Virus record (IMG/VR): IMGVR_UViG_3300042905_003454
Coordinates: 1 to 64,000 of that record
Length of the DNA: 64,000 nucleotides
Source: a virus
Direction: 5' to 3' (one strand)
Shown: positions 1 to 64,000 of the stretch, piece by piece
Position numbering within the stretch: the first letter of the stretch is position 1
Layout: each line of letters begins with the position of its first letter
Translations under genes and position numbers: made by a program
The notes under the pieces: generated by a model
Seen by the model: only the letters and a program-made list of their open reading frames with translations
Databases searched by the model: none
What the model was told of the DNA's origin: nothing

Positions 1-35
1 AAAAATCCCGGTTTTTCAGTCGCGGGAAAACCGGG
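1..35 (-). terminator. rho-independent terminator after the tmRNA
   Basis: On the minus strand a 9 bp stem CCCGGTTTT/AAAACCGGG (27-35 with 7-15) with an 11-base loop is followed by a run of T. It ends the tmRNA transcript. The hairpin might remain as a 3' element of the coding RNA piece. Confidence 0.8.
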
Positions 36-48
36 AAACCCCACTGCT

Positions 49-87
49 TTAAGCAGCCATCCGCATTGGTGCGGCTTTTATATTTGC
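49..87 (-). other. tmRNA tag-peptide reading frame (ANIKAAPMRMAA)
   Basis: The frame starts at resume codon GCA (85-87) and runs A-N-I-K-A-A-P-M-R-M-A-A to TAA (49-51). The bases just before the resume codon read CAGTT, like the UAGUC that sets the frame in E. coli tmRNA. The stop codon sits in the loop of a small hairpin (CTGC/GCAG), as in known tmRNAs. The tag ends in Ala-Ala, the residues needed for recognition by ClpXP-type proteases. The interior is basic and lacks the acidic NDE core of many proteobacterial tags. Confidence 0.88.
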
Positions 88-100
88 AACTGTTTATTTA

Positions 101-124
101 CGACACTTGTTACCCGTGTCGGGT
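101..124 (-). other. tmRNA pseudoknot PK1
   Basis: On the minus strand ACCC (121-124) pairs with GGGT (112-115), and the loop GACAC (116-120) pairs with downstream GTGTC (102-106). This is a textbook H-type pseudoknot lying 13 bases before the resume codon, the place PK1 occupies in tmRNA. Confidence 0.85.
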
Positions 125-326
125 ATCTCCTTCTTCAATACTCTGCACTGATCGATGCCTGTCGGACCCGTGAATGGATCCGGGGAGATTCGAACTCCCG
201 TGTCATATGCATTTCTATCCGAGATCAACAATACCAAAAGCGCGACGAGGGGCCTGCACCCATGCTCAACCACTGCTTGCAAGTCAATGGTCCTAGTCAG
301 CATCACACACTGAACCGCGCATAAAA

Positions 327-938
327 TTATTTAGTTGGTTCTATATCGTAGTAATAATTGTCATCATCACTTACGATCCATCTATCGCTTTTGTTCTCGC
401 ATCTGTATTCTTCAGTGTCAACTTTGTAATCTGGCTTTTCGGGAAATGGCTTTGTAGTGAAAGACATCTCTTTCCAAAATATTCTGTTGTTTGGCTGGAG
501 TGCATAATTCCCATTGTCCAATTCAATCATATGCAAACATTTGTATTGAGTTGGTTCATTGCTGTATGGATTGTCATACCAATCAAAAGTCATCATGTAC
601 TTCCCCCAACAATGACTTTTATCTTTGAATATTACCTTTGCCCTTGAACCTTTTAAAAAATTATATTGTGTTACCGTAACATTCTCGGAAAAGCAATCCC
701 ACAATTGAAGAACATCTAAAGGATCAGATGGACCCTCTTTGCTGCAAAGCATATGAATGGGAATCCTGCTTCTTACAGTTCCATTGTCAAGCATTGCAGT
801 AAACAGCAATGCTTTGCCTGAACTGGATTGAGCACCAAAGACTGCAACTTTTTCATATTCAAAGAAGTGATCTTTATTTTGATAAAGATGCTCTTTTCTC
901 AGTAAACAATAAAAATGTGGGATATTGATATTGTACAT
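327..938 (-). CDS. conserved hypothetical protein, 203 aa
   Basis: A full-length ORF starting at ATG 938 and ending 9 bp before the tmRNA region. No catalytic motif is evident. The protein is rich in aromatic residues and cysteine, has no membrane segment, and ends in an acidic Tyr-rich tail (about 188-200). The N-terminal stretch around residues 14-45 recalls a family of uncharacterised cyanophage proteins, which is memory and not proof. It lies between the tmRNA and tRNA-Tyr on the same strand and is probably transcribed with them. A role in translation or RNA processing is possible by context only. Confidence 0.7.
   Translation of the reverse strand: MYNINIPHFYCLLRKEHLYQNKDHFFEYEKVAVFGAQSSSGKALLFTAMLDNGTVRSRIPIHMLCSKEGPSDPLDVLQLWDCFSENVTVTQYNFLKGSRAKVIFKDKSHCWGKYMMTFDWYDNPYSNEPTQYKCLHMIELDNGNYALQPNNRIFWKEMSFTTKPFPEKPDYKVDTEEYRCENKSDRWIVSDDDNYYYDIEPTK
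328..334 (-). promoter_or_regulatory. late promoter box (CTAAATA) before the tmRNA
   Basis: CTAAATA overlaps the stop codon of the upstream gene. It resembles the T4-type late box TATAAATA read by the gp55 sigma factor. It would start transcription near 318-322, just upstream of the tmRNA acceptor piece. Confidence 0.5.
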
Positions 939-940
939 AA

Positions 941-1023
941 TGCGAGCTGAAGGATTCGAACCTTCGTAGGCAAATGCCAGCAGATTTACAGTCTGCCCTC
1001 GTTGACCGCTTGAGTAAACTCGC
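941..1023 (-). tRNA. tRNA-Tyr (GTA)
   Basis: The acceptor GCGAGTT/AGCTCGC pairs over 7 bp, the anticodon loop CTGTAAA gives GTA, there is a long class II variable arm, the T loop is TTCGAAT and the discriminator is A. CCA is not encoded. It is 3 bp from tRNA-Thr, so the two are probably co-transcribed. Confidence 0.95.
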
Positions 1024-1026
1024 CAA

Positions 1027-1098
1027 AGCCACCTGTGGGATTCGAACCCGCAACCTCTGCTTTACAAAAGCAAGGCTCTACCGTTGAGCTAAAGTGGC
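1027..1098 (-). tRNA. tRNA-Thr (TGT)
   Basis: The acceptor GCCACTT/AGGTGGC, D arm GCTC/GAGC and anticodon loop TTTGTAA (anticodon TGT, reads ACA) are all clear. The T stem has one C-A mismatch but a canonical TTCGAAT loop. The discriminator is T and CCA is not encoded. An A-ending threonine codon reader suits an AT-rich phage. Confidence 0.93.
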
Positions 1099-1108
1099 AT
1101 TTAAATTT

Positions 1109-1453
1109 TTACTTACTTTTAATCAAAGATTGATGATGAACTTCAAAATGACAGTTTGCACATAATAAATCACATTTATCTAATTCTTTTTGACATTTTT
1201 CCCAAGATCTAGGCATTCCTTTATATGAAAGACCAAAATCTTTTTGATCTGGATCTCTGTGATGAAATTGAAGTGCTGCGATACATTTATCGTAACCACA
1301 ATTTATACATTTTCCACCTTTATATTCTACGCACTTTTGTTTTCTTCTTTGTCTAAAAATTGTTACTGAACAAGAATTACATAAAGTTTTTCTGTGTCCA
1401 ACGTCTCTTGAGTAAGTAAATTCTCTTAAACATCTTTTACATTTATTGTCCAT
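1109..1453 (-). CDS. HNH endonuclease with zinc-binding cysteines
   Basis: A 114 aa protein with an N-terminal zinc ribbon (C5-x2-C8, C25-x2-C28), a second CxxC (C49, C52), the HNH histidines in FHHRDP (H64-H65) and a closing CANCHFEVHH (C98, C101, H106, H107). These are the hallmarks of a free-standing HNH homing endonuclease. A longer frame to 1525 runs back through tRNA-Asn and is an artefact; ATG 1453 is the likely start. No Shine-Dalgarno is seen, but a CTAAATA late box lies 5 nt upstream. It sits between tRNA-Thr and tRNA-Asn, so it probably invaded the tRNA array. Its cleavage target is unknown. Confidence 0.85.
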   Translation of the reverse strand: MDNKCKRCLREFTYSRDVGHRKTLCNSCSVTIFRQRRKQKCVEYKGGKCINCGYDKCIAALQFHHRDPDQKDFGLSYKGMPRSWEKCQKELDKCDLLCANCHFEVHHQSLIKSK

Positions 1454-1458
1454 ACTAT

Positions 1459-1465
1459 TATTTAG
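1459..1465 (-). promoter_or_regulatory. late promoter box (CTAAATA) 5 nt before the HNH gene
   Basis: CTAAATA is followed by ATAGT and then ATG 1453. With T4 late geometry the transcript would begin at or next to the A of the start codon, giving a leaderless mRNA. Confidence 0.45.
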
Positions 1466-1494
1466 TAAGAACAATATTTGTACTGCCATTTTAA

Positions 1495-1566
1495 CTGGAG
1501 CGGCAGGATTCGAACCTGCAACCATTCACTTAACAGGCGAATGCACTTCCTTTGTGCTACGCTCCA
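1495..1566 (-). tRNA. tRNA-Asn (GTT)
   Basis: The acceptor TGGAGCG/CGCTCCA pairs over 7 bp, the D arm is GCAC/GTGC, the anticodon loop is CTGTTAA (GTT), and the T arm GCAGG/CCTGC has a TTCGAAT loop. The discriminator is G, the identity base for Asn. It lies 5 bp after the nrdJ stop codon and is probably cut from that transcript. Confidence 0.95.
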
Positions 1567-1571
1567 CCTTT

Positions 1572-3461
1572 TTACACTATCTGACAACCTCCTGCGGAGC
1601 ATGCAAATTCCTTTGCTGCCTCTGTGTTGTCCTGTGATTCATACTTTGAAAGTTCCTTAAAGTTCACTTTAATCTTGGGATGTTCATTGTATGCTGATGC
1701 ATCAATCTGCTCAAACGGAGCCTGAGCATATGTATGATTGTCGCCACCGGGCAAGAATGAAATTCCTGTTGCTACATCAAAGTTCTCCCACAACCATTGA
1801 CCAACTTCAAGGAACTCGCTGTCACGGTAATTTACAGTTACAGAAGGCTTGTGTTGGCAATAATGTTCTTGGTATGTCTTCCAAAGATCCAAGTGATCAA
1901 GCGCACGGAGATCTTCGGTAGTTACTGTGCCACGTGGAGCCTTCATTGCAAATGTAAAGACCGCAGTGTTGTTTGGATTGATTACATCGTCCTCACAAGG
2001 AACTCCTTGGTCTTTCATGAGATTGTAGATTGGATCCTTCTTGTCGATTCGAATTCTGCGATAATAATAATCCGCATATCTTGGATGAAGACCTGATGCA
2101 GAATCTACCAAGCATGAAGTAGTTCCCTCTGGCTTGACGCAAGTGATGGACTTGCTTGGATTGATTCCTAACTTCTCTGCCCATTGCAGATTGGTTGCGG
2201 TTGCATGATCACGAAGACTTTCAAGCAAACGAATGAGTTTTGGCTTGCCCTCAAGACCACTAGTTAACTTGTTATCATAGATACCAGTCATGCTGACACC
2301 AAGAAGTCTTTCATCCTCACAGTTCTTCTTCCATTCTGGACGAAGATATGGGAACTTAGTAAATGTAGATTGAACAGTACCAATGATTGTGGCCATCTCA
2401 ATCTTCTTTTTCAATGTTGCTGCTGTGTCATCGGGACGAACAACAACAGTTGAAAGATTGCAGAACTCAAATGGCTTCAAGATGATCTCTGAGCATGGGT
2501 TTGTTCCATATTCAGCATCGATATCACGGCCCCATTTGGCTGCTTGCTCTTGAAGAGCCTTGCGATTGATCATTCCTCGCTCACCACTATGGCTGTTGTA
2601 TAGAGAAGTCCACTCCTCAAGGAATTGACCCATGGGTGGGCGACCACGATACACAGCGGAGTTGTTTGCATAGGAACGGAAGCCTGCTTGCTCCCACCAT
2701 GCACCACTCTTGCATAGAGCCATCTCACGATCAGAAAGATCGCTGAGTGAAATCATGGCAGAACGACGAACACCACCTACAATAACAGCGTTTGCAATGG
2801 CACAGCAAATATCGTGGCACTCAAGAGCAGTCAACTTGCGACCCTGTGCGCTATAGAAAACCTTTACGATTAACTTAAAGAGATTATCAAGAGGAGCAGG
2901 CCCACTAGCGCGACCGCCAAAAGTCTTAAGTCTAGCTCCAGCGGGTCTGATCCCGGACACATCCCATTTAACGTGACGACCCGAATACAGATGTCGTAGA
3001 ATTTCCTTGAGAGCATTTCCCCAACCTTCTTTAGAGTCTTCAACTTTGACAACAACATTAAAATCCTTTTCTATCTTATTAGCGACAGTTGGAAGTTTAT
3101 CAGTGTATTGTCGCTCAACACTATAACCAACACCTGTTCCGTTCATTAGAATTACAAACAGTTCTGCAAATGATTCAACAGAATCGATTGGCAAATATGA
3201 ACAATTATACAAACAAGTATTATCATGATCAAGTGCAGGGCCAGCAGTCATCAAGCTTCTCATTGAAGGAAGAACTTCAAGATTTACAATTGCTTTCTTG
3301 ATGTCTGGGCGCTCTGCAAGTGCAGGAACTTTATCTGTGAAATAATTCCACCATCTATCGACACATTCGTCCCAAGTTTCTCTACGATTTTCTGATGGAA
3401 GCCATCGTGAATAACGCGAGATGAAAATGAACGATTGGAATGGTGATAAAATTTCTGGCAT
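1572..3461 (-). CDS. nrdJ: class II (adenosylcobalamin-dependent) ribonucleotide reductase
   Basis: A 629 aa catalytic subunit that makes deoxyribonucleotides with a B12-generated thiyl radical, so it needs no oxygen and no separate radical subunit. Visible motifs are NTCLYNCSYLP (C83/C87, substrate-pair cysteine region), the finger-loop site N321-P-C323-S-E325, and a C-terminal redox pair C621-x4-C626 (ACSAGGCQIV). The overall pattern is of the monomeric RTPR type, but it is roughly 100 residues shorter than the Lactobacillus enzyme, so the allosteric insertion may be reduced. A late-type box (3488-3494) and an AAGG ribosome site precede ATG 3461. It depends on host cobalamin. It lies next to thyX, forming a nucleotide supply block. 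Confidence 0.93.
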   Translation of the reverse strand: MPEILSPFQSFIFISRYSRWLPSENRRETWDECVDRWWNYFTDKVPALAERPDIKKAIVNLEVLPSMRSLMTAGPALDHDNTCLYNCSYLPIDSVESFAELFVILMNGTGVGYSVERQYTDKLPTVANKIEKDFNVVVKVEDSKEGWGNALKEILRHLYSGRHVKWDVSGIRPAGARLKTFGGRASGPAPLDNLFKLIVKVFYSAQGRKLTALECHDICCAIANAVIVGGVRRSAMISLSDLSDREMALCKSGAWWEQAGFRSYANNSAVYRGRPPMGQFLEEWTSLYNSHSGERGMINRKALQEQAAKWGRDIDAEYGTNPCSEIILKPFEFCNLSTVVVRPDDTAATLKKKIEMATIIGTVQSTFTKFPYLRPEWKKNCEDERLLGVSMTGIYDNKLTSGLEGKPKLIRLLESLRDHATATNLQWAEKLGINPSKSITCVKPEGTTSCLVDSASGLHPRYADYYYRRIRIDKKDPIYNLMKDQGVPCEDDVINPNNTAVFTFAMKAPRGTVTTEDLRALDHLDLWKTYQEHYCQHKPSVTVNYRDSEFLEVGQWLWENFDVATGISFLPGGDNHTYAQAPFEQIDASAYNEHPKIKVNFKELSKYESQDNTEAAKEFACSAGGCQIV

Positions 3462-3486
3462 AATTGGCCTTTCTTTATTGGTGTCT

Positions 3487-4212
3487 TTATTTAGTTGTTA
3501 GAGTTTGCCACGAAACTGGGAAAAGTGGAGCAATTATTTTGTCAATTGCTTTTGCATATTCTTGAATTTCCCATTGGGCGTGAGAATCGATTCTCAGGTT
3601 ATAAATACGCGCAAATGCGTACAAAGAACCTGTCCAAACAAATTCCGTATATGTGCCTTGTGGCAATATGGAACGGGCTTGTTCAGGTGCAACTCCATCT
3701 GCAAGAAGATCATTGTAAAGTTTGATGCAATCTTTTGCAACACTTTCATATTCCTGCCTCATGCGAATGCAGATATCCATATCTTCAATTTGTCCGCTAC
3801 TTCCCTGCTTTGCACCATTAGTTGGTGCAGAACGCCAAAGAGGAACATAGACTTCAGGATCAAACGTGACATATCTACGACTGACTTCATTCATGGTCAG
3901 ACCAATCTGATGTTTGCCGAGTTGGGCGCGAACAAAAATTGGACACTTGACACGAATTGAAATCGTAGCATGACAGAATGGTGTAAAGTGATTGTGCTTT
4001 GCAAGATATCTGATGAGTTTTCCATCTCTCTCAGATAGAGATTGGGATGGAACATGACTGTCATCATACTCCCAAGAACTCTCCTTATTGAAGGAGACTC
4101 TTGCAGCATTCACGATGCTAAGATCAGAACCCATCCAATCAATCAACTGAACATGTCCTGCATCAAGAACTTTTATGTCAGTCGGACGCACGCTTTGAGT
4201 TGTCTGTGTCAT
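3487..4212 (-). CDS. thyX: FAD-dependent thymidylate synthase ThyX
   Basis: A 241 aa flavin-dependent enzyme converting dUMP to dTMP with methylene-tetrahydrofolate and NADPH. The signature region reads KHQIGLTMNEVSRRY in place of the classic RHRxxSxNExSxRY, with RHR changed to KHQ and one extra residue. Related phage ThyX proteins are known to vary here. The start is taken at ATG 4212, which has GAGG 6 nt upstream; earlier in-frame starts at 4245-4218 are less well placed. It overlaps the preceding small acidic ORF by 35 bp, suggesting translational coupling. Confidence 0.9.
   Translation of the reverse strand: MTQTTQSVRPTDIKVLDAGHVQLIDWMGSDLSIVNAARVSFNKESSWEYDDSHVPSQSLSERDGKLIRYLAKHNHFTPFCHATISIRVKCPIFVRAQLGKHQIGLTMNEVSRRYVTFDPEVYVPLWRSAPTNGAKQGSSGQIEDMDICIRMRQEYESVAKDCIKLYNDLLADGVAPEQARSILPQGTYTEFVWTGSLYAFARIYNLRIDSHAQWEIQEYAKAIDKIIAPLFPVSWQTLTTK
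3488..3494 (-). promoter_or_regulatory. late-type promoter box (CTAAATA) before nrdJ
   Basis: CTAAATA ends 26 nt before the nrdJ start codon and overlaps the thyX stop. The spacing leaves room for a normal leader with AAGG. Confidence 0.4.
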
Positions 4213-4411
4213 CTTCATCCTCGTCATTATCAACAAGTTCAACACTCACACCGGGAATCTTGGTAAAGTCTGCGGCATATTCCCGAGCCTTGGCCCAAAG
4301 TTTGGGATCCATCTCCTTGACATATTCACCAAACCTTTGAACAAAGGTTAGATAGGCTTCACTAGCCTTAAGAATTTCTTCTTCGGTCATATCGTCATTA
4401 TCTTCTTTCAT
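4178..4411 (-). CDS. small acidic hypothetical protein, 77 aa
   Basis: Starts at ATG 4411 directly after the primase stop codon region and overlaps thyX at its 3' end. The N-terminal part looks alpha-helical (residues 8-45). The C-terminal part has a dense acidic run of Asp/Glu around residues 61-70. No family is recognised. A sigma70-like early promoter (4430-4457) lies just upstream inside the primase gene, so this ORF may lead its own transcript with thyX. Acidic tails of this kind could be DNA mimics or protein-interaction tails; that is only a guess. Confidence 0.65.
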   Translation of the reverse strand: MKEDNDDMTEEEILKASEAYLTFVQRFGEYVKEMDPKLWAKAREYAADFTKIPGVSVELVDNDEDEDDTDNSKRASD

Positions 4412-5398
4412 TTAAACCTTCTTCCAGTAAGTATACTTTATTTTTGCGACAAGTCCAGAATAAACGCTGTTGATTATCAGTTTCATGGTGGTGTTCACGC
4501 CATAGGCCAATACCATGTCGTTTATGTCCTTCTTGTCTATTTCTGATGGCCAGATTACTACATTTCGTCCAGCCTCTATGTACTTTCCTATCAAACCAAC
4601 AATTTCCAAATTTCTGGGTTCATTGTCAAAGATGAACACGACCTTTGACTTCTTCAATTTGTCAGGCAATTCAGCCAACCAACCAGCACCCTGCATTGCG
4701 ACTCCATTTGGAATGAACATGGAGTCGATTGGGCCTTCAGTGACATACACGGTGTCCCGTGGCTCTATCTTATCTAGGTTGTACCACAGCCGTTCTTCGC
4801 CTTCACGCTTCAGCGTGATATAACGAATCGCTTGGCCAGTTGGGTCAAGAGAGCGGCCTTGAACTCCGATAAGCTCCCCAGAATCATTATAGAATGGTAT
4901 GATGAGTCTGTCTTCTTTGGTTCCATCCCGATCAAAGGATCGCATGACTTTTGCAAAGTCAGTGCAATAATAAAAGTTGCAATACTTTTCCTTGGGGATT
5001 TCACGGGACTTAACATATTTTATCGCCTTGTGGTCAGCATTGAGTAAGTCAAGCCTTGTTCCGAGATCAGTAAACACTGGTTGGCGGGCAACTTCCTGTT
5101 TCGGTTCAACTTCTCTCGGATGCGCATCTTTAAATTTTTCAAATGCATATTCTTTTGCGAGCGTTGGGCTAATAGTTTCAAGTACAGAATATACATTACA
5201 AGAAAAACCGCAATTGTGGCATTTGTAAACATAATGGCCTTTGTGCTCAAAGAAGTATCCCCTTGTCTTGGACTTATTCTTCTGTGAGTCGCCACACTTA
5301 AAACATCTGCATGTGGCTAGCGTATCTTTCTTCCACTTGAACTTCTCAAGTGAACCAGATACCAAATTGACAAACTTCTTATCAATATATAGGGTCAT
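4412..5398 (-). CDS. 61: DNA primase (T4 gp61-like)
   Basis: A 328 aa primase that makes RNA primers for lagging-strand synthesis with the gp41 helicase. The N-terminal zinc ribbon is seen as C30/C32-x2-C35 and C60-x2-C63. A TOPRIM fold follows, with the glutamate motif VTEGPIDSMF and the acidic motif FIFDNEPRN. The order zinc ribbon then TOPRIM matches bacterial and T4-type primases. It overlaps the end of the helicase gene by 4 bp (ATGA), so primase and helicase are coupled as the primosome pair. Confidence 0.92.
   Translation of the reverse strand: MTLYIDKKFVNLVSGSLEKFKWKKDTLATCRCFKCGDSQKNKSKTRGYFFEHKGHYVYKCHNCGFSCNVYSVLETISPTLAKEYAFEKFKDAHPREVEPKQEVARQPVFTDLGTRLDLLNADHKAIKYVKSREIPKEKYCNFYYCTDFAKVMRSFDRDGTKEDRLIIPFYNDSGELIGVQGRSLDPTGQAIRYITLKREGEERLWYNLDKIEPRDTVYVTEGPIDSMFIPNGVAMQGAGWLAELPDKLKKSKVVFIFDNEPRNLEIVGLIGKYIEAGRNVVIWPSEIDKKDINDMVLAYGVNTTMKLIINSVYSGLVAKIKYTYWKKV
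4430..4457 (-). promoter_or_regulatory. early sigma70-like promoter (TGGACT, 16 bp, TATACT)
   Basis: The -35 is TGGACT (4452-4457), the spacer is exactly 16 bp, and the -10 is TATACT (4430-4435). It lies in the 3' end of the primase gene and would drive the 77 aa ORF and thyX. Confidence 0.6.
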
Positions 5399-6810
5399 TT
5401 GGCTTCTTCAAAAGTCCAGTTGATGGCCTTGTTTCTCTTCTTTCCAAATTTTGGATTGAAGCCTTGACCATCTGCACCTGAACCAAAACCTTCTTCTTCG
5501 GTTTGATTTGAATTCACCAAATCTGAATTTGTGTTGTCAACATCGTAGAACTTCATCTTTGACTTGTTTACACCAATCAAGAACTTTCTATTCTTGGTTG
5601 TATCATTTCCACGATTCTTCAACTGCTTGACCATGAGTTGACCTGCCTCTGCCAATTCTTCATTCTCAATAAGAGCAAAGAAGAAGTCCGCAGTCTGTGG
5701 AAGACCAAAACTTTCTGAGGTATCGGTCATCTCCATATCGCTGCTCTTGGCACCTTCACGATTGACCTGTGTTGCAGTCCACAGCGGAATATTGAATTGC
5801 TTGGCCATACCACGCAGTTCTTCTGCAATACCTTTGACATAGGTGTAACTGTTCATTCCGTTTCCAAGTTTGAACCTGGCGCATGAGCAGATGTTCAAAT
5901 AGTCAACAAAGATTACATCGGGCGTAAACTTCTTCTTGATCTTCAATTCTTCAATAAGATTTCGGAAGTGAGTCACATTTGCTGCAGCAGTTGGATACTC
6001 CTTGATGATGAGTTTGCCTTTGCAGGTCTTCTTCAAGTTATCAACCTTGGCTTCATACTGATCTTGGGCCATTTGCTCAAGAATGTGCATGTCGCTGTCC
6101 AACAGGTTGGCATCGATGCGCTTTGCAATCTCTTCTTCTGCCATCTCCAAAGTGATGTATAGCACATTGAGATTTTGAGATAGACATGCTGCTGCATGAT
6201 GACACAAGAAAGCACTCTTTCCTACACCGGATGCTGCCATGACTACATTAAGCGTCTTCTTGCGAGTTCCGCCACGGGTGATCTTGTTGAACATCTCAAG
6301 ATCAAATGGAACCTTCTCTTCTACTCTGTGGTAATACTCATATCGCTCGTCAACATCTTCCAAAAAGTCATGGCCAACTCTAGTATCAAAAGAAACAGAA
6401 AGAGCCTTTGACATGATCTCAGGAATAGCATTCTGAGTTCGTTCCTTGTCCTTGCCTTCAATAATCCCAATGGATGCCATGATGCCATTGTAAATTGCCT
6501 TTTCCTTGCAGAACTTTTCTGTTTGTTCAACCAGCCACGCTGTGTCTGACTTCTCACCTTCTTTGTACATCTCATCCGTGATTGATGTGCATTTCTTGAA
6601 TTCAACTTCACTCAGAGACTTTTCATCTCCGAGTGAAATCAGAACAGCATCCTTTGTTGGTATGTTGTTGTACTTGAGAATAAACTTGCCAACAATCCCG
6701 AAGATTATCTTCTCCGACTTGTCGTGAAAATATTCCTCTTGGAGAAATGGGACAACTTTGCGAGCATAGTCCTCATTGAGGACCAAGTTCTTTAGAATTA
6801 CTGATTCCAT
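5395..6810 (-). CDS. 41: replicative DNA helicase (T4 gp41-like, DnaB family)
   Basis: A 471 aa hexameric helicase that unwinds DNA 5' to 3' at the fork. The Walker A motif AASGVGKSA is at about residues 192-200, a Walker B stretch DVIFVDYLNI is near 300, and the RecA-like DnaB C-terminal core is complete. The N-terminal domain (1-150) is the primase-interacting part. The C-terminal tail is Gly-rich then basic. It is preceded by a strong early promoter (6817-6844), which marks it as the head of the helicase-primase unit. Confidence 0.94.
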   Translation of the reverse strand: MESVILKNLVLNEDYARKVVPFLQEEYFHDKSEKIIFGIVGKFILKYNNIPTKDAVLISLGDEKSLSEVEFKKCTSITDEMYKEGEKSDTAWLVEQTEKFCKEKAIYNGIMASIGIIEGKDKERTQNAIPEIMSKALSVSFDTRVGHDFLEDVDERYEYYHRVEEKVPFDLEMFNKITRGGTRKKTLNVVMAASGVGKSAFLCHHAAACLSQNLNVLYITLEMAEEEIAKRIDANLLDSDMHILEQMAQDQYEAKVDNLKKTCKGKLIIKEYPTAAANVTHFRNLIEELKIKKKFTPDVIFVDYLNICSCARFKLGNGMNSYTYVKGIAEELRGMAKQFNIPLWTATQVNREGAKSSDMEMTDTSESFGLPQTADFFFALIENEELAEAGQLMVKQLKNRGNDTTKNRKFLIGVNKSKMKFYDVDNTNSDLVNSNQTEEEGFGSGADGQGFNPKFGKKRNKAINWTFEEAK

Positions 6811-6816
6811 GTTTTA

Positions 6817-6844
6817 ATTATACTCTTGGTAGAAGAAATGTCCA
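6817..6844 (-). promoter_or_regulatory. early sigma70-like promoter (TGGACA, 16 bp, TATAAT) before gene 41
   Basis: The -10 TATAAT (6817-6822) and -35 TGGACA (6839-6844) have a 16 bp spacer and lie in the short gap before the helicase start. Confidence 0.7.
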
Positions 6845-6847
6845 CCA

Positions 6848-7156
6848 TTAATCTTGGTGAACATCATCCTCAAGGTCAACGGGTTCCTGTTCAATTCCTT
6901 CTTCGACAATCTGTGTAAAAATGTTACCAACTGCATTTGTAAAATCTTCTTGTTGTTGATCAAATTTATCGGGAGCCTTCAATACATCGATTTCCATGGT
7001 GACACTTATTTCTTCGTTTGCTGTTTCTTTTAATGAAATTTTTCCATACCGATATACGATGTCCTTGTACTTTCCGTCCAATATTTGAATGGGACAATTT
7101 GCCCCAACATCAGTTGATACTTCAGGAACATACTTGAACTTAGGTGCTTTGTCCAT
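6848..7156 (-). CDS. conserved hypothetical protein downstream of uvsX, 102 aa
   Basis: A soluble protein of 102 aa with a predicted beta-rich N-terminal half and an acidic C-terminus. It overlaps the end of uvsX by 17 bp and is followed by gene 41, so it is translated within the recombination/replication unit. The pattern of a small protein just after uvsX is familiar from aquatic T4-like phages, but no function is known to me. A single-strand DNA or UvsX partner role is possible from context alone. Confidence 0.75.
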   Translation of the reverse strand: MDKAPKFKYVPEVSTDVGANCPIQILDGKYKDIVYRYGKISLKETANEEISVTMEIDVLKAPDKFDQQQEDFTNAVGNIFTQIVEEGIEQEPVDLEDDVHQD

Positions 7157-8162
7157 ACTTGAAATCCTTTTGAATCTCTGCGTCCAATTTATCTAGGATA
7201 TCTTTGGTGTAGTATTTCTCAGGATCATCATCGATGTTCTTCTCAAACACCTTGCTTCCATCGGGAAGTTCAATTCGTGTGGATACTTTCTTGAAGATGC
7301 CATACTTTATGGCAAGATCAGTAAGACCATAATATCTGCTGAGACCTGAAGTGTAATTCAAACGAGTTTCCACATGCATGTTCTCTTTGACGAATCTGTT
7401 CTTGTAATTTGTGCACTTGATGAAGATTCCTACAACACCTTCATCAGTCTTGTCCTTGCTTTTGGACAGAGTGAGAATGTTGCTTGCTGCATATTTTAAT
7501 CCAACACCACCACCAAGTTCCTTAGTGGGAACGTATGCACCAATCACCTGATATGTGTGATTGGTCATAAGCATGGGAATCTTGGCCTTTCCAAGTTTAA
7601 GAGTTAGCACACGGAATGTTGCCTTGGTCTGTTGGGCCTTGGTCATGTCACGAACATTCTTGCCTTCAGCAGAATCGTTCATTTCCTTTTCTGTTGACAA
7701 CATACCTAAAGAATCAAGAACAAACAAAACAGGCTTTCGGTCTTCTTCAGGTTGTTCAATTACATCATTAACAATCTTTAATGATTGTGTTTTAAATTCT
7801 TCAATGGTAGAGACAGGAACTACTGCAACTCTTTCCATATCGATACCACGCTGCTTGAACATATCACTGGTAATAGCTTGCTCCGTATCGAAGTAAACCA
7901 CGACACCATCTTTGTTGTCCTTCAAGAACTGAGAAGCAATTCCAATAGCATAGAATGTCTTGCCTGTTGCTGGATCGCCAGCCAAGCATGAGATCTTGTT
8001 GTTTGGAAGACCACCATAGATTGTTCCCGATAGTAGTGCATTTAGAACATAAGATCCTGTGTCAATGAATCCAGTGACATCAGATCCCTCCAATCCCTCT
8101 TCAACAATCTTTGCGTCTGGGTTATTTATTTTTCCGATTAGACTTTTTAGATACTTTGACAT
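7140..8162 (-). CDS. uvsX: UvsX RecA-like recombinase
   Basis: A 340 aa strand-exchange ATPase used in recombination-dependent replication and repair. The Walker A motif GDPATGKTF spans residues 62-70. A RecA-type Walker B (LFVLDSLG) follows near residue 146, and the loop L1/L2 region is present. The length is near the T4 protein (391 aa) and typical of the cyanophage relatives. It overlaps the upstream 98 aa ORF by 41 bp. Partner genes uvsY and uvsW lie far away on the plus strand. Confidence 0.95.
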   Translation of the reverse strand: MSKYLKSLIGKINNPDAKIVEEGLEGSDVTGFIDTGSYVLNALLSGTIYGGLPNNKISCLAGDPATGKTFYAIGIASQFLKDNKDGVVVYFDTEQAITSDMFKQRGIDMERVAVVPVSTIEEFKTQSLKIVNDVIEQPEEDRKPVLFVLDSLGMLSTEKEMNDSAEGKNVRDMTKAQQTKATFRVLTLKLGKAKIPMLMTNHTYQVIGAYVPTKELGGGVGLKYAASNILTLSKSKDKTDEGVVGIFIKCTNYKNRFVKENMHVETRLNYTSGLSRYYGLTDLAIKYGIFKKVSTRIELPDGSKVFEKNIDDDPEKYYTKDILDKLDAEIQKDFKYGQST

Positions 8163-8418
8163 TATTTTCCTTTACATACAAAATACAACCAGCGACACCT
8201 TCAGGAGTGTCATGAATAATCTTGATGGATTCGATGATTACATCATCTTTAACATCAAGTAGTCGGTCACCAACGATAAAGCATGGCCCACCTTCAAAAT
8301 CGAATAAACCATCGCCAAAGCGAGAGTACAAAGACCTGCCTTCGACTTTGTAAGATCCGTCTTCAAGAAGTGTGATAATTCTTTCATCACCATATCTAGA
8401 TTTAATTTTCTTTACCAT
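8122..8418 (-). CDS. hypothetical protein before uvsX, 98 aa
   Basis: A small protein starting at ATG 8418, rich in beta-forming residues, with a strongly basic C-terminal tail (residues 85-98, Lys/Arg/Asn). The tail is encoded by the region overlapping the uvsX start. No family is recognised. The basic tail suggests nucleic-acid binding. It is the first gene behind an early promoter (8427-8454) and is coupled to uvsX. Confidence 0.7.
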   Translation of the reverse strand: MVKKIKSRYGDERIITLLEDGSYKVEGRSLYSRFGDGLFDFEGGPCFIVGDRLLDVKDDVIIESIKIIHDTPEGVAGCILYVKENNVKVSKKSNRKNK

Positions 8419-8426
8419 ATCTTAAT

Positions 8427-8454
8427 ATTATACCTCAGACAAAGAAGTCTTCAA
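8427..8454 (-). promoter_or_regulatory. early sigma70-like promoter (TTGAAG, 16 bp, TATAAT)
   Basis: The -10 is a perfect TATAAT (8427-8432). The -35 TTGAAG (8449-8454) lies inside the 3' end of the polymerase gene. The 16 bp spacer matches the other early promoters of the window. Confidence 0.7.
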
Positions 8455-10939
8455 GTGAGACTTCTGCATTTAGTTTCCAATTTATTGCTTGTAAAATGTT
8501 GTCCAACGGTTCTCCAAAAGTTTTTTCAAATTGCTTCTTGCGATCTATGTACTTCTCAAGATTGAATTCCTTGGGTGGACTGTTAATGAAACCCATGACA
8601 GCATCTTTGCCTGCCATTCCATATGGATTTGGAACCTTGACAAACACAAACTTCATCTTGTCGTTTTCCTTGATTGCTGCGTACTGCTTGTCGATCCCAA
8701 TCTTTTTGCTGTAATTGTTATACAGCAATGCCGCCTTGGTTGCGATTGGTGTTCCAGTTTGGTAAATCTTTGTATTGTCAGAATACTTGTTGATTCCCTT
8801 GACTCCCCGAGGAGCTGCGACATCAGATATAGGAAGCACCATAAATTCATCATAGAATTCATTCACATATTGTCGCAGCTCCTCCGGGGTTTTGGTCAAG
8901 ATGATCTTGATGCAGTCTTTTAGTTTCTTTCGAACAATTGCTGGCGTACTGCTTCTTGCAGTTTCCAGACCCATGATCTTCAGTTTGGGTTCTTCAAAGC
9001 GAATGCCTTCAAGATCCTGCACAAGCAAGGCATACCTCTTCTTGGCAATAAACATTCCAGCGGAAGCAATTGCTTCACGCTTGAAGAAGATCTTGTTCTC
9101 AGAGCAATTCAATGTCTTTGTGAGAAGATCCATTTCTTTCTTAAGTTCTGGCTGAATCTTCTGTTCACAGATCTTGTCAACGAAATCGGTGATGTCCGTG
9201 ATTTGGGTCTTTTGCTGAATTTGAGTAATGATATCATCAAGATTCAGATAGACAGAATCCGTATCCACGGCAAGGACATAATCCTTGTCATTATCCTTTG
9301 TCAGATGACGAATGTACCCATTCATGCAGTTCTCTGCTGTTCGAATGATTACCTGACCCGTAACAGTAACGGCTGTCGCCAACTCAGGTGAAGAATAGAT
9401 GAACGCTGGGTTTCCCAAGCAACCGTAAAGACTGTTTGCCAAAATCTTCTTTACTGACTGACGAATCTTTAGTGCTGCAATACGTGGAAGAAGATTGGCA
9501 TCCTTGGAATGCTCATATTCCTTCTCCAACTCCAACATCTTGTTCTTGGCTTCCTTTCTCTGATTGAATGTGCGCTCAATCAGAATAGGAATGAATCCAA
9601 GAATGTTATTCGTGAACATGGATCCATTGCAGGCCAAACAAGCATTTTGATCTGATGCTTCTTCAACCAAAGAAGGAATTTGTTTTTTCTTGCTTCTCAA
9701 GAAATCATCTGCACTTAGAGATGCATCTTTCTTGATGCAAGTCTCAGGAGAAATATTCCATCCCATTATGATACTTGGATACAGGCTTGTAGCATCGAAG
9801 CTGACTACATTCTTATACAGACCTGGTGCAACATCCTTAACATACGCACCGACAAATTGGTCATCCTTGGCATATGAGGTCTGTATTGGTGGAATGATGT
9901 CCTTGCGAAGAAGATAATCACAACAAATTGTTCCCCAAATTCTTGTGGCAAAGAATACAACATCAAATGGAATCTTGGCTTCGTATGCAATAGAAACAGC
10001 CAAGTCGATAAGACGAAGTTTATTCTCTAATTTTTCAATTAGTTCAACATCTTGAATGTTATATTCCGCAAATCGCTGGAAGTTTTTTGTATAGAATTCT
10101 CGGAGAGAACCATATTCTGAGTAATCCAGTTTCTGTTCATCCAACTCTGCTTTGGCAATAAAATTTAGGGCATAACTTTCTTGGCTGGTACCAGAGAACT
10201 TCTTGTAAAGATCCATGTAGTCAAGCGTGGTATATCCCGGAAACTCAAACAATCTGTAATCAGTTCCACCAATGTTTGTCTCGCGCTCTTTCATTAGATT
10301 GAAAGGAAGCCAAGACTGAATCTCCTTGTCATCGAAGAACAAGCGAGCCCTACCAATGATGTATGGAATATCGAAAAGTTTGACGTTCCATCCAGTAAGT
10401 ACGTCAATGTCTTCTTTGCGAAGCAACTCAAAAAACTTTTGAATAAGTTCCTTCTCGGAAGAAACTAGAATAAGTTTGCAGTTTGGAATTGAAACTTGCT
10501 TCTCTGTGATGGCATAGTTGACACCCGAGATTCTAACACCAATGATATTGATCTTCTCATTTGGACTGCGAAGATCGGGGAATCCACCTTCAGTCTCAGT
10601 CTCAATGTCAAAGTATGCTATCTTGATTTGGGAAAGATCGTATACCACCTCACTCTCGTAAGTCTCCAAGAGATATTGAGTGACGAAATCAGTATTTCCG
10701 TAAATTGGCGAATCATTCAAGTCCTCATATTGCTTCAGGAACTCCCTGCAGTCATAGAGAGTGTCAAAGACCATTCTCTTGACACCGATGCCATTGAGAG
10801 TCTTGTACTTGGTTTCCTTGTCTGATTTGATGAACAAGGATGGCTTAAAGGAAACGGAGTCGGTAAACCGAACTCCGTTCTTATAGCCCCTTACAAGAAT
10901 CTTGTTGCCTTTGATTGCGCAGGCAGTATAAAATTTCAT
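8435..10939 (-). CDS. 43: family B DNA polymerase (T4 gp43-like)
   Basis: An 834 aa replicative polymerase with proofreading. The 3'-5' exonuclease motif I is FDIETE (D111, E113), with later exonuclease motifs near NVKLFDIPY and YNIQDVELI. The polymerase motifs are SFDATSLYPSI (motif A), KILANSLYGCLG (motif B), VDTDSVYL (motif C) and KKRYALL. No intein or split is visible. The C-terminus ends in a short hydrophobic peptide (EDFFV), the expected clamp-binding tail for gp45. It overlaps the upstream 107 aa ORF by 4 bp. Confidence 0.97.
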   Translation of the reverse strand: MKFYTACAIKGNKILVRGYKNGVRFTDSVSFKPSLFIKSDKETKYKTLNGIGVKRMVFDTLYDCREFLKQYEDLNDSPIYGNTDFVTQYLLETYESEVVYDLSQIKIAYFDIETETEGGFPDLRSPNEKINIIGVRISGVNYAITEKQVSIPNCKLILVSSEKELIQKFFELLRKEDIDVLTGWNVKLFDIPYIIGRARLFFDDKEIQSWLPFNLMKERETNIGGTDYRLFEFPGYTTLDYMDLYKKFSGTSQESYALNFIAKAELDEQKLDYSEYGSLREFYTKNFQRFAEYNIQDVELIEKLENKLRLIDLAVSIAYEAKIPFDVVFFATRIWGTICCDYLLRKDIIPPIQTSYAKDDQFVGAYVKDVAPGLYKNVVSFDATSLYPSIIMGWNISPETCIKKDASLSADDFLRSKKKQIPSLVEEASDQNACLACNGSMFTNNILGFIPILIERTFNQRKEAKNKMLELEKEYEHSKDANLLPRIAALKIRQSVKKILANSLYGCLGNPAFIYSSPELATAVTVTGQVIIRTAENCMNGYIRHLTKDNDKDYVLAVDTDSVYLNLDDIITQIQQKTQITDITDFVDKICEQKIQPELKKEMDLLTKTLNCSENKIFFKREAIASAGMFIAKKRYALLVQDLEGIRFEEPKLKIMGLETARSSTPAIVRKKLKDCIKIILTKTPEELRQYVNEFYDEFMVLPISDVAAPRGVKGINKYSDNTKIYQTGTPIATKAALLYNNYSKKIGIDKQYAAIKENDKMKFVFVKVPNPYGMAGKDAVMGFINSPPKEFNLEKYIDRKKQFEKTFGEPLDNILQAINWKLNAEVSLEDFFV

Positions 10940-11259
10940 TGTGGTTTGTTGTTCTCTTTTTCCTGTATCAATGCGTAGAGCAGTACAAAATAATTGATGT
11001 TGTCCTGAATAGCATCATATACTGATTCATTCTTAACACTCAATTCGCCTCTTGTCAAGAAAGAGGAAATACGAGACATCTTATCTAGGATACGACAACA
11101 AAGCCCATTTTCCGCCGTACCAAAGCCCATGATTTCTGGACGTTTAAAATTAACCAAAGCATCATGTTGATTGGCATAGTCTTTGGACTTTTGCTTCATA
11201 ATGACCAAGGCTTCAGAAGTTAATTTTTCATGTAATTTAAAGAGATCATCTGGTTTCAT
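10936..11259 (-). CDS. small protein of the DUF1599/nucleotide-modification-associated type
   Basis: A 107 aa all-helical protein with the pattern KSKDYANxxDALxNFK (residues 24-39), a central RILDKMSRISSFL (about 66-78) and YDAIQDNINYFVLLYA near the end. This layout fits the small DUF1599-like proteins often found in phages near nucleotide metabolism genes; the family's exact role is not established. It is the leader of the polymerase transcript behind a near-perfect early promoter and overlaps gene 43 by 4 bp. Confidence 0.75.
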   Translation of the reverse strand: MKPDDLFKLHEKLTSEALVIMKQKSKDYANQHDALVNFKRPEIMGFGTAENGLCCRILDKMSRISSFLTRGELSVKNESVYDAIQDNINYFVLLYALIQEKENNKPQ

Positions 11260-11266
11260 ACGCCCA

Positions 11267-11294
11267 AGTATAGACTCTTGGCTGTAAATGTCAA
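11267..11294 (-). promoter_or_regulatory. early sigma70-like promoter (TTGACA, 16 bp, TATACT)
   Basis: A consensus -35 TTGACA (11289-11294), a 16 bp spacer and -10 TATACT (11267-11272), placed 7 bp before the 107 aa ORF. It would drive that ORF and DNA polymerase. Confidence 0.75.
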
Positions 11295-11318
11295 ATTATT
11301 TTGATTGGTTTTTTACTT

Positions 11319-11326
11319 TATAAATA
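11319..11326 (+). promoter_or_regulatory. late promoter box (TATAAATA), plus strand
   Basis: An exact match to the T4 late octamer, 27 nt before ATG 11354, in the divergent gap opposite the early promoter for the polymerase unit. Confidence 0.75.
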
Positions 11327-11353
11327 TTAAAGTCATCCCGGAGTTTCATTAAG

Positions 11354-11962
11354 ATGTACCTAATTTCCCTAATAGACCCTACCAAATTTCTTGAAGCCAC
11401 AACATTAGTAGTCGCAGGAACCCTAGGGGTAATTTGGGGAATTGTAAAATTTTGGCAAGGAAAAAAGAAAGACGATAATTTTATAGAAGTTCATACAGAA
11501 ATTCATGAACTTCTCACGGAACTTAGAGTTAAAAATAGTGCCATGAGAGCTAGTATAATTCAGTTCCATAATGGTGAGTATACAATGGATGGAATTTCAA
11601 TGCGTAAATTCTCCGTTACTCACGAATCAACGCACAAGGGATATACATCACAAGTAATGAAACTCAAAGGGACACTTTGTTCGATGTATATTCCCTTATT
11701 GACAAAAATTGTGGAAAACAAAAGCACCATCCATCATACAAACATGCTTCCCCACAGTTATGTGAAGGGCTTTTTTGAAGACGAAAATGTATCTCAATAT
11801 GCTTGTTTGCCATTAAAAAACAAGGGTGCAAATGTAGGTTTTATTTTAGTTCAATGGCATCACGATTTTGAAATACCAAGTGAAGCACAAGAAGAAGCCA
11901 TGAATATTTTTGAAAATCTTCGTGATTCTATAGCGATACAACTTTCACAACAAAAGAATTGA
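11354..11962 (+). CDS. membrane-anchored GAF-like protein, 202 aa
   Basis: One N-terminal membrane segment (about residues 15-35) is followed by a short helix and a cytoplasmic domain with GAF-like features: MRASIIQFHNGEY (about 64-76), a central IPLL strand, and a closing SIAIQL helix. GAF domains bind small ligands or act as sensors; the ligand here is unknown. It opens a four-gene plus-strand late cassette and is followed after 7 bp by a three-TM holin-like protein. No output domain is attached. A role in lysis timing or membrane sensing is inference from neighbours. Confidence 0.72.
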   Translation: MYLISLIDPTKFLEATTLVVAGTLGVIWGIVKFWQGKKKDDNFIEVHTEIHELLTELRVKNSAMRASIIQFHNGEYTMDGISMRKFSVTHESTHKGYTSQVMKLKGTLCSMYIPLLTKIVENKSTIHHTNMLPHSYVKGFFEDENVSQYACLPLKNKGANVGFILVQWHHDFEIPSEAQEEAMNIFENLRDSIAIQLSQQKN

Positions 11963-11969
11963 GGAATTT

Positions 11970-12404
11970 ATGCCAACAGAATTGATATCATTATTGGGTG
12001 GAGGGGTCACAGGATTTCTATTCCGCTACTGGGCTCAACAGGCCCAAGACCGAAAAGAAATGTTTGAAATGGCTATGGGAGCCAATAAGCAAACCACAGA
12101 CAATCAAGACAAGGCTGTCCAGAGAGTCCCACTTGATATGGGAAAGAATGTTAGACGAATCATTGTTCTTGCCTGCTTATTTGCCGTAGTAGCAGCCCCA
12201 TTTGTTCTCCCTTTCTTCGGGATTTCAACATTTGCTGAGTTTACACAAAAACAACCAGAAAGTTTCTTTGGTTTGATTCCAGAGACAACTAAAAAATACT
12301 TTGTAGAAATTCCAGGATATTTGTTTGCCGAAGAGAACCGCCAAGTTCTATTGGCAGTCGTCGGTTTCTACTTTGGTACAGCAGCAGGAGGAAATAAGTC
12401 ATGA
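11970..12404 (+). CDS. three-TM membrane protein, possible holin
   Basis: A 144 aa protein with hydrophobic segments at about 6-20, 62-85 and 125-141, and a charged Gln/Asp/Lys-rich loop between the first two. Size and topology fit holins, which make holes in the inner membrane at lysis, though no holin family can be assigned by eye. GAGG lies 5 nt before the start. Its stop overlaps the next start (ATGA). No endolysin gene is visible in the window. Confidence 0.6.
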   Translation: MPTELISLLGGGVTGFLFRYWAQQAQDRKEMFEMAMGANKQTTDNQDKAVQRVPLDMGKNVRRIIVLACLFAVVAAPFVLPFFGISTFAEFTQKQPESFFGLIPETTKKYFVEIPGYLFAEENRQVLLAVVGFYFGTAAGGNKS

Positions 12405-12643
12405 AATATCTTCTACCACTCTTATTACTTGCTTCCTGCACCACCCCACAGATCATCTCTCCTTTGGACAAGAAGGGAAACCCAATTCACAGCGTCCTGA
12501 AGGAACCATTCTTTGGAAGCCCAAGTCAGCCCTCTGAATGGTCTTTCTGGTATGTGATAATTTGCATGGTTGCTCTTTGGTTCATTTGGAAAGAAGTTAG
12601 AAAATTTCTAGTCAAAACACCACCCAAATCAGAAGATAAATAA
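12401..12643 (+). CDS. small membrane lipoprotein, 80 aa
   Basis: A short signal peptide with lipobox LLASC (C13), a Pro-rich stretch, then a membrane segment at about 49-63 and a basic tail. A lipoprotein that also has a membrane segment is unusual. The location after a holin-like gene, with ATGA overlap, suggests a spanin-like or lysis accessory role, but it lacks the proline-rich Rz1 layout, so this is only a suggestion. Confidence 0.65.
   Translation: MKYLLPLLLLASCTTPQIISPLDKKGNPIHSVLKEPFFGSPSQPSEWSFWYVIICMVALWFIWKEVRKFLVKTPPKSEDK
12636..12642 (+). promoter_or_regulatory. late promoter box (ATAAATA), plus strand
   Basis: ATAAATA preceded by G overlaps the end of the lipoprotein gene, 18 nt before ATG 12661, which also has a GAGGA ribosome site. 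Confidence 0.5.
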
Positions 12644-12660
12644 TCCTGTAGAGGAATCAA

Positions 12661-14217
12661 ATGGCCGTAAAGAAGATAATGGACACATTTTTTGCCAGCA
12701 TGCAAGAACAAACCATGGCTGGCTACGGTGGAAAACTCGTAAATACACCGATGGGACCATTCCGCTGGAATGATACCATGCAACTTTGGGAGAATGTGAA
12801 CAATGGAATGGTGATGAACAACATTTCGTTCCAAGACTCCATTATGATGCTTGATTACGCTTCATATGACGGTGGAATGCCAACTGTATCCGGTGGTGAT
12901 CCAAGTTTGATTCTTTATCTAAATTTTGCTGCAAATTCTATTGGTTCCATGACATACGCCCGTGGTGGAACAGCATCTTACATTGATTCTGACAAATTTG
13001 TCAAGTTTGTCGTTCCAAACACACCAAGATTCAGTTATCTGCCAAGTGGCACGGATAATGGTTTGTTGATTGAAGAACGCTCAATTAATTATATTTCTCA
13101 AGGAAATTGCTTTGGTGTTTCACCATGGACTCCTAGAAATTCAAATTTTACAGCCGTAGATACTAAACCGGAATATGGATTAGCACCAGATAATTTAACA
13201 GAACCTTGGCTAATAATGCCAAGAGGTGAAACTCAATCATATACTCAACATGGTTTACAAATAACTCCGGGAGTTGGTTTAGATGGTTCAACTTATACAT
13301 TTTCTTTCTGGGCAAAGGGATTTGGTATTACTTATAATCGATATGTAGGAGTGTATTTGGACAATAATAATAACAACGCTGCCACATTTGATCTTGATGG
13401 ATTGACTAGTGATAATTTTGGTTATGCATCACCATCATATGGACCTGCATTTTCAAAAATTACTGCGTATCCCAATGGCTGGAGAAGAGTTGAGATGACT
13501 GGTGTTATTTCATTCCCCGGAATGGCCTGTGTAATAGTACCTCTTCCCTATTACAATATATGGTATGTTGGTGATGGATTTACTGGAGGTACTGGAAACA
13601 CGTCCGGTATTTTGGTATGGGGTGCTCAGTTTGAATTAAATTCTTCTGCGTCTTCTTATATTCAAACCACGGGCGCAACAGCATTGCGTGGAAATGATTA
13701 TGCTTACTTCTCAGGAACAGGATTTACATCTTGGTTCGGAGCATCACAAGGAACATTTTTGATTGAATTTGATCGCAAAGAACGTGGTCATACTGCAGAC
13801 AATGTAAAAGTTAAAACTGTTATGGCCACCAATTGGAATCAAGGAACCTGCGCTGGATTTGCTTTGGATTATTCAAGTATAGTTACAACACCGTCATTAA
13901 GGTTTAGAGATTCTACACCCTCAACATTTACTGTAATAACCGCTGGAGTTCTTCCCGGAATCAATAAAGTTGCCTTTAGTTATAATTTAACGGGCAGCAC
14001 ATATGATATATCTGCAAATCTAAATGGTCTTTGCACAGGAACTGGAAGTGTTGCATCCAGCAGAATAAACTTGGCTGGTGCTTCTTACATGACCTTTGGA
14101 TACAAAGATACCGAATTGGGTGCTACTGCCTTCGATTACTTGAACACCATAATTCGTTCTGTAAAGTACTGGAATGTTGTCAAGACTCCAGCAGAGTTGC
14201 AACAACTATCCAGTTAA
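12661..14217 (+). CDS. lectin-like virion/fibre protein, 518 aa
   Basis: The N-terminal 60 residues form a compact domain with GPFRWNDTMQLWENV, a motif common to phage fibre-associated proteins. From residue 80 onward there are two concanavalin/LamG-like beta-sandwich regions. The C-terminal half (SWFGASQGTFLIEF and following) resembles the C-terminal half of the 774 aa protein at 23875-26199, so they are paralogues on opposite strands. It probably binds carbohydrate on the virion surface. It is expressed late and converges with dut, overlapping it by 4 bp. Confidence 0.75.
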   Translation: MAVKKIMDTFFASMQEQTMAGYGGKLVNTPMGPFRWNDTMQLWENVNNGMVMNNISFQDSIMMLDYASYDGGMPTVSGGDPSLILYLNFAANSIGSMTYARGGTASYIDSDKFVKFVVPNTPRFSYLPSGTDNGLLIEERSINYISQGNCFGVSPWTPRNSNFTAVDTKPEYGLAPDNLTEPWLIMPRGETQSYTQHGLQITPGVGLDGSTYTFSFWAKGFGITYNRYVGVYLDNNNNNAATFDLDGLTSDNFGYASPSYGPAFSKITAYPNGWRRVEMTGVISFPGMACVIVPLPYYNIWYVGDGFTGGTGNTSGILVWGAQFELNSSASSYIQTTGATALRGNDYAYFSGTGFTSWFGASQGTFLIEFDRKERGHTADNVKVKTVMATNWNQGTCAGFALDYSSIVTTPSLRFRDSTPSTFTVITAGVLPGINKVAFSYNLTGSTYDISANLNGLCTGTGSVASSRINLAGASYMTFGYKDTELGATAFDYLNTIIRSVKYWNVVKTPAELQQLSS

Positions 14218-14732
14218 TTCTTTCCAGTACTTCCAAACCCACCGACACGATTTGATTTCTGTGTAGGCTGCTCCCAAGTCTCTTCAATATCAAATTGCTC
14301 ATATCGTACCAATTCACCCTGAGCAATCCTATCTCCATGGTACACTTTCATAATTTCATCTGAACTATTGAGAACAATTATCTGGGTTTCATTGACATAA
14401 TCCTCGTCAATAACTCCCTCACAGTTGGCAAGAATCAAGCCATACTTCAAGGCCATTCCAGACCTTGGATGGATGCGCATGGAATATCCTTCAGGAAGAT
14501 CAAAGATCAATCCAGTACGAATCATGGCTCTTTCGTTTGGTGCGATGGAAATATAAGACTTTCCATTTGAACCATCATGCTCAACTCTGAATTCTCTTTG
14601 AGTCTTTCCAGCCCATATGTTTACCTTTGAGTTGGTTGGAAGGTATGCTGCTAGATCAAAGCAGGCAGCTTTACGGGTTTGATAATTTGGGATCTGTGCG
14701 TCTGGTTCTACTTTATATACTTTTAGACTCAT
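14214..14732 (-). CDS. dut: dUTP diphosphatase (dUTPase)
   Basis: A 172 aa trimeric-type dUTPase that hydrolyses dUTP to dUMP and pyrophosphate, keeping uracil out of DNA and feeding ThyX. All five motifs are visible: ACFDLAAY (23-30), HPRSGMALKYG (88-98), GVIDEDYVNE (106-115), GDRIAQGEL (133-141) and RVGGFGSTG (162-170). It has a consensus early promoter (14739-14766). It sits between two late fibre regions. Confidence 0.96.
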   Translation of the reverse strand: MSLKVYKVEPDAQIPNYQTRKAACFDLAAYLPTNSKVNIWAGKTQREFRVEHDGSNGKSYISIAPNERAMIRTGLIFDLPEGYSMRIHPRSGMALKYGLILANCEGVIDEDYVNETQIIVLNSSDEIMKVYHGDRIAQGELVRYEQFDIEETWEQPTQKSNRVGGFGSTGKN

Positions 14733-14738
14733 AGTTTA

Positions 14739-14766
14739 AATATACATAAAATTAAAGGTATGTCAA
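14739..14766 (-). promoter_or_regulatory. early sigma70-like promoter (TTGACA, 16 bp, TATATT) before dut
   Basis: The -35 TTGACA (14761-14766) and -10 TATATT (14739-14744) have a 16 bp spacer. The -35 overlaps the stop codon region of the upstream 106 aa gene, so dut can be expressed early independently of the late fibre genes. Confidence 0.72.
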
Positions 14767-15083
14767 GTAATTTCAAGGACTGAAACAAATGCATGAAAAA
14801 TGCCCGTTAAACCAGCAGTTGCTCGTAAAGTGTTTCCTGTTTCTAACACTATTGGAGCATCAATAACTTGAAAACTTGATTGTATTGGAACTACGCCATT
14901 TGTAATAATAGAAAATGCAGTAGAACCCTTTAAAACTTCTAAAGTTATAGTAGCAGAATTCAATGAATTAATATTACTAAAATTTACGCTATTGACAATG
15001 GCTGTTCCAGTAACACCAGAATAAATTGTTGTTGCTGCAGTCGTTCCTAAAATTGTTCCAAAACTTTTATATGTTTCTGGCAT
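14763..15083 (-). CDS. small beta-sandwich virion protein, module copy 2
   Basis: A 106 aa, Thr/Ser/Val-rich protein with no charged catalytic motif. It is clearly similar along its length to the 108 aa protein at 17539-17865: both have VPIQSSFQ/VPIQTSFQ, IVLE, and end in LEIT. It is the last gene of the second copy of a duplicated fibre module. A trimeric tip, chaperone or decoration role is inferred. Confidence 0.75.
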   Translation of the reverse strand: MPETYKSFGTILGTTAATTIYSGVTGTAIVNSVNFSNINSLNSATITLEVLKGSTAFSIITNGVVPIQSSFQVIDAPIVLETGNTLRATAGLTGIFHAFVSVLEIT

Positions 15084-15101
15084 GTGTATTTCCTATTATA
15101 A

Positions 15102-15356
15102 TTATATATTTGGTGGGGGTTTGATTCCTAGCATCAAAAACAAAGATTCTTGAGGGTCCGTTGGATCTTCTTTTTTTGTAATATTGTAATGCAATCTGGC
15201 ATCTTGTTCTGTGTCAAACCATTTCCATCCACCTATTGGATATTCGTAATTATCTTTTTGTTCCCGATAAAGATTATATGAACCAGTTAATACATAATTT
15301 TTTCCATAAAGAAGCATCCCATCATCATTTTTGTAAAATCCTGAAGTATCTTCCAT
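15102..15356 (-). CDS. small fibre-module protein, 84 aa, module copy 2
   Basis: A paralogue of the 76 aa gene at 17867-18097. Both begin with GFY, then YVL, and share the core YPIxGWxWY/F in the middle (YPIGGWKWF here). The C-terminus differs and is Pro-rich here. Small aromatic-rich proteins of this type follow fibre genes in many phages and may be fibre-assembly chaperones; this has not been shown for this family. Confidence 0.72.
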   Translation of the reverse strand: MEDTSGFYKNDDGMLLYGKNYVLTGSYNLYREQKDNYEYPIGGWKWFDTEQDARLHYNITKKEDPTDPQESLFLMLGIKPPPNI

Positions 15357-15366
15357 TTTTTACTCC

Positions 15367-17355
15367 TTAACCCGTTACAGTCCATCCCTTTGCGATTGCA
15401 ATGCTTGGATTGTCTGATGCTGCTCCCCAATTATTTGTTACAGTTACTGTTCTAGTACCAGAACCAGAAGCACCGACTACTGCAAGACTTTCATAAAGTT
15501 CATTTAATGCAGTTCCAGATAACTTACAACCAGTTATATCTAAATTATATGCTGCTCCAGTAAATCCTTTTAAAGAACTTAAAGATCTTGCATTAGTAAA
15601 CATGCCACTAAATACCGAAGCATAACCAGAACCAGTCAATCCAGAAACATCTAATGGCGGAACCTGAATTAGCGAACCACAATCAAAAAACATGTTGTTG
15701 AATCCACTAGTATTAAAAGTGGCCATAGATGCTCCCCGAGCTAATGTCAGTCCTTTTATTCTCACTAAATTAATACAAGCTCTAAACATTGAATTTGCAT
15801 TTAAAGCATTTGGAGCATCTATTTCCGGTGCTTCTATTAAATTTCCATTAAATTGAAAAAATTGAGCAACTGAAGTTGCATTTGGCAAATTAAAAAATGT
15901 ATTTCCTATCGTAGATAGTGAAGTCCCATAAAAAAGCCCACCAAAATTTGTTGCATTAAAGTTTATAGGTAATTCTGGAAGAGTTAAAAGAGAAACACAT
16001 CCAGTAAACATCTGTTCGTAATTTGTTGCTTTAGATAAATTTAAATTATTTATTTTTCTTAATACCGCACAACTATTAAAAGTATAGAAAAAATTAGTTA
16101 CATTACTAGTATCTGTAAATGTTATCTCTTCTATTGAAGTACCATACGCAAACATCAATCCGAGAGATGTTGTACTCTTAGTATCCACAATTAATTTTTG
16201 TAATCTTTGACAATTACCAAAGCAAAAAGTAAAATCCGTTACTTTGCCTGTGTTTAATGGAGGATATTCCTCTAAACTTTGGCAAAAATTAAAAGTTCTA
16301 TTCATACTAGTAACATTACTAACATTTAAAAATGGTATTTTTCTAAGATTATAACAACTTGAAAATGTACTAGATAAATTAGTTACTTTTGAAAAATCCA
16401 TCCAAGGAATTGTTTTAATTAATGTACAAAAGGTAAACATTCCAGAAGCATCAGTTACATTTGATGTATCTAAAAATGGAATTTCTGTTAAACTTCTACA
16501 ATTTGAATATAAATTTCCCATACTTGTTACCTTACTTGTATTAGATAATTTTGGGGAATTTAACAAATTAAAGCAGTTTTGAAACAAAGAACTCAAATTT
16601 GTTGCGCTGTTTGTATTTAAATCTGGAATTTTTTGTATAGATACACAACTACTAAACATACCAGTTAAATTAGTACCTTTTTCAGTATAATTTTCTGGTA
16701 AAATTAGATTTTTTAATTTTCTTGCATTTTCAAATTGACCACTAAAAGATGTTATATTATTATTTCCAATAAATTCGTACTGCTCTAACATTATAGGCCA
16801 AACACCCGGATTCGCTGATGTGCCTATTTGAATTGTGGATAAATTTGAACCTGCTATTCTTATATTTAACCACTGATTTTGATAAGTAGATAAATTTGAT
16901 TGATTGTGTTTTGTTGTAAGATTTATAGAAGTTAAATTTGCAGCACCTGTTGGTGTTATCGTAATCACTAGCGTTTTGTAATCATTATATACGGTAGATG
17001 TTAGACCAGCATATGTTGAAGTGTCGTATCGTTTGTAAGCGGCCGATCCAGAAGAAAAACTTCCAGTAGTTCCGTCACCCCAATCTACTGTATAATTTCC
17101 AGCAACTGTAAATGCAACAAAGTTAGAATCGTTATTAAAAACAGCAAACACTCCTGCAAATTTTTGTTCTCCTGCTGTTATAGAGGGAAGAGAAACCCAT
17201 TCTGTTGGTCTCACATAAGGAGTTAAAGTTAGTCCTTGTAAATATGTTCCGACATTTCTTGAATAATTTTGAGACGCAGAAATTATATTATTCATTTCTA
17301 AGTAGTCTTCACGACCAACAGCACCACCATTCCATCTATTTTGCCTTGTTTTCAT
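15367..17355 (-). CDS. BspA-type leucine-rich-repeat adhesin, 662 aa, module copy 2
   Basis: An N-terminal domain with VRPTEWVSLP and a PKD-like WGDGTTGSFSS (about residues 93-103) is followed by a long array of about 23-residue repeats of the BspA/DUF285 kind (pattern F.NC.SL..IP.L..S.VT....). Such repeats make solenoid surfaces used in bacterial adhesion. The conserved C-terminal part ends in IAKGWTVTG. It is paralogous to the 526 aa protein at 18094-19674. The start is ATG 17355, overlapping the stop of the 60 aa ORF (ATGA); an upstream TTG is less likely. Probably a receptor-binding component of the virion. Confidence 0.82.
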   Translation of the reverse strand: MKTRQNRWNGGAVGREDYLEMNNIISASQNYSRNVGTYLQGLTLTPYVRPTEWVSLPSITAGEQKFAGVFAVFNNDSNFVAFTVAGNYTVDWGDGTTGSFSSGSAAYKRYDTSTYAGLTSTVYNDYKTLVITITPTGAANLTSINLTTKHNQSNLSTYQNQWLNIRIAGSNLSTIQIGTSANPGVWPIMLEQYEFIGNNNITSFSGQFENARKLKNLILPENYTEKGTNLTGMFSSCVSIQKIPDLNTNSATNLSSLFQNCFNLLNSPKLSNTSKVTSMGNLYSNCRSLTEIPFLDTSNVTDASGMFTFCTLIKTIPWMDFSKVTNLSSTFSSCYNLRKIPFLNVSNVTSMNRTFNFCQSLEEYPPLNTGKVTDFTFCFGNCQRLQKLIVDTKSTTSLGLMFAYGTSIEEITFTDTSNVTNFFYTFNSCAVLRKINNLNLSKATNYEQMFTGCVSLLTLPELPINFNATNFGGLFYGTSLSTIGNTFFNLPNATSVAQFFQFNGNLIEAPEIDAPNALNANSMFRACINLVRIKGLTLARGASMATFNTSGFNNMFFDCGSLIQVPPLDVSGLTGSGYASVFSGMFTNARSLSSLKGFTGAAYNLDITGCKLSGTALNELYESLAVVGASGSGTRTVTVTNNWGAASDNPSIAIAKGWTVTG

Positions 17356-17534
17356 AACATCCAATGCCTCGGTATACTTGTACCAGTTACATCACCAGTA
17401 AGACCATTAAAAGTTGAAACGTATGCGGTAATACCACTTCCAATTGAAATCCAAGCAGACCCATTCCATTGCCATGTAAGGCCATTGAAGGTGTAGGTCT
17501 GATTAAGAGATGGAGAATCTGGAAAGTCAATCAT
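17352..17534 (-). CDS. 60 aa remnant of the collagen-like gene N-terminus, module copy 2
   Basis: The first 45 residues match the start of the 271 aa collagen-like protein at 19678-20493 (PSxxxxYTF, then WQWNG, then FNGLTGDV against FNGFTGSI). It then stops after a short unrelated tail, with no Gly-X-Y part. Its position before the second LRR gene equals that of the full gene before the first LRR gene. It may be a decayed copy or may still serve as a short base-anchor domain. The reading frame is intact and coupled to the LRR gene. Confidence 0.7.
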   Translation of the reverse strand: MIDFPDSPSLNQTYTFNGLTWQWNGSAWISIGSGITAYVSTFNGLTGDVTGTSIPRHWML

Positions 17535-17538
17535 TGCG

Positions 17539-17865
17539 TTAAGTTATTTCAAGATAAGATAAAACTATGTCTGTTGCATTTAATGCAGATGTTTGTGCAT
17601 TTATTCTATCATTTGCTTCTAATACAATTGGTTCGGTAATTGGTTGAAATGAAGTTTGAATTGGAACTATAGCATTTTTAATTAAATATGCTGCTGTACC
17701 TCCACTTGACCCAACAGAAATGCTTACATTTATTGCATCAGCAGTTCCGGTGTTGGCAATATAAACACTCTTGACTAAAGTAGTCACACCCAATCCAGTA
17801 GTGTACAAATTTGTATCGGCAGTTGTTCCAAGATTAAAAAATGAGGATTTGAATGTATTTGGCAT
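17539..17865 (-). CDS. small beta-sandwich virion protein, 108 aa, module copy 1
   Basis: A paralogue of the 106 aa protein at 14763-15083, sharing the N-terminal MPxTxKS, the central AxVPIQTSFQ block and the C-terminal LEIT. Ser/Thr-rich with Gly-rich turns, no signal peptide. It lies 1 bp after the 76 aa gene in the first copy of the fibre module. Confidence 0.75.
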   Translation of the reverse strand: MPNTFKSSFFNLGTTADTNLYTTGLGVTTLVKSVYIANTGTADAINVSISVGSSGGTAAYLIKNAIVPIQTSFQPITEPIVLEANDRINAQTSALNATDIVLSYLEIT

Positions 17866-17866
17866 T

Positions 17867-18097
17867 TTATTCTTCTAAATTATTTATGTTTGATTGAAAA
17901 GGAAAATTTATTGCATGTACCACAGAAATATCAAAATTTTCTGCTGCTTGTGCTTCTTCTGCTGAATTATACCAAGTCCATCCATGTATTGGATACTGAT
18001 ATGTGTCCTTTTCTTCGGCTTTTAATACATAATTAGGAGCATATATTGCAATTTTTGCATAATCTCCATTTTTATTGTAAAATCCAGCAGTGCTCAT
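17867..18097 (-). CDS. small fibre-module protein, 76 aa, module copy 1
   Basis: The start is taken at ATG 18097, which overlaps the LRR gene stop (ATGA); an upstream start at 18112 would add five residues. It shares GFY, PNYVL and YPIHGWTWY with the 84 aa paralogue at 15102-15356. Probably an accessory or chaperone of the LRR fibre, by position. Confidence 0.72.
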   Translation of the reverse strand: MSTAGFYNKNGDYAKIAIYAPNYVLKAEEKDTYQYPIHGWTWYNSAEEAQAAENFDISVVHAINFPFQSNINNLEE

Positions 18098-19674
18098 AAT
18101 GTGATAGTCCATCCTTTGGCTGTTGCTCCAGCTATTTGACCTGCGGTTATGCCAGATGCACCCGGATTTCCAGTTATTATAAGTGTTGCCGAAGGTCCAG
18201 AAATTCCTGTCAATCCTGCAAATACTTCAGAGAGTGCCGTAAATCCAAAACGACAATTCAACAAACTCATCGAAACTCTAAGATTTTTAACTGGAAAAGA
18301 TTCTAAATTATAACAAAAATATGTAAATCTTTGTTGTTCTCCAGAACCGGAATCAACAACTGCGATATTATTAAAATTCATTGATGGTAATTTTTTTAAA
18401 CTATAACAAGTACTAAACATTCCAGCCAAAGTCGCATTGTTTCCAAAAGTATAGCCCGGAACATTTTCTAATACTTGATTACTAAAAAACATTGATGTCG
18501 CAGTTGTGCAATTTCTTAAATCTAATGTTGGTGCCGTTTTTAATCTTGTTCCACTAAAAGCTGAATTTGCATTTACTATTCCAGTACCACCTGTTATGGT
18601 TCCAAGTTTTTCTAAAGAAACACAATTCAAAAACATATTTTGAATTGTTGTTATTTTGGGAATAAAAATATCCCCTACTTCTTTTAAACTTGTATTTGAT
18701 TGAAAACAAGAGGCCATTGTTGTCGCATTGGGTAAACTCAATCCCTTTACATATTCTAATTTACTACAATTAGAAAAAATGGAATTACTATTTGATGACA
18801 ATACTGGCATAGTAAGAACAAATGGACACGATTTTAAATCATAACATTCTTGAAAAATACTTATAGCATTTGTAACACTTGAATAATTATAAGGTGGAAC
18901 ATTTAAAATTCCACTATTTCTAAAACTTGCATTCATAGATGTCACAAGAGAAGTTTCTATGTATGGTGCTTGGCGTAAATTTTTATTATTTAAAAATGCT
19001 GATTGTATATTTGTGGGTCTCCAATTTGGTGGATAATATACTGATTCTAAATTTGGTGCATTTAAAGAACGATCTAGAGCTGTTGATGTAGTCGGTAGCG
19101 CTGTGACATTTACTTTTTTTAACCATGGATTTGATGCACCAATTGTAACAAGAGTTAATGATGTACATGATGGTAAATTACAAGTAAATTCAAGCCATTT
19201 TCCTTGCATGAATGTACTTGCACCAGTAACACCTTGAATTCCAAAATTTACTGATGTCAAATTTGATCCGCTTTGAGGAGTTACTGTGACTAAAACTTGT
19301 TTATAACCTAATGATGTAGTACCTGATGTCGTAGATATGGAGTTATAATTATATTGTTTTCTTGCTATTCCTGCAGAAGAAAAACTTCCAGTTGTACCAT
19401 CACCCCAATTTACATTGTATGCTCCGGAACATTGCATGCCAATGCTGTTGGAGTCTAATTCATCATCCGTAATTGCCAACAACCCATAAACAATTTGTTG
19501 GCCAGATGTGTAACCAGGAATTGAAAGCCATTCTATTGGTCTAACCCAATCAGTTCCAATATTCCAATTATTTATTTCTTCATTCAAATATTGTTGACGA
19601 CCATCAATTACTCCTTTTGGAGAAGTAATCTCATTTCTTCCTATGTAACCACGATTTCTTCCATTTGATGACAT
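18094..19674 (-). CDS. BspA-type leucine-rich-repeat adhesin, 526 aa, module copy 1
   Basis: It has the same architecture as the 662 aa protein downstream: an N-terminal VRPIEWLSIP followed by WGDGTTGSFSS, then BspA-like repeats, then a conserved end with TALSEVF and ATAKGWTITL. The repeat array is about 130 residues shorter and the repeats are more diverged. It is probably one of two alternative or combined receptor-binding proteins. It starts 4 bp after the collagen-like gene. Confidence 0.82.
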   Translation of the reverse strand: MSSNGRNRGYIGRNEITSPKGVIDGRQQYLNEEINNWNIGTDWVRPIEWLSIPGYTSGQQIVYGLLAITDDELDSNSIGMQCSGAYNVNWGDGTTGSFSSAGIARKQYNYNSISTTSGTTSLGYKQVLVTVTPQSGSNLTSVNFGIQGVTGASTFMQGKWLEFTCNLPSCTSLTLVTIGASNPWLKKVNVTALPTTSTALDRSLNAPNLESVYYPPNWRPTNIQSAFLNNKNLRQAPYIETSLVTSMNASFRNSGILNVPPYNYSSVTNAISIFQECYDLKSCPFVLTMPVLSSNSNSIFSNCSKLEYVKGLSLPNATTMASCFQSNTSLKEVGDIFIPKITTIQNMFLNCVSLEKLGTITGGTGIVNANSAFSGTRLKTAPTLDLRNCTTATSMFFSNQVLENVPGYTFGNNATLAGMFSTCYSLKKLPSMNFNNIAVVDSGSGEQQRFTYFCYNLESFPVKNLRVSMSLLNCRFGFTALSEVFAGLTGISGPSATLIITGNPGASGITAGQIAGATAKGWTITL

Positions 19675-19677
19675 ATA

Positions 19678-20493
19678 TTAAACTCCTAGGAACCAAAGTA
19701 TCGGCAATACATTTGCTTCTGGACCAGTTGCACCTGCAGGACCAGCAGGACCCGCAAACTCAACCCAAATTGCAGTTGCACCGTCATTTACGCCAGTAAA
19801 TAATTTTCCAAGACCTGTGTTATACCATCTATCTCCTGCAGAGAATCCTGTTGGTGCAGTTGCCCCTTGATAGAATGCATAACTTGTTCCACCCGCACCA
19901 GAAGCCGTGGAAGCAATCGTAAGAGTATTTCCGGAAGGAGTTATGGTTATATTGCTGCCTTGAGCGAGGCCAACATTTCCACTTAAACCATTCAAAGTTA
20001 TTACATAACTTCCAACTGGTCCAGTAACTCCTTGTGGACCCGTTGGACCAGTGAAACCAGTAGATCCAATAGGACCTTGAATTCCCTGTGGACCTTGATC
20101 ACCAGTGGGGCCAATAGGACCTTGAATTCCCTGTGGACCTTGATCACCAGTGGGGCCAATAGGACCTTGAATTCCCTGTGGACCTTGATCACCAGTGAAA
20201 CCAGTAGGTCCAATAGGACCTTGAATTCCCTGTGGACCTTGATCACCAGTAGGACCAGTTGGTCCCATGGCACCAGTTCCCGTATAACTTATTGTTATAT
20301 TATTAGAAGATCCGGAAACACCAATAAATGTGCTTCCAAGAATATTGATGCTTCCCGTAAATCCATTTAAAAACGTAACTGCGTTGGCTGCTGTTGCATA
20401 GACATCCCAAGCAGTTCCATTCCACTGCCAAGAACGACCTCCAAAAGTGTATATGTCACCGGGTGATGGGGATGTTGGAAAATCTAGTGGCAT
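19678..20493 (-). CDS. collagen-like fibre protein, 271 aa
   Basis: The N-terminal anchor-like domain (residues 1-60, with WQWNGTAWDVY) is followed by a Gly-X-Y array built from a 15-residue unit GPTGDQGPQGIQGPI (about residues 77-165), then a globular part and a short second Gly-X-Y run near the C-terminus. Such proteins trimerise as a collagen triple helix. A CTAAATA late box lies 7 nt before ATG 20493 with no Shine-Dalgarno. It starts the first copy of the duplicated fibre module. Confidence 0.85.
   Translation of the reverse strand: MPLDFPTSPSPGDIYTFGGRSWQWNGTAWDVYATAANAVTFLNGFTGSINILGSTFIGVSGSSNNITISYTGTGAMGPTGPTGDQGPQGIQGPIGPTGFTGDQGPQGIQGPIGPTGDQGPQGIQGPIGPTGDQGPQGIQGPIGSTGFTGPTGPQGVTGPVGSYVITLNGLSGNVGLAQGSNITITPSGNTLTIASTASGAGGTSYAFYQGATAPTGFSAGDRWYNTGLGKLFTGVNDGATAIWVEFAGPAGPAGATGPEANVLPILWFLGV
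20066..20254. repeat. 45 bp tandem repeats coding Gly-X-Y units
   Basis: Four near-identical 45 bp units begin at 20066, 20111, 20156 and 20210. The first three are contiguous and nearly exact; nine extra bases separate the fourth. Each encodes five collagen triplets. The near-identity at DNA level, including third positions, points to recent expansion and likely length variation by recombination. Confidence 0.92.
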
Positions 20494-20500
20494 GTCTTAA

Positions 20501-20507
20501 TATTTAG
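20501..20507 (-). promoter_or_regulatory. late promoter box (CTAAATA) 7 nt before the collagen-like gene
   Basis: The box overlaps the stop codon of the upstream 411 aa gene and is followed by TTAAGAC and ATG 20493. Expected T4-type initiation would leave a leader of about two bases. Confidence 0.5.
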
Positions 20508-21739
20508 ATGATTTCGAACCAAGAAAGATCTGTATAACCTTGTGTGTTATTTGTCGTAGGAACCAGTACGAGAACAAATGTATCGCTTACTCCCAGTTGT
20601 GTTCTTCCTATTTGAAAATTAAAATCATTTATGCTAGATACATCCAAGGTTCCGCTGCTACTTATATATCCACCGACAATATCAGTCCCACCAGTAACCC
20701 CTGTAGCCGTAATATTATATTGAACATTTCCATTGTAATGTGTTGTCCAAGTGTTTCCCGTTAAAGTTGGATTTAATAAAATTCTGTATTGCACTACTAA
20801 TGGTTTGTTGCTTCCTGACGGTTCTATTGCCACACTAATATTTGACGGTACAATAATACTATCCAATCTATCGGGGGCCAATCGTATTGCAACCAGTGGA
20901 TATTGAGTTCCTGCTGTTGTTAAAGTATGGGGTGTAGTTCCACTATGTGTTATATTATATCTTCTGCTGAATCCTTCATATCCACCTTCAGACAATATCG
21001 TTGAGCAAATTTGTTTCATGGTACTGCTTGTTGCTTGGCTAGAAGTATTTTCAATTTCATATCTCAAAGGCAAACATGCAGTTGTCATATAGGTTGTGGA
21101 ATTTTTATTCGTATTGTAGAATGTATGTGCTACAATGGGTTTTCCGTCTATAAAAAATCCAGTTCGAACATCACCCACACCCAACCATTCGACATCCATC
21201 CAAAAAATATTTCCTTTTGTTACATCTAAAGTTACACCAGAAGAACCAGATCCATCAAATCGATCACTGTTCCAGTTTGATTGTGGTACTGTTTGTGTTG
21301 TATTTAAAGAAGCCGAAGCCAAGCAAAGAGATAGAGTAAGACCATCTTGTTGTAAATATACTCCATTATAAGGTGTTGCTCCAGTAAAACCACCAGTAAC
21401 TCCGAAGTAACCAACTCTTTGTCTCAAACCATTTTTTGGTTGAGACATTGCAAATGTGTTTATTATTGTAAGAGACTTTCCTGGTTGATATGGAAATACC
21501 TTTTTTGTTTCAGAATACAGTTTGGATCCCACTGTCAGTCCTGAAGTTAATGATACTGTGCTTTCTGTCATATTATGAGAATATGTTCCGCCAGTTGCAC
21601 CTCTGTAATCCCATTTGTCACTTACTTGGTATCTTTGTTGACTGTCAAACAAGGTAAAAGGATTGCTAACTTTTAGACGATTGAATGCATCAACTGCATT
21701 TCCCTTGAATCCGATTTGATCATTGAATAGGTATGACAT
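20504..21739 (-). CDS. virion structural/fibre-associated protein, 411 aa
   Basis: The N-terminus contains DAFNRLKVSNPFTLFDSQQRY, a segment seen in many phage tail proteins. The rest is a large beta-rich domain without a clear enzyme motif. The start ATG 21739 has GGAG 9 nt upstream and overlaps the previous stop (TAATG); a longer start at 21754 lacks a ribosome site. By context it is part of the adhesin complex between two collagen-like proteins. Exact role unknown. Confidence 0.78.
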   Translation of the reverse strand: MSYLFNDQIGFKGNAVDAFNRLKVSNPFTLFDSQQRYQVSDKWDYRGATGGTYSHNMTESTVSLTSGLTVGSKLYSETKKVFPYQPGKSLTIINTFAMSQPKNGLRQRVGYFGVTGGFTGATPYNGVYLQQDGLTLSLCLASASLNTTQTVPQSNWNSDRFDGSGSSGVTLDVTKGNIFWMDVEWLGVGDVRTGFFIDGKPIVAHTFYNTNKNSTTYMTTACLPLRYEIENTSSQATSSTMKQICSTILSEGGYEGFSRRYNITHSGTTPHTLTTAGTQYPLVAIRLAPDRLDSIIVPSNISVAIEPSGSNKPLVVQYRILLNPTLTGNTWTTHYNGNVQYNITATGVTGGTDIVGGYISSSGTLDVSSINDFNFQIGRTQLGVSDTFVLVLVPTTNNTQGYTDLSWFEII

Positions 21740-23856
21740 TATATTATTCTCCATCCATTTCTGTAAATGAAATGTAAGCCCCCATTGTTTATGTTTAATA
21801 TTGCAGAAGATTGATTATCAATTGTTTGTGATGAGGTTGCACCAACAATTGTTATATATCTGCTTGCTCCACTTCCCGCATTGCCAGATTCATCCTTGAC
21901 AACAATTTGTCTTCCTGTTTCTGGATTTGTTGGAAGTGTAATAGTAACTGGACCACCATAACTCACACCAATGTAATAATCCAATGGTGTTGCTGAATAT
22001 GAAGAGCCCGTGACGGAAGTTGTGGTGAGAATTGATGATACACCACCAGAAGTTGTTGCTGTATTTGTTGGTTGGACCCATTGAGAACCGTTTCCATCAT
22101 TGATGTAAACATACTCAATACCATTGTCAGAATCCATCCACCTGTCGCCTTGGGTTATTCCAGATGGTGATGCAGACTGATAATAAAATCTATTTGCTGC
22201 TGAAGATTGTGTTGATCCATCAGCGAATGCTATAAAAGCTCCTGTTGTAGTTCCAATCACCAATCCCTTTGGAATTTCAAGGTTTTGAGTTGTTGTGTCT
22301 AATTTAAAATTTGCTTGTGCAGCTAATCTCGCTGTACTTGAATCTCTATATTGAACTGAACCACCAATAGATTTTGGTAGATCGGTAACTTCAATTTTTA
22401 AAACACCAATTCCACTAGAAGGATCTATTGTTAGACTTCCATTTGGAGATGCAATAGATTGAACATAATTGCCTACTGGTCCTGTTGGACCTTGAGCACC
22501 AGTGGCACCTTGAGGACCAGTGGGGCCTTGAATTCCTGCAGTTCCTTGGGAACCAGTAGGACCTTGAGCACCAGTGGGACCTTGAGGACCAGTAGGACCT
22601 TGAGAACCACCTCCTCCACCCCCACACAATCCACTCAAATCAATGTCAACATTTTTTCTTCTTCTTGTGATAGTGATTCCAGAACCAATGAAGTTCATGG
22701 TATCGACAGCACGAATAATCTTGTCACCGTTCAGAGCAACATCAACTGCACCTCCACCACCCGGTGTTGCCATGGCAATTTGATTGATTGCTTTTTGAAC
22801 ATCATCATTTTTTAGTTTGTCAAGAACAGAAGAAACGTGTTCAGAGTTGAACGAAAGAACACCATCTTCTAAGATCAGCGGAAACTGTGCTTCTACAATT
22901 CCGGGGTCGCCCTTGGGACCAGCAGGACCTTGAGAACCAGCAGGACCTTGTGGTCCTTTGGGACCGATTGGACCTTGTTGACCGATTGGTCCACGCTCTC
23001 CACGATCCCCCTTTTCTCCCTTGTCACCTCTTGGTCCCTGTGGACCCATGGGACCTTGAGGACCAATATCACCTTGTTCACCTTTTTCTCCCGGAATACC
23101 TTTGCGTCCTTGCGGGCCTTGCAAACCGCGTGGACCAACAGGACCAACTGGTCCTTCTTCTCCATGATCCCCTTTTTCTCCTTGAGGCCCAACTGGACCT
23201 TCAGGACCAACTTCTCCTTGTGGTCCAATAGGACCTTTAGGACCAACAGGACCTTGAGGACCAGCAGGACCTCTTTCTCCTCTTGGGCCGACAGGACCTG
23301 GTTCACCTTGAATTCCTTGTGCACCAAATTGAGGAACGATTTCCCTGACAATTGTTTTTTCAACCAATTGAACTGGTTGTTGTACGACTGGTTGAGAAAC
23401 AATCTTTGGTGTTTCTACAATCTCTTCTACGATATTTTTTATTTGTGAAGGATTTCCAATAAATTTTACAATCTTATTGGTTTTTTGTTGTATAAAATAT
23501 CTTTCAGAAACACCATGACCCAAATAAATTTTTTCATCTGGATGAACTGAATTTGTTTCCTTCAGAAGAGTATTCTTTTGAAGAGAACCAACAGGAAGTC
23601 TCAGACGAAATGAAGGCCCTTCAACATTCTCAAAGATGTATACAGGAATCAAAAGTTCCTTGATTTTTGATGAGTTTCCTTCAACTACAAATTCATGTCC
23701 ATCTTTGTCTTTCAACAATACTTTGGTGATACCAACGCCAACAGAGACCTTTGTAGGATTTCTTACAGATTCTACAATCTGATATTCACAACCTTCCACA
23801 AGTATTGGATGTGGTCGTGAAAGCCTTAAAGATGTCTTGTTCTTTCCAAAGAACAT
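21739..23856 (-). CDS. large collagen-like tail fibre protein, 705 aa
   Basis: Four parts can be seen. A globular N-terminal domain (1-175) is likely to attach to the virion. A long mixed Gly-X-Y array follows (about 180-315), with charged triplets such as GEK and GDR. A linker with a Gly-rich hinge (CGGGGGGS near 415) precedes a second, simpler GPTG-type array (about 421-460). The C-terminal part (460-705) is a beta-rich head. The second array resembles the one in the 271 aa protein. It is probably a trimeric fibre shaft with a receptor-contacting tip. Confidence 0.85.
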   Translation of the reverse strand: MFFGKNKTSLRLSRPHPILVEGCEYQIVESVRNPTKVSVGVGITKVLLKDKDGHEFVVEGNSSKIKELLIPVYIFENVEGPSFRLRLPVGSLQKNTLLKETNSVHPDEKIYLGHGVSERYFIQQKTNKIVKFIGNPSQIKNIVEEIVETPKIVSQPVVQQPVQLVEKTIVREIVPQFGAQGIQGEPGPVGPRGERGPAGPQGPVGPKGPIGPQGEVGPEGPVGPQGEKGDHGEEGPVGPVGPRGLQGPQGRKGIPGEKGEQGDIGPQGPMGPQGPRGDKGEKGDRGERGPIGQQGPIGPKGPQGPAGSQGPAGPKGDPGIVEAQFPLILEDGVLSFNSEHVSSVLDKLKNDDVQKAINQIAMATPGGGGAVDVALNGDKIIRAVDTMNFIGSGITITRRRKNVDIDLSGLCGGGGGGSQGPTGPQGPTGAQGPTGSQGTAGIQGPTGPQGATGAQGPTGPVGNYVQSIASPNGSLTIDPSSGIGVLKIEVTDLPKSIGGSVQYRDSSTARLAAQANFKLDTTTQNLEIPKGLVIGTTTGAFIAFADGSTQSSAANRFYYQSASPSGITQGDRWMDSDNGIEYVYINDGNGSQWVQPTNTATTSGGVSSILTTTSVTGSSYSATPLDYYIGVSYGGPVTITLPTNPETGRQIVVKDESGNAGSGASRYITIVGATSSQTIDNQSSAILNINNGGLHFIYRNGWRII

Positions 23857-23874
23857 GATTTCCTTTATGTAGTC

Positions 23875-26199
23875 TTATTCTTGGTAAATGCTCAAACTCT
23901 TGAGATCCAATGCTGCGCCATTTAGATAGGTTATTTTCTTGATCACGCCATTGTAAAAATTAAGACCTGCTGCTGCGGTGGATGCGCCTTTGTATCCAAT
24001 GGAGAAGAAACAAGCACCACATATTCCGAATTGTGTTCTGTCAATTGTGATGCCTTCTGTGTTGCTTCCGTTGATTGAGGCACATACACCCATGATCGAA
24101 TCACTAAAATTAAAGTAACTCAATGCAATAATTGAATTTTTGACTGTATTAAGATTTATATCGGAACCAAAATTATAAGAAATGCCATTGTTGTGTGATA
24201 TAAATCTATAACCACACATGCCCATTACACGCTCAACTGCAAACCCACTGGTGCTTCCGGGTGCGTAGTTAATGGAAAACAGAGTTCTTACATTTCCTTG
24301 TGTATGTGATGTATTTTCTTGCAAAGAATTATCAACAAGAGTCAAGAATGTTCCGCTTGTTACTGAGAACCAAGAAGAGAAAGAGGCACCATCCATGAAC
24401 AATCTGTCGGGGCTTCTTGTAACTGAAGAACCAACAGTTTTGATGTAAGAAGAATCTGTAGTTTGATTTTCTAATTGAATATCTGCAACTAAAATTCCTG
24501 TACCTTCATAACCCGCTGCATTAAAGCCCACACTATAATTTGTAAAATTATTTGTAACATATATTCTAATACTATTACTAAAAGCTTCTTTATTAGTATA
24601 AGTAAATGTAATTTTTTTCCAATCATCGGGATAAGATGTAATTTTTCCTACAGGTGTTGGAATTGCTGCAAAACGGGCATCAATGTCAAATTTGTTTTCT
24701 GCTAAATCACATGTAATGGTACACGCTTGATTTACCATTTGTATGGCCAAATACAGTGGTCTTTCTAACCTATAATTTTTAGCCCAAATTGAAATTGTTG
24801 AAGATTGTCCGACTATTCCAAGTGGTTGAGGAAAAAAGTCAGGATTAGAAGAAATATAATGTTGTATGTTTCCTGAACCAATTGGGGTTAAGCGAAGAAC
24901 ATTATTTTCTCCAAATAAATCTGTTCCATTGCAAGATCCCGTGATAACATCTAAAGATGAGGGACTAGTTGATTGCCAAAAACTTCCAGAATCATAAAAA
25001 GTTTCCAAAGAAGGCAATAGATTTGAAGAACTCCCTTCAACCAACAGACCTGCCAGATCTCCATTGCTTCCATTCGAATTCAAATAATAAGCAACCCTTG
25101 GAATATTTTGTTGTACATACGTCAATCCCGCATCATTTAAATATGATGCACTGCTTCCACGAAGGAATGTCAAGTAGTTTGTAAAATCAGCAGGCAACAA
25201 TCTAAAATCAAATGTGATGCCAGTCAAATTTCCCGTAACTGGTGTCAAAGCAAGTTGTTTCCAGCCTTGATTGGTTTTTATGTAAAGATTGTTATCATCC
25301 CAACAAAGTACACCAGCAGCACCTTCTACGAAAGGATCCACAATCGTTTGAGGTTGTTCGATTCTTATTACTTTATTTTTAACATTCAAGGAATCCAAAC
25401 CATCATCTAATTCAAGAAGACCCTGCACTTTTGTTTTTGTTGTAGAATCATTTCCAATTACTGTGGTATTTGCGCCCAAACCAATACTTGAATCTCCAAT
25501 TACAATTTGATTTGCTTGGCTTCTTGATAATGGTCTAGTATTTCTACCAATAAAAATGCCGCGATTGCATGCGTCTAAAGTTATTCCTTCACTTCCATAA
25601 TTTTTTCCAGCATTTTCCCCAATTGCAATATTAAAACTTCCAACAGTCAAGCCATTCAAACTTTGAGTACCCAATCCAATGTTATTGTTTCCTCCTATAG
25701 AGGATTGTAAACTTTCAATACCAATAGCAATATTTTGGCCTACGCTTGATGTGTTTGATGTTAAACTTGTGGAAGAACCCATTACTAAATTATCTTTGCC
25801 AACAGATTTGAGCGTAACGTTACCGCTATTTCCCGAAAGAACAACGTCATTAGCAAAACTCTGAATTGCAGTAAAAGTTTGTCCAACATTTGTTTTAGCC
25901 ACATTTGTTAAACTTAACGACAGGGTGTTTCCAGAAGTTTGTACCAAAAGATTGCTATCACCAGACAGTGCAACGGTTCCTCGTAAATTATTGATGCTTG
26001 ACACAAAATTGGTCATACCAATGTTTATTGTGTTTCCAGAATTTTGAACAACAACGCCATTATTTCCAGACAAACCTACGGCTCCAACCAATCCATTAAG
26101 CGCAGAAACGTTTGCTGGTATACTTACGGAAATTGATCCATCAATAACCTGTACTATATTGGGTGGATTTGTTGTTACTGTGATCTGTGGATTGCTCAT
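23875..26199 (-). CDS. large lectin-like virion protein, 774 aa
   Basis: The N-terminal third has repeated SALNGLVGAVGLSGNN-like beta units, as in trimeric beta-helical fibres, and a stretch like IAIGxESLQ...IGLGTQSLNG seen in head domains. The middle and C-terminal parts are two LamG/concanavalin-like domains; the last is paralogous to the end of the 518 aa protein at 12661-14217 (SWFSVTSGTFLTLV against SWFGASQGTFLIEF). It is likely a glycan-binding tail component. It ends 18 bp before the 705 aa fibre gene starts. Confidence 0.8.
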   Translation of the reverse strand: MSNPQITVTTNPPNIVQVIDGSISVSIPANVSALNGLVGAVGLSGNNGVVVQNSGNTINIGMTNFVSSINNLRGTVALSGDSNLLVQTSGNTLSLSLTNVAKTNVGQTFTAIQSFANDVVLSGNSGNVTLKSVGKDNLVMGSSTSLTSNTSSVGQNIAIGIESLQSSIGGNNNIGLGTQSLNGLTVGSFNIAIGENAGKNYGSEGITLDACNRGIFIGRNTRPLSRSQANQIVIGDSSIGLGANTTVIGNDSTTKTKVQGLLELDDGLDSLNVKNKVIRIEQPQTIVDPFVEGAAGVLCWDDNNLYIKTNQGWKQLALTPVTGNLTGITFDFRLLPADFTNYLTFLRGSSASYLNDAGLTYVQQNIPRVAYYLNSNGSNGDLAGLLVEGSSSNLLPSLETFYDSGSFWQSTSPSSLDVITGSCNGTDLFGENNVLRLTPIGSGNIQHYISSNPDFFPQPLGIVGQSSTISIWAKNYRLERPLYLAIQMVNQACTITCDLAENKFDIDARFAAIPTPVGKITSYPDDWKKITFTYTNKEAFSNSIRIYVTNNFTNYSVGFNAAGYEGTGILVADIQLENQTTDSSYIKTVGSSVTRSPDRLFMDGASFSSWFSVTSGTFLTLVDNSLQENTSHTQGNVRTLFSINYAPGSTSGFAVERVMGMCGYRFISHNNGISYNFGSDINLNTVKNSIIALSYFNFSDSIMGVCASINGSNTEGITIDRTQFGICGACFFSIGYKGASTAAAGLNFYNGVIKKITYLNGAALDLKSLSIYQE

Positions 26200-26200
26200 A

Positions 26201-26590
26201 TTATACCTTTGTTACATCTGGAAGAACATTTATATTTCCGCTAATAAGGGTTTCAATGTCTCCATTGCTTTTTTGTTCTTGAATGTCATAAAAAACTTTT
26301 GTATATGGTGGAAAATTTTCTGTATGCGAAGATCCAACACAAACAACAACATTTCCAACTGCATTTGCAGAAATACCACCACAAATTCCATTTGGAATTG
26401 TCAAGACACTTCCGGTGGTCACTCCAGTTGTATAGGAAGCAAACAATTTTGCTGGAGCATAGCCATTGCGAACTTGCATTCGCAAAGTAGATCCATTGAA
26501 ATCATAAGATCCGCCGGATGAATCCCGGACGAACATCGTCCATCGAAGGGTGTCCCCTCTTATTACGCTAGAATCATAAGAATCTGCCAT
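26201..26590 (-). CDS. small tail protein, BppU-like N-domain, 129 aa
   Basis: The pattern RGDTLRWTMFVRDSSGGSYDF with RMQVRNG at residues 11-43 matches the small beta-sandwich used to join receptor-binding proteins to baseplates in many phages (BppU N-terminal type). There is no enzymatic motif. It leads the adhesin operon and has an exact TATAAATA late box 8 nt before its ATG. Probably an adaptor for the fibre complex. Confidence 0.72.
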   Translation of the reverse strand: MADSYDSSVIRGDTLRWTMFVRDSSGGSYDFNGSTLRMQVRNGYAPAKLFASYTTGVTTGSVLTIPNGICGGISANAVGNVVVCVGSSHTENFPPYTKVFYDIQEQKSNGDIETLISGNINVLPDVTKV

Positions 26591-26598
26591 TACAAAAT

Positions 26599-26606
26599 TA
26601 TTTATA
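26599..26606 (-). promoter_or_regulatory. late promoter box (TATAAATA) 8 nt before the adhesin operon
   Basis: An exact T4 late octamer followed by ATTTTGTA and ATG 26590. No Shine-Dalgarno fits between them. Confidence 0.7.
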
Positions 26607-26617
26607 CTGGCAAAAAC

Positions 26618-27835
26618 TTATAATTTAACGGTCTCTGCTTCTGGGCTCACCTTCAAAGTAGTCTTATTGGTTTCCTTGGCAATTTTTTCAGCCCACTGCT
26701 TTTGCTGCTGTTCCAAGTTCATTTGGAACTGCTGAAATGCCTTACTGTAGATGTTCATGTTGTTTTGAACTCTTTCACGATGCTCCGCTGGTAGATAAGG
26801 CTCGTTTAGGAGCTTTTGGCAGCATTGCATTCCCAACTGGGGCATTCCTGCATAGAAAGCCGTGGTTCCGATCTCGTCAAAGATGCCCCACAGATAATTG
26901 GCATTGTCAACGAATAGAATGTCATTCTGTGGAACTGGAATATGAGCGCCTAGGTGTGCGATCAAGAAAGCATTCCTTGGACGATTGTACTTTCTGTAGA
27001 TGCAGGATAGATGGTATAGTGGCTCTACACGGTTTGGTGCAGATTCAAACGCCATCATGAATGCATCGGCAATCTGTTCGACTGGCTTTCCTTGGAACTC
27101 CCGGCACATTCCTACACGCATCCAAGAGAAGAATACTTCTTCGTGCCAACCACCCTGTTCGATTCTCTTGAGATATTCCTTTTCCGCAATCTCAAACATT
27201 CTTGCATCAAAGGCAGACTGTGCTGCATAGAATTGCTTGCGAGGCTGATTTGGATCCTTCTCCAAATATCCTTTGAGAATGTAATAATCCTTGGTATACT
27301 TCTCAATATCATTCGACACAGACCGTGAACGACAACCTTCTGTTCGAACTTCCCATGCATAGTCACCTTCAAGTTTGCCAACATTCATTGGCTGCTCGCA
27401 GATGGCATACTCATGCAGAGGCTCTTCGTACCACCACTTCTTCTTGCCCAAGTTGAATATCTGGGCACGGAGCCACTTGAACTCTCCACGCTTGATCTGG
27501 ACTACATAACCGTCAAGATTGTCATCAAACTTATCGACAGGAAGAGTTCCCGTGATAAAGTCATCAGCATCGATCATCAGAGCCCATTTAGTCTTGCCCA
27601 TGCAAAGTTCAAGAGCCTTTGAGCGATTGGTTCCAAAATCAGACCATTCGTGGTCGTGGATCTCACCGGGAATACCCTTTTCATCAAAGAACTTCTTGAT
27701 GATCTCCTTGGTATTGTCCGTTGATCCGGTATCACAGATTACATAGTAATCAATGAAAGGTGCGCATGAAGCCAAGCAACGCTCAATGTTTGGGGCTTCG
27801 TTCTTTACGATCATACTCAAAGTCAACTTGTGCAT
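26618..27835 (-). CDS. family 2 glycosyltransferase with helical repeat tail, 405 aa
   Basis: The N-terminal GT-A domain begins SMIVKNEAPNIERCL, continues with CDTGSTDNT and carries the metal-binding DADD near residues 89-92. The C-terminal 200 residues look like helical TPR-type repeats. This layout is typical of SPBc2-like GT2 enzymes in tailed phages. The start is ATG 27835, with AAGG 6 nt upstream. It sits after regA, apart from the large sugar cluster, so it may modify phage or host glycans independently. Confidence 0.85.
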   Translation of the reverse strand: MHKLTLSMIVKNEAPNIERCLASCAPFIDYYVICDTGSTDNTKEIIKKFFDEKGIPGEIHDHEWSDFGTNRSKALELCMGKTKWALMIDADDFITGTLPVDKFDDNLDGYVVQIKRGEFKWLRAQIFNLGKKKWWYEEPLHEYAICEQPMNVGKLEGDYAWEVRTEGCRSRSVSNDIEKYTKDYYILKGYLEKDPNQPRKQFYAAQSAFDARMFEIAEKEYLKRIEQGGWHEEVFFSWMRVGMCREFQGKPVEQIADAFMMAFESAPNRVEPLYHLSCIYRKYNRPRNAFLIAHLGAHIPVPQNDILFVDNANYLWGIFDEIGTTAFYAGMPQLGMQCCQKLLNEPYLPAEHRERVQNNMNIYSKAFQQFQMNLEQQQKQWAEKIAKETNKTTLKVSPEAETVKL

Positions 27836-27843
27836 ATTCATCC

Positions 27844-28269
27844 TTATGTATTGAAAAACTTACGAAGAGATCCAGGATTGAACTTGGGAATCAATTCCCA
27901 TTGTTCTTTCTCTGTATATTTAATTATCTTTAAACCAGATAGGGGCATTCGGTCTTTTACTTTTTCTTTGTCAACAATTTCCAGAAGTTCCCATTCTTCC
28001 AGCAATTTTATGATTGCATTTCTTCTCTTGATGTCTTCTTCCGAGACATTTGATGGAAGTCCATCCAAAGCAAAAAGTTCTTTGAAATGGGCAACAATGT
28101 AACATTCATTCTTGTGAATCAGGTGGCAAGATTGGTACAATACTTTCTTGCCTTTTGGTGACACGCCGATCCGTGACAAAGTTTCACGAACAACCATGAA
28201 ATCTTCTGGGTCGAATAAAGTTACATGAACGCCTACATTATTGAATATTTTATCGGATACATCTGACAT
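27844..28269 (-). CDS. regA: RegA translational repressor
   Basis: A 141 aa RNA-binding protein that represses translation of many early phage mRNAs by occluding start regions. The diagnostic segment CHLIHKNECYIVAHFKELFALDG-like core is present at about residues 47-69 of the longer frame, along with a C-terminal helix-rich part. ATG 28269 is preceded by AGGAG; an earlier GTG at 28281 is poorly placed. The gene order gp45-gp44-gp62-regA matches T4. Confidence 0.93.
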   Translation of the reverse strand: MSDVSDKIFNNVGVHVTLFDPEDFMVVRETLSRIGVSPKGKKVLYQSCHLIHKNECYIVAHFKELFALDGLPSNVSEEDIKRRNAIIKLLEEWELLEIVDKEKVKDRMPLSGLKIIKYTEKEQWELIPKFNPGSLRKFFNT

Positions 28270-28283
28270 AACTGCTTTCACTC

Positions 28284-28667
28284 CTACTTACCAGTTCCAC
28301 CTTTGTTTAGATATGCTTTTAAATTGTCTATATCTGTTGTACTAAGGATATTTAGTACTTCTCTGGCTTTCATGTCGTTGTATCCAAAAACCTCTTTAAT
28401 TACCGTAATATTTTCTTCGGTATCCTTGCGTATCCAATGAGAGAAACGCTTCTTTTTTCTTACGGATAGTCTGTAAAAATCAAACTGGGATTTGGAATCA
28501 AGCCACGGGTGACAATTCATCTCGTTTGCATGAAACAATGTATCTGGAAAGTATGACAAGCATTTATTGACGACAAAGGCTGGATAAAGACGAACATCCT
28601 TTTCGTCCTTGTCCAGCAGCGCTTTCTTGTCGTGATTTATGCTGTTCAAAAAGTCTTTTAATTCCAT
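28284..28667 (-). CDS. 62: clamp loader small subunit (T4 gp62-like)
   Basis: A 127 aa partner of gp44 in the clamp loader, shorter than T4 gp62 (187 aa). The pattern FVVNKCLSYFPDTLFHANEMN (residues 32-52) and the basic RKKKRFSHWI after it are typical of this family. It overlaps gene 44 by one base (TGATG), giving the expected translational coupling that sets the 1:4 subunit ratio. Confidence 0.92.
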   Translation of the reverse strand: MELKDFLNSINHDKKALLDKDEKDVRLYPAFVVNKCLSYFPDTLFHANEMNCHPWLDSKSQFDFYRLSVRKKKRFSHWIRKDTEENITVIKEVFGYNDMKAREVLNILSTTDIDNLKAYLNKGGTGK

Positions 28668-29611
28668 CAGTTAAACTCACAATCCATCATGATCTGTACG
28701 ATCAATGCCATTGTATTGATTTCTTGGTCTGATGCAAAAGCTGCTTTGTATTGATACTCAGCAACAATTAAAATTGCTTGTGGAACTGAATTTGGTTTCA
28801 AGACTGTATATAGTTCCGTATAAAGTCGCTTGAAAAACTCTGTCGTATTCAGATCCAGATTCTGTACAACCCACTTTCTGCATGAAGTAAAGTCCTTGTT
28901 CTTCATGAATCCAATGAGTTCCTTGTACGATTCACTGCTGCCTTGAGCAAGAATGCCAACATCAATCTTTCCAGAACTTGAATACTTCTGGAGTTCATTG
29001 ATGATTCTTCGCATGTCAGGAAAATGCTTCTTGACAAGATTGACCAAGACCGCTTTTTCATATGGAACCTTTTCCGTTGTCAGAATATGTTCCACACGAC
29101 CAAGCATTGCAGATGCAATTTGTGCTTTTTCTGCATTGGGAATCGTGAAATCAATCCCAGTACATCTGGAATGCAAAGGTTCAATGACGCGATTCTTGTA
29201 ATTGCAAGTCAGTATGAATCGGCAGTTCTTGTGGAATTCCTCTATGGCTCCACGCAATGCTGGCTGAATTGACTGAGGATTTGCATAGTCAAACTCATCA
29301 AGCACTACTATCTTGTGATTTCCATTCAGCGATACTGTTGATGCGTATTGACGAATCTTGGTTCTCAGCGTATCAATTCCATTTTCTTCCGAGCAGTTGA
29401 TGAGAATGTATTCTGAACCAACATCCTTTGCCAAGGCACGGGCAACCGTAGTCTTGCCCGTGCCTGCCTTTCCATAAAGAAGCATGTTGGGAACAGATCC
29501 CTCTTTTACCATTCCCTCAAAGATCTTTTTTAGATCTATTGGAAGAATGCAATCAGACAGCGTTTGTGGGCGGTATGATTCCACCCACAACATATCACGT
29601 ATATCAGTCAC
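28667..29611 (-). CDS. 44: clamp loader ATPase (T4 gp44-like)
   Basis: A 314 aa AAA+ protein that opens and loads the sliding clamp. Walker A YGKAGTGKTTVA is near residues 45-56, Walker B IVVLDEFDYA follows, and the SRC arginine finger motif is in HSRCTGIDF. The length equals T4 gp44 (319 aa). It lies 2 bp after gene 45. Confidence 0.96.
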   Translation of the reverse strand: MTDIRDMLWVESYRPQTLSDCILPIDLKKIFEGMVKEGSVPNMLLYGKAGTGKTTVARALAKDVGSEYILINCSEENGIDTLRTKIRQYASTVSLNGNHKIVVLDEFDYANPQSIQPALRGAIEEFHKNCRFILTCNYKNRVIEPLHSRCTGIDFTIPNAEKAQIASAMLGRVEHILTTEKVPYEKAVLVNLVKKHFPDMRRIINELQKYSSSGKIDVGILAQGSSESYKELIGFMKNKDFTSCRKWVVQNLDLNTTEFFKRLYTELYTVLKPNSVPQAILIVAEYQYKAAFASDQEINTMALIVQIMMDCEFN

Positions 29612-29613
29612 TT

Positions 29614-30285
29614 TTATCCCTTGTTGATTGCGATGTAATAAGTAATGTCTTGGGAACTGTGTGTGAACCTAGAAACCACGGTATCCGTGACTTCTACTTT
29701 ATAGGAACCTGGAAGGAACTTAATCTCGTTGATTGAGATGTTTCCTTCATAATCAGGACCACTATAGTTTTCCTCAACCACAATTTCAAAACTATCGGAT
29801 GTGCTGTTGGAGGAATCATCGACAGTAAGGCGAATCTGACCGTCACCAGCAATGATCTTCAGATCACTGACCTGAAGGATGCTAGCAGCCTTCATCACTT
29901 CACTAAGATCCTGCTCATCAAGATTGAATGAGAAGAGAACTTCAGGCATGTTGATGTCCTTGGTAGGAACGGTCAACAGAGATTTCTCTGCGTAATAATA
30001 CTTTACGCTTGAACGCCCGTTGGAGATGTCAACATGCGTGTCATGGAACTCAAGATCGGGATTGTTGAACATGCTGACCACACCTAGGAACTTGTTGAGA
30101 TCCCAGATGGAAATTTCGGTGTCAAAGTCCTCCTGAACAGTGGCTTTGACATAGATGTTGCTTCCTGCCGAACGAGTCTTCAGTACATTCCCAGGTTTGA
30201 TGAGAATATTTGAATTGATGGAGGAAAAGTTTTTTAGAATGTTAAATGTTTCTTTGCTCAAACGCATTTTTGTCACAGTACTCAT
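29614..30285 (-). CDS. 45: sliding clamp (T4 gp45-like)
   Basis: A 223 aa processivity clamp, like T4 gp45 (228 aa). The N-terminus MRLSKETFNILKNFSSIN and the internal DLSEVMKAAS-type strand pattern are typical. It tethers DNA polymerase and in T4 also activates late transcription together with gp55. An AAGGATC ribosome site lies before ATG 30285. Confidence 0.94.
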   Translation of the reverse strand: MSTVTKMRLSKETFNILKNFSSINSNILIKPGNVLKTRSAGSNIYVKATVQEDFDTEISIWDLNKFLGVVSMFNNPDLEFHDTHVDISNGRSSVKYYYAEKSLLTVPTKDINMPEVLFSFNLDEQDLSEVMKAASILQVSDLKIIAGDGQIRLTVDDSSNSTSDSFEIVVEENYSGPDYEGNISINEIKFLPGSYKVEVTDTVVSRFTHSSQDITYYIAINKG

Positions 30286-30302
30286 ATAGATCCTTTTGTA
30301 GA

Positions 30303-30455
30303 TTATTCTTCGTCACGACGATACATCATATCATTCACCTGCTGCTTGCTTTCATGGCGATTGCCCCGCTTCTGCCTTTTCTCTTGCTTGCGGCTCAATC
30401 CGTTTTTCTTATTCTTGCGGCGATTAGTGAATTTCTCAAAACTCTCTTCATTCAT
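30303..30455 (-). CDS. small, strongly basic protein, 50 aa
   Basis: ATG 30453-30455 opens a 50-codon frame ending in TAA at 30303-30305. It encodes a protein rich in Lys, Arg, Asn and Gln, starting MNEESFEKFTNRRKNKK and ending MMYRRDEE. It fills the gap between gp45 and the CBM-like gene and is the first gene behind an early promoter. In T4 a small RNA-polymerase-binding protein gene (rpbA) lies upstream of 45, but no similarity can be claimed. Codon-rich Arg/Lys content suggests nucleic-acid binding. Confidence 0.72.
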   Translation of the reverse strand: MNEESFEKFTNRRKNKKNGLSRKQEKRQKRGNRHESKQQVNDMMYRRDEE

Positions 30456-30461
30456 GGCTAT

Positions 30462-30489
30462 ATTATAACTCCTACTTTTTGCAAATCAA
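30462..30489 (-). promoter_or_regulatory. early sigma70-like promoter (TTGATT, 16 bp, TATAAT)
   Basis: The -10 TATAAT (30462-30467) is followed by the 50 aa ORF and gene 45; the -35 is TTGATT (30484-30489) with a 16 bp spacer. It would drive the clamp and clamp-loader unit. Confidence 0.65.
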
Positions 30490-30770
30490 GTTTCAATCCA
30501 TTGAGAACCATCTGGATCCTCAAACCAAATATAAAATTTTCCATTTGTCGATCCCCACATTTGACCAACTTTTGGATTCAATGGTGGATCGCTGGATTGA
30601 ACTATTTCTGTAGAACCAGTAAATTTCCAATTAAGGGGTGCTTGAAAGGGGGTCTTTTGTGTTTCGGTTGTGCACTGATACATCTTTCCTTGATATATCA
30701 CTACATCCCCATTGGAATAGGTAATGGGTTTCCCGGAAGCGTTCTTTAATTGAAAGTTTCCTTTGAACAT
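30486..30770 (-). CDS. small carbohydrate-binding-module-like protein, 94 aa
   Basis: The motif YSNGDVVIYQGKMYQCTTET (about residues 18-37) resembles chitin/carbohydrate-binding modules of the CBM5/12 kind found on phage tail proteins. The second half has GQMWGSTNGKFYIWFED, a WxNG-like strand also seen in the fibre locus. It lies inside the replication block, between gp46 and the gp45 unit, but carries a late box 7 nt before its ATG, so it is probably a late virion protein. Confidence 0.7.
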   Translation of the reverse strand: MFKGNFQLKNASGKPITYSNGDVVIYQGKMYQCTTETQKTPFQAPLNWKFTGSTEIVQSSDPPLNPKVGQMWGSTNGKFYIWFEDPDGSQWIET

Positions 30771-30777
30771 TCAATAA

Positions 30778-30785
30778 TATTTATA
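30778..30785 (-). promoter_or_regulatory. late promoter box (TATAAATA) 7 nt before the CBM-like gene
   Basis: An exact late octamer overlapping the gene 46 stop codon, followed by TTATTGA and ATG 30770. No Shine-Dalgarno is present. Confidence 0.7.
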
Positions 30786-32502
30786 CTTGAGCCTTGATTC
30801 TTGAGAAGTTGTTCTTCTTCTCAAATTGCATCTGTTGGTCGAACTTGTCAGTCAGCGCATCTGCCTTGTGGCTGATGATGAAGATCGAACATTTGCTTTT
30901 CATCTTGTTCAACAATTTTAAGAAAGACTCTGTTCCAGTCGAATCCAAGGAGGAGTCAAGAATTTCATCAAAGATCAGCAAATTGCAATTCAGACTGTTC
31001 TTCATCTTTGCAATCTCTCTCCAAGTCAGGAGAATGGCCAGATCGATACGCTGTTTCTCTCCCTCAGAGAAAGAGGAATATGAGAATGCATCTCTGTATC
31101 GTGACTTGATTGTTTCCTTGAACTCCTCATCGATGTTGAAGTCAACATAGAGATTAAGTTTTCCGAGGAACTTGTTGACGAGTCCATTGATGATGGGAAC
31201 ATAATGTTTGATGATACGACTCTTAAGCCCACCATCTTTGAGCATATCGTAGACAACATCGTAGTGAATTTGCTTGCTGATGGCGCTTTCCAAAGCCTTG
31301 GCATGTTTGTCTTTTTCTGCAATTGCCTCTTCAATCTTTATATTGATCTCAGATTCACTTGAGGTCTTCTTTATCTTAGCAATTTTTTGATTCAAAGACA
31401 AAATTTCATTGTTGAAACCATTCTTACGGGTGACACCCTGTGCCTGCAAAATATTCAATTCCAAAATCTTTTGATTTAAAGTTTCTACTTCAGCTTTCAA
31501 ATTTTCAAGTTCTTTGAGTTTTTTGTCACCAACCTGTAAGGATTTCTTACAAGAAGCCAATTTTTCTCTTTTCTCCTCCAAATGCTTCTGTCTGGCCTCT
31601 TCTGGCAAAGTTTGACCGCAGCAAGTGCACTTTGGATCTGTTTCTAGAGTGTTTATTTGCCCTATAAGCGATTCTTGGAGTTCCAATGCCTTGGAGTGCA
31701 TTGTGGGAACCCCGGCCATAGAAGCGATCCTAGAACTGTGTTCTTTCTTTAAATTTTCAAGTTCTGTAAGTTCAGTTACCTTATTTTGAATAAAAGTTTC
31801 CTCTGACTTTACGGATGCTTTCAGTTCTACAATTTTATCTTCATACTCGGCCATCTCCAAATTTTTGGTGTTGTCGATCTGAGTTTTTAGCTCATTTAAA
31901 GACTTTACCTTTTCATGGGCAATCTTTACAAAACTCTCTTCTTCGGATATTTCAGTCTTCAGTTTGGAGAGTTCACCACGAACATAGACATTCATGTCAG
32001 CCAAAATGTCAAGATCCAAAAGACCTTCGATGATCTTTCGTCTTTCGTTGGGTGTCAACTGCATGAAAGGAATGAAGTTTGACTTGCCTAGAATTACGAC
32101 TTGCTTAAATGCTGCGTAATCAAAGCCCAGAATCTGTTCCTCAAAGTGTTCTTGGTAATCCTTTGACTTGGCATGTTGATCAAGCATCTCACCATCTTTG
32201 TAGATCTCAAATATTTTTGGACTTAGACCTCTTTTGACGATGTATGTTGATCCTGATCGCTTGAATTCAATCTCCACCATGCAATGGCGGTTGTTTACTG
32301 AATTCACCAACTGAGGAATGTTGATTGGACGGAATGGCTTTCCGAACAACCCAAAGCACAAGGAATCCAGAAGAGCAAACGATTTTCCGTTTCCGTTTGT
32401 CCCCGTCACCAAGGTTGTCTTGTTGTTGTTTAGTTTGATCTCGGAGTAATTGTTTCCGAATGATCCAAAGTTTTTAAACTTTACTGATACAAATTCAATC
32501 AT
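30781..32502 (-). CDS. 46: recombination nuclease subunit, SbcC/Rad50-like (T4 gp46)
   Basis: A 573 aa SMC-type ATPase that works with gp47 in end resection for recombination-dependent replication. Walker A TGTNGNGKS is at residues 33-41, a long coiled coil surrounds a zinc hook (CTCCGQ, C-x-x-C), the ABC signature is FSEGEKQRIDLA, and Walker B is LLIFDEILD. Its start overlaps the gp47 stop (ATGA). Confidence 0.95.
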   Translation of the reverse strand: MIEFVSVKFKNFGSFGNNYSEIKLNNNKTTLVTGTNGNGKSFALLDSLCFGLFGKPFRPINIPQLVNSVNNRHCMVEIEFKRSGSTYIVKRGLSPKIFEIYKDGEMLDQHAKSKDYQEHFEEQILGFDYAAFKQVVILGKSNFIPFMQLTPNERRKIIEGLLDLDILADMNVYVRGELSKLKTEISEEESFVKIAHEKVKSLNELKTQIDNTKNLEMAEYEDKIVELKASVKSEETFIQNKVTELTELENLKKEHSSRIASMAGVPTMHSKALELQESLIGQINTLETDPKCTCCGQTLPEEARQKHLEEKREKLASCKKSLQVGDKKLKELENLKAEVETLNQKILELNILQAQGVTRKNGFNNEILSLNQKIAKIKKTSSESEINIKIEEAIAEKDKHAKALESAISKQIHYDVVYDMLKDGGLKSRIIKHYVPIINGLVNKFLGKLNLYVDFNIDEEFKETIKSRYRDAFSYSSFSEGEKQRIDLAILLTWREIAKMKNSLNCNLLIFDEILDSSLDSTGTESFLKLLNKMKSKCSIFIISHKADALTDKFDQQMQFEKKNNFSRIKAQV

Positions 32503-33545
32503 TCTTCTTCCTTGGACAATGCATTATTGTAAGCCGCATTTATGATCTCGGCAAGCAAAGGTTTTTGAATTGACTTCTCGTTGATTGTTTCTACTTCTTC
32601 ATGCAAAAGTTGCAGCGTGTCTTTGTGAATGTCCACAGCAACAAGTTCTGGGTTGGCAGAAACTTCTTCTGCAACCACTAACTCTGCAACACCTGCCTCA
32701 TAGAACTTGTCTAGATATTTTTCAAATAGTACTGGCTTTGTTTTGTTCTTCACGAAGATCTTGACATAACAATCCTTGAACTGAGAATGATCTAGCTTTT
32801 CTTTGTTATCTTCGTCATAATCAATCGTATGGAATAACTTTCTGGTATTCTTGACAAATGTAAGAGTACGATCCTGAAAGTCGAAGACATGGAACCCCTT
32901 TTCTTCCCAAACGTCAGAAAAGCCCATTTGGTATTGCGTTCCGAGATAATGAATATTATCACGGCTAGACTTAATGTGATAATGCCCAGTAAGAACGTAC
33001 TCAAACTTATCGAAATGTTTGGGGTCATAACCTTGCTCTATGAATACTCCACGGATGCTTTGAAAGCCAAAAAGTTCAAGATGGCCTAGCAATACAGAAC
33101 ATGTGTTGTCTGCAAGAAACTTTGCTGCTTGATCTTCATTCTCCGGGTTTATCCACGGGAGCAATGCGACACAACCGCAGGAAAGATGTATATTGGTCGG
33201 CTCTGAATATACTGACCAATTCGAATAATGTCCAGCGAGTTCCTGCAAGGAGTTGATGGAATTGGTATTACGATAATAGGTGTCGTGATTTCCACAGATG
33301 ATGTGGACTTTGATACCCATCTCAAGTAGTGGGTCAAAAAACTCTTTTTGAACTCTGTGAAGCGTCTTAAAATTGACATATTTTCTCCTGTCAAAAAGAT
33401 CTCCTAGATGGAAGATAGTCTTGATGTTGTGTTCCTTCATGTATGGAAACAATTGTTCCGTGAAAAACTCAAGGAAGTAATCAAGAACTATGCACGAATC
33501 ATTCTTGTATCCAAAATGAGTGTCGTTAAGAATTATTGCTTTCAT
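32499..33545 (-). CDS. 47: recombination nuclease subunit, SbcD/Mre11-like (T4 gp47)
   Basis: A 348 aa metallophosphoesterase. Motifs are NDTHFG (D8, H10), GDLFDRR, CGNHDTYY and TGHYHI, which coordinate two metal ions in Mre11 nucleases. It pairs with gp46. It overlaps the end of gene 55 by 4 bp. Confidence 0.95.
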   Translation of the reverse strand: MKAIILNDTHFGYKNDSCIVLDYFLEFFTEQLFPYMKEHNIKTIFHLGDLFDRRKYVNFKTLHRVQKEFFDPLLEMGIKVHIICGNHDTYYRNTNSINSLQELAGHYSNWSVYSEPTNIHLSCGCVALLPWINPENEDQAAKFLADNTCSVLLGHLELFGFQSIRGVFIEQGYDPKHFDKFEYVLTGHYHIKSSRDNIHYLGTQYQMGFSDVWEEKGFHVFDFQDRTLTFVKNTRKLFHTIDYDEDNKEKLDHSQFKDCYVKIFVKNKTKPVLFEKYLDKFYEAGVAELVVAEEVSANPELVAVDIHKDTLQLLHEEVETINEKSIQKPLLAEIINAAYNNALSKEEE

Positions 33546-34111
33546 AGATCAAATGGATCCGGCTTTGGCTTTCGCTTTTTTCTCTTTGCCTTCTTTGGCT
33601 GACACATTTCATCAAACCTTACCATGTCGGAATCGGTCAGACCAAAAAAATCTCGTCTTCCAATATCCATTCCAGCATAGGTTTCATTGAACCAATTTTG
33701 AAAGTCTTTGTTGTTCTGTTGTTCTGCAAACTTATATTGAACATACTTTTCTTTCTTTTCTTTGTTGATTATACGCACAAAAGAAAACCAGCAAATTTGG
33801 GTTAGATAACCAAATGGACTGGTTGAACGCTTAGGATCAAAATTGTCTATGTAAGTTATGCAATTTAAAACGGCATCAGACACCATTTCGTCTCTATAGG
33901 AATAGTTTGCAAAATTTGGTCTATATGACAATCGGCTTGCTATCTTCAATACACACTCACCGATGTAATCTGGTAACTTTGGCTTCTTTCGTCCAGAGTT
34001 GTCTGCGTCTTTGCACTTCTTTTTGTATTCAACCAAGGCATCGTAGAGCTGCTGATTGTCTACATAATCAGCATCCGATGGCTTGGCTTTTTTCTTTTTG
34101 GTCTTTTTCAC
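33542..34111 (-). CDS. 55: late transcription sigma factor (T4 gp55-like)
   Basis: A 189 aa sigma70-related factor that directs host RNA polymerase to late boxes such as TATAAATA. A very Lys-rich N-terminus is followed by YVDNQQLYDALVEYKK, like the T4 start, and the region-2-like segment DEMVSDAVLNCITYIDNFD with FGYLTQICWFSFV (about residues 90-125). The start is GTG (34109-34111) with AAAGG directly next to it. It explains the late boxes listed in this window. The gene order 46-47-55 matches T4-like phages. Confidence 0.93.
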   Translation of the reverse strand: MKKTKKKKAKPSDADYVDNQQLYDALVEYKKKCKDADNSGRKKPKLPDYIGECVLKIASRLSYRPNFANYSYRDEMVSDAVLNCITYIDNFDPKRSTSPFGYLTQICWFSFVRIINKEKKEKYVQYKFAEQQNNKDFQNWFNETYAGMDIGRRDFFGLTDSDMVRFDEMCQPKKAKRKKRKPKPDPFDL

Positions 34112-34113
34112 CT

Positions 34114-35034
34114 TTAAAGTGTAGCATCTATATGGGTTTTGTCAAGATATTCCATCAAGTCTCTGCTTGGAATCCAGTTCAAAACTGATTTTAGTTTTTC
34201 TACATTTGCCTTACTATTGCGACACTCACCCATTCTTTCTGGTAAATATTCGTGTTTAGATTTGTCTAGTTGAATTTTTGAAGCGATTTCGTTTATGTTA
34301 TATGCTTTCCCGGTACCAACATTAAACACTTCACCATTGTATTTTTGTTCACTCAAACTAAACTTATAGTTGGCTTCAACAACATCTTGTACGTGAACAA
34401 AATCTCTGGTTTGCAACCCATCACCTATAATTGTGATGTTTTGGTTGTTCTTTTTTTGTTTTTGAAATATTCCAATGACGGGAGCGTATTGACCCTTAGA
34501 CGGATTTCTTGGCCCATAGACATTGAAATAACGAAGACAAACCGTGTCTACCCCATAAAGATTTCCATATAAATTACAATATTGCTCGGCATGCAATTTA
34601 CTCAATGAATATGGATTAAGGCAATCTGGTTTATTGATTTCTTTCTGCTCTTTTGAAGAATTTCCGTATATAGCCGATGTGCTTGATAATATCAATTTTG
34701 AAACTGAATATTTTTTGCACAATGACAACATTGTCAGTGTCCCCATTGCATTTACTTCAAACGCTTTTTGTGGATCTTCAATGCATTTTTGTATTCTGGC
34801 TTCTGCTGCAAAATGCAAAACTATATCAGGTTTATATTTGTTAAAAATATCTGAACACATTATATAGTCTGAAACATCATAATGGTAATAGATTGCTTTA
34901 TCATTATAATAAAAATTATCATGAACATCAGAAGAAAGATTGTCTATGACAACAACGGTATGTCCTTTGTTGATAAGCAAATCAACTGTATTTGAACCAA
35001 TAAAACCACACCCACCAGTAACAAGATATTTCAT
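34114..35034 (-). CDS. NAD-dependent sugar epimerase/dehydratase (GalE-like)
   Basis: A 306 aa extended short-chain dehydrogenase. The nucleotide-binding GGCGFIGSN is at residues 7-15, the catalytic YSLSK near 143-147, and a sugar-nucleotide domain follows. It probably interconverts a UDP- or GDP-sugar (4-epimerase or similar); the substrate is not readable. It closes the sugar cluster next to gene 55 and overlaps the previous gene by 4 bp. Confidence 0.88.
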   Translation of the reverse strand: MKYLVTGGCGFIGSNTVDLLINKGHTVVVIDNLSSDVHDNFYYNDKAIYYHYDVSDYIMCSDIFNKYKPDIVLHFAAEARIQKCIEDPQKAFEVNAMGTLTMLSLCKKYSVSKLILSSTSAIYGNSSKEQKEINKPDCLNPYSLSKLHAEQYCNLYGNLYGVDTVCLRYFNVYGPRNPSKGQYAPVIGIFQKQKKNNQNITIIGDGLQTRDFVHVQDVVEANYKFSLSEQKYNGEVFNVGTGKAYNINEIASKIQLDKSKHEYLPERMGECRNSKANVEKLKSVLNWIPSRDLMEYLDKTHIDATL

Positions 35035-35843
35035 ATAACTTTTTTATCTGATAATTGTTTTTCTATATTTGAAGCAATAGCCATTGGATCAATATTATTT
35101 TTATATAACTTATTATTATCTTCAATTATTGTTTTTAATTTTTCATTACTTGTATTTTTTATGGTGTTTAAAATACTGGGTATTTCATTTTCATCTTTAT
35201 ATATAAAAAATTTATTATTTTTATAATAAGGATAATCTGGTTTTTGTGAGGCAATAATAATATTTCCACACATTAAAGCCTCTGCCATTTTTGAAACTTC
35301 TGGAGAAATATAGCCATTTGGACATATTGTAACTATTGCATTTTGCATTTCTTTTAAATATAAATTGTGAGGTAATCCAAAATTAAAATTAGTATTCCAA
35401 TTTATAGAATTGTTTAAATCATTTTGGCATTTTTGTAAAACATGATATAATTTTTCACGTGACGGTGTTAACCACATATTACAATATAAAAAATATTTTC
35501 TATTTTCTATAGGAATTTGTTCAATTTGGGAATAATTAAAACATACTGGAAATGGAATAATTTTGTTGTAATTAAAATAATCAAATGGAGCATATTCTTT
35601 TAAAATAAGAACTATGCTTTGATCATTGTAGTAAGGTGGTATCCGATGCCACTCGTCTGCTAAATCAAAAACAATTTTTAATTTGTCAGTTTTAAACAAT
35701 AAATCTGTGCATTTTTCATAATCACTTGGGTGACTGCTAACTACAACAATATCAAATTTATTTTTTATAACATCATTTAAATTTAAATATATTGATTCAA
35801 TATATTGTTTTTGTAAAATATTTTGACTAAAAAGTTTTAACAC
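35031..35843 (-). CDS. putative glycosyltransferase, GT-B/exostosin-like
   Basis: A 270 aa protein. The C-terminal half has the pattern SPEVSKMAEALMCGNIIIAS, as in the nucleotide-sugar binding domain of GT-B enzymes that keep an E-x7-E-like region. The N-terminal part is short, so the first Rossmann domain may be reduced. The start appears to be GTG at 35843 with no clear ribosome site, so the N-terminus is uncertain. Very AT-rich, like its neighbours. Confidence 0.6.
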   Translation of the reverse strand: MLKLFSQNILQKQYIESIYLNLNDVIKNKFDIVVVSSHPSDYEKCTDLLFKTDKLKIVFDLADEWHRIPPYYNDQSIVLILKEYAPFDYFNYNKIIPFPVCFNYSQIEQIPIENRKYFLYCNMWLTPSREKLYHVLQKCQNDLNNSINWNTNFNFGLPHNLYLKEMQNAIVTICPNGYISPEVSKMAEALMCGNIIIASQKPDYPYYKNNKFFIYKDENEIPSILNTIKNTSNEKLKTIIEDNNKLYKNNIDPMAIASNIEKQLSDKKVI

Positions 35844-35858
35844 AATTTTAAATATTCT

Positions 35859-36845
35859 TTATTTCCAATAAGAATATATTCCCCTTTCAACCTCATAAGA
35901 ATCCCATTTTTTCTGAATTCTATTGGGTTGGATTTTGGCCCAATTCCACATTTCTGTCAAGCCATCCTTTAAACTAGTTTTATCTTCATAAAAAAGTATA
36001 TCTTGTGATTTTTTCCAAGTTGACCATGCATATTTTACTTCGTGTCTTTCTTCAAGATAGACTTTTTTACCATAACCCATAACCTCTAAAATAATATCTG
36101 CAGTATCATTTATAGAGTATTCTTTAATGCCACCCAAATTTATTATTTGTTTTGATGCCAATTTACTTGTTCCAGCTAACCATAATGGATTTAAACAATC
36201 ATCAATATAGCTAAATGCACGTTTTTGATCACCACTACCATATATTGTTATTGGTTTATTGTTTAAATTTTGATACATCCAAATACCCAAAACGTTTCTG
36301 TATTTGTCCCATATATTTTGGTTTTTTCCATAAACATTATGAGGTCTTATTATACACCAATCTAAACCATGTTGTATTCCGGCTATTTCAATATCTTGTT
36401 CACAAGCAGCTTTGGCGACTCCATAAGGATCTATAGGATTTCTAAGCATAATTTCATCAAATGGTGGTACATTATTTCCATATACTGCCATCGAAGAAGT
36501 AAAAATTAATCTTTTTACATTATGGTTTATACAATTGTTTACTATATTAGCTGTAGACAAAAGATTATTGTTATAATTAAATTTACGAATAAATGGACTA
36601 AGACCTTCTGCGGCATAGGCCGCAAAATGATAGACTAATTCCGGTTTTGTCTCTTTAAAAATTTTATTAATTTTATCATCTAAACAATTAGATTCATAAA
36701 ATTTAATTTTAGGATCAATATTTTCTATATAACCACCACTCAAATCATCTACACCAATTACATTTATATTTTTATTTTGTTCTAAAAGCCAAGACGAAAA
36801 TCTTGACCCCAATAATCCAGCAACACCTGTTACTAAAATATTCAT
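35859..36845 (-). CDS. NAD-dependent nucleotide-sugar epimerase
   Basis: A 328 aa extended SDR protein with TGVAGLLGSRF at 6-16, active site YGVAK near 151-155 and the substrate-loop pattern RPHNVYGKNQN. It resembles UDP-glucose 4-epimerase-type enzymes of O-antigen clusters; it lacks obvious features of GDP-fucose synthase, though this cannot be excluded by eye. It lies 15 bp after the gmd stop. Confidence 0.85.
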   Translation of the reverse strand: MNILVTGVAGLLGSRFSSWLLEQNKNINVIGVDDLSGGYIENIDPKIKFYESNCLDDKINKIFKETKPELVYHFAAYAAEGLSPFIRKFNYNNNLLSTANIVNNCINHNVKRLIFTSSMAVYGNNVPPFDEIMLRNPIDPYGVAKAACEQDIEIAGIQHGLDWCIIRPHNVYGKNQNIWDKYRNVLGIWMYQNLNNKPITIYGSGDQKRAFSYIDDCLNPLWLAGTSKLASKQIINLGGIKEYSINDTADIILEVMGYGKKVYLEERHEVKYAWSTWKKSQDILFYEDKTSLKDGLTEMWNWAKIQPNRIQKKWDSYEVERGIYSYWK

Positions 36846-36860
36846 TGTATGTTCTCCATT

Positions 36861-37835
36861 TTATCTTTTACAAATTTTTAAATTATGTTCAATCATATCA
36901 TCCATAAGAGTTTGAAAAGTATATTCGGGTTTCCAGTTAAGAATTTGTCTAATTTTTGTGGAATCGCCCCTTAAATACTTTAATTCTTCTGGTCTTAAAA
37001 ATTTTTCATTTTGGACCACATGTTTGGTATAATCTAAATTCAATTTTGTAAACACATATTTTACCATATCCAATACAGAATGTGTTTCCATTGTTGATAC
37101 AACAAAATCATCGGGTTTATCATGATTTATTATTAAATGCATTGCTTTAACATAATCTTTAGAGTGACCCCAATCTCTGTATGAATCCATATTTCCTAAT
37201 TCTAAAGTATTTTCATAACCATATTTAATATTAACAGCAGTTTTAATAACTTTACTAGTAACAAAACTTGACCCTCTTCTTGGAGACTCATGATTAAATA
37301 AAATTCCATTTACCGCATGTAAATTATAAGAATTTCTATAATTTCTTACCAAAGAATAACCAAATAATTTAGAACAGCCATAAGGACTTACTGGGTGCAT
37401 TGGAGTGGTTTCTCTTTGAAATCCATCATCGTCAACAGAATTACCAAACATCTCAGAAGAACTTGCTTGATAAAATTTTGCATTTGGACAAGATCGCCTG
37501 TATGCTTCCAAAATATTCATGACACCCAAACCATTTGTCTGTGCTGTAAATTGTGGAATTTCAAAACTTACTTTAACATGGCTTTGTGCTGCTAAATTAT
37601 AGATTTCATCTGGTTGTATTTTATCTAATAAACGTTCTAAACTAGATTGATCTAATAAATCGCCATAACTAATATTTAATTTTTCTCTAATTTCATTAGA
37701 AAATCGGTTTTGTTGATTTTCTGCAACAGAATTTCTTCTAACAATTCCATAAACATCATACCCTAAACTTAAAAGATATTCTCCTAGATATGATCCGTCT
37801 TGACCGTTTATTCCGGTAATAAAAGCCTTTTTCAT
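36861..37835 (-). CDS. gmd: GDP-mannose 4,6-dehydratase
   Basis: A 324 aa enzyme converting GDP-mannose to GDP-4-keto-6-deoxymannose, the precursor of GDP-fucose, GDP-rhamnose and GDP-perosamine. ITGINGQDGSYL (6-17), SSSEMFG, SPYGCSK and the NHESPRRG motif are diagnostic. It is slightly shorter than typical Gmd (about 345-370 aa) but complete in motifs. Together with the fucosyltransferases upstream it suggests fucose- or perosamine-type glycans. Confidence 0.95.
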   Translation of the reverse strand: MKKAFITGINGQDGSYLGEYLLSLGYDVYGIVRRNSVAENQQNRFSNEIREKLNISYGDLLDQSSLERLLDKIQPDEIYNLAAQSHVKVSFEIPQFTAQTNGLGVMNILEAYRRSCPNAKFYQASSSEMFGNSVDDDGFQRETTPMHPVSPYGCSKLFGYSLVRNYRNSYNLHAVNGILFNHESPRRGSSFVTSKVIKTAVNIKYGYENTLELGNMDSYRDWGHSKDYVKAMHLIINHDKPDDFVVSTMETHSVLDMVKYVFTKLNLDYTKHVVQNEKFLRPEELKYLRGDSTKIRQILNWKPEYTFQTLMDDMIEHNLKICKR

Positions 37836-37838
37836 AAA

Positions 37839-38429
37839 TTACTTTCTAAAAATATCCATCTCTGTTAAATCCGGCCAATCTTGGATAGTCCATTGAACCG
37901 GAGGTGTTTCGATTGCTTTTGGTAATTTTTCTAATCCCAACTTTGCTGTTTCTGGTGTCATATAATAATGATATCCAACAGTGGATATATTTTGATCTCT
38001 CCACGGAACATTGTGTTCTCTTCCATCATATGACATTTTTTTAAGTTGGTTTGCCGCTTCTAAATTATCTGTAAGAATTATACCACCTCTGCCAAGCGAA
38101 AGATGTTTTTTGTATTGAAAACTTATATTCATGTAAGTATTTTGAATATAACTATTTTTTTTCCATAATACTGCTGCGTCAATTATATTTTCAGTAAGAT
38201 AGTAATAATCTTTCCAGTTTTCATCTTTCCACTCAAGTATAATATTTAATTTTTTGGCTAAAAAAGGAATAGAAAGATACGTGTGTTTTGGCACACATAT
38301 CTTTTCATTTTTTTTATATCTTAAACACAGTTCTACACCATGTGTACATGAATCCACGGCTATTGCGTATGGAGCTCCAAAAAAATTTTTAATTTCATTT
38401 TCAAACTGTGTTATTAAATCAAAATCCAT
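37839..38429 (-). CDS. shortened DegT/DnrJ/EryC1-type aminotransferase
   Basis: A 196 aa protein with the fold-type I PLP pattern of sugar aminotransferases: FFGAPYAIAVDSCTHG at the N-terminus, then SFQYKKHLSLGRGGIILT, whose lysine is where PLP would bind, and a final YHYYMTPETAKLGLEKL. The family is normally about 370 aa, so the C-terminal domain is missing. The frame is open and clean, not obviously decayed. ATG 38429 is preceded by a late-like box at 38448-38455. Activity is uncertain; it may be a compact enzyme or a PLP-domain remnant. Confidence 0.7.
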   Translation of the reverse strand: MDFDLITQFENEIKNFFGAPYAIAVDSCTHGVELCLRYKKNEKICVPKHTYLSIPFLAKKLNIILEWKDENWKDYYYLTENIIDAAVLWKKNSYIQNTYMNISFQYKKHLSLGRGGIILTDNLEAANQLKKMSYDGREHNVPWRDQNISTVGYHYYMTPETAKLGLEKLPKAIETPPVQWTIQDWPDLTEMDIFRK

Positions 38430-38447
38430 AAAAATTAACAATCTAGT

Positions 38448-38455
38448 TATTTATG
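38448..38455 (-). promoter_or_regulatory. late-type promoter box (CATAAATA) inside the sugar cluster
   Basis: CATAAATA lies 18 nt before ATG 38429 in one of the few real gaps of the sugar cluster (38430-38488). It could restart transcription of the aminotransferase, gmd and epimerases late in infection. Confidence 0.45.
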
Positions 38456-38488
38456 TAATATAATATATTATTTTATAATGTCAAAAAA

Positions 38489-39019
38489 TTATATTTCAGA
38501 ATAACCCAACTTTTTTGCATTATTTAATATTATTGATGGGTCTATTTTTTTAACCAAAACTGCTGGATTACCTTTATACACTCCCCACTCTTCTGTTTCA
38601 CCCATAAGCAAACTTCCTGCGGTTAATAGTACACCCCTTCTTAAAATCGATCCGGGAAGAACTATTGCATTGGTGCTAACATTTGAAAACTCTTCCATCG
38701 TGACAGGTTTATTTATTTGTGTTCCTTTATATTCATTTGGAATCATTGCCCCAAATAATCCGCTTCCATCAAATCTATCTGAAGCACAAATTATTCTGGC
38801 ACCAGCCATAATATTATTAAATCCTTTAACTTCAAAATAAGAATTTTTACCACCTATAATAGTAACATACGGTCCAATGTGAACATACGAACCAATTTTA
38901 ATATTGGGTGTGCAGTAAAATCCTTTATCTATTGCAATGTTTGATCCATTTATTGATAGAGAATTTTTTACAAAATTATCATTATCAATTAGTACATTTG
39001 TACCTTTTATATCAATCAT
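38489..39019 (-). CDS. left-handed beta-helix acyltransferase
   Basis: A 176 aa protein with hexapeptide-like repeats through most of its length (IAIDKGFYCTPNIKIGSYVHIGP, then AIVLPGSIL and LLTAGSLLMG), the mark of trimeric sugar acetyltransferases. The catalytic histidine is not clear. With gmd and the DegT-like gene it could acetylate an amino sugar. It overlaps the methyltransferase stop by 4 bp. Confidence 0.85.
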   Translation of the reverse strand: MIDIKGTNVLIDNDNFVKNSLSINGSNIAIDKGFYCTPNIKIGSYVHIGPYVTIIGGKNSYFEVKGFNNIMAGARIICASDRFDGSGLFGAMIPNEYKGTQINKPVTMEEFSNVSTNAIVLPGSILRRGVLLTAGSLLMGETEEWGVYKGNPAVLVKKIDPSIILNNAKKLGYSEI

Positions 39020-39600
39020 AAGGATTTTACGAAGTCGTCAACTGTTATAAGATTTAATAGTTTTGTTCTATTTAAATTAAAAAATTCATAATTTAAATTG
39101 TAGGGGTCTTCTACGTCTATAAGATCTTGGTATCCTTCAGAGATTATACCACACCCGTAATCCGTATCAATGACTCTCATGTACAAATCTTTTCTTTCAG
39201 TTTTTAATTTGACCCAAGCTTTCCAACAATCTCCTGTCCATGGAGCCCCAGACATTGGTTCGGGATACCTTTGTACAAATTCATTGTAAGGATTCATGTC
39301 GTGGCAAATAATATATCCATTTGTATTTAATATTTTTAAAGAATTTATTATATCAAAATATACTTGTTTGCACCAGTGCAAACCATCAATAAAGATTATA
39401 TCAAATTTTTCTGTATTTTGTTTAAAAAAATCATCGGATGTCATTTTAAACGAAACTGGAACACATGGATTTGGATCTACTGATATTTTATAATCACAAA
39501 CTATCGAATTAAAATTTATTCCGGGCCCCATTCCTATTTCTAGATAGGATTTAGCATTTATCTTGTTTATTAAACGTTGTATTATTTCTGTTCTTAACAT
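39016..39600 (-). CDS. class I SAM-dependent methyltransferase
   Basis: A 194 aa Rossmann methyltransferase. LEIGMGPGINF (20-30) is the SAM-binding motif I, ISVDPNP follows as the acidic motif region, and DIIFIDGLHWCKQ is motif IV. The pattern HxxxxVxxDI is typical of enzymes acting on sugars in glycan clusters (methyltransferase 24-like). It could cap or decorate the glycan. It lies 1 bp from the next gene. Confidence 0.85.
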   Translation of the reverse strand: MLRTEIIQRLINKINAKSYLEIGMGPGINFNSIVCDYKISVDPNPCVPVSFKMTSDDFFKQNTEKFDIIFIDGLHWCKQVYFDIINSLKILNTNGYIICHDMNPYNEFVQRYPEPMSGAPWTGDCWKAWVKLKTERKDLYMRVIDTDYGCGIISEGYQDLIDVEDPYNLNYEFFNLNRTKLLNLITVDDFVKSL

Positions 39601-39601
39601 A

Positions 39602-40486
39602 TTATGCCTTAAACACTTTCTTTATATTTTCGTTCCACAATATTCCCCCACAAAATAATCCAGATATTTTTCCAAAAAGATAATCGCATTTTCCTAACAA
39701 TTTAGTTTGTATTATAGCTTCTTCACCCAATAAACGGCGATGATTTTCTCTTTTTGTGCTAATTTCTATCCAGCAATGTACTTTGTTATAGTACTCCGGT
39801 GTTTCATCAGTTTTTCTAAAGACATCGGGAATATAATAAGAATTTGGAAAAGTTTTTGACAAGGTTTCTATATAATCACTATCTTCGCTAACAAAAAATA
39901 ATTTATTTATTTGAGGATTTTCATCTAGTATTGTTTGTATTTTTTTTACATAATCTTGAATAGTAAAAATTCCATATTCTGGATGAATAGCATCAAATTC
40001 TGTTCCCCGTATCATCATACCTAGAGTAGTATAGCCTTTTAATTCTTTTTCATAGATTTCATTAACTTTATCTAAAATAAATTGTTTTGGTTTTATATAC
40101 AATTTATCAACCGTTTGTTGTCTGATAAGTTGATCCGGCTGATCAAAATAATGTTTTGAATGATCTATTATTTCTGATCTCCTTGGAACAGTACAATCTA
40201 TGATAATATCGTCTGGCTGTGGAATATCTTGATCAAACCAATAATCAAATGGGTTACCGTTTGGAACCAATATGCTGGTTTGTCTAGTTTGTCCCGATAT
40301 ATCACTCATGTTTGGTGTAAAACCTTCAACCCATGTAGTTCTACCCCAATCAATATATGGGATTCCTTCTCCTTTAGTTTCATGATGGTGGATAAGATGC
40401 TCTAGACAAATTCTATAATTTGAAAAAAATCCATAACCGTAACCCCATCCATGGTAAATTGGCTGTATTCTATAATATTTTTTCAT
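39602..40486 (-). CDS. putative fucosyltransferase (GT23/O-FucT-like fold)
   Basis: A 294 aa protein. The C-terminal half shows the pattern MMIRGTEFD, FFVSEDSDYIETLSKTFP and EEAIIQTKLLGKCDYLFGKISGLF, which is how the GDP-fucose binding site of the alpha-1,6- and O-fucosyltransferase superfamily reads (Arg motif, [ST]xDxx, then ExxxxxxxxxDxxxxxxSxF). This fits the gmd gene in the same cluster. The acceptor is unknown. Confidence 0.65.
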   Translation of the reverse strand: MKKYYRIQPIYHGWGYGYGFFSNYRICLEHLIHHHETKGEGIPYIDWGRTTWVEGFTPNMSDISGQTRQTSILVPNGNPFDYWFDQDIPQPDDIIIDCTVPRRSEIIDHSKHYFDQPDQLIRQQTVDKLYIKPKQFILDKVNEIYEKELKGYTTLGMMIRGTEFDAIHPEYGIFTIQDYVKKIQTILDENPQINKLFFVSEDSDYIETLSKTFPNSYYIPDVFRKTDETPEYYNKVHCWIEISTKRENHRRLLGEEAIIQTKLLGKCDYLFGKISGLFCGGILWNENIKKVFKA

Positions 40487-40899
40487 TTTAAAAATTCTTT
40501 ATCTAAGGCCAGTCCTTCATATGGTCCAGTTTTATATTCATAAACAATTGTATTTGGTTCAAGGATAAGGTAATTGTGACCACCGTATAAAGTAAAACTT
40601 GCATCACCGGGATTTAAAATAACTTCTGTTAACATAGAATCATCAATATCATAAAAAATTGATTTAATTTTACCTTTAATTACAATCCAAGATTCTTGTG
40701 CTATCTGATTTGTATAACTTCTACTTTTTTCTATGTGCTTGTGGGCTTTAAATGTTTGATTATTTTCTAGACACATAAACGAACATTGTAAAAAATTATC
40801 TTCAGGAATAATGTTTACCCTCGCAGATACATTTTCTAGTCTATGGACAAGATGAAGTAGTTTATTTGGTTCAACTTTAGAATAATATTTTTCAATCAT
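40483..40899 (-). CDS. WbuC-like cupin protein
   Basis: A 138 aa single-domain cupin with HKHIEKSRSY and later GDASFTLYGGHNYLI, giving the histidine/glutamate metal sites. WbuC-type proteins are common in O-antigen clusters; their precise reaction is not known. The start is ATG 40899, overlapping the previous stop (ATGA) with AGGTGG upstream; an earlier GTG at 40917 is less likely. Confidence 0.78.
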   Translation of the reverse strand: MIEKYYSKVEPNKLLHLVHRLENVSARVNIIPEDNFLQCSFMCLENNQTFKAHKHIEKSRSYTNQIAQESWIVIKGKIKSIFYDIDDSMLTEVILNPGDASFTLYGGHNYLILEPNTIVYEYKTGPYEGLALDKEFLK

Positions 40900-41693
40900 G
40901 CGTCTATTTTTTCCCACCTATTAGGTATAATATCACTTATGTTGTGATAAGATAATACTGGACCAAACCATTGTTTTGGAGCGATCACTCTATTTATGTC
41001 TTCCTTCATCCACGCACCCCACCAACTAAAACTAGAATTAGACATTATACAATTTTTTCCTTCTTTCATTAAAAATAAATCTATGTAATCTTTATTATTT
41101 TCCATAAAAATATATTGATCACCGATAAAATTATTTTTACATGTTTGAATGTCATCGCTAAAAATAATATAAGGTAACTTAGAATTTAAAAGTTTTATAC
41201 CATTTAAAAAATATGAAATTGGTAAGTTATTGTGAGAATAAGGATTTTTAACATAATCCCCGAGACGGATGTGTATAACATTAAATTGTTTTGGTAATGT
41301 TTTTAAGATTAGACTTATTTTATTTTTTATATCATCTGTGGGTTCAAAATATTTTAATATTTGATCTCTGTATTTGTAAAAATACTTTTCACTTTGAAAA
41401 AAACCGTTTACTATTGAATTATCTTGTGGTATATGGGGATCATAGTGAAAAGGGTATTCATATTTTGGAATATTATTTTTTGGTGATTCTACTATACATT
41501 TTTGAAATAGATGCAAGTAGTCATTGGCATAATTTATTTTTGGGTTATGATATTGCTCATCATTTAAAAATTTTAAATGATCAAATAAATTTGGAAAAGA
41601 TGGTTGCGTATTATTTTCTTTTGCAAATGCATATGTTGCTGCCATTTGAAAAAGCATATTACACAAACCACCTTTTAAATAACAATATATCAC
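40896..41693 (-). CDS. alpha-1,2-fucosyltransferase (GT11)
   Basis: A 265 aa enzyme with the GT11 motifs GGLCNMLFQ (8-16; the usual GGxGNQxFQ has Cys here), HIRLGDY (141-147), YIIFSDDI and MSNSSFSWWGAW near the end. It adds fucose from GDP-fucose to a galactose-type acceptor. The start codon is GTG (41691-41693). It is direct evidence that fucose is the product used in this cluster. Confidence 0.93.
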   Translation of the reverse strand: MIYCYLKGGLCNMLFQMAATYAFAKENNTQPSFPNLFDHLKFLNDEQYHNPKINYANDYLHLFQKCIVESPKNNIPKYEYPFHYDPHIPQDNSIVNGFFQSEKYFYKYRDQILKYFEPTDDIKNKISLILKTLPKQFNVIHIRLGDYVKNPYSHNNLPISYFLNGIKLLNSKLPYIIFSDDIQTCKNNFIGDQYIFMENNKDYIDLFLMKEGKNCIMSNSSFSWWGAWMKEDINRVIAPKQWFGPVLSYHNISDIIPNRWEKIDA

Positions 41694-41697
41694 AGTA

Positions 41698-42345
41698 TTA
41701 ACGCTCTACAGAAGTTCCCAAAGAGTAAATATAAAGTCTTTCTGGTAATTGATAAAATTTATAACCACTATTTGCAGCACGTTTCCACAAATCCCAGTCT
41801 TCAGCACCTTTTACATTATTATAAAAATTTAATTGTTTTAAAGCAGACATTTTAATTATCATAGAACCATGAGTCAAAACATTTTCATATGGTAAAATAT
41901 TTACTATATCGTCATGTGTATTGTACATATTATTATCAAAACAACTTGGATATAGTATTTTTTTTCTATTATATATGGCATATGTATGGGTTCCTAAAAA
42001 GTCTACTTCTTTATTTTTTAAAAAATTTAATTGTTTTTCAATTTTATCAGCTACATATAAATCATCTGAATCTAAAAATCCTACATATTCTGTATCAACT
42101 TTTGATAATCCATAATTTTTAGCATTTGCTAAACCATTTTTTTTATTTTTTTCTAAAATAACATTTTCAAAAGTTGCTAAGGACTGTTCTACGATAAATT
42201 TTGTTTTATACCAACATTCATCCAATACTACAACAACTTTAAAATTTTTACAAGTTTGTTCACACAATGAATCTATTGCTTCTTTTAGATAACAATCATT
42301 CGTATCGTTATTGCTGTGAACACAAATTAAAATAGTTAAATTCAT
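41698..42345 (-). CDS. family 2 glycosyltransferase
   Basis: A 215 aa GT-A enzyme. ILICVHSNNDTNDCYLKEAIDSL is the N-terminal strand and helix, FLDSDDLY (about 92-99) is the metal-binding DxD, and GAEDWDLWKRA is the acceptor-side ED motif. It is complete for a small GT2. It overlaps the next gene upstream by 4 bp. Confidence 0.93.
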   Translation of the reverse strand: MNLTILICVHSNNDTNDCYLKEAIDSLCEQTCKNFKVVVVLDECWYKTKFIVEQSLATFENVILEKNKKNGLANAKNYGLSKVDTEYVGFLDSDDLYVADKIEKQLNFLKNKEVDFLGTHTYAIYNRKKILYPSCFDNNMYNTHDDIVNILPYENVLTHGSMIIKMSALKQLNFYNNVKGAEDWDLWKRAANSGYKFYQLPERLYIYSLGTSVER

Positions 42346-43175
42346 ATTGAAAATAATAAATTTAAACGTTCTATGTAAGAATGTTTTTTAGATAATTCGT
42401 AACCTCTACTACTTATATCAAGTAAATCGTTATTTTTTACATATTGTATTTTGTCAATAAGTTCTGATGTATCTTTATACATCAAGCAATTTACATTATC
42501 TTTAAAACCTAATTCTATATACTGTGGATTGTAATTCGTCAATAATATTGTCCCACATCCTATAGTTTCAAACGACCTATAATTTATATCATTTGATATA
42601 TTCAGATTAAACTGACATTTATATGAGTTAACAGTTTTAACCATTTCATCACCAATTACAAATATATCTAAATGCAAACCAAAAGATTGTTGTAGCCATT
42701 CCAATACTGGTCTTCTGTTTACATAATTTCCACAGAATCCAATATCATATTTTTTTGATATATCTAACTTTTTAATTAGCGTATCGTCAAATGCATTTGG
42801 AAACCAAATATGGTAAGATTTTTTTACAAAATCTTTTGTAGAATGCATTAGATAATCATATTTACCTTTAATGAAAGTGTTTTCAAATATTTGCTCTCCT
42901 CTACAATGAGCATCTATACTCCATAAAAATTTTTTTGGTTTATTAATTTTTGCTAAGTCTGGAACCCAGTTAGATTCATCATAATTTTCAAGATTTATAA
43001 TCCAATCATATGATTCCCAGTCCAAATCATCTTCGTAATTATCATGTCCTAAACCCCAAACATCTGCATCAAATCCATGATAACTAAAAGCTCTTTGTAA
43101 AGAAAAACACTCTCTATAATTTTGATTTTGTTTATGCCTTCCGTTTTCTTGGATTAATAATACTCTTTTATTCAC
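42342..43175 (-). CDS. CgeB-like glycosyltransferase
   Basis: A 277 aa GT-B-type protein. The first half has the DUF3880/CgeB pattern (VWGLGHDNYEDDLDWESYDWII), and the C-terminal half has RSFETIGCGTILLTNY and FKDNVNCLMY, the family's nucleotide-sugar site. The start codon is GTG overlapping the upstream stop (GTGA). Confidence 0.8.
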   Translation of the reverse strand: MNKRVLLIQENGRHKQNQNYRECFSLQRAFSYHGFDADVWGLGHDNYEDDLDWESYDWIINLENYDESNWVPDLAKINKPKKFLWSIDAHCRGEQIFENTFIKGKYDYLMHSTKDFVKKSYHIWFPNAFDDTLIKKLDISKKYDIGFCGNYVNRRPVLEWLQQSFGLHLDIFVIGDEMVKTVNSYKCQFNLNISNDINYRSFETIGCGTILLTNYNPQYIELGFKDNVNCLMYKDTSELIDKIQYVKNNDLLDISSRGYELSKKHSYIERLNLLFSI

Positions 43176-43675
43176 TTTTCAATCCATGCACTAAAAGTAA
43201 ATTCACCATTTTGATTATGGTCTTCAGTTTTGTATCCTAAGTCTTTAAACATTTTAGATTCTAATGTTGTTACATGCTTTTCATAAGCATTTCCATATAA
43301 AGCATCCTGCTCATATAAGCCAATTGGCGCTTGATATATTACTAACTTATTTGCCTTGGATTCAATCTCATGTCTACAAGACAAAAAATCATCCCAAGTA
43401 ATGTGTTCTGGCCCATGTAACCAAATAATTGCATCAAAACTACGATCCAAATTTTTGATATTTACAACATTCATTTCAATTACATCCATACCATACTGTC
43501 GCATATAATTACAATTTTCAGAAAAAACCTCTAAAATAGAAAAAGATTTTCCTAATTTTTCACATGCATTTTTAATTGTTGGATCTGAGGTATGTCGATA
43601 ACCAATATTTAAAATTGATTTTATGGAACTGTTATTTACAACTTTATCAAATATTAATTTAGTTTGTCCGTTCAT
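43172..43675 (-). CDS. SAM-methyltransferase-like protein
   Basis: A 167 aa protein from ATG 43675 (a longer frame to 43699 lacks support). SILNIGYRHTSDP is an altered motif I lacking the usual GxGxG, and FDAIIWLHGPEHI is the motif IV region. The HGPEHI pattern recurs in small methyltransferase-like proteins of glycan clusters. Catalysis is plausible but motif I is weak. Confidence 0.68.
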   Translation of the reverse strand: MNGQTKLIFDKVVNNSSIKSILNIGYRHTSDPTIKNACEKLGKSFSILEVFSENCNYMRQYGMDVIEMNVVNIKNLDRSFDAIIWLHGPEHITWDDFLSCRHEIESKANKLVIYQAPIGLYEQDALYGNAYEKHVTTLESKMFKDLGYKTEDHNQNGEFTFSAWIEK

Positions 43676-44310
43676 AATATATCTCCATGTGATGAGCAAA
43701 ATTCAGTATCATCACCGTTAAATGCTTTTCCTACAAATTCTCTTTTATTTCTTTTTGATGGAAATGGCTTATTTTCAAAAAATTCATCATGTACACATGA
43801 ATTATTTTTTACTATTGGATAAATACATTCTCTTAAAAAATTTTGATCAACTTGCCAAAAATCACCTTTAACATAGTCATCAATCATTTTATTTATTCCT
43901 TTTAAAATACCATTTCTAGCGCCCCACATACCGCCTAATATTTCTGTTCTATGATATGGGTGATCTCTCATAATATGAAAATCAAAAGAAGAATTTAACC
44001 AATCATCTACAGCATCTTTTTCTCTTTGAGATAATCTAGAATCAGTATCTCTTGAAATAACAATATCATCGCCATCTGCTGCTTTAAATCTCCAAAACAT
44101 ACCTGTCCAATTTCCTTCTTCTGGCATTTCTACAACTTCAGTATATTTTATTCTTTTTAACGCATCAATATAACTTTGGGGAGTATTTTTTCCAATATAA
44201 AATCTAGAAATCCAGCCAGGATATATGTCTAAAGCCAGATGAGCATTTTTTATTGCTCCCAAACAATATTTTGAAGAAGACCCCCATAAACTGTACGATA
44301 TTATTTTCAT
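43672..44310 (-). CDS. putative glycosyltransferase with DxD motif
   Basis: A 212 aa protein beginning MKIISYSLWG, with RFKAADGDDIVISRDTDSR (DTD as metal site, about residues 84-89) and GGMWGARNGIL. The layout matches small uncharacterised GT-A-like proteins in phage and bacterial surface-sugar clusters. It overlaps neighbours at both ends by 4 bp. Confidence 0.68.
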   Translation of the reverse strand: MKIISYSLWGSSSKYCLGAIKNAHLALDIYPGWISRFYIGKNTPQSYIDALKRIKYTEVVEMPEEGNWTGMFWRFKAADGDDIVISRDTDSRLSQREKDAVDDWLNSSFDFHIMRDHPYHRTEILGGMWGARNGILKGINKMIDDYVKGDFWQVDQNFLRECIYPIVKNNSCVHDEFFENKPFPSKRNKREFVGKAFNGDDTEFCSSHGDIL

Positions 44311-44936
44311 GACAAATAAACTCCAAATGGTACAGATGTGACGGCATTATTATGCCCATCGTCTTGATAAAATATTGGGTTATTTACACAATATACTTTA
44401 TGATTGATCATATCCTCTGCGATACACTCATCACAATAACGATTTATTTCTATACAATTTTCAAGATTTTTTATAGTTGTGTTTACATAATTTTCAGTAA
44501 TGTAAATTACTGAATGAATGCCCAACATACCCCATACTTTACTAAAATTATGATTTATTTTTTGACCTCTTGAACCCCCACCAACAGAATTGCCATTTAA
44601 CATACCCCACACAGAAGTTCCCAAATAAAACGCATCAGCATCATCTGGAATATTGAATTCTTTTGTAAAGTTGTTTGTGATATTTACATCATCTTCTAAA
44701 ATCAAAAATGGTGGTTTTGTTTTTTTAAGTGCTTCAATATGAGCTTTGGCAACCAACGAAGATTTTTGTGTTTGAATCTCCATAAAACTTAAATTGGTTT
44801 TATCTACAATTTCACCATAGATGTATTCAACATTTAAAAAATGTTTATCAAAAATACTTTGCAATTTTTTATGATTTTGCGTTGCAGTTTTGATTGTTAT
44901 GAGATAGATTGGTATTGTTGAAATATTAATATTCAT
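44307..44936 (-). CDS. family 25-like glycosyltransferase (LPS type)
   Basis: A 209 aa protein with the GT25 pattern: an IPIYLITIKTATQNHKKL start, AKAHIEALKK, then LILEDDVNI (ED-D metal site), and a GTSVWGM/SVIYIT region. Related enzymes act on lipooligosaccharide. The start is set at ATG 44936, overlapping the preceding gene by 11 bp; the longer frame to 45008 runs through that gene. Confidence 0.8.
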   Translation of the reverse strand: MNINISTIPIYLITIKTATQNHKKLQSIFDKHFLNVEYIYGEIVDKTNLSFMEIQTQKSSLVAKAHIEALKKTKPPFLILEDDVNITNNFTKEFNIPDDADAFYLGTSVWGMLNGNSVGGGSRGQKINHNFSKVWGMLGIHSVIYITENYVNTTIKNLENCIEINRYCDECIAEDMINHKVYCVNNPIFYQDDGHNNAVTSVPFGVYLS

Positions 44937-45540
44937 AACCTGAATTCGGGGTTGTTCCCCAGTATTGTTTTGCGTATATCTTGTCTGACCCAGCGTACTC
45001 AATACCACTATAATGTTTGGGTATGAAATACCAACTTGGATAAACTGTTATAGGATATGTGTTTAAGTATACTGTATTAGTCAAAAGAAGTGGTCCTGTG
45101 ACTGTCCAAGTTTCTAAAGGATGATAACTCATATTTTCGTATGTTGATATTCGATCCATTATGAGTTTCATCAATCGACAATCTTTTACAGATGCCAAAT
45201 AGCCATTTGACATCAATCCTTTTCGACATTCTTCGTTTTCCCAGCAACAGAAAGAATCATTATCAAGAAAAAAATCATCTAAAGGATTTACGCATTCTGC
45301 ATCTGCATCAATAAAAAATCCACCATGGTCGTATAAAACTTGATACCTCAAAATATCAGCTTTTCCTGCCAATGATGGACATAGTTCAAATTGCTTCTTG
45401 CATCGCATCTCGGGTAAGTTATCATCAGTCCATAACTTGTGTTGCCAAGAAGGATTTTTGTCTATCCAAGTTTGTATGAATTTTGTTGGTTGTTTTGACT
45501 GGTCGCCTAACCAAATTTGATGAATAATTTTTGGGATCAT
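44926..45540 (-). CDS. GT32-like glycosyltransferase, first gene of the sugar cluster
   Basis: A 204 aa protein with IPKIIHQIWLG at the N-terminus, KADILRYQVLYDHGGFF and the DxD metal site D78-A-D80. This is the Och1/capsular-polysaccharide synthesis fold. It follows a strong early promoter (45554-45581) and starts a long chain of mostly overlapping genes, so it probably sets early expression of the whole cluster. Confidence 0.9.
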   Translation of the reverse strand: MIPKIIHQIWLGDQSKQPTKFIQTWIDKNPSWQHKLWTDDNLPEMRCKKQFELCPSLAGKADILRYQVLYDHGGFFIDADAECVNPLDDFFLDNDSFCCWENEECRKGLMSNGYLASVKDCRLMKLIMDRISTYENMSYHPLETWTVTGPLLLTNTVYLNTYPITVYPSWYFIPKHYSGIEYAGSDKIYAKQYWGTTPNSGYEY

Positions 45541-45553
45541 AAGTACTCACAAT

Positions 45554-45581
45554 AATATAAGACATATTAAAGAAATGTCAA
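45554..45581 (-). promoter_or_regulatory. early sigma70-like promoter (TTGACA, 16 bp, TATATT) for the sugar cluster
   Basis: The -35 TTGACA (45576-45581) and -10 TATATT (45554-45559) have a 16 bp spacer, 13 bp before ATG 45540. It is divergent from the uvsY promoter. Confidence 0.75.
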
Positions 45582-45591
45582 ATATATTTAT

Positions 45592-45619
45592 TTGACTTTA
45601 TCTAAAGATACTCTATAGT
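45592..45619 (+). promoter_or_regulatory. early sigma70-like promoter (TTGACT, 16 bp, TATAGT) for uvsY
   Basis: The -35 TTGACT (45592-45597), 16 bp spacer and -10 TATAGT (45614-45619) face uvsY. An inverted repeat AGTTCT-7-AGAACT (45617-45635) overlaps the -10 and the expected start site and could be an operator. Confidence 0.7.
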
Positions 45620-45636
45620 TCTCTTAAAAAGAACTT

Positions 45637-45675
45637 TAAAGAAGAATACTAAAGAAGAATACTAAAGATGAATCT
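45637..45675 (+). repeat. 13 bp tandem repeats spanning the uvsY start codon
   Basis: TAAAGAAGAATAC occurs at 45637-45649 and 45650-45662, with a third, changed copy at 45663-45675 that contains the ATG (45668-45670). No Shine-Dalgarno is present. Similar CTAAAGA words continue into the first codons of uvsY. Confidence 0.75.
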
Positions 45676-46105
45676 AGAAGAACTAAAGAACTCTATAACT
45701 AAAGACTCTCAAATAGACTCTACAGAACTAGGTATAGAGTCTCTTAAGATACCTCAAATACACTCCAAGTATCTTAATCAACTTACGGATCTTAAATTAC
45801 TTTTGACGAAGTACCAACATGACTTTGCCATTTTGCGTTTGCGTAAATGGAAAATTTATACTGGTAAGGCTTCCGAAGAAGAACTTACAGATTGGAAAGA
45901 AGAACCATTTGAACTGGATATTCTGAAGACAGATGTTGATAAGTTTATGGATGCAGACCCAAAACTTATAGAGCTCAAGTCTAAAATTTCTGTTACGGAG
46001 ATCAAAATTAAGATGGTTGAAGAATTTTTGAAAGCACTCAATAATAGAAACTTTGCCATCAAGTCTGCAATTGAGTGGAACAAAATGATGAATGGCATAG
46101 TCTAA
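45668..46105 (+). CDS. uvsY: UvsY recombination mediator
   Basis: A 145 aa protein (T4 UvsY is 137 aa) that loads UvsX on single-stranded DNA covered by gp32. The N-terminal pattern IDSTELGIESLKIPQIHSK and the central LRKWKIYTGKAS correspond to T4 IDSTKL...YSKWL and LDYYSGRG. All-alpha with a Lys-rich centre. It is followed by uvsW, the same order as seen in T4-like phages. Confidence 0.88.
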   Translation: MNLEELKNSITKDSQIDSTELGIESLKIPQIHSKYLNQLTDLKLLLTKYQHDFAILRLRKWKIYTGKASEEELTDWKEEPFELDILKTDVDKFMDADPKLIELKSKISVTEIKIKMVEEFLKALNNRNFAIKSAIEWNKMMNGIV

Positions 46106-46108
46106 ATA
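46102..46108 (+). promoter_or_regulatory. late-type promoter box (CTAAATA) at the uvsW start
   Basis: CTAAATA overlaps the uvsY stop codon and ends 4 nt before the GTG start of uvsW. In T4 uvsW has its own late promoter, so a late box here is expected. Confidence 0.5.
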
Positions 46109-46112
46109 TTAT

Positions 46113-47621
46113 GTGGATATTGAAGTTGATTCTATTGATGAAGTTCGGTATTATGTGAAAACCGACAAAGGCATAAAACAAGAGTTGCGGGATTATTTTT
46201 CATTCATGGTCCCTGGTGCTCAATATATGCCTTTATACAAAAAAAGAATCTGGGATGGTAAAATAAGATTGTTCGACATTCTTTCTTCCACTCTTCCCCG
46301 TGGATTGAAAACTTATCTACATAAGTTTTGTCAAGAACGGCAATACCAACTAAATATTAAAGAGACAAAGAATCCTCTATGCATCACGGAGGACAAACTT
46401 TTACAGTTCTACGATTCATTGCAGGTTTCAGTAAAGAAGCAGGCAGTGAAAATGCATTCTCATCAACAGCAGGCCATACTGCATGCTTTGAATCAACACA
46501 GATGCGTGCTGATTTCGCCTACTGGTTCGGGCAAAAGTTTGATCATATACGTCTTGGTCCGGTTTCTTCAATCCGTATTAAAATCAGATCGGAAAATACT
46601 CATATTGGTTCCTACGGTTGGTCTGGTGAATCAGATGGAATCAGACTTCTTTGATTATTCAAAGAATGACAAGTCTTGGTCTTGCAAAAAATACATTCAA
46701 AAAATCATGGCTGGGGCAGAAAAGGAACTCAATAAACAGATTGTAGTTTCTACTTGGCAATCTATCTACAAACTTCCCAAGACTTGGTTTGACCAATTTG
46801 ATGCAGTCTTCTTTGATGAGTGCCATCAAGCCAAAGCAGAATCCATCAACTTCATTGGTCAAAAACTTTCGAAGGCTTGGTTTCGAATTGGAACCACGGG
46901 TACGCTAGATCAAGCACAGGCACATCGACTTAGCATCGAAGGTATTCTTGGTCCCGCGATTCAATTCATTCAAACCAAGGGATTGATGAATAAGGGTTTG
47001 CTTGCAAAACTCGGCATAGATTGCATAATTCTTAAATATACTGATGAGGAGAAACAATTCATCAAAAAACAAAAGTACATTGATGAATTGAAATGGATCG
47101 TAACGAATGAAAAGCGAAACGAATTCATCAAAGAACTCGCCCTCCGCACCAAGGGGAATACCCTTGTCCTCTTTAATTACGTCGAAGACCACGGTAAACC
47201 CCTCGCAGCTCTCTTGGAAGCAGCGGGAACGGATCGCAAAATATATCTCATACACGGAAAAACAGAAGCAGAATCAAGAGAATACATCCGTAAAGTCATC
47301 GACAGAGAATCAAACGCCATTTTGGTGGCCAGTTTCGGTACGACTAGCACTGGCATCAATATTGTCAATCTTGACAATATTATTTTTGCTTCACCTACTA
47401 AATCGATTATAAGATTGCTTCAAAGCATTGGTCGTGGTCTTAGAGTGTCAGAGAAAAAGAAAACACTCAAAGTATATGACATCGTTGACGATCTTTGCTG
47501 GAAGTCACACAAGAATCACATCTATAGACATTTTGAAGAGCGTGTGAAGATTTACAAAAAAGAAAAGTTCGATTACACCGTTCATTCGATGTCTTTTACA
47601 GACCTTGGAAAAAATAAATAG
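46113..47621 (+). CDS. uvsW: UvsW DNA/RNA helicase
   Basis: A 502 aa superfamily 2 helicase that unwinds R-loops and branched DNA and switches replication from origins to recombination. Walker A SPTGSGKS is at residues 135-142, motif II is FFDECHQ, motif III IGTTGT, motif VI SIGRGLR. Only GTG (46113) is available as a start after the in-frame stop; an overlapping ATG at 46111 is out of frame. Full length as in T4 (about 500 aa). Confidence 0.95.
   Translation: MDIEVDSIDEVRYYVKTDKGIKQELRDYFSFMVPGAQYMPLYKKRIWDGKIRLFDILSSTLPRGLKTYLHKFCQERQYQLNIKETKNPLCITEDKLLQFYDSLQVSVKKQAVKMHSHQQQAILHALNQHRCVLISPTGSGKSLIIYVLVRFLQSVLKSDRKILILVPTVGLVNQMESDFFDYSKNDKSWSCKKYIQKIMAGAEKELNKQIVVSTWQSIYKLPKTWFDQFDAVFFDECHQAKAESINFIGQKLSKAWFRIGTTGTLDQAQAHRLSIEGILGPAIQFIQTKGLMNKGLLAKLGIDCIILKYTDEEKQFIKKQKYIDELKWIVTNEKRNEFIKELALRTKGNTLVLFNYVEDHGKPLAALLEAAGTDRKIYLIHGKTEAESREYIRKVIDRESNAILVASFGTTSTGINIVNLDNIIFASPTKSIIRLLQSIGRGLRVSEKKKTLKVYDIVDDLCWKSHKNHIYRHFEERVKIYKKEKFDYTVHSMSFTDLGKNK
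47613..47620 (+). promoter_or_regulatory. late promoter box (AATAAATA), plus strand
   Basis: AATAAATA overlaps the uvsW stop and lies 17 nt before ATG 47638, which has a strong GGAGG. Confidence 0.45.
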
Positions 47622-47637
47622 AGTAGGAGGACATCCT

Positions 47638-48291
47638 ATGTCCGATTCGCTTCCTGAAAATCCTCTTTCAGGCACACTTAGAGTTGTTAGGTTGCTTACG
47701 GGAGAGGAATTAATTGGTCTGGTCAAGGATGTGTCCCAACACGAAATTAGTTTGAGAATGCCTGCCTTGATGGAGAACTATGCAACAAAGACTCCTGAAG
47801 GCGATATTATGGAATTCGTCAAACTTGTAAATTATCTTTACAACATCAAGGGGTTTGAAATTTTGGTTCCTCGTAACTCAATTGTTTACATGGGAACACC
47901 CACAGATGAACTGACAGCAATGTATGAGGCATACTTGATTCTGATTCAAGACAATCCAAAGTCAGCTATTGCACCAAACAATGTCTACGGAACAGGAAAT
48001 CAACAAGGTTTGGAACTTTTAAACGATCTTTTCAATAATGATGATTTTGTTGGTTTCATCAATGATTTAATGGAAAATTTTGAGGCTGCTGGAGTTGATT
48101 TGGGGGATGATGAAGAGGAAACCGACGTAGAATCGTTTATAAGCCCCGAGGAGGAGGAAACGCCTCCGAAGCCACCCAAGCGAAAGAAACGCCGTAAAAC
48201 GAAACCAGAGACTAATAAGATGCCTTATAAACCGGAAAGCCCGCCGGAGGATCCGGAAAGTTGGTCAGACAACCCCAACGACTATCTTTAA
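47638..48291 (+). CDS. LSm-like protein with acidic and basic tail, 217 aa
   Basis: The start is ATG 47638 with AGGAGG upstream; an earlier frame start at 47605 is less likely. Residues 10-100 show an Sm-fold pattern (GTLRVVRLLTGEELIGLVKDVSQHEISLRMP and later VPRNSIVYMG), like small RNA-binding Hfq/LSm proteins. The C-terminus is a Glu-rich stretch, then a Lys/Arg-rich PPKPPKRKKRRKTK block, then Pro-rich. It may bind RNA and thus affect phage or host mRNAs. It converges with the tail-tube-like gene, overlapping by 4 bp. Confidence 0.7.
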   Translation: MSDSLPENPLSGTLRVVRLLTGEELIGLVKDVSQHEISLRMPALMENYATKTPEGDIMEFVKLVNYLYNIKGFEILVPRNSIVYMGTPTDELTAMYEAYLILIQDNPKSAIAPNNVYGTGNQQGLELLNDLFNNDDFVGFINDLMENFEAAGVDLGDDEEETDVESFISPEEEETPPKPPKRKKRRKTKPETNKMPYKPESPPEDPESWSDNPNDYL

Positions 48292-48827
48292 CGGTCTTCT
48301 TTCAAATTTGATGGGATAGCATCTTCACCGTCAACCCACATGTCATAGTATGAATATTTAAAACTGCATGTGGTTTTTTGAATCATCGCATCACTACTAT
48401 CCGCCTGAAACACCAATCCATTCAATTTTACTGGTATGATGTAGTGAAAGGTCGTTTGTAAAATTGAGCAATTGTTTGAAGGATCAAACAGATATAAATT
48501 TGCTGAGTGATGCCAATCTTGATACATCAAATTATGATCTGCGTCGTTTTGAATATTTGTAATATTTCGAATCCAAGAATACAAATTTTTCCAGTTTGTC
48601 AGATCAGAATCTACGATGAATTCAACATTTAATAATTCAAAGTTTGCACTCATGGTGGGAACAGGGATGGTCACACCAAGAACTGTTGGCTGATTTTGAT
48701 CGGGGACTGCAATACCTGGCAAATTTGCACGCTGACACATGAGTTCCATTTGCTTGGTTCCACGACCAAAGATAAGACGAAAATAACTGTTGTAGAGTGG
48801 ATTAATGTTTGATGAACAGAGACTCAT
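48288..48827 (-). CDS. tail-tube-like protein (gp19 family), third copy
   Basis: A 179 aa protein with the general gp19 layout: an N-terminal YFRLIFGRGTKQMELMCQRANLPG segment, the central beta strands, and SWIRNITN, where tube proteins have an AFQTW-like helix. It is diverged from the two gp19-like proteins at 54954-56024 and lies away from them, after the capsid gene. It could be the tube initiator or a baseplate-hub tube protein. A CATAAATA late box stands 5 nt before ATG 48827 with no Shine-Dalgarno. Confidence 0.75.
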   Translation of the reverse strand: MSLCSSNINPLYNSYFRLIFGRGTKQMELMCQRANLPGIAVPDQNQPTVLGVTIPVPTMSANFELLNVEFIVDSDLTNWKNLYSWIRNITNIQNDADHNLMYQDWHHSANLYLFDPSNNCSILQTTFHYIIPVKLNGLVFQADSSDAMIQKTTCSFKYSYYDMWVDGEDAIPSNLKEDR

Positions 48828-48832
48828 AGAAA

Positions 48833-48840
48833 TATTTATG
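48833..48840 (-). promoter_or_regulatory. late promoter box (CATAAATA) 5 nt before the tail-tube-like gene
   Basis: CATAAATA is followed by TTTCT and ATG 48827, so the transcript would begin at the start codon under T4 geometry. Confidence 0.6.
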
Positions 48841-48847
48841 GTAAAAC

Positions 48848-48876
48848 AAAAACCTCCCGATTTCTCGGGAGGTTTT
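48848..48876 (-). terminator. terminator after the major capsid gene
   Basis: A 10 bp stem AAAACCTCCC/GGGAGGTTTT with an 8-base loop, followed by T-rich sequence on the minus strand. It lies 24 bp after the gp23 stop and isolates the capsid message from the tail-tube-like gene. Confidence 0.88.
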
Positions 48877-48899
48877 CGAAGGTTAGGTTAACTTACCAA

Positions 48900-50309
48900 T
48901 CAGATGGTGTTGCCGTGGAGATTTCTGATTTGAGTAATACGGTAGTATTGGTTCAAACCGAGAGTCAACTTCTCTCCATCGGGAACATTGCTGCTGTCAA
49001 GAACGTATGGGTTGGCTACAACACCATAACGGGTCTTGAATGCAATGCGTGGTTGGAAAGTGTTGGGATCTACTGCACGGACCATTTGTAGCGGTACGTA
49101 GGGGCAGTAGAAGAGACCAGCATCATAGGGAGACTCACCCTTATAACCAGCGACGAAGAAGTTCAATCCGACTGGGCTATAGGGGTCAATGTATACACGG
49201 ATCTTTCCAGAGAGGATACCAGCAAAGGTGTTTTGGGTATCATCAGCATTGATCTGAGGAGCGATTGCGGGGCTGAGGCTCATGAAGCCAGACATGGCTA
49301 GAGCAGCAGCGGTATCGCTGTCACAGATGATGAAGTTACCCTTACCACGGCGGGTTTCCTTGGCGATGGTGTTGCACTCACGTTCGATTTGGAAGCTGAG
49401 GCCACGGAAGCGTTCAGCAGACCAACGACCGTCTGAGTCAACATCAAGGTTATAGGTGCCGGGAGCTGATAGATCCTGTTGTTGTGAACCAGTCTTGGCA
49501 ACGTAGTAGATGCTGCGAACGACTTCGCGGTTGATCTCAGCGAGAATTTCGGTGCTGAGAAGATTAGCGAGTTCGGCTTCAGCGTCAAGACCGTGAACAG
49601 CCTTGAGGTCTTGTGCCAATTCGACTGTGTAGTTGCTTGCAAGAGCGCGGGTCTTGGCTTGTACGGCAACACGGTCGATTGAGAAGGCCATTTGATTCCA
49701 AACACCGTATGAAGCACCACCGTATGGTGAACCTGAGTCACCAATTCTTTCGCCTTGGTTTGTCAAAATTCCACGAAGAGCATTCAAGGTATTGGTTTGA
49801 CGATAAACATCGGCAAAAGTGGTTCCACCAAAACCAGCGCAAAGACCATTATAGCCAGCAGGCAAGGTCCAACCAGAGCCACCGAATTGAGCAGCGGGTT
49901 CTTGGAACATAGCTTCGATTGCTGAAGAGTAGTTAGCGGCCTTGGTGCCTTGATATTGATATTGAGCGCGCATGGCAAAGATGAGGCCAGTTGGGGCGGT
50001 CATTGGTTGAACGCCGCAGATGTCATAAGCCATCAAGTTTGGCATAGCACGACGAACCAAGGAGATGAGCACGGGATCATAACCAGCAACGCTTGGGTTG
50101 TTGGTGTAATCCGAAGGCATTCCGAGGTTGTTGGAGCTCATGGTCTCAGTGAGGTGCTGAGAACGAAGAGCTTGCTCTTGGTTTTCTAGAAGGACGGCAG
50201 TGACTTTCTTGCGATAGTCATCTTGAATCTTGGGGAGTGCATCGTGGCCGAGCACTGGTTCCCATTTTTCTGTTAAAACGTCATATGGTGTGTTTTCTGC
50301 GAATTGCAT
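48900..50309 (-). CDS. 23: major capsid protein (T4 gp23-like)
   Basis: A 469 aa HK97-fold capsid protein. The N-terminal 55 residues look like the removable delta-domain, ending in LTE (53-55), which suits cleavage by the gp21 protease after Glu. The region NPSVAGYDPVLISLVRRAMPNLMAYDICGVQPM is characteristic of T4-type gp23. Codon use is visibly more GC-rich than the neighbours, as expected for a highly expressed gene. A late box (50337-50343) and CAGGAG precede it. Confidence 0.97.
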   Translation of the reverse strand: MQFAENTPYDVLTEKWEPVLGHDALPKIQDDYRKKVTAVLLENQEQALRSQHLTETMSSNNLGMPSDYTNNPSVAGYDPVLISLVRRAMPNLMAYDICGVQPMTAPTGLIFAMRAQYQYQGTKAANYSSAIEAMFQEPAAQFGGSGWTLPAGYNGLCAGFGGTTFADVYRQTNTLNALRGILTNQGERIGDSGSPYGGASYGVWNQMAFSIDRVAVQAKTRALASNYTVELAQDLKAVHGLDAEAELANLLSTEILAEINREVVRSIYYVAKTGSQQQDLSAPGTYNLDVDSDGRWSAERFRGLSFQIERECNTIAKETRRGKGNFIICDSDTAAALAMSGFMSLSPAIAPQINADDTQNTFAGILSGKIRVYIDPYSPVGLNFFVAGYKGESPYDAGLFYCPYVPLQMVRAVDPNTFQPRIAFKTRYGVVANPYVLDSSNVPDGEKLTLGLNQYYRITQIRNLHGNTI

Positions 50310-50336
50310 TTTTAAGTGTTCTCCTGTGAGTGTAAA

Positions 50337-50343
50337 TATTTAG
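50337..50343 (-). promoter_or_regulatory. late promoter box (CTAAATA) before gene 23
   Basis: CTAAATA lies 27 nt before the gp23 start, leaving a leader with a good AGGAG. Confidence 0.65.
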
Positions 50344-50355
50344 TAATAGTGAAAT

Positions 50356-51411
50356 TTAGACCTTTTTATTAAGTCTACCCAATGCACCGACATAACCTTC
50401 TACGAGGGTAGTCGGGGCATTTTTGACTGGTGCAAATGTTTGCTCGGGTTCAACGGGTTGAACTGGAGCGCGACTTGCTGTGTTTAGATAATTTTCCTTG
50501 ATGGCTGTGAGTTTGTCGCGGTATTCATCAACTGAACCGAAAGAAACATTTTCCATTAGGTTTTGAAGTTTGGCGATTTGAGTGTCTGCAAGGTCTCTTG
50601 TCTCAGCGACAAAGATTCCAGCACATTCAGTCAATTCGACTTGCTTCTTTAGTTCGATGCTGATATTTACGGCCTCGTTGAGTTTTTCTTCCAACTCACG
50701 GTTTTGTCCGTAAAGTTCATCAAGAACATTGTACTTCTCATTGGGAACGTCGATGTAGTGGTTCTCAAAGAGATTCTTTAGACCACTGATGAAGTTCTCG
50801 GCAATTTGAGTCTTGATGCCTTGCTCAACGGCGACAGCGTTCTCTGTCATCCATTCTTCGACTACGTAGTCAAGATAGTCATCTACCTTCTCTACGAGTG
50901 ATTCGGTGACGTTTTCAAGGTACTCCTTGACATTGCCATCGACACCTTGAACGATGTGGGCAACGGACTTCTCAACGCGGTCATTGACTGCGGCTTCAAA
51001 GATTGCCTCTAGTTTGCTGACGAGTTCTTCTGAAGCGACTTCTTCACCAAGCAATGAAGAAAGAGCAGCGCGGAATTGTGCGCGGGCTTCTGCGATCATT
51101 TCTTGATCTTCGACACTCTCTTCGACTTCGGTGGCTTCTTCTTCTTCTTCTGTTTCCTCTGTCTCCTCTTCCTCTCCGGAAGATTGAGCAGGAGCAGACA
51201 TTGCTGGCGCGGCCTTACCCATCATGCCCATTGAGTTGGGAACGATTGGAGCAGGAACGCCGGGAACGGCAACAGCGCCCGTGGCAACGGGAGGAGCAGT
51301 CATTGAGCCCCTTCCTGTTCCATCGACGGAACCTCTGCCGGTTGCATCGTAATCGCCTAGACCCATGGCTTGCATGGCGGCTTCTGAGATAGTTTGTTTC
51401 TTATTTGTCAT
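50356..51411 (-). CDS. 22: prohead core scaffold protein (T4 gp22-like)
   Basis: A 351 aa scaffold protein degraded by gp21 during head maturation. A Gly/Ala/Pro/Met-rich N-terminus (20-80) leads into a dense Glu/Thr run (about 79-100), then a long alpha-helical, acidic body with coiled-coil character (100-300). The position between 21 and 23 is the conserved one. It has an exact TATAAATA late box upstream. Confidence 0.88.
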   Translation of the reverse strand: MTNKKQTISEAAMQAMGLGDYDATGRGSVDGTGRGSMTAPPVATGAVAVPGVPAPIVPNSMGMMGKAAPAMSAPAQSSGEEEETEETEEEEEATEVEESVEDQEMIAEARAQFRAALSSLLGEEVASEELVSKLEAIFEAAVNDRVEKSVAHIVQGVDGNVKEYLENVTESLVEKVDDYLDYVVEEWMTENAVAVEQGIKTQIAENFISGLKNLFENHYIDVPNEKYNVLDELYGQNRELEEKLNEAVNISIELKKQVELTECAGIFVAETRDLADTQIAKLQNLMENVSFGSVDEYRDKLTAIKENYLNTASRAPVQPVEPEQTFAPVKNAPTTLVEGYVGALGRLNKKV

Positions 51412-51437
51412 ATTAAAAGGATCCTTAAGTGTAAAAT

Positions 51438-51445
51438 TATTTATA
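51438..51445 (-). promoter_or_regulatory. late promoter box (TATAAATA) before gene 22
   Basis: An exact late octamer 26 nt before ATG 51411, with AAGGATCC in the leader. Confidence 0.75.
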
Positions 51446-51463
51446 CTCTAAAAATATTCAATG

Positions 51464-52171
51464 TTATGTAATATTTAATTTTTTTGCTCTTTGTTGAAGT
51501 TCGGTAGTTCTAATTTTTTTACCGAGTTCTTCATTTTCAATTTCTTCTTTACTTCTTCTGTCGATTTTTTTCTTTCCGGGTATTACAAATGGAGTCCAAG
51601 GAGATCCTGCTCCCTGTGCAGCCAATTTCATTTGACTGTGACCAATATTTGCAACTTGTGCATCAAACCAAGATTTTCCTGTAATATCCTCAATTTGTCC
51701 ACCCAATTGTTGAGCCATTGCCCCCAATTGCCCACCCATTTTTCCACCAGCCATTTTTCCAAGCCAACTTGCCAACACACCACCACCATATGCCAAAGGA
51801 CCATAAATAAGCGCGTCTTCACTATCACCAAATAGTATTTTAGACATATTTTTTGGTGACAATCCTTTTTCTTGATTATATTGATTTTGTTTAACTTTTG
51901 TATATCTGGTTCCACCACCAATTCCAAAATTAGAAGTTGGGTTTTTAGAACTGATTCCATCAGTTTTTAAATTTCCAAAACTAGTCATTTGATCAACATA
52001 TTCATCATCTTCCTTAAATTTTTCTGGATAAGAAATAGTTTTTTCATGAATATACTTTTGGCGATATTCCCGAATGTTCTCAAAAAGACACTCATCTTTG
52101 TTGCTTTGAATTTTTGATTCAAGCAACTCGGTCATGTAATTTTTGGTATCGTCGGGAACTCGGATGATCAT
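51464..52171 (-). CDS. head-region hypothetical protein between genes 21 and 22, 235 aa
   Basis: The gene lies where T4 has nothing between 21 and 22. The N-terminal 110 residues are charged and helical. A Gly/Met/Gln-rich hydrophobic stretch follows (about 125-165, GKMAGGKMGGQLGAMAQQLGG), resembling membrane-active or prohead-core segments. The tail is strongly basic. It overlaps gene 21 by 4 bp, so it is probably a head or core protein. No family is recognised. Confidence 0.7.
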   Translation of the reverse strand: MIIRVPDDTKNYMTELLESKIQSNKDECLFENIREYRQKYIHEKTISYPEKFKEDDEYVDQMTSFGNLKTDGISSKNPTSNFGIGGGTRYTKVKQNQYNQEKGLSPKNMSKILFGDSEDALIYGPLAYGGGVLASWLGKMAGGKMGGQLGAMAQQLGGQIEDITGKSWFDAQVANIGHSQMKLAAQGAGSPWTPFVIPGKKKIDRRSKEEIENEELGKKIRTTELQQRAKKLNIT

Positions 52172-52815
52172 GATAATTTCTTGAAATAGTTGTTGAAAAC
52201 CTTTACAATGTTTTCTTGTAGATCTCTTTTGGAGGAATTTTTGATGAGTTTAACGGATTGTTCACGATCTCTTTCGGTCCACATTCCGTTTTCAAATACC
52301 CATTCTTTACCTTCCATGATTCCATTGACGAAAGCATTTGGAGCTGAAGGATCTGCTACAATATCAATAGCGGCTAACATGAAGTCTTCTTGGACTTCTT
52401 GATATCCATTCTTGGGACGAAGAGAGCCCATTCCACGGGTGGATACACCGAGTTGAGCACCCTCATCAATTAGGTTCTTTACAATTCTTCCCATTGGAGT
52501 GTCAAGAACCTTTGCCTTTCCGTAGACATTTTTGCCGTCTTCGTGAAGGGTTTTGATCATGTGAGAAACACGGTCAAGGTTGACTGTTGGGCCTGTGGGG
52601 TGATTCAATTCTCCCATTGCACGGCCCTTTTCAACATACTCTGTAATATAACGACCACATTCCTTCTTGAGTATGCCGCTTGGATAGACTCTGCCGTTGC
52701 GGTTCTTTACATCAGATTGCATGAAAACACCTTCGATGAAATATGTCTTTTCACCGTTGCCGATGTTTTCCTTGATGTACTTGATGTCTTCAGTTAGTTC
52801 CGTTATCAGTTTCAT
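52168..52815 (-). CDS. 21: prohead core protease (T4 gp21-like)
   Basis: A 215 aa serine protease that cleaves scaffold and capsid precursors. The probable catalytic residues are H72 in MGELNHPTGP and S125 in LGVSTRGMG, with an Asp in AAIDIVADPSAPN completing the site. The size matches T4 gp21 (212 aa). It overlaps the 59 aa gene upstream by 26 bp. Confidence 0.95.
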   Translation of the reverse strand: MKLITELTEDIKYIKENIGNGEKTYFIEGVFMQSDVKNRNGRVYPSGILKKECGRYITEYVEKGRAMGELNHPTGPTVNLDRVSHMIKTLHEDGKNVYGKAKVLDTPMGRIVKNLIDEGAQLGVSTRGMGSLRPKNGYQEVQEDFMLAAIDIVADPSAPNAFVNGIMEGKEWVFENGMWTERDREQSVKLIKNSSKRDLQENIVKVFNNYFKKLS

Positions 52816-52969
52816 TGTTTGTTCCTAGGATGTTTTTGGCAACGGTCTTGTATTGCTCTTCAAGTTTGCTTCCGATCTTTGCATAGAGAACCTTTGATGT
52901 GTTCTCCTTGAAAGATACAGCATTTTCTTGAATGGCGTTTTTTACTAACTCTCTGATTTCATTTTTCAT
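52790..52969 (-). CDS. small prohead-core candidate, 59 aa
   Basis: ATG 52967-52969 overlaps the stop of the 136 aa gene (ATGA), and the frame ends in TGA at 52790-52792. The protein starts MKNEIRELVKNAIQEN and is helical, with a Lys/Glu balance typical of core peptides. T4 has genes 67 and 68 between 20 and 21; this and the next gene occupy those places. Similarity cannot be shown by eye. Confidence 0.72.
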   Translation of the reverse strand: MKNEIRELVKNAIQENAVSFKENTSKVLYAKIGSKLEEQYKTVAKNILGTNNETDNGTN

Positions 52970-53376
52970 AATAAGTTCCTGGTTTGTTTGGCGAATTCAA
53001 TGTGTTGTCTTACAGATGCACTGTTTTCAAAAATTTCCTTGGTCATTCGCTTTCTATTTTCTGGATTCAATGACTCAAACAAACTTTTGATCAATTCCTT
53101 TTCATTTTCAGTAATATTTATAAGAGATTGATCTTTTAAAATTATTTTTCCCGTTTCAAAATTTTCCATAAAATGCAAAAAAGCATTTAGTTCAGGTGTT
53201 GCGTCAGTTGTCTCTGTTTTCTCAAAAAGACGATTTGACACCTCTTCTCTTACTGAGGCAATAGAATCATTCAACTTGACTGCCAAAGCCTGTTCGATGT
53301 TTTGCTTGAAGTATTCTTCATTCTCGGAAATCATTTCCTTGATGCCGTTTTTTAGAAGTGTTTTTGCGATATTCAT
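52966..53376 (-). CDS. prohead-core candidate (position of T4 67/68), 136 aa
   Basis: An all-helical, highly charged protein starting MNIAKTLLKNGIKEM, which echoes the start of the next small gene (VKNAIQEN), so the two may be related. No Cys, no membrane segment. It lies 2 bp after the portal gene. A role in prohead core assembly is inferred from gene order. Confidence 0.72.
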   Translation of the reverse strand: MNIAKTLLKNGIKEMISENEEYFKQNIEQALAVKLNDSIASVREEVSNRLFEKTETTDATPELNAFLHFMENFETGKIILKDQSLINITENEKELIKSLFESLNPENRKRMTKEIFENSASVRQHIEFAKQTRNLL

Positions 53377-53378
53377 GA

Positions 53379-54947
53379 TTATCCTTCTGCTGGCGGTTCT
53401 TCTTGCCCCATTTGTGCCTGTTGTTGAGCCATCATTGCCAATTGTTCTTGCTGCATTCTCTGACGATCAATTTCCATGGCTTTGTCCATGACTTTCATTT
53501 CTTCTTCAGTTTGACGAAGAATATTCTTGCGAATGTACTCAGATGAGAAGTATTTGCCGACATAAGGATCGACAAACGAGATCATTTTTAATCTTTCGGC
53601 CAAAATTTCTGCTTCTTTTAGATCCCAGAAATAATTGTCTGTATTGAAGATATAATTGACATCGCCCTTCAGTTCACGCCAATCGTCATCTGTAATAACG
53701 CCTTTTAGAAGCAATTGAACGCGAAGCATGTCAGAAAATAACTTGGTAAAGTGGTGACGAATTCTGTCTATGAACTTGTAGAACTTTACTTCTTCTCTGG
53801 TGATCTCAACAGATCTGCCCATGTTGAATCCAGTAGATTCAGAAGTAAGTCTGCTGATTGGAACATTCAGAGAGTTGTATAATTTCTTCTTGAAATAATC
53901 AACGTCGTCTATCTGGGACATGGCTTGTCCACCCGGAAGAGTCGAAATTTCGGTCCCTCTTGAACCTTCACGACGGGGAAGCCAGTAATCCTCAAGCACG
54001 GAAAGATGGTTTCTTTCGTCACGAACTTCGCCAGTTGCTTGGTTATAGATTACACGGTTGCGGAAACGGCTCATCATGTCGCGCATGTACTGTTCGGCCT
54101 TTTGCTTTGGTAATTGTCCTACGTCAACATAGAACACTCGGCGTTCTGGTGCGCGGGCAATGCGGTAAACTAGAAGAGCATCTTCTAGTTGTCTCAACAT
54201 GTTCAGGGGTCGTATTGCCTTGTGAAGATAACCAAGAACCCGTTTTGTGTTGAGATCTACAATCCCTGAAGGAACATAGACGATACTGTCCAAGGAAAGC
54301 TGAAGACCACCGGGGCCAGTCAACATGTATGATTCTTTGTCCGTATTTGTGTAAAGGTAATATTCTTCGATATCCTTGATCAAGGAAATGGACTGTCCTT
54401 CAACACGTTCCATCTCTTTCTTTACTTTGCGAATCTTTTTGATTTTCAAAGGATCAACAGGAATAATTTCTTTAATTCCGTCTGTTGGTCTTTCCTTGTC
54501 GATTACCAAGTTGTAATAAATTTTTGAGTCGATGTACCAACGACGAAATATTTCATATGATTTGTTGTTAAAGTCCAACAAATGCAGAATTCTGTCAAAT
54601 TCTCTGTAAATTTTATTCTTGATAACATCTGATACCGGAAGATTGGCCAAATCAAGTTTGACAGGTCTTCTGTCTGTTCCCAAAACGATTGATGCATTTA
54701 CGATTTCATCAATTGCATTGTCAACTTCGGGATAGATGGACATGTTTCGGTATTGAACAACTGATGCGCTCTCGTCGCGCATAGAAGCCGCGTAATCAAG
54801 CGCAGTCCCAAAGAAACCCCCAGCCTCTACAGTTACGGTTCCATCGTAGATTTCAGGAGCAGTGAAAGATTGAAGTGTTTTTTCTTCTCTCTCCTGCTTT
54901 GGGGTTCTTTTCTTGCCGAATTCAAATCCAAATAATTCTAATTCCAT
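53379..54947 (-). CDS. 20: portal vertex protein (T4 gp20-like)
   Basis: A 522 aa portal subunit, like T4 gp20 (524 aa). The internal segments VEAGGFFGTALDYAASMRDES, YRNMSIYPEVDNAIDEIVNASIV and LPRREGSRGTEISTLPGGQ are typical. The C-terminus is Gln/Met-rich. It forms the dodecameric channel on which prohead assembly starts and DNA is packaged. Confidence 0.96.
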   Translation of the reverse strand: MELELFGFEFGKKRTPKQEREEKTLQSFTAPEIYDGTVTVEAGGFFGTALDYAASMRDESASVVQYRNMSIYPEVDNAIDEIVNASIVLGTDRRPVKLDLANLPVSDVIKNKIYREFDRILHLLDFNNKSYEIFRRWYIDSKIYYNLVIDKERPTDGIKEIIPVDPLKIKKIRKVKKEMERVEGQSISLIKDIEEYYLYTNTDKESYMLTGPGGLQLSLDSIVYVPSGIVDLNTKRVLGYLHKAIRPLNMLRQLEDALLVYRIARAPERRVFYVDVGQLPKQKAEQYMRDMMSRFRNRVIYNQATGEVRDERNHLSVLEDYWLPRREGSRGTEISTLPGGQAMSQIDDVDYFKKKLYNSLNVPISRLTSESTGFNMGRSVEITREEVKFYKFIDRIRHHFTKLFSDMLRVQLLLKGVITDDDWRELKGDVNYIFNTDNYFWDLKEAEILAERLKMISFVDPYVGKYFSSEYIRKNILRQTEEEMKVMDKAMEIDRQRMQQEQLAMMAQQQAQMGQEEPPAEG

Positions 54948-54953
54948 GATTTA

Positions 54954-55490
54954 TCACCTATTTGTTATTCTCTGACCGTAACTCTGAATTTCCATTTGAT
55001 CAAATACAATCATTACTTGGAATGATGCAAATGAATTGGGGGCACTCATATTTAGGCTTAATTGGCCAACTTGTGTTGGCCAGCAGCCATATAGAATAAA
55101 GGTCTTCAAAACATTTTCATCGTTCATGTCAAGATGATTGACAGTCCAGTTGTTGGCCTTGTAAGTTGTTGCTTGATTGATTAACGAAGATACGTTTGTT
55201 TCGTTATTGTTTATTCGATTTTGCCAAGTTTGGAATGCATGCCAAAGATTTTTGTCACCAGTATCATCAAGAACCGTAAAAACCCAAGTTGAGTATTGTT
55301 TTTCACCGGGATAGTGAAACTTTCTTCCAAAAAAATCATATGTCATTGTTGTTGACATTACTTGTGGAAGAATGGTTGCTCTTACGTGATATGGCGTAAA
55401 AGTTTGATTTGCAAAAGGAATATTGCCAGTTATCAAAAATCTGTTTGATCTGGTTCCACCGAAGAAGTTTGTCTTGAATTCATTTAACAT
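54954..55490 (-). CDS. tail tube protein (gp19 family), copy B
   Basis: A 178 aa protein with FFGGTRSNRFLITG, GRKFHYPGEKQYSTWVFTVLDD and NLWHAFQTWQNRI, and the tail-end FASFQVMIVFDQMEI. It is clearly paralogous to the next gene (176 aa). One of the two is probably the main tube and the other a specialised or alternative tube subunit. Confidence 0.88.
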   Translation of the reverse strand: MLNEFKTNFFGGTRSNRFLITGNIPFANQTFTPYHVRATILPQVMSTTMTYDFFGRKFHYPGEKQYSTWVFTVLDDTGDKNLWHAFQTWQNRINNNETNVSSLINQATTYKANNWTVNHLDMNDENVLKTFILYGCWPTQVGQLSLNMSAPNSFASFQVMIVFDQMEIQSYGQRITNR

Positions 55491-55493
55491 ATG

Positions 55494-56024
55494 TTACATT
55501 CCTTGAATTTTTATGTTGTCATATGTCAATGTGACGGAAAAAGAAACAAATTCTTGTTGACCCATATCTAAAGCAATTTCACCAACAACGCTTGGCCAAC
55601 ATTTGTACAACCAAATTCTTCTTAAAACTTGATTATTATTTACATCTAAATGATCTATTTGCCATGTAGTTTGCAAGTTTTTATATGAATAATCATTTTG
55701 ATGAACTTCGTGTGTCCAGTGTCCATCCAATCTCTCTTTCCAAGTTTGAAATGCACGCCAAAGATTTTGGGAATTACCATCGTCGTAAACTCCGATGACC
55801 CATGGACTGTATTGCCGATCTCCTGCAAAATTTACCATTCTCCCTCTATATGGGACGCTAATCGTGTTGACCGTCACGGATGGCAAAGATGCAGAAACAA
55901 TTTTAAACCGGGCATCTGTAAGGGGTGGAGCGATTCCAGCAGGCCATTGAGGTAAAACAGTAAAACGGTTGGGTCTTGTCCCACCATTAAAGTTTGTTTT
56001 GAAATCTGAAATCGTATTTGCCAT
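55494..56024 (-). CDS. 19: tail tube protein (gp19 family), copy A
   Basis: A 176 aa tube subunit with FNGGTRPNRFTVLP, GRMVNFAGDRQYSPWVIGVYDD, NLWRAFQTWKERL and FVSFSVTLTYDNIKI. It directly follows the sheath gene, the canonical place of gene 19. The pair of tube genes shares the same set of blocks and must come from a duplication. Confidence 0.9.
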   Translation of the reverse strand: MANTISDFKTNFNGGTRPNRFTVLPQWPAGIAPPLTDARFKIVSASLPSVTVNTISVPYRGRMVNFAGDRQYSPWVIGVYDDGNSQNLWRAFQTWKERLDGHWTHEVHQNDYSYKNLQTTWQIDHLDVNNNQVLRRIWLYKCWPSVVGEIALDMGQQEFVSFSVTLTYDNIKIQGM

Positions 56025-57301
56025 TATTGTGTGTAACTAAATTCAAGCAAGAAAGATTCAGTGCCTATTATTGGTTTAGCAACAACATCAATCTTGAGTG
56101 TGCTGGAATTGTCTTCGTTGTTTGTTCCATTGCACACAATTTCCGTCTTTGATGTATCCAGATAAGGATTGAATGGATCAATAGCAGTTTGAATTTCGCT
56201 TGTAACTTGATCTCTTGTGGTTGCATTATTAATGTCAAAGACATATTTGAAAGCAACATTGTTGATTGCTTGCATGATAGCAAGTTTCAATTTTGCTGGA
56301 CCAATTCGGTCGTCTACTGTTACAATGCCATTGGCTGCAGCCGTTGCACCAACCAAGTCTGCACCCAAGAATTTTTCATTTGCATTTACAAAGAAATTGA
56401 CCTTGTTAGATCTTAGAGTGTTCTTAAGAGTATCAGACCAATTTATGGGATTGATTACATCTCCATTCAATATAGTAGAACGATCTAAACCAGCAACGGT
56501 CAAATACAATTCATTTCTATTTTTTGCTCTTGCAAAGAATCCTGCAACATCTGAAGTTGATGGAATTGTGTAAGTAATTTCTGAATTTGCTTGAAGCAAT
56601 GGTACATCGATGTTTCTGGTAATCAAACCTAAAACATTAAAGTATTTGATTCCTTGTGTCATGCCATTTGCGAGAGAACCAATTGTTGCAGCAAAATTTG
56701 CCATCGTGTATCCAGCACCACTTACACCAGTTGAGTCTGGACGAGATGGAAATATTCCTGTAATGTATTCTTGAGTAGTAACCCAAGAAATCATGTCTGG
56801 ATCTAGTACGGGATCTACAGCGACATCAAATGCAGAAGTTGGATTATCTTGAAGATATTTGTTAAATCCAGCAACTTGTCCTGCGATAACCAATGTACCA
56901 CCGTATGCCAAATAACTTATTGCATTCAAAAATTGATTGCCGATGGTTGTGGGATTTACTGTAGTCGAAGATGCCGACTTGAAGAACGACCATGTCCCAC
57001 CTGATAAATTTGGATACAACAAAGCATTTGTCACACCATCCAATCTATTCAAATCTTGAACTAAATCTGATGGATTGGTATAGGCAATGTATAGGTCGCC
57101 AGTGTTTCCTTTTGCAGGAGAAAATGAAGTTCTTGCATAAATTAACCAACCAAACAAACCGCCCGGATCAAAACACACACCATCTGTGTCGAATTGTGGT
57201 GCTCTGTAGCCCGTTCCAGTACGCATTGCCCCAATAAATGGAACTGAAATTATTTCTCTGTTATATTGGTTTGAGCTAATAAATGAACTGAGTGATGGCA
57301 T
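56024..57301 (-). CDS. 18: tail sheath protein (T4 gp18-like), short form
   Basis: A 425 aa contractile sheath subunit. It is much shorter than T4 gp18 (659 aa), so outer protruding domains are reduced. The C-terminal part (NWSDTLKNTLRSNKVNFFVNANEKF and beyond) is the conserved core that packs on the tube. A late box at 57323-57329 and GGGA precede it. Confidence 0.9.
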   Translation of the reverse strand: MPSLSSFISSNQYNREIISVPFIGAMRTGTGYRAPQFDTDGVCFDPGGLFGWLIYARTSFSPAKGNTGDLYIAYTNPSDLVQDLNRLDGVTNALLYPNLSGGTWSFFKSASSTTVNPTTIGNQFLNAISYLAYGGTLVIAGQVAGFNKYLQDNPTSAFDVAVDPVLDPDMISWVTTQEYITGIFPSRPDSTGVSGAGYTMANFAATIGSLANGMTQGIKYFNVLGLITRNIDVPLLQANSEITYTIPSTSDVAGFFARAKNRNELYLTVAGLDRSTILNGDVINPINWSDTLKNTLRSNKVNFFVNANEKFLGADLVGATAAANGIVTVDDRIGPAKLKLAIMQAINNVAFKYVFDINNATTRDQVTSEIQTAIDPFNPYLDTSKTEIVCNGTNNEDNSSTLKIDVVAKPIIGTESFLLEFSYTQ

Positions 57302-57322
57302 GATATCCCTTTTTATCTAAAA

Positions 57323-57329
57323 TATTTAG
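57323..57329 (-). promoter_or_regulatory. late promoter box (CTAAATA) before gene 18
   Basis: CTAAATA lies 21 nt before ATG 57301 in the 33 bp gap after the terminase gene. Confidence 0.6.
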
Positions 57330-57334
57330 AATTT

Positions 57335-58996
57335 TTATGTGGGATACCAAACAACCCCTCCTTGAGAAAATGGCTCTTTGTCATCAAGTTCATCTTTGTT
57401 ATCCATCATAAAAAGCACATTGTCATCTTCCGGCTTCTGCGCATCCTCATAATTAAATTTTGCGCTTTCAATTAGATCAGCATAATATTCTTGTCTTGAA
57501 AGCCAAGCAAAGAACACCAAGGACATCACCAAGTCATCATTATGACCTTCTTCTGCCTTGTAAGTATTTGCCTTTGAGACAAATGTGAACAGTTCAGAAA
57601 TTATTCTTTCATCGTTTAGTAAAATTTTATCTTCTTCTATTAATCTTTTTAAAATAGCGCAGCCTAATTTTTTGGTCTGTGTTGTGGTTCTCAGACCCAT
57701 TTCACTTCTTCCAGATGATGCAAATCCTTGCGACAAAATTTGTCCTTTTCGACCCATCATTCTTGTCATGAGGACATTTTCATAACCCAAATCATTGTAA
57801 AGAATCGAAGAAACTTGACCACCAATGTCATTTGTTTCGATCAAAGCGTATGCGTTATTGTATTGTTCACATATTTTTTTGATAATAGTGGGGAAATTAA
57901 ATGGACTGATTGTATTGTTTCTAAAAGTTGCAACAACTTTATATGGAGATGATGTGCCGTCAATCATCGTAAAGGCAGAAAAATCTGATCCTTGCCCCCT
58001 AGAAACGTCAGCCTGCAAAAAGTAAATTTTGTCTTTATCGGGTTTTCCAAATACTCTTAATCCTTCTTTATCTTCTTCCAAATACTCTTCTGGAGCCAAT
58101 ACATTTAATTTTGAAGTTGATATAAGAGTATTAGATGAACCCAAAAAACTACAGCCATATTCCTGCTCAAACTGTTCTGGGCTTGTGTTTGCAATTTGCT
58201 CAGTGGCCCATTCATCATCTCTTAATTTGGGGCTTCCGGGGCTGATGGGAGTTTCACGCCAACTCACCTCAACTGGAACGAACATGTTTTTTAACTTGTG
58301 CCCTTGGTTTCTGTTTGCATCAACCCAAAGTTTATGAAAATGATTCATTCCATTTGGTGTGGAAACAATGATAAGTTTGGTCGTAGTACCAGCCGAAATG
58401 GTTGGGTATGTAGATGTATAGAATTCTTCTGCTACATGGCTTGGCAAGAAGGCGTACTCGTCCAACAGGAGCAAGTTATATGAGCCGCCACGGATCGCTG
58501 TAGACGATGTAGCGTCGCACATGACCCTGGAGCCGTTTTCCAATTTAAAACTCGTCTTATTCCATTCTACGACTCCTTGTTGCAGGAAATGTGGTAAATT
58601 TTCATAAGCAAGTTGAAGTTTGGAAAACAATTCTTCCTTTGCCGTCTTCAAACGGTTTGCTAGAATTGCAACGTTTACGCTTTGGTTGAAAGTGACATAG
58701 TGGCAAATATAACTGGTCACACATGTAGACTTACCGCACTGGCGAGGCCACTTGGATATTACGAATCGATTTTTATGCAATTCGTTTATAAATTTTTTCT
58801 GATATGGATAAAGTTTAAATGGAACAACACCTTTATCCAAAGTTTTTACTTTTATGTATTTTTCACAAAAGTAAACAGGATCGTTTGCACATTTCACATA
58901 TTCCTCAAACTCCTCTTTGGTGTATTGCATTTCCACACCGGGGAGTTTGAGTTTTGAATTGTTTCTATATCCCTGATTATTGTTGTTTCGGTTCAT
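57335..58996 (-). CDS. 17: terminase large subunit (T4 gp17-like)
   Basis: A 553 aa packaging ATPase and nuclease. Walker A WPRQCGKST is at 83-91, Walker B LLLLDEY at about 175-181, and the RNase H-like nuclease begins at FLQADVSRGQGSD with later acidic residues (ALIETND, GHNDDLVMS). The size is near T4 gp17 (610 aa). It overlaps gene 16 by 20 bp. Confidence 0.97.
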   Translation of the reverse strand: MNRNNNNQGYRNNSKLKLPGVEMQYTKEEFEEYVKCANDPVYFCEKYIKVKTLDKGVVPFKLYPYQKKFINELHKNRFVISKWPRQCGKSTCVTSYICHYVTFNQSVNVAILANRLKTAKEELFSKLQLAYENLPHFLQQGVVEWNKTSFKLENGSRVMCDATSSTAIRGGSYNLLLLDEYAFLPSHVAEEFYTSTYPTISAGTTTKLIIVSTPNGMNHFHKLWVDANRNQGHKLKNMFVPVEVSWRETPISPGSPKLRDDEWATEQIANTSPEQFEQEYGCSFLGSSNTLISTSKLNVLAPEEYLEEDKEGLRVFGKPDKDKIYFLQADVSRGQGSDFSAFTMIDGTSSPYKVVATFRNNTISPFNFPTIIKKICEQYNNAYALIETNDIGGQVSSILYNDLGYENVLMTRMMGRKGQILSQGFASSGRSEMGLRTTTQTKKLGCAILKRLIEEDKILLNDERIISELFTFVSKANTYKAEEGHNDDLVMSLVFFAWLSRQEYYADLIESAKFNYEDAQKPEDDNVLFMMDNKDELDDKEPFSQGGVVWYPT

Positions 58997-59426
58997 TCAC
59001 AGCCTCTGCCTCAACTATATCTTTATCTGTACTTCTTTCCTTGTTTATCAAATTTTGCAGATCTTTGGTAGACCCAACAAAGACAGAATTGTTTGTCTGC
59101 TTGACTTCAACCTTCGTACCAGTTGTGTCCTTTGCTTTTTTATGGACATCCAGCACATTGTTGTTTAGATCAGCCATTGTCTTCAACAGAATGGCAACAA
59201 CTTCAAATGCTCTTGGGCTATCTGATTCAGTGGCTACTTTCAAAGCACTTTCCAAGGCAACATTTCCACTACCGATAAGTGACTTCAAATTATCTTGTAC
59301 CAATGCATAATCTTTTTGAAAATTGGCAGTATCAAAAGTTCCACCAGATTGAGGTGGTTTATCCAAAGAACTATTTTGTCCTTCGGGGACATTGAAAAGT
59401 TTTGCCAAATTTTTATTAATATTCAT
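58977..59426 (-). CDS. 16: terminase small subunit (T4 gp16-like)
   Basis: A 149 aa mostly helical protein placed directly before gene 17, as in all T4-like phages. The central helices (residues 35-100) fit the coiled-coil oligomerisation region of gp16; an acidic C-terminus follows. Sequence similarity is modest by eye, so the call rests largely on position. Confidence 0.82.
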   Translation of the reverse strand: MNINKNLAKLFNVPEGQNSSLDKPPQSGGTFDTANFQKDYALVQDNLKSLIGSGNVALESALKVATESDSPRAFEVVAILLKTMADLNNNVLDVHKKAKDTTGTKVEVKQTNNSVFVGSTKDLQNLINKERSTDKDIVEAEAVNEPKQQ

Positions 59427-59428
59427 GT

Positions 59429-60091
59429 TTAATCTAATGTAAAATCAACGCTTTCGGCAACCTGATTAATTGTGGTGACATTTGAGACACCGCCAAAGAT
59501 GTAAGATTTTGCAACAAAATTAAAAGATGCTATATGCAATCTTCTGCTGTTAAAATCTCCTTCATATTTATCAGTCAGGTTATTGGATACCATCACAATC
59601 GGAATGTTTATTGGATCACCCGAATCAGTCAAAGAAATTTTGATGATGTGGTCTGGCACAAAAAAAGGAATAATTTGCTCCACTATTTGCAGCATATCAT
59701 CGATATGTCTTGTATATGCAAAAAGATTTATTCCGACATTTACTGGTTGTTCATTTGCTATTTGGGTTCCAGTATTGTTGCAACCAGCACCACTTGGAGA
59801 TAAAGCAATAGCTGAAGAAAAACGAGCACGCCGTCTTGATGGATCTGGTACAATGCTGTTTACATGATAACTTATTCTTGGTAATTGATTTTCTATCCTG
59901 GTTCCATCTGTGATAGATGAGGGATTTAAAAGGCGTTGAATAAATTTTTCTTGAGAAGCATATGTAATTGGAACTCTTAATGTAGTATTTGGACCAGTTT
60001 CATTGTCATGCGAAACATAAATGTTGTTGAACAATGTTCCGAATCCAACCACCAGTTTTCTGAGACTTTTGTTGTAATAATATCCAAACAT
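59429..60091 (-). CDS. 15: tail completion/sheath stabiliser (T4 gp15-like)
   Basis: A 220 aa protein beginning MFGYYYNKSLRKLVVGFGTLFNNI, close to the T4 gp15 start MFGYFYNSSFRRYATLMG. Further matches are VPITYASQEKF and IDDMLQIVEQIIPFFVPD against T4 EDDMFQIVEQILPYF. gp15 forms the ring at the head-proximal end of the tail. Confidence 0.95.
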   Translation of the reverse strand: MFGYYYNKSLRKLVVGFGTLFNNIYVSHDNETGPNTTLRVPITYASQEKFIQRLLNPSSITDGTRIENQLPRISYHVNSIVPDPSRRRARFSSAIALSPSGAGCNNTGTQIANEQPVNVGINLFAYTRHIDDMLQIVEQIIPFFVPDHIIKISLTDSGDPINIPIVMVSNNLTDKYEGDFNSRRLHIASFNFVAKSYIFGGVSNVTTINQVAESVDFTLD

Positions 60092-60100
60092 TGTTTACCT

Positions 60101-60763
60101 TTATGAGTCGCAATTGCTTGCTGGGTTATTTGAGTCAAATTCGTAAATTGCAGCCTCTTCATCCAAAATGTCATTAATACCAGCCGTTGTTCCAAGAATG
60201 TTATTCAAAGGAATCATAGTGCTACCGGAGAATCCAAATGTAGATGTGTAAGGTGAATTTACGGCAGGACTTGGAGTTGTAATCTTTTCGTAACTGTATG
60301 TGAAGAGTTCTGCCGTTATCTGGTATGAATACAAGCGACCTAACGGGTATAGGGGGTTTTCGTGTTCTACGAAGTTAATTTCGAATAATGACTTTGACAG
60401 AGGAAAGTATATCAAGTCTCCTTCGCGTGGACGAGTGATGGTTGGGTCTGCAACAGTAACTTGTTCTCGGAATCGTCTTCTGGCCATAAGCAAGGAAATT
60501 TTATCCTTGATTTCAATTCCAAATTGAGTTATTACATCGGTCCCCTCAAATCCTTTGTATGATTGAATATACATTTCAAGAGTATATGCTTTTTCAAAAA
60601 AAGATGTAGGATCTTCACCAAACAAACGATCTATGTTTAGTGCTTTTCTTGGAACATAAAGACAATCTTGTCCAACCCCTTGAATCAATTCTACAGTGAT
60701 ATCCTCAACAAGATTTTGTTCTGAGGTGTATGATGTAAGATTGATATAAGGGTTTATTGCCAT
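60101..60763 (-). CDS. 14: neck protein (T4 gp14-like)
   Basis: A 220 aa neck protein. [19 protein letters not shown] aligns with T4 CYYVPREYVSPDLIFGED, and [21 protein letters not shown] with T4 [21 protein letters not shown]. It completes the head so that the tail can join. Confidence 0.96.
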   Translation of the reverse strand: [220 protein letters not shown]

Positions 60764-60766
60764 GTA

Positions 60767-61594
60767 TTAACCGATCAATGGATCTACTGGTAGTTCATAT
60801 ACCTTCAGCAATTCGGCTTCGACTTCTGCAATTTCTTTCATTGCTTCCTGCATTATTGCAGGGGCATTTAATTGAGCACCACCCGGAAGTGGGACTCCAG
60901 CAAACTTCATTAAGTTTTGTGCCCACTGCCTCTTAAGCAATGCTGCAAAATACTTTTTAAATATTCTGTCTTCCCAAACCCTATCAAATTTGTCAGAATC
61001 TATTTTTACATATGCCTCAATAAGAAGATAGTTTTTTCCATTCAAATTGCTGTAATCTGTATCCAAAAACAGTCTTTGTGTTGTCTTTGTAAAGGTATAA
61101 GACATTGGATAATTAAAGACATCATTGATTAGTTTTACATAAGACATTGCTTCCATGTATGCGGCCATGGGAGCAGATGGATAACCAGACTGATTGAAAT
61201 AAAGACCAAAGAAGTCAAATAAGGTCATCTGATAACGAAGGTCAAACATATAGTCACCGACTTGGTTGTCGGCAGCGTAAACTTTGGTTACAGAAACAAT
61301 ATCTTGACCTGTTGGATAATAAGAAGTCACGCCACTACTATCAGTTCTTATTTGAGCACCCAATGCAGGACCAAATGTGCTGGTGTCAAAATAATTCCGA
61401 GCAATGTCTTGGGGTTGCATTTGATAAGCAAACAGAGCTCTTTGGTTGAAATCAAAGTGCCTTTCTTCCATGTATTTCAGAGCCTCATCCAAGCGATCCT
61501 CAACTTGTTGTGGATCGACATTTATTTGGATTACTGGGGCACCCAAGGATCTTAAGGTGTAATCGATGAATTCTTGGCGAGACGTAATAGGCAT
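60767..61594 (-). CDS. 13: neck protein (T4 gp13-like)
   Basis: A 275 aa protein (T4 gp13 is 309 aa). ITSRQEFIDYTLRSLGAPVIQINVDPQQVEDRLDEAL is the diagnostic N-terminus, and WAQNLMKFAGVPLPGG the conserved C-terminal part. A CATAAATA late box lies 8 nt before ATG 61594 with no Shine-Dalgarno. Confidence 0.95.
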   Translation of the reverse strand: MPITSRQEFIDYTLRSLGAPVIQINVDPQQVEDRLDEALKYMEERHFDFNQRALFAYQMQPQDIARNYFDTSTFGPALGAQIRTDSSGVTSYYPTGQDIVSVTKVYAADNQVGDYMFDLRYQMTLFDFFGLYFNQSGYPSAPMAAYMEAMSYVKLINDVFNYPMSYTFTKTTQRLFLDTDYSNLNGKNYLLIEAYVKIDSDKFDRVWEDRIFKKYFAALLKRQWAQNLMKFAGVPLPGGAQLNAPAIMQEAMKEIAEVEAELLKVYELPVDPLIG

Positions 61595-61602
61595 GTTAAA
61601 AA

Positions 61603-61610
61603 TATTTATG
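61603..61610 (-). promoter_or_regulatory. late promoter box (CATAAATA) 8 nt before gene 13
   Basis: CATAAATA overlaps the stop codon of the 148 aa gene and would begin a neck-gene message with a leader of about three bases. Confidence 0.55.
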
Positions 61611-62052
61611 AATCTTCAATAAGATTGTTTATTTCCTCAGCAATTTTCTCTTGAAGTGGGTTTGTGCCTATGGTTATTTGAATCAAAGCGAGGCTTTGGG
61701 GATCAAAATCCTCTATTTTCTTTTTTCTATCTCTTATTTCATCTGTATAAAAATTTGGATCGTAGTTCGTGAATCCTGGCATCTTCATCGGACATTCCAG
61801 TCTCGGATAGTCCAGTTTAGAGTATTCGTTGGAATCCTTTATCAGCCAAGTTCGTTTGCTGTCTCCACAACCACATTTCCCACAGTAATGGTTTTTCTTG
61901 TTTTTGCTCAAAAATAAGTGTGGGCATGGTGAAATATCTGCATGTCCAAAACAAGACAAAACTCTCAACTGTTTGGTCTGTTCATCAATTTTTTTAGAAG
62001 ATATTCCCCGAGAAGCCAGCGCAGCAGCAAACATCACCATTTTTTTAAACAT
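61606..62052 (-). CDS. zinc-finger-like hypothetical protein, 148 aa
   Basis: Cysteines C34, C43, C57, C60 and C62, with histidines between them and a CGKCGCGD core, suggest a bound zinc ion. The N-terminus has a short hydrophobic stretch (5-13). The rest is charged and helical. It sits between the baseplate and neck genes; a similar Cys-rich protein occurs near gp13 in some aquatic T4-like phages (recollection). Function unknown; assembly factor is possible. Confidence 0.68.
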   Translation of the reverse strand: MFKKMVMFAAALASRGISSKKIDEQTKQLRVLSCFGHADISPCPHLFLSKNKKNHYCGKCGCGDSKRTWLIKDSNEYSKLDYPRLECPMKMPGFTNYDPNFYTDEIRDRKKKIEDFDPQSLALIQITIGTNPLQEKIAEEINNLIEDS

Positions 62053-62053
62053 A

Positions 62054-62689
62054 TCACTTCACTCCATAAATTACACTCATACCTGCAGGAAATACATGTT
62101 GGTCCAAAAATGCTTTATAATTTTTAATTATATCTTGATATTGTGAAGACACGTTAACCTGAATTACGCAAGAATTGGCTGTATACACTTCAAGACCGTC
62201 CCAATCAATACCTAACAAATTACAAATCAAATACTTTATTCCTTGTGGTGTTCCTTTTTGATTGCTGTAATCCGGATCTATTTTTATCAAAAATTTACGC
62301 AAATTGGGAAGAATTGATTTCAAGGGTTCTTGAGAAAAATCTGCTCCGGGGAAATAAAAATCAGCATAGGCTTCCAAAAAAATTGAATTGGTAAATAAAG
62401 AACTCCGCAACGTTTCCCAATTTAATTGTGCGCCATATCCATATTCCAAGGAAAGCAGCCATCTAAAATAGTTTTTAATAATTGGGATGACCAAAACATT
62501 AGATGGATTTTCTTCATATGCGCGCATTATCCACGTTGGAAATAATGCTTGAACTGTAAGATTGTCTCCAAACCAGTTTTGATTTTGCAGATCAAAATAA
62601 TCAGAACCGTAAAGTTCTTGTGCTCTTTGAAGCAATTTTTGAATCTTTACAGATTCGGTAACAGGTTGATTATTAAAAAATAGAATCAT
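62054..62689 (-). CDS. baseplate-region protein, 211 aa
   Basis: A soluble protein rich in aromatic residues. The segment GTPQGIKYLICNLLGIDW and the closing DQHVFPAGMSVIYGVK recall the tail-assembly proteins that sit next to gpJ/gp6 in contractile systems (P2 gpI type). No T4 counterpart is assigned. It overlaps the gp6-like stop codon (ATGA type), so it is probably a wedge component. Confidence 0.65.
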   Translation of the reverse strand: MILFFNNQPVTESVKIQKLLQRAQELYGSDYFDLQNQNWFGDNLTVQALFPTWIMRAYEENPSNVLVIPIIKNYFRWLLSLEYGYGAQLNWETLRSSLFTNSIFLEAYADFYFPGADFSQEPLKSILPNLRKFLIKIDPDYSNQKGTPQGIKYLICNLLGIDWDGLEVYTANSCVIQVNVSSQYQDIIKNYKAFLDQHVFPAGMSVIYGVK

Positions 62690-63759
62690 TGTTGATAAAT
62701 TACGGTAATACCTACTGGAGCCAATGATGAAAGATAACTTACTAATTGTGCTTGTTCAGTAATTCCAAGATTGGTGACAAACACCTTTACCTGACCAGCA
62801 AGCAATCCGTTTGAAACACTAATTAAAGATTCATCGGATGTTCCGGGTATTCCAGAACTTAAAATTGCATTTTTATAATCACGGATGGTAACACATCTTT
62901 CTTGGCCTGTTGCTTTGAACAAAAGAGAGGATTTGGCACGGGCTACGCTAATTTCATCATATCCACCCGATGGATCACCTGAAGTTCCAAAGATAGTGTT
63001 GGCTCTTGGTGTAATAACTCCATTATTTCCAGCAGAACCGTTGCTTAAAATTCCTCTGACGACTATTTTACTTGATGTAGTCAACTGGCGTGCAGATGAA
63101 AAATTGTTTGTAACGATGTAGCCCCTTGGACCATTTATAATTGTAAAATGGGTGTTATTTGAAGTTTTTGTAGTTGATGTTTTTTCAACTCTAGTCCACT
63201 TAGTTTCTACTTCCGTGATAACATCGGTTTCATAAAAATTTACTGTTTCTGGGTTTATTGTGTATGGAATTTCACAAGACTGGGTATCATAGTCATAATT
63301 TGTATAACTTATGACATCAAAACCCGAATACAAATCAATTGATTTAGAAGTATTTGCAGTTATTCCCTCTATGTTAAAGAAAAACAAATCAGATCCATTT
63401 GTTCCCTTTCCATTAAAGGTGCTGTACTCGGGAAGAGCAGTCGTTGTGGTGATTGTTCTGTTTGTCTTGGCGGAAAGAGTTGGAACTAACAATACCCCAT
63501 TATTAGATGCGATTCCAAGCAAAGACTCCAAGACTGTTGCAGTTGTGGCAAAAGAATTAATAAATCCATATTGAGCATAAACGCCATTGTATGCAGTTAC
63601 CGTTGACAAAATATTGATTAAAAGATTGACTGCGCTGGCTTCGTTTCGAAAATCAAGATCCTTCAAATCACTTTGTTTTTCCAAAAAAGTGGTGAGAGAA
63701 TTTTTGATATCATCAAAATCCAAAGAAGCGACATTGAGATTTTTTAGGTTATAAGTCAT
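62686..63759 (-). CDS. 6: baseplate wedge protein (T4 gp6/P2 gpJ-like), short form
   Basis: A 357 aa protein. LDFDDIKNSLTTFLEKQSDLKDLDFRNEASAVNLLINILST is the typical N-terminal wedge motif, and QERCVTIRDYKNAILSSGIPG the C-terminal gpJ-like part. T4 gp6 is 660 aa, so this is a compact version nearer to phage P2 size. The start is ATG 63759 overlapping the previous stop; a frame start at 63783 is less likely. Confidence 0.85.
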   Translation of the reverse strand: MTYNLKNLNVASLDFDDIKNSLTTFLEKQSDLKDLDFRNEASAVNLLINILSTVTAYNGVYAQYGFINSFATTATVLESLLGIASNNGVLLVPTLSAKTNRTITTTTALPEYSTFNGKGTNGSDLFFFNIEGITANTSKSIDLYSGFDVISYTNYDYDTQSCEIPYTINPETVNFYETDVITEVETKWTRVEKTSTTKTSNNTHFTIINGPRGYIVTNNFSSARQLTTSSKIVVRGILSNGSAGNNGVITPRANTIFGTSGDPSGGYDEISVARAKSSLLFKATGQERCVTIRDYKNAILSSGIPGTSDESLISVSNGLLAGQVKVFVTNLGITEQAQLVSYLSSLAPVGITVIYQQ

Positions 63760-64000
63760 TAAAGTGGGACCTCTACGAAACAAGATATGTTTCTTTGTGT
63801 TTTTATGCCATCATAGAAGGAAAAGAATACTTGAAACTCCATCGTAGTATTTGTTTGTCTCATCAGATTTACTTTGACTTCTGTGATTTTTGGGATGGCT
63901 GCAGCAATGTATGCTGAAAGATTTGTTTCTAAAACACCCGGATCGTTTGTTCCAAATATGTAAGTAAAATAATCCGTACCAAAATTCATGTCAGTCACCA
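63759..64000 (-). CDS. 25: baseplate wedge protein (T4 gp25-like), 5' end cut by the window
   Basis: Only the last 79 or so residues are in the window. The pattern YFTYIFGTNDPGVLETNLSAYIAAAIPKITEVKV matches the second half of gp25, a lysozyme-like sheath-initiator found in all contractile tails. It normally has about 120-130 aa, so the start lies beyond 64000. Its position before gp6 is canonical. Confidence 0.75.
   Translation of the reverse strand, partial: VTDMNFGTDYFTYIFGTNDPGVLETNLSAYIAAAIPKITEVKVNLMRQTNTTMEFQVFFSFYDGIKTQRNISCFVEVPL

Follow-up and report, generated by a model that had tools for sequence, protein, structure and literature searches.

tmRNA is the RNA that rescues stalled ribosomes. 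Transcripts of its circularly permuted form are cut in two by tRNA processing enzymes, and the Rfam family RF04321 (tmRNA_permuted) is described together with its background in the same paper (PMC11915505). In 18,146 phage genomes, 53 two-piece tmRNAs of isolated phages have been reported, 50 of them marine or aquatic; one was described in the T4-like phage Melnitz, and a glutamine riboswitch was reported for Melnitz and for Pelagibacter phage Mosig (PMC9004378). Five phages have a permuted tmRNA that exceeds the Rfam cut-off: Melnitz, Mosig, the Synechococcus cyanophage S-SSM7, Stenotrophomonas phage DLP_6 and Caulobacter phage CcrColossus. The loci in DLP_6 (KU682439.2 102838-103059) and CcrColossus (JX100810.1 132369-132662) have no tmRNA feature annotated.

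The window analyzed here comprises the first 64,000 of the 70,959 bases of an IMG/VR virus record. A permuted tmRNA gene lies at the left end of this contig, on the minus strand, adjoining genes for tRNA-Tyr, tRNA-Thr and tRNA-Asn. Melnitz and Mosig (Kyanoviridae) likewise combine a permuted ssrA with a T4-like phage, and Mosig also shares G3.U70 in the TLD and a tag ORF; however, the Mosig spacer is 47 nt long with CCA encoded, and the Melnitz gene spans 333 nt. S-SSM7 (GU071098.1 21008-21227; L407, L409) is T4-like and permuted, with a 5-nt spacer (CTCAG), no CCA and G3.U70, but it has another PK1 and tag and matches RF04321 about 27 bits more strongly. One-piece phage tmRNAs such as that of Schiekvirus (Enterococcus phages) are also phage-encoded in a tRNA cluster, whereas their gene order is linear and their match is confined to the T-arm/acceptor region. 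Upstream of the window tmRNA, we found no Rfam match to the glutamine riboswitch. The original prediction had regarded a permuted form in a T4-like phage as unusual, a view that the 53 reported cases and the five phages above do not bear out: the kind is already known and widespread in phages, and the window gene is a genuine, not unusual, member of it.

The gene set of the window is T4-like (a gp43-like polB, portal, terminase, ribonucleotide reductase, scaffold, sheath and baseplate wedge). Its closest annotated relatives are Kyanoviridae cyanophages and Mosig, at 41-50% identity, and nucleotide searches returned no close relatives among annotated phages. Alignment of the portal against genome contigs gave just three distant matches (47%) of mixed taxa, so we assign no host; that this T4-like phage is probably from fresh water is a guess. 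An HNH homing-endonuclease-like gene (1109-1525, minus) overlaps the tRNA-Asn gene of the tRNA cluster that bears the tmRNA.

Identity and conservation of the tmRNA gene

RF04321, in which Rfam merges alpha, beta and cyano tmRNA, matches positions 235..49 of the minus strand at 51.7 bits against a curated cut-off of 47, a margin of 4.7 bits (E = 2e-9 in a search of a 400-nt stretch). The match to beta_tmRNA (RF01850) reaches 25 bits against a cut-off of 84, and the Rfam search listed no alpha or cyano match; by these searches the window tmRNA therefore falls outside all three named bacterial subclasses, although it surpasses the RF04321 gathering score and has all the tRNA-domain helices of that family. 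ARAGORN did not call the gene, and a simple scan found no minus-strand promoter. The MFE z-score relative to dinucleotide shuffles is -3.37.

The gene order is permuted, with the 3' tRNA-like half upstream of the 5' half and tag ORF, and every helix that had been predicted was found, on the minus strand (Table 1). The TLD combines a 7-bp acceptor bearing G3.U70 and A73, a 5-bp T stem and a D-loop analogue without a D stem. P2 links the two pieces, GGTAT/ATACC is also present, and PK1 precedes a tag that opens with an alanine resume codon and ends in AA before the stop (GCA AAT ATA AAA GCC GCA CCA ATG CGG ATG GCT GCT TAA). The conserved tmRNA starts at 235: in clade relatives the left boundary of the acceptor piece, GGTATTGTTGA, is sharply conserved, and the sequence upstream is variable. 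The range first proposed, 1-318, holds good for the tmRNA at 235..49 and its terminator; positions 239-320 belong to a separate tRNA-like RNA.

Table 1. Features of the tmRNA locus, in window coordinates
Feature	Position	Strand	Sequence, evidence or remarks
tRNA-like RNA (TLS)	239..320	-	model R1, 83.9 bits; the window sequence is within the model's own alignment
Acceptor piece	175..235	-	RF04321 match; 5' end GGTATTG, P2 3'-side strand, T arm, CGGATCC, A73
P2	211-203 with 151-144	-	TGCAT(a)TGA with TCAGTGCA; 8 pairs, one bulge
T arm	199-183	-	GGGAG TTCGAAT CTCCC
Acceptor 3' strand	182-176	-	CGGATCC; discriminator A73 at 175
Spacer (IVS)	170..174	-	TTCAC, from sequence; no CCA encoded
Coding piece	49..169	-	RF04321; GGGTCCG, D-loop analogue, P2, PK1, tag ORF
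Acceptor 5' strand	169-163	-	GGGTCCG; 7/7 pairs, including alanine-identity pair G3.U70
PK1 pseudoknot	102..124	-	ACCC GACAC GGGT AACAA GTGTC; stem covariation
PK1 stem	120-116/106-102	-	GACAC/GTGTC
Tag ORF	49..87	-	ANIKAAPMRMAA, from translation; resume codon GCA, stop TAA
Stop-codon hairpin	42..54	-	CTGCTTAAAGCAG (CTGC TTAAA GCAG); paired in 52/52 relatives
Rho-independent terminator	1..35	-	CCCGGTTTT...AAAACCGGG + T5; sequence and relatives; contig end within the T run

Relatives were gathered via DNA polymerase and DNA patterns. Twelve virus records, related or distant, hold permuted tmRNAs above the RF04321 cut-off, and orthologous genes, all above it, occur in at least 10 related contigs. 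Covariation was assessed in an alignment of 52 distinct clade sequences with the spacer removed. The acceptor is paired in all 52, one position shows as many as four pair types, and G3.U70 and A73 are kept in every sequence. Compensatory changes occur in the T stem and in P2, where several pair types are found, and the PK1 stem (S2) is changed on both sides in 6 of the 52 (AT to TA, CG to TA). The stop hairpin shows a compensatory change at one pair, and the terminator pairs are largely kept, again with compensatory changes, in the relatives that align there. This covariation in 52 distinct relatives rules out chance as the source of the tmRNA fold, and together with the RF04321 score it upholds the proposal that this T4-like phage encodes a circularly permuted tmRNA. 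Of the two outcomes named beforehand as refuting that proposal, neither the lack of a significant covariance-model match nor the lack of compensatory changes in acceptor, P2 and PK1 was observed. We are highly confident that the window holds a genuine circularly permuted ssrA in a tRNA cluster, whose two-piece processing, charging and tagging are predicted from sequence. T4-like phages of uncultured, probably freshwater, bacteria are thus confirmed to carry their own two-piece tmRNA.

A further tag hairpin, CCGCA/TGCGG, failed column by column in the relatives, although other hairpins occur there.

Tags of 12 residues, ending in AA and in the same frame, are encoded in about 31 of the 52. In the other group, about 21 distinct tmRNAs (L200, L204, L217, L221, L232, L236, L241 and others), an extra base follows the resume codon (GCAAAAAATAATTGC...), so that the AA-ending tag does not share the frame of GCA. 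Read from GCA, the sequence gives AKNNC and a stop, or a longer run-on, and the next frame holds a 12-codon tag ending AMAA. From these sequences, either the resume codon would be shifted by one base or the tag would be frameshifted.

Short spacers and the predicted processing

We propose that the transcript would start upstream and end at the terminator (35-1), and that its two acceptor strands would pair, joined by a 6-nt loop of A73 and TTCAC. Cleavage before G169 would fall to host RNase P, and 3' processing by the host would remove TTCAC and append CCA; the products would be a ~61-nt acceptor RNA and a coding RNA, kept in contact by the acceptor, P2 and related helices. G3.U70 would direct the attachment of alanine to the TLD. 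Together with the host's SmpB and EF-Tu, the RNA would enter stalled ribosomes, switch them to the phage frame and add ANIKAAPMRMAA as a tag for host proteases. The likely benefit would be ribosome rescue maintained during infection, for example while host RNA and mRNA are being degraded. The scheme assumes that the host supplies SmpB, alanyl-tRNA synthetase, RNase P and CCA-adding enzyme; a search of the 71-kb record, which is incomplete, revealed no SmpB gene, and the tmRNA would accordingly depend on host SmpB. It may, as first suggested, replace or out-compete the tmRNA of the host.

The five-base spacer had seemed very short for processing into two RNAs. We place it against an IMG/VR pattern search for any permuted tmRNA with G3.U70 and a spacer of 1-30 nt, a range that covers part of the full length distribution; the pattern itself prescribed just three of the acceptor pairs and, in the T stem, no more than one side of a single pair. 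At least 113 viral contigs besides the window have spacers of 3-30 nt with at least 6 of 7 acceptor pairs and full T stems, and lengths of 5, 6 and 7 nt are the commonest among the matches listed. Six of 120 candidates among the matches listed were dropped for poor acceptor pairing. In permuted tRNA genes elsewhere, spacers go down to 1 nt (PMC3978253). Given these contigs and the 5 nt of S-SSM7, a 5-nt spacer is ordinary for phages and the objection finds no support. Spacers of 3-7 nt are common in phage permuted tmRNAs, which offers many natural substrates for studying how an acceptor loop that is closed is handled by RNase P and 3' enzymes.

A short spacer might instead block processing, in which case the one-piece RNA, its acceptor capped and thus not chargeable, would act as a decoy against host trans-translation by binding SmpB or ribosomes. 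The loop is indeed just 6 nt, the need of RNase P and 3' enzymes for a free end is unsettled (PMC3978253), and phage DS6A has a tmRNA-like RNA, lacking a CDS, whose expression inhibits host tmRNA (PMC11915505). However, G3.U70, A73 and the AA-ending tag persist through sequence change, and a decoy could do without them; more than 40 other contigs among the matches listed also have spacers of 5-7 nt. Spacers that start with CCA, down to exactly CCA in L369, moreover imply a 3' end that is used; in L369, one RNase P cut would free both mature ends. We consider the decoy improbable and retain the processed two-piece tmRNA.

A separate tRNA-like RNA upstream

The TLS has four helices: a 7-bp acceptor-like helix, a D-like arm, a 7-bp anticodon-like arm and a T-arm-like hairpin with the loop TGCAGGC. 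Across its variants, 88.7% of cells are paired versus 36-51% with the partners slid, a control that somewhat favours the structure because this was drawn partly by eye on the same sequences; 13 of 21 pairs show changes on both sides. No Rfam family matched the TLS even at E = 10. It does not classify as a tRNA: neither ARAGORN nor RF00005 matches it, and TGCAGGC stands at the T-loop position versus TTCRANN. The anticodon-like loop varies (TTGCAA, CTAGAA, GTACAA), and the TLS may for that reason not be a decoding tRNA. Its 34 variants, 77-105 nt long (GCGTAG...GGGTGCAAGTCCCTCGCTACGC), come from the window and from L160, L164, L166-169, L174, L247 and L256-L268, and model R1 finds copies solely in this phage clade (1.2 Mb of phage loci searched).

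Reading 1-318 as one RNA, with 239-320 an integral upstream domain of the tmRNA, would fit a structured element that many relatives have at a distance of 3-4 nt before the acceptor piece. Against this, L161-163, L165 and L183 carry no TLS ahead of their orthologous tmRNA and have an ORF or tRNA-Tyr in that place; the TLS stands elsewhere in the tRNA cluster in some contigs (e.g., L247, L256), and it has its own closing helix. The one-RNA reading is, in our judgment, improbable, and the sequences place the TLS as a separate RNA outside the tmRNA.

Spacer modules in the clade

Within the clade, spacers are of three kinds: 5-6 nt in the window and its close relatives, where they read TTCAC, CTATAC, CTTTAC or CTTAC; about 71-99 nt (type A); and 165-173 nt (type B). 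Of the 19 matches to the clade's short-spacer pattern, five (L180, L181, L186, L193, L195) are not tmRNAs; they seem to be coincidental hits within coding sequence.

When the window is compared with relatives that have a long spacer, most sequences show no difference from a point before PK1 as far as the resume codon, whereas identity is 67-84% in the acceptor piece and 57-76% in the 5' portion of the coding piece; by sequence, the two tmRNA halves either evolved at unequal rates or underwent recombination. That the gene is a pseudogene or a functionless host-derived remnant of packaging, to which the weak match to bacterial subclass models might point, is refuted by conservation already and has a negligible chance of being right, given the identical PK1-to-resume-codon segment in most relatives and syntenic orthologues with strong compensatory change in phages that show up to ~25% difference between their DNA polymerases.

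The type A spacer RNA, ~70-100 nt, occurs in L160-L165, L199-L201, L203-L205, L225, L226 and others. It is closed by a helix GCC/GGC (GGC/GCC in L205), and the complementarity of its hairpin loop CUGCAA to UUGCAG in another loop, replaced by CUGUAA/UUACAG in L160, suggests that the two loops kiss and covary. The type A (IVS-A) pattern had no match in bacterial or archaeal genomes (GTDB genome contigs).

The type B spacer RNA, ~165-173 nt, is the tmRNA spacer of L208, L209, L216, L245, L247, L252 and L257. Its 5' part is related to stand-alone tRNA-like RNAs (GGTGATCGGCGTGGT...ATGGGTTTAAATCCCATATCACC) in the same tRNA clusters (L162 765-831, L201, L210, L212, L225, L261), and in sequence it looks as if an RNA gene had been inserted into the tmRNA spacer. 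The spacer modules of the relatives matched no Rfam family, and the window phage is without such modules.

We regard it as an even call whether the clade's permuted tmRNA gene is a landing site for undescribed structured RNAs, with interchangeable spacer modules (or 5-6 nt in their place) and a tRNA-like RNA often upstream. The spacer would then be dispensable in this clade, and the window's 5-6-nt class a shrunken spacer. The modules and the tRNA-like RNA may guide precursor processing, or they may be selfish or regulatory RNAs; with the unclassified RNAs around them, the modules are a more novel and more open lead than the tmRNA itself.

The S-SSM7 permuted tmRNA is annotated merely as a hypothetical CDS (SSSM7_025). 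Since ARAGORN makes no call in the window and the S-SSM7 gene passes for a hypothetical protein, phage tmRNAs are likely under-counted.
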